From contig CANDSI010000050.1 in the NCBI GenBank assembly GCA_947388575.1, positions 1 to 7,575 on the forward strand: a stretch of DNA of 7,575 nucleotides, in the 5' to 3' direction. How positions within the stretch are numbered: position 1 is the first letter of the stretch; each line of letters starts with the position of its first letter. The DNA comes from an uncultured Mycoplasma sp. (lineage in GTDB: Bacteria; Bacillota_I; Bacilli_A; RF39; UBA660). This document shows, one piece after another, positions 1-7,575 of the stretch. Both the position numbers and the translations under genes were made by a program. The notes beneath the pieces are model-generated. The model was not told where the DNA came from. It saw only the letters and a program-made list of their open reading frames with translations, and did not search any database.

Positions 1-40
1 TCTTAACAGTTTATTCATTTTAATAAATTCTACTTTTTTC

Positions 41-595
41 TTAGAACTGTTGCTTTATTTTATCTATAACTTTTGTTTCAGTTTGAACTATATATGCTTT
101 TGAAAGTCCTAACATTGCACCCACTTCTTCAGGAGTTCTTTCTATCCCACTTTTGATTCCAAAACGAAGCTCTATAATTTGCTTATCTCGTCCCCACAAT
201 GTATCATAATATTTCTCTATAAGCTTCCTATTAAATTTAAAATCTACATCTGGCTCTTTTTGATTTTCTTGCTTAACTTCTTCCACAAACTTTCCTGTTT
301 CTCTACATATATAATGTTCTATAGAAGAATGTATGTCTTCTTCAAACATTTTCTTAAATTCTTTTGGTGTAATTTTTGTTTTTTTCGCACTCATATCTAA
401 AACTTCGTCTATTCTATCTTTAATTGCACGACATAGACCTAATTTTCCCATAATAATTAAAACTTCTTTATCCAAATCATTTTCTTTTTTATACTTATTA
501 ACTATATGCTCCACCAAGTCATCTAATTGCTTTATATCTTCTTGGGTAAAATTTAGCCTTTTTTCTAATTCTTTTAGTTGTTCATCTATTATCAT
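41..595 (-). CDS. Sigma-70 region 4 protein, small sigma-like factor
   Basis: 184 aa. Residues about 130-182 look like sigma-70 region 4.2: a GRDKQIIELRFG segment, then RTPEEVGAMLGLSKAYIVQ, corresponding to the RpoD pattern RExxVLxLRFG...RTLEEVGxxFxVTRERIRQIE. In sigma factors this helix-turn-helix contacts the -35 element. Residues 1-95 are paralogous to the N-terminus of the 319-aa protein two genes upstream (shared pattern LNFTxEDxxQLxDLxxHIVxKYxKE) but have lost most of the region 2 signature after residue 60. The ATG start follows AGTAGGTAATAAC, nearly the same leader as precedes the 319-aa gene, so the duplication includes the translation signal. The gene lies 16 nt after the 251-aa gene and is probably co-transcribed. 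A sigma-like or activator role is well supported by region 4; promoter targets are unknown. Confidence 0.88.
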   Translation of the reverse strand: MIIDEQLKELEKRLNFTQEDIKQLDDLVEHIVNKYKKENDLDKEVLIIMGKLGLCRAIKDRIDEVLDMSAKKTKITPKEFKKMFEEDIHSSIEHYICRETGKFVEEVKQENQKEPDVDFKFNRKLIEKYYDTLWGRDKQIIELRFGIKSGIERTPEEVGAMLGLSKAYIVQTETKVIDKIKQQF

Positions 596-611
596 GTTAT
601 TACCTACTTTA

Positions 612-1367
612 TTATCTATTTTTTCTTAATTGCATACATAATTGATTATATTCTTGTTGTGTGATCATTTCATCTTTTAAAAGCTGTTTATATCTACTCA
701 TTTTTTCATATATTTCTTCTAACTCAATTTCTGTTGTCATATTTTCAGTTTTATAACTCCAAACTTTTGAAGATGTTTCTGATATTTCTCGTTCTTCAGA
801 TGTATCATTATTTTTACTTGTACTAATATTGTTCTTATTATTGATATTTAAATTATGTATATTTCTATCTTTATAATATTCATCTACCTCATGTTCACCA
901 GTTGTATTTAGTATTTTATCAGTATTCTCTAGTATTTGCAATATATTGTCCATATAGTCTCCAACTTCATAAAGCGTAATAATCCTTATTTGTGACTGTT
1001 GTAATCTTGTTTTGTTTTCTTCTATATATGACTCAACCATTTCTTGTGCTATTCTAATAAAATCAAAACTTCCATTAATTATTATTATCTGTTCTTTTGC
1101 TATATTGCTATCCAACTCTTCTTTTATGCTTTCCAAGTTTTCACTCGTTTTCCATTCTATGTCATTAAGAAACTCGTTTTTTAGTTTAAGTCCTAAGATA
1201 TATACTCTAATTGTCGTTGTTATTTCGTTTTCTAATATTGTAGTAACTTTTACATCTTTTTTTAATATTTTTTCAAGATATAGTAATATAATAGTAGCAA
1301 ACTGAAGCTTTGTTGCATAAAAGCTAGATATTCTTATGATATTTGATGTATTTTTATTATTATCCAA
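612..1367 (-). CDS. X-domain protein with C-terminal SHOCT-like motif
   Basis: 251 aa. The start is TTG, preceded by GGGAGGAG with a 9-nt spacer. Residues about 9-155 form an alternating alpha/beta domain (strands near NIIRISSF, VKVTTIL, IIIINGS and IRIITLY) that is clearly paralogous to residues 108-255 of the upstream 319-aa protein. I do not recognise this domain. Residues 217-249 (LEEIYEKMSRYKQLLKDEMI...EYNQLCMQL) fit the SHOCT pattern, a short C-terminal helical motif usually seen as a tail on other domains. An Asn-rich insert at about 163-198, absent at that place from the paralogue, resembles the paralogue's linker between its sigma-like part and the X domain. There is no sigma-like N-terminus, no signal peptide and no membrane segment. 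It sits between the two sigma-like genes, which suggests a partner or modulator of them (inference). Confidence 0.85.
   Translation of the reverse strand: MDNNKNTSNIIRISSFYATKLQFATIILLYLEKILKKDVKVTTILENEITTTIRVYILGLKLKNEFLNDIEWKTSENLESIKEELDSNIAKEQIIIINGSFDFIRIAQEMVESYIEENKTRLQQSQIRIITLYEVGDYMDNILQILENTDKILNTTGEHEVDEYYKDRNIHNLNINNKNNISTSKNNDTSEEREISETSSKVWSYKTENMTTEIELEEIYEKMSRYKQLLKDEMITQQEYNQLCMQLRKNR
675..737. repeat. Direct repeat, copy 1 (SHOCT coding region)
   Basis: This 63-nt stretch matches 1479-1541 with one mismatch (position 723 against 1527), and the first 48 nt are identical. It encodes the conserved EEIYEKMSRYKQLLK part of the SHOCT-like tail. Weaker similarity extends through the rest of both genes, including an identical 20-nt block at 627-646 and 1431-1450. 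This reflects a gene-segment duplication rather than a mobile repeat. Confidence 0.9.
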
Positions 1368-1409
1368 TTAATTTCGCTCCTCCCATTATACCTCAAGAAG
1401 ATATTTCAT

Positions 1410-2369
1410 CTATTTTTTTAATGTTTCTTTTAATTGCATACATAATTGATCATATTCTCTTTGTGTAATTACTCCATTTTTTAAAAGCTGTTTATATCTA
1501 CTCATTTTTTCATATATTTCTTCTAAATCAATTTCTGTTGTTTCATTTTCAGCTTTATGATCCAAAACTTTTGAAAATACTTCTGATATTTCTTGTTCTC
1601 CTGATGTATTTAATACTTTATCATTATTTTTTATTATTTGTTCACCATATTCTATAAAATCATTATTGTTATAAAGTGTAATAATTTTAATTTTCGATTT
1701 TTCTAATTTTGTTTGCTTCTGTTTTATATATACTTGTACTATTTTTTGTACCTTCTGAATAAATTCTCTCCTTCCATTTATTATTATCATTTGTTCTTCT
1801 GCAATATTGTTATCTAGTTTTTCGATAATGTTTTCTATTTCTGATTGTTTAATTGGTTTCCACTCTACATCTAATATTTTTGTATTGGTATTCCTCATTT
1901 GAGCAAAGTCAACCATCTCTTTTATTTCATCTTCTAATATTGTAGCCACCTTTACTTTATGCTCTAATGCTTCTTCTAAATATGGTATGAGAAATGAAGC
2001 TAAATGTATATTTGATACATAACTACCAAATATTTTTATAACATTAGAAGTCTCTCTATCTCCAATTTCTTTTATATTTTTACTTGTACAAACATTTTTC
2101 CTATTATTTCTTTTTATACAAGCTAATATTTTGCCCTCTATCCTCCATTGAGCATATTCCTCTAACGAAACCCTCTTTTCTATATTAAAGGTATGAATTG
2201 CCTCATATATTGCTATTTTTCCTATTCTGTTTAATTTTTCTCTATTCCAATTAACTTCTTTCTCATATTTTTCAACTATATGTGTTAGCAAATCTTTTAA
2301 TTGTTGCACATCTTCTCTTGTAAAATTTAGTTCTATTGCTCTTTCCTCTATTATTTCATCCATCACCAT
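1410..2369 (-). CDS. Sigma region 2-like / X domain / SHOCT-like fusion
   Basis: 319 aa. Residues about 22-91 resemble sigma-70 region 2: GKIAIYEAIHTFNIEKRVSL then EEYAQWRIEGKILACIKRNN, comparable to the family pattern GxIGLIKAVDKFDPxxxxxFxTYAxWWIRxxIxR. Region 2 normally binds core RNA polymerase and the -10 element. No region 4 follows. Instead residues 108-255 form the unrecognised alpha/beta domain shared with the next gene (strands at VIKIFG, VKVATIL, MIIINGR and KIKIITLY), and residues 282-315 form a SHOCT-like tail. ATG starts occur at codons 1 and 3; AGTAGGTAG, which contains the stop codon of the previous gene, is the likely Shine-Dalgarno sequence. The gap to that gene is 4 nt, implying translational coupling. 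The region 2 assignment rests on pattern reading and is good but not certain; the architecture is unfamiliar to me. Confidence 0.85.
   Translation of the reverse strand: MVMDEIIEERAIELNFTREDVQQLKDLLTHIVEKYEKEVNWNREKLNRIGKIAIYEAIHTFNIEKRVSLEEYAQWRIEGKILACIKRNNRKNVCTSKNIKEIGDRETSNVIKIFGSYVSNIHLASFLIPYLEEALEHKVKVATILEDEIKEMVDFAQMRNTNTKILDVEWKPIKQSEIENIIEKLDNNIAEEQMIIINGRREFIQKVQKIVQVYIKQKQTKLEKSKIKIITLYNNNDFIEYGEQIIKNNDKVLNTSGEQEISEVFSKVLDHKAENETTEIDLEEIYEKMSRYKQLLKNGVITQREYDQLCMQLKETLKK
1479..1541. repeat. Direct repeat, copy 2 (SHOCT coding region)
   Basis: Partner of 675-737, lying 804 nt away in the same orientation. The DNA identity here is much higher than in the X-domain part of the two genes. 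That points to recent gene conversion or to strong constraint on the tail. Confidence 0.9.
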
Positions 2370-2373
2370 TTTA

Positions 2374-2736
2374 CTACCTACTTACTTTTTTTATTTTCTG
2401 GTTTTCTAATATAGATATAATCTCTACACCATTATTTTTTATTACATCTGTTATTTCCATTAATTTTGACAATTCAATTTCATTTGGTGCCTTATATAAA
2501 TGACTAATATGATCTACTAATAAAATATCAAATTCCTTTTTCTGAATTTTTTCCATCATACTATTTAAAGCTACTCTATCTTTTCTTGAACCAATATCAA
2601 TATAGAATACAAGGTTCTCTTCTTTTACTCCAAAATAACTAGCAGCATAATTTATGATACTCTTCTTATGTTCTTCTATTCTTTTAATATCATTGACACT
2701 ATAAAAAATATACCCTACTATTCTTTTTCCTTCCAA
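2374..2736 (-). CDS. Degenerate serine-recombinase N-terminal domain protein
   Basis: 120 aa. The whole protein corresponds to the resolvase/invertase catalytic fold: GYIFYSVND at the start, YIDIGSRKDRVALNSMM in the middle, then DILLVDHISHLYK and VEIISIL. Aligned without gaps to gamma-delta resolvase, Ser13 matches the nucleophile Ser10 and Arg54 matches Arg45. However, Arg8 becomes Phe11, Asp67 becomes Ser78, Arg68 becomes His79 and Arg71 becomes Lys82. The protein stops where the long E helix and DNA-binding domain would begin. It is therefore unlikely to recombine DNA. It is an intact ORF in an apparent operon, 14 nt after the XRE gene and 4 nt before the sigma-like gene, so it is probably a repurposed protein rather than debris. 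The start is TTG, with AAAGGA upstream; no ATG is available. Confidence 0.8.
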   Translation of the reverse strand: MEGKRIVGYIFYSVNDIKRIEEHKKSIINYAASYFGVKEENLVFYIDIGSRKDRVALNSMMEKIQKKEFDILLVDHISHLYKAPNEIELSKLMEITDVIKNNGVEIISILENQKIKKVSR

Positions 2737-2750
2737 ATGTATTTTCCTTT

Positions 2751-3140
2751 CTATAATTTAGTTTTATCCTCAGTTATTTTTTTGAACTTAGGATAAATAG
2801 CAATAATTACATCTTTAATTGTTTCTAGTTCACACTCATTACATCTAGCTATAATATTTTCTATTATTTCTTTGTCAGAATATTCCTGTTTTACATCCAT
2901 TTCTTCATGTTTACCATATAGCAACTCGTTAGGTGAAACTCGTAATGCTTGGCAAACTTGATGTAGTGTATGTACACTACAACTCTTGTTTCCTTTCTCT
3001 AGTTCATTCACGTAAGATTCAGAACGATTAATCATTTCCGAAAATTTCTCTTTAGGTAATCCTATTTTTTCTCTATTATTTTTCACTCTTTCTCCAAAGC
3101 TTCTCCAGTCTGTATATTCGTATCTATCTACTTTCTCCAT
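2751..3140 (-). CDS. XRE-family HTH transcriptional regulator
   Basis: 129 aa. A Cro/C1-type helix-turn-helix occupies residues about 16-75: FGERVKNNREKIGLPKEKFSEMI, then NRSESYVNELEKGNKS, then TLHQVCQALRVSPNELLYG. The C-terminus (about 88-117, IIENIIARCNECELETIKDVIIAIY) is the helical tail often found on clostridial regulators of this kind and may mediate dimerisation. The ATG start is preceded by GGAGG at 3153-3157 with a long 12-nt spacer, and that spacer forms one arm of an inverted repeat. It is the first gene after a 147-nt gap and probably opens a transcription unit running to position 41. It is a likely autoregulator of that unit (inference). Confidence 0.93.
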   Translation of the reverse strand: MEKVDRYEYTDWRSFGERVKNNREKIGLPKEKFSEMINRSESYVNELEKGNKSCSVHTLHQVCQALRVSPNELLYGKHEEMDVKQEYSDKEIIENIIARCNECELETIKDVIIAIYPKFKKITEDKTKL

Positions 3141-3142
3141 TT

Positions 3143-3189
3143 CGTGAGCTAACCTCCATATAATAAATTGTTAGTATGATTATCTCACG
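3143..3189 (-). promoter_or_regulatory. Inverted repeat flanking the XRE gene RBS
   Basis: CGTGAGCTAA at 3143-3152 and TTATCTCACG at 3180-3189 are complementary at 9 of 10 positions, separated by 27 nt. In the leftward transcript the 3' arm fills exactly the space between the Shine-Dalgarno GGAGG and the ATG of the XRE gene. It could be an RNA hairpin hindering initiation, or a DNA operator. Only the pairing is observed. Confidence 0.5.
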
Positions 3190-3209
3190 TTTTCTATTTT
3201 TTTGTTATA

Positions 3210-3243
3210 AACCGCAAGTTGGTTTTTATTGCAACTTGTGGTT
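3210..3243. promoter_or_regulatory. 12-bp dyad in the gap upstream of the XRE gene
   Basis: AACCGCAAGTTG (3210-3221) and CAACTTGTGGTT (3232-3243) pair at 11 of 12 positions across a 10-nt loop; the remaining pair is a G-U wobble only in the rightward RNA. No T-run follows on either strand, which argues against an intrinsic terminator. On the leftward strand a possible promoter overlaps it (TTGCAA at 3229-3234 and TATAAC at 3204-3209, spacing 19, longer than ideal). An operator for the adjacent XRE protein is plausible. Confidence 0.45.
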
Positions 3244-3287
3244 GTGTGTCTGAGCAAATAAAAAAACGAACTTATATCCGTCAATCT

Positions 3288-3860
3288 TTATATTTTTTCC
3301 ATTGCTTTAATATCATTCTTTACATTCTTAATCAAAATTTCCCAAAACTTTTCTTTTATCCTTTTTTGCATTATAAAATATTTGCATCTCCTAAAGAAAT
3401 TAGTTACATTATAATCTCTCTTTATAACTTTGTTTATTATTCTTTTTATCTTTATTCTTTCCCATAAATTAGGATATAGATTGTAATATATTTTTTTCGT
3501 ATTTTCACTTTCTATTATGAATTCTTTTAATATTGATTCAACTGCAATTTTCTCTAACCAATTCTCAAATTCAATGATCTTTATATTATTTATTATAAGA
3601 TTGTTTACAATATCCATATTAATATATATATCAGTTATTCTTTCAGTCATTATCTCAAAACATTTTGGTATTAACATATAATTGTTGCTTATCAATTTAT
3701 TTTCTATATCTTTTTCTAAGTCTTCCTGCTTGCAATATATAAAATCATAATATCCTTTTTCAATTTCATTCCATAATTCTTTTGATGCAATGAATTTAAA
3801 TTTGTGCTTACTTTTTTCATTAACTTTCCCTTTAGCTCCTATTACCAATATATTATACAC
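3288..3860 (-). CDS. Hypothetical protein, orphan, regulator-operon member
   Basis: 190 aa, not recognised. The N-terminus (YNILVIGAKG ... FIASKELWNEIEKGYYDFIYCK) reads like a first strand, helix and second strand of a Rossmann-like or receiver-like fold, but the acidic phosphorylation pocket of a response regulator is not evident. The middle is rich in Ile and Asn. The C-terminal third is strongly basic and aromatic (RIKIKRIINKVIKRDYN, FFRRCKYFIMQKRIKEKFW), as expected for a nucleic-acid-binding helical domain. There are no membrane helices. The start is GTG, 5 nt after AAAGGAGG; an overlapping ATG two bases upstream is in another frame and stops after six codons. It follows the tandem AbrB-like gene by 36 nt, so a regulatory role is likely but unproven. 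Confidence 0.72.
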   Translation of the reverse strand: MYNILVIGAKGKVNEKSKHKFKFIASKELWNEIEKGYYDFIYCKQEDLEKDIENKLISNNYMLIPKCFEIMTERITDIYINMDIVNNLIINNIKIIEFENWLEKIAVESILKEFIIESENTKKIYYNLYPNLWERIKIKRIINKVIKRDYNVTNFFRRCKYFIMQKRIKEKFWEILIKNVKNDIKAMEKI

Positions 3861-3896
3861 ATTTTCCTCCTTTCCAATTTGAGCTTTACAATTACA

Positions 3897-4202
3897 TTAA
3901 TTCTTTTTTCTTAAGATAATATATTCCTTGAAATTAATAATCTCTATAATATCTTTTTCTTTCCAGCCTAATTTTTCTCTTAACACTGCACTAATTTCCA
4001 TTCTTCCCAATCTATCAAGTTTCTCGTTGGACCAATTATCCATAGCACCATAACTAATTACTAAACATCCTTCAATTATTTGGTATACAATTTCATCTGA
4101 AGTAGCACTTCTATATTCTACTGGAATAGTAATTCTTCCTAATTCATCTATTTTTCTTTTTTTGCTTTTCGCTTCATTTAAAAACTTTATTAATTCTTCC
4201 AT
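3897..4202 (-). CDS. Protein with two SpoVT/AbrB-like repeats
   Basis: 101 aa. Two AbrB-like segments lie in tandem. The first is residues about 14-50 (KRKIDELGRITIPVEYR, then VYQIIEGCLVI). The second is about 60-99 (KLDRLGRMEISAVLREKLG, then KEKDIIEIINFKEYIILRK). The AbrB DNA-binding module is a swapped-hairpin barrel normally made by two chains, so two copies in one chain could make a single-chain pseudo-dimer. The first copy is atypical after EYR and the second has MEIS instead of VVIP, so DNA contacts may differ. AAGGAG lies 12 nt before the ATG and the gap to the AbrB gene is 20 nt, so the two are co-transcribed. It probably binds DNA or modifies its AbrB neighbour. Confidence 0.85.
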   Translation of the reverse strand: MEELIKFLNEAKSKKRKIDELGRITIPVEYRSATSDEIVYQIIEGCLVISYGAMDNWSNEKLDRLGRMEISAVLREKLGWKEKDIIEIINFKEYIILRKKN

Positions 4203-4222
4203 TTTTTCTTTAGTCTCCTTTT

Positions 4223-4480
4223 CTATTCTTTCTCTATTTGGATATTAGATAATTTTTCTAAGCATTTACTACAAACAAGTTTCTCTTTATACTCAACTAA
4301 TTTTTTAGAACTTCCACAAAAGATACAATTAGGCTCGAGTTTTTTCAAAACAATATTATAGCCATCTACAAATATTTCAATAGGATCCTTTTCAGCAATG
4401 TCGAATTTGTTTCTCAATTCAACTGGAATTACAACTCTTCCCAAATCGTCAACTCTTCTAATGATGCCTACACTTTTCAT
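4223..4480 (-). CDS. abrB: AbrB-type transition-state regulator with CxxC/CxxC tail
   Basis: 85 aa from the ATG at 4480. Residues 1-50 match the AbrB DNA-binding domain closely: MKSVGIIRRVDDLGRVVIPV, ELRNKFDIAEKDPIEIFVDG and IVLKKLEPN, against MKSTGIVRKVDELGRVVIPI in Bacillus. Instead of the Bacillus C-terminal dimerisation region it has Cys52, Cys55, Cys70 and Cys73 in a CxxC-14-CxxC zinc-ribbon-like arrangement, as in other clostridial AbrB-like proteins. The frame extends to a GTG at 4492, but that GTG lies inside the Shine-Dalgarno region (AGAGGAGTG), and the family N-terminus begins at the ATG. The gene heads the leftward cluster behind a strong promoter and is divergent from an XRE gene. 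AbrB proteins repress or tune many genes and commonly autoregulate; here it may control the element itself. Confidence 0.92.
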   Translation of the reverse strand: MKSVGIIRRVDDLGRVVIPVELRNKFDIAEKDPIEIFVDGYNIVLKKLEPNCIFCGSSKKLVEYKEKLVCSKCLEKLSNIQIEKE

Positions 4481-4547
4481 TTTAGTTTTCACTCCTCTCT
4501 ATTAGATTTTATAAAAACTATAATGTTTCTCCGATTTTGTTTATAAA

Positions 4548-4577
4548 ATTATACAACGTATCTATTGTCCGTGTCAA
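4548..4577 (-). promoter_or_regulatory. Sigma-A promoter for the abrB-headed leftward cluster
   Basis: On the minus strand, TTGACA (4572-4577) and TATAAT (4548-4553) are both perfect consensus hexamers with an 18-nt spacer. Transcription would start near 4541, giving a leader of about 60 nt before the abrB ATG. A small dyad, CAAT-GTTT-ATTG (4575-4586), overlaps the -35 element and could be an operator. Confidence 0.85.
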
Positions 4578-4662
4578 TGTTTATTGTGGTATTATCGTAT
4601 TCTGTTTTGGAGTATAAAATGTTATATTTTTGTAAAAGATAACTGCAAAGGGGTGATTGTTT

Positions 4663-5004
4663 ATGCTAATAGATGAAGAAAACTTGAAACAGGTATTAGG
4701 TCAAAATATAAAATCTGCTAGACTTAAAGCTAATTACACTCAAGATACAGCCTCTGAACTCTCTAATATATCTCTTAATTTTTTACGTGATGTTGAAGGC
4801 TCTCGTTCTAGTGTAAGTTTAATAAATTTTGTGAATCTATGTAAAGCACTTAATACTACACCTAATTTAATCTTAAGAGATTTGTTTGCTAGTAATCAAA
4901 TAACAGATGATAATTTAATTAATCAAATTAGCCTATTAAATGATTATGAGAAAAATGCTCTTTATTTATTAATTCAATATTTTCTTACACATAGGGATAA
5001 ATAA
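4663..5004 (+). CDS. XRE-family HTH transcriptional regulator, divergent from abrB
   Basis: 113 aa from the ATG at 4663. AAAGGGGTGA ends 6 nt before this ATG; an in-frame TTG at 4657 abuts the Shine-Dalgarno sequence and cannot be the start. The helix-turn-helix spans about residues 11-73: LGQNIKSARLKANYTQDTAS, ELSNISLNFLRDVEGSRSS, and NFVNLCKALNTTPNLIL. This is the Cro/C1 pattern, although the usual 'S..YIS..E.G' recognition segment is altered to 'SLNFLRDVEGSR'. The C-terminal helices (SLLNDYEKNALYLLIQYFL) resemble the tail of similar regulators. It is divergently arranged with the abrB promoter across about 180 nt, so mutual repression as a genetic switch is plausible (inference). Its stop codon lies inside its terminator stem. 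Confidence 0.92.
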   Translation: MLIDEENLKQVLGQNIKSARLKANYTQDTASELSNISLNFLRDVEGSRSSVSLINFVNLCKALNTTPNLILRDLFASNQITDDNLINQISLLNDYEKNALYLLIQYFLTHRDK

Positions 5005-5033
5005 TTTTTTGGAGGGATTATTTATCTCTTTTT
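4994..5033 (+). terminator. Intrinsic terminator of the 4663-5004 XRE gene
   Basis: GGGATAAATAAT (4994-5005) pairs with ATTATTTATCTC (5017-5028), 12 bp with one G-U pair and an 11-nt loop, followed by five T residues. The TAA stop codon (5002-5004) is within the left arm. In the leftward direction the pair becomes an A-C mismatch and no T-run follows, so termination is likely one-way. Confidence 0.85.
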
Positions 5034-5035
5034 GA

Positions 5036-5218
5036 TTATACAATATTCCATTTTTTTAATCTTATATGTATATTAGGACAATGTGTTTCTATCATATAGT
5101 CTAACACATATAATCCTATTATTATATAAAACCCTATTACCATTATTATATATTTTAATAAAAATGCTTGCTCAATAGTAATGTCATAAATTTCCATCAT
5201 TTCTATTGCAGATAACAC
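5036..5218 (-). CDS. Small single-pass membrane protein
   Basis: 60 aa. A hydrophobic stretch at about residues 19-40 (FLLKYIIMVIGFYIIIGLYV) is a clear transmembrane helix. It is preceded by an acidic N-terminal segment and followed by a short tail with basic residues (IRLKKWNIV), which suggests a cytoplasmic C-terminus by the positive-inside rule. The start is GTG; AAGGGGGG lies about 11 nt upstream, and an ATG in between is followed directly by a stop codon. A promoter with correct spacing lies about 50 nt further upstream, so this looks like a genuine monocistronic gene despite its size. It converges on the terminator of the XRE gene at 4663. Function is unknown: a small toxin, a holin-like protein or a membrane modulator are all possible, and nothing in the sequence decides between them. 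Confidence 0.65.
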   Translation of the reverse strand: MLSAIEMMEIYDITIEQAFLLKYIIMVIGFYIIIGLYVLDYMIETHCPNIHIRLKKWNIV

Positions 5219-5275
5219 TATTACATTTGCCCCCCTTATCTAAATCAAAGCCATTACAGATTTTATATTTTCTCT

Positions 5276-5304
5276 ATTCTAACATATCTACTTTACTTTT
5301 ACAA
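5276..5304 (-). promoter_or_regulatory. Sigma-A promoter for the small membrane protein
   Basis: On the minus strand, TTGTAA (5299-5304, 4 of 6 consensus) and TAGAAT (5276-5281, 5 of 6) are separated by exactly 17 nt. Predicted transcription starts near 5269, about 50 nt before the GTG start at 5218. Confidence 0.6.
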
Positions 5305-5368
5305 TACTATTTTTAACTATGACGTTAGTTTTATTTCGTGTTTAATTTAAGAAATCTTTGATATTTTA

Positions 5369-5374
5369 TATAAT
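5369..5374 (+). promoter_or_regulatory. Possible -10 box of the 5395 XRE gene
   Basis: A perfect TATAAT lies 20 nt before the ATG at 5395, but no recognisable -35 hexamer sits 16-18 nt upstream. Transcription from it would give a leader of only about 14 nt containing the Shine-Dalgarno sequence. It could be an activator-dependent promoter or chance in AT-rich DNA. Confidence 0.3.
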
Positions 5375-5394
5375 AACTTTGAGAGGTGAATATT

Positions 5395-5736
5395 ATGAAG
5401 TTTGCTAAAGATTTTACTATTAAAATTGGAAATAAATTACAATGTGCTAGAATTAGTAATGGATATACTCAAGAGGAAATAGCTGAACTATTGGGTTGTT
5501 CTCCTCGCTATATTTCACAATTAGAATCAAACATCACAATAGGTAGTTTACCTCTTATTATAAATATATGTAAGCTATATCATATTTCACTTGATGATCT
5601 CTATGGTGAATATTTGCAAATTTCTAGCACTCTTTCAGAAAATATCAATTTCTGTGGTTATTTATCTTTAAAAGACGAATATAAATCTATTGTTGACAAT
5701 AATATTATGTATCTAAATAAACTGCAAAATAACTAG
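5395..5736 (+). CDS. XRE-family HTH transcriptional regulator
   Basis: 113 aa from the ATG at 5395. AGAGGTGA is the Shine-Dalgarno sequence, 6 nt before this ATG; the in-frame GTG at 5386 is part of that site and is not the start. A canonical Cro/C1 helix-turn-helix lies at about residues 10-65: KIGNKLQCARISNGYTQEEIAELLGCSPRYISQLESN, then LPLIINICKLYHISLDDLYG. The C-terminus (about 70-113) is short and unrecognised. It is a monocistronic rightward gene, convergent with the 5759-6247 gene and sharing a terminator with it. It is related in size and layout to the other rightward XRE gene but not closely in sequence. It probably regulates the surrounding leftward units or itself. Confidence 0.93.
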   Translation: MKFAKDFTIKIGNKLQCARISNGYTQEEIAELLGCSPRYISQLESNITIGSLPLIINICKLYHISLDDLYGEYLQISSTLSENINFCGYLSLKDEYKSIVDNNIMYLNKLQNN

Positions 5737-5756
5737 GGTATTCCCTAGTTATTTTG
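5725..5756. terminator. Bidirectional terminator between convergent genes
   Basis: CAAAATAACTAGGG (5725-5738) and CCCTAGTTATTTTG (5743-5756) form a perfect 14-bp stem with a 4-nt loop. An A-rich left flank and T-rich right flank within the stem allow termination in both directions. The TAG stop of the XRE gene (5734-5736) is in the stem, and the TAA of the opposing gene (5759-5761) is 2 nt outside. Confidence 0.88.
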
Positions 5757-5758
5757 AT

Positions 5759-6247
5759 TTAAACAAATGTTAATAATATTCTTTTTGTTTCTAACAAATC
5801 ATTTTGACTGATTCCATATTTTAACATTTCTGTAGTTACCCTCTTCTGTATTTCTCTATTCGGAATAACTCTTAATGTCACTTTATCACTATTTTCTTGT
5901 TTAAATAATTCACAGTCATTAAGGCAAGCATAAATGATTGTTCTATTACTATCTATACTGGTTAGAAAGTAAAATATATAGCTATATCTTTCATAAATTT
6001 CTTTTACAAAGTCTCTTATTTCAGGAATGGTATATATTTCTCTTTCATCATTATCATATCCGTAAAAAGCAATTATTAATTTTTCTCTGCCATGTTTTCC
6101 TGCTTGGCTTAAAACCTTTAATGATTCTAATAATCTTTTATAATGCTTATTCATTACCTCTTCTTTTGTTACCTCAAAATACAACAAATCTGCTTCCTTA
6201 ACATCTTTTATATTTTCAATCTTCCTCTTTATCACTTTTATCTCCAT
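5759..6247 (-). CDS. Conserved-looking hypothetical protein
   Basis: 162 aa from the ATG at 6247. The start is uncertain: no Shine-Dalgarno sequence precedes that ATG, whereas GGAG (6242-6245) lies 6 nt before an in-frame GTG at 6235, giving 158 aa and a better initiation site. The centre carries the most distinctive pattern, KLIIAFYGYDNDEREIYTIP followed by EIRDFVKEIYERYSYIFYFL. I associate a 'GYD.D.RE.Y.IPE.R' pattern with small uncharacterised bacterial proteins but cannot name the family. The likely fold is mixed alpha/beta and soluble. The C-terminus (LRVIPNREIQKRVTTEMLKYGISQNDLLETKRIL) is basic and helical. It appears monocistronic, between the terminator at 6296-6328 and the shared terminator at 5725-5756. 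Confidence 0.75.
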   Translation of the reverse strand: MEIKVIKRKIENIKDVKEADLLYFEVTKEEVMNKHYKRLLESLKVLSQAGKHGREKLIIAFYGYDNDEREIYTIPEIRDFVKEIYERYSYIFYFLTSIDSNRTIIYACLNDCELFKQENSDKVTLRVIPNREIQKRVTTEMLKYGISQNDLLETKRILLTFV

Positions 6248-6295
6248 TCTTAAAATTTAGTTTTATGCTTAAATATTTTACCTTTATAGACAAGC

Positions 6296-6328
6296 AAAAG
6301 GATATAGAATGTACCTCTATATCCTTTT
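6296..6328 (-). terminator. Terminator of the 7575-6338 leftward cluster
   Basis: AAAAGGATATAGA (6296-6308) and TCTATATCCTTTT (6316-6328) form a perfect 13-bp stem with a 7-nt loop, 9 nt after the TGA stop of the 102-aa gene. The 3' side ends in only four T residues, so efficiency is uncertain; the symmetrical A/T ends could also allow rightward termination. Confidence 0.75.
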
Positions 6329-6337
6329 ATTGTAGTA

Positions 6338-6646
6338 TCACGCTTCTTTATACGCATAATGTTCATTACTTAATTTGATTACTTTTGGATTATTTTCTAT
6401 CATTTTTTGCCTTACATCTTTGCCTATGTCATTTTGTTCTATTGTCATTTTTGCCATCTGCTCAATGATTTCTATTGCATCTTTGCACTTCTTTATCCCA
6501 TCTAAAAAGATATATTCAAATAATTCTTCTTTTTTCATAAGCAAAATATTATTGTCTTCTAAATAAAACCTATGTATTCTCGATATTCCCAAAGCATCTC
6601 TTAATTTAGCTTTTTCTTCTTCATTTAATTTATCATATTCTAACAT
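6338..6646 (-). CDS. Hypothetical acidic helical protein
   Basis: 102 aa, not recognised. It is predicted mostly helical from composition: a charged N-terminus (LNEEEKAKLRDALGI), a central segment MKKEELFEYIFLDGIKKCKDAIEIIEQMAKM, and a C-terminus ending NEHYAYKEA. There is one Cys, no membrane helix and no HTH that I can see. The ATG follows AAGGAGGAGAT, a near-ideal Shine-Dalgarno sequence that starts at the stop codon of the upstream 120-aa gene. It is the last gene of the leftward cluster, directly before a terminator. Small acidic proteins of this kind are common accessory ORFs on plasmids and phages. No function can be assigned. Confidence 0.8.
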   Translation of the reverse strand: MLEYDKLNEEEKAKLRDALGISRIHRFYLEDNNILLMKKEELFEYIFLDGIKKCKDAIEIIEQMAKMTIEQNDIGKDVRQKMIENNPKVIKLSNEHYAYKEA

Positions 6647-6657
6647 ATCTCCTCCTT

Positions 6658-7020
6658 CTATGCTATTTTTTGGTTATCTCTAGCCTTTTTATAGCTTTCA
6701 TATCCAAAATTAATTATCTTATTAGCCCTTTCAATCTCAATGTCATGTATAGCTTTGTTAGTAAGATTAAAATTGTAATATTTCTTTTGCATTCCTTTAA
6801 CAACTTTACTTTTTCTCCCTACATAACCATTTATTATATTAAATTTGTAATTAACTTTATCATTCCTATGATCACTAATTCTAACACCTCCACAAGCTCC
6901 GTTGTCTAACTTTAGATAAATACTATTGCTACTTTTAGATTGTTTCACTTGTACTAGAAATCCCTTTTTGTTTAGCATTTTTCTTACTCTATTGGCTATT
7001 ATTTTTTCTCTTTTTACCAT
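6658..7020 (-). CDS. Hypothetical basic protein with an RISDH motif
   Basis: 120 aa, strongly basic. The N-terminus (REKIIANRVRKMLNKKGFLV) is a likely helix. The central part, SSNSIYLKLDNGACGGVRIS followed by DHRNDKVNYKFNII, reads as beta strands around a 'Y...D.G....(I/V)RISDH' core that I associate with small uncharacterised proteins of mobile elements. The Lys/Tyr-rich C-terminal half ends in a helix (ERANKIINFGYESYKKARDN). Nucleic-acid binding is plausible from charge alone. The start ATG follows AAAAAGGAGGATTAA. It lies between the 46-codon ORF and the 102-aa gene and is tightly linked to both. The family is not named. Confidence 0.8.
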   Translation of the reverse strand: MVKREKIIANRVRKMLNKKGFLVQVKQSKSSNSIYLKLDNGACGGVRISDHRNDKVNYKFNIINGYVGRKSKVVKGMQKKYYNFNLTNKAIHDIEIERANKIINFGYESYKKARDNQKIA

Positions 7021-7043
7021 TTAATCCTCCTTTTTATAATTTT

Positions 7044-7184
7044 TCAAGCTGCTTTTTCTTTATCTGGTAATTTTTCAAAATCTACTTTTAAAAAATCAAT
7101 TTTCCTTACATTTTCTAGAGTCTTTCTTAAAATTTTTACATCTTCTGCTGACATTATATCAAAAATTTTTATTTTTTCTGTCAT
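7044..7184 (-). CDS. 46-aa hypothetical small protein
   Basis: 46 aa: it begins MTEKIKIFDIMSAEDV and ends VDFEKLPDKEKAA, with a charged helical middle (KILRKTLENVRKIDFLK). The ATG at 7184 has a strong Shine-Dalgarno sequence, TAGGAGG, 9 nt upstream, which overlaps the stop codon of the Toprim-like gene. It ends 23 nt before the next gene, whose own AAGGAGG lies in that gap. The strong initiation site and the way it fills the gap between two genes argue that it is real despite its length. There is no membrane segment and no recognisable family. It may be a small regulator or a partner of its neighbours. Confidence 0.7.
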   Translation of the reverse strand: MTEKIKIFDIMSAEDVKILRKTLENVRKIDFLKVDFEKLPDKEKAA

Positions 7185-7197
7185 ACTTTTGTTCCTC

Positions 7198-7575
7198 CTA
7201 AGCTATTCTTTTTTCTATCAACTCTTTTCGATTTAGATAACTTTTTAAATCTTCTGGAATTTCACAGTTTTTATAGGATACTCCTAGTTTTATATTCTTT
7301 TCACCAAATTTATTAATAAGTGTAGATATAAGATTTTCTGAATTGTGTAACATTGTATGCATATCTTGTATTACAAAAACATTTTCAACCTTTCTAAATA
7401 TATCTATTCTCTTAACTTCTGCTTTTGAAATAACATTTGGAATTCCTATAACTATTGTATTTTTATATATGGCTGCTATTTTATAAGCCAGTAAGAATTC
7501 TGAAGCAATTACAATCTCTTGTTCTTTCCTTTTGTTTATAAGTTGTATTTTACTTTCTTCAGGTACCAAGAACAT
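7198..7575 (-). CDS. Toprim-like domain protein (partial, 3' end)
   Basis: The last 125 codons of a gene that probably continues past the right edge; the ATG at the very end need not be the true start. Visible features fit a Toprim or primase-associated fold: EIVIASEFLLAYKIAAIYKN then TIVIGIPNVI resembles the 'v.EG..kA.a....g...iGi.G' motif, and VENVFVIQDMHTM followed by NLISTLINKFGEKNIKLGV resembles the strand ending in DxD and the following helix. The tail EIPEDLKSYL resembles the 'DDYL' end of such domains. Key acidic residues look degenerate (SE rather than EG; QDMH rather than DxD). A replication or primase-like role is a tentative inference. The TAG stop overlaps the Shine-Dalgarno sequence of the 46-aa ORF. 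Confidence 0.6.
   Translation of the reverse strand: MFLVPEESKIQLINKRKEQEIVIASEFLLAYKIAAIYKNTIVIGIPNVISKAEVKRIDIFRKVENVFVIQDMHTMLHNSENLISTLINKFGEKNIKLGVSYKNCEIPEDLKSYLNRKELIEKRIA

Follow-up and report, generated by a model that had tools for sequence, protein, structure and literature searches.

The locus described here belongs to a mobile element of a gut spore-forming bacterium. The element may either possess a split system of promoter recognition for itself or disturb the sporulation switch of its host, and the question it raises is how two of its genes, whose products hold different parts of a sigma factor, are to be read. The open reading frames of the window, by which we mean the whole stretch of 7,575 nucleotides analysed, recur on contig CANDRW010000024.1 (29,449 bases; uncultured Clostridium assembly, G001), which encodes the 319-aa protein considered below at 100% identity. 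Five genes, all of them open frames, stand in a tight series on the minus strand in the order of a 129-aa Xre-type helix-turn-helix (HTH) regulator (2751..3140), a 120-aa serine-recombinase catalytic-domain protein (2374..2736), the 319-aa protein (1410..2369), a 251-aa MEDS-like and SHOCT-like protein (612..1367) and a 184-aa SigK-related protein (41..595), separated by 14, 4, 42 and 16 bases. The two sigma-like genes, those for the 319- and 184-aa proteins, thus share a strand and flank the 251-aa gene, as expected from the single leftward series of the original prediction. The 251-aa gene has a TTG start, directly 5' of which the stretch GGGAGGAG was read from the sequence. The 120-aa protein consists of the serine-recombinase catalytic domain alone, without a DNA-binding part, and has a relative at the same position in L085. 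No promoter was found for the 319/184 pair; a sigma-A-type match (12/12, 18-base spacer; 4548..4577, minus strand) lies upstream of the AbrB-like genes at 4223-4492 and 3897-4202, and an Rfam search of the window gave no match. The first of these AbrB-like proteins ends in a four-cysteine stretch with a weak match, below cut-off, to the anti-sigma factor Gin (PF10764, E 0.025).

The 319-aa protein is a chimera of sigma region 2, a MEDS-like domain and a SHOCT-like tail. Residues 15-90 (2100..2327, minus strand) form a region 2 of the SigE/SigK type, including regions 2.3-2.4, and the closest relative among the host sigma factors compared is SigE. Residues 59-118 score 66 against SigE regions 2.3-2.4 and 38 against SigG, neither of which was reached by any of 2000 shuffles. 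Scored singly with a profile of SigK alone, both pieces of this region 2 stay below their shuffles (6.5 against 7.2 and 5.0 against 6.1), and where the host EDLI motif has its aspartate, K stands here, E in P0002, the sole other fusion protein found, and V in the 184-aa protein. Region 4 was not found; the region-4 profile of SigK gives the full-length protein -0.6 bits, and no region-4 family is matched. The original prediction of a region 2-like segment without region 4 is therefore upheld, and a structural match of the N-terminus to sigma region 2 is present. Weak sigma stretches within the MEDS-like part, one to SigH (iE 0.02) and one to an ECF sigma factor (iE 0.0008, whole-protein E 0.11), were taken as chance matches.

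The 184-aa protein holds the complementary part. Its region 4 (residues 118-184; 44..244, minus strand), with an HTH, is clear at 54.9 bits on the SigK profile, as had been predicted. The decay of region 2 claimed alongside it is only partial; regions 2.1-2.2 (residues 27-59; 419..517, minus strand) are kept at 15.6 bits, against 8.3 for the best of 500 shuffles, and it is regions 2.3-2.4, the part that reads the -10 element, which are unrecognisable and gave no match to the SigK sub-profile. The corresponding segment scores 20, 16, 14 and 14 against SigK, SigE, SigG and RpoD of the same genome, values reached by 416, 1699, 1676 and 1459 of 2000 shuffles, respectively, and pLDDT falls below 50 across most of residues 65-93 of the model. 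An alternative alignment, in which residues 91-113 follow an insertion and pair with regions 2.3-2.4 of the 319-aa protein, scores 28 (reached by 33 of 2000 shuffles) and is a weak hint that we did not adopt. A frameshift behind the missing part was considered and rejected, the other two frames giving 21 and 26 against 28 in the frame used (raw scores without shuffles). From residue 26 to 184 the protein aligns end to end with complete SigK-type sigma factors of the family at approximately 29-35% identity, and SigK is its closest relative among the host sigma factors compared.

To judge from their sequences, the two genes look like diverged duplicates. The N-terminal pattern said to be common to both products proved real, with 47% identity over the first 58 residues, and in this shared stretch dN (0.39) is below dS (0.66). 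The same holds for the MEDS-like parts of the 319- and 251-aa proteins (dN 0.33, dS 0.73). The 319-aa protein and P0002 agree at 66 of 76 positions in region 2 (87%), which makes it roughly as well conserved as the MEDS-like part (136/160, 85%), and at 30 of 40 positions in the tail (75%); together with the dN below dS, this conservation of region 2 speaks against free decay. The upstream bases lend no support to duplication. An apparent shared leader 5' of the two genes was rejected, as 169 of 2000 shuffles reach its score and four other upstream pairs in the window are equal or better, and it runs partly into the ends of the genes before them. The case for duplication is one of coding similarity, so that the odds of the readings weighed below are unchanged by this rejection.

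About 70% of the 319-aa protein is its MEDS-like domain (residues 106-267; 1569..2054, minus strand) and SHOCT-like helical hairpin (residues 280-319; 1413..1532, minus strand; pLDDT 80-97 by blocks), a combination which the 251-aa gene encodes alone. The predicted model of the MEDS-like part looks KaiC/RecA-like, a fold to which the MEDS domain is related. We use only the name MEDS-like because the matches to PF14417 (MEDS) are weak; with E values up to 1 accepted, 12 of the 22 members of the family give one (best E 0.001), as many match UCR_6-4kD, a short family with no relation to it (best 0.013), and the 319- and 251-aa proteins themselves gave no match to PF14417, the gathering score not being reached. 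PF09851 (SHOCT) likewise stays below cut-off in the 319-aa protein (E 0.0011, 19 bits against a gathering score of 27), and is annotated in the database entry of P0003.

The fusion of these parts to a sigma region is rare. A database search with the 319-aa protein returned four proteins, namely itself, P0002 (on a contig of 1,452 bases) and two which cover just 63% and 50% of it, and a search with the 184-aa protein returned itself only. The 319-aa protein is found on three database contigs and the 184-aa protein on five, although these may stem from one sample assembled more than once. With a profile, 512 proteins were found at E <=1e-8; among the best 120 of these, P0001 and P0002 alone are longer than 300 aa, and the rest are stand-alone forms of 170-215 aa. 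Among the matches listed for 292 genomes of the family, G001 alone has region 2 and the MEDS-like part within one open frame, and one of 30 genomes in a genus sample, again G001, has a match at 1e-27. Scans of viral contigs with the 319-aa, 184-aa, primase-like and 120-aa proteins gave no relatives, and in the literature searched neither a fusion of sigma region 2 to MEDS nor a split sporulation sigma factor was found.

The stand-alone MEDS-like gene is chromosomal in the bacterial family of the host, where it keeps close company with spoIIR. Of 29 loci fetched (L015-L043), chosen as those of the best matches to the 319-aa protein and not at random, 26 have it divergent from spoIIR, and the divergent pair of G001 itself lies at L012:7076-8751 (G001:C19). 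The gene is present in 258 of the 292 sampled family genomes, all of them among the 262 with spoIIR; four genomes (G074, G154, G184, G236) have spoIIR without it, none shows the reverse and 30 have neither (lists compared by hand), a tie which may be inflated by incomplete assemblies in which neighbouring genes are lost together. As expected of incomplete assemblies, some of the 30 (e.g., G082, G085 and G155) have SigK-type matches. In a class sample the MEDS-like gene occurs in nine of 291 genomes, seven of which overlap the family sample; the other two (G366, G560) have no spoIIR within the fetched stretch. A literature search found no paper mentioning spoIIR and MEDS together. SpoIIR is the signal upon which SpoIIGA activates pro-SigE (PMC13174948), and for actinobacteria it has been hypothesised that MEDS regulates SigB negatively (PMC11507031). 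The genes for both SpoIIR and SpoIIGA are present in the host genome. The chromosomal sigE of the host (L013:5378-6058, G001:C27) loses its frame within region 4 and continues in the other two, with either an assembly error or a real loss as the cause.

That the locus sits on a mobile element, as the original prediction had it, is supported by the genes of the element contig, which include a tyrosine recombinase, an ArdC-like protein, a recombination-directionality-factor-like protein and a DnaG-type zinc-finger protein, here called primase-like. The contig also carries two Spo0A-like response regulators, each with receiver and Spo0A_C domains (L001:13681-14376, L011:14026-14775), and the window has two AbrB-like and three Xre-type HTH genes. 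The primase-like protein has matches in 32 of the 292 family genomes, G001 included, and relatives were compared in 20 stretches around such matches from 18 genomes plus eight stretches beside five of these, i.e., 28 in all. Gene order in the replication part is common to the relatives. No half-sigma was found in any of the 28, of which just L085 and L115 show a tyrosine recombinase like that of the element and hence the slot beside it, and of which L112 is about half masked; the 319/184 pair is known from one element. In L085 a recombinase-domain gene is followed by merely a 66-aa HTH gene where the 319-, 251- and 184-aa genes stand in the window, and in L115 the recombinase is preceded by three genes of 108-115 aa. 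Small genes (108-135 aa) stand several in a row before the recombinase at L085:14012-14768 and L115:16537-17673, and a 110-aa gene that looks similar by eye is found at L086:3031-3363. As the first scan of the relatives used the SigK profile, which is blind to ECF sigma factors, a second was added, and it revealed one ECF-type sigma factor in each of five stretches (L086, L099, L102, L112, L114) and a weaker match in L118. Three weak partial sigma matches (E 0.005 to 0.01) were rejected, two (L102, L103) being opposite in strand to the primase-like gene and the third being a NUDIX protein (L117:7315-7770).

The best single reading, to which we assign a probability of roughly 0.4, is that the 319- and 184-aa proteins form a two-subunit sigma factor derived from a duplicated sporulation-type sigma gene. 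A SigE/SigK-group gene on the mobile element would have been duplicated; one copy, the 319-aa gene, would have retained the complete region 2 and received the MEDS-like/SHOCT-like protein in place of its region 3-4 half, whilst the other, the 184-aa gene, would have retained region 4 and regions 2.1-2.2 and lost the part that reads the -10 element. Acting jointly on RNA polymerase, the 319-aa protein would then open the -10 element and the 184-aa protein read the -35 element, with the MEDS-like and SHOCT-like parts gating activity by a signal tied to sporulation and the 251-aa protein serving as partner or competitor. This reading is supported by the complementary sigma content of the two proteins, measured piece by piece, by their homologous N-termini and common gene series, by the conservation of region 2 and by the precedent of a known two-subunit sigma factor. 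However, regions 2.1-2.2 of the 184-aa protein would be unneeded by a pure region-4 subunit and could compete with the 319-aa protein for its site on the polymerase; the related stretches hold ECF-type sigma factors and no half-sigma; and the pieces of the 319-aa region 2 lie at shuffle level on the SigK-only profile, with the EDLI aspartate replaced in both proteins. Of the split sigma factor first proposed, the sister proteins, the complementary content and the common series stand, but the 319-aa protein is not merely half of a sigma factor.

As the MEDS-like and SHOCT-like part is tied by its neighbourhood to spoIIR, there is a rival of nearly equal weight, which we hold to be a serious if tentative possibility, namely that the 319-aa protein is no working subunit and instead presents a SigE-type region 2 to the host machinery as a mimic or decoy. 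By analogy with PhyR, it might occupy the polymerase clamp or soak up a regulator of SigE, such that host sporulation is delayed or redirected, and the 184-aa protein might do likewise through region 4. The spoIIR association described above, the activation of pro-SigE by SpoIIGA upon SpoIIR in a host with both genes, and the proposed action of MEDS on SigB all fit such a role, as do the Spo0A-like and AbrB-like pairs on the contig and the cut in spore yield reported for phage-borne sporulation sigma factors (PMC10294663). The retention of regions 2.1-2.2 in the 184-aa protein and the spoIIR-neighbour domain on the 319-aa protein also sit less well with a split sigma factor. A decoy, however, needs no segment to read the -10 element, yet such a segment can still be recognised in the 319-aa protein and is 78% identical (25/32) to its counterpart in P0002, and a sister protein with the opposite half is left unexplained.

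It is unlikely that the two proteins do unrelated jobs, the 184-aa protein being a divergent small sigma factor or region-4 transcription factor, alone or with a host sigma factor, and the 319-aa protein a sensor with an inherited region 2. The end-to-end alignment of the 184-aa protein with complete SigK-type sigma factors and its retained regions 2.1-2.2 agree with this, as do the ECF-type sigma factors in five of the 28 related stretches, but the two proteins share an N-terminus and a gene series and, with regions 2.3-2.4 unrecognisable, the 184-aa protein alone could hardly open a promoter. Decaying remnant genes, or frame errors in the metagenome assembly, are very improbable, since despite the broken chromosomal sigE in the same assembly the other frames of the 184-aa gene do no better against regions 2.3-2.4 of the 319-aa protein (compared without shuffles), five genes are open in series with dN below dS where compared, and both proteins recur on several contigs, even if these may come from the same sample.

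The nearest known arrangement is that of SigO (sigma 4) and RsoA (sigma 2), both of which are required and form a two-subunit sigma factor (PMC8103513, PMC10028694). As in that system, regions 2 and 4 are on separate neighbouring proteins in a Gram-positive bacterium. Unlike SigO/RsoA, the present pair has homologous N-termini, a region-2 protein with a MEDS-like and SHOCT-like part and a region-4 protein which keeps regions 2.1-2.2, and it sits on a mobile element. SigE and SigK are the closest host relatives, yet each protein of the pair is without one essential part of a complete sigma factor. ECF sigma factors with C-terminal extensions, such as ECF41 and ECF42, keep both sigma 2 and sigma 4; the 319-aa protein resembles them in joining a sigma part to a C-terminal regulatory domain, but here the added domain occupies the place of region 4. 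It is also like PhyR, described in PMC8103513 as a response regulator with a sigma-like domain of ECF structure acting as a sigma mimic, in linking a sigma-like domain to a signalling domain, and unlike PhyR in that this domain is MEDS-like and the sigma part is region 2 only. To MEDS (PF14417) the likeness lies in the weak family matches and perhaps in the KaiC/RecA-like model, whereas the stand-alone chromosomal form beside spoIIR and the fusion to sigma region 2 are differences.

If the two-subunit reading is true, this would be a further way to split a sigma factor, in which the subunits are still recognisable sisters and a sensor-like domain stands in place of region 4. A further step, which we consider rather doubtful, is that region 2 of SigE has, in the MEDS-like protein encoded beside spoIIR, a partner not recognised before, which the element has captured into a signal-gated split sigma factor so as to usurp or exploit the sporulation switch. 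The prediction would then be that the MEDS-like protein, whose gene accompanies spoIIR in this family of spore-forming gut bacteria, binds SigE region 2.

Phages are reported to carry sporulation sigma and spo0A genes (PMC10294663), and the present element resembles them as a mobile element with sporulation regulators. It is unlike them in that the phage Spo0A homologues described there lack a receiver domain, which both Spo0A-like regulators on the element contig have, and in that its sigma copies are incomplete. At the nucleotide level the window gave no match to phages and only short AbrB matches to plasmids (2% of the window), and the primase-like protein matches five phage records at <=31% identity. 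A conjugative coupling protein is encoded beside one relative (L118), so that conjugation is a possibility for some of the relatives. In a second related element of G001 (L117:11513-18046, G001:C8), a reverse transcriptase-like protein is followed by two very similar 740-aa proteins, an arrangement which, by eye, recalls a diversity-generating retroelement.
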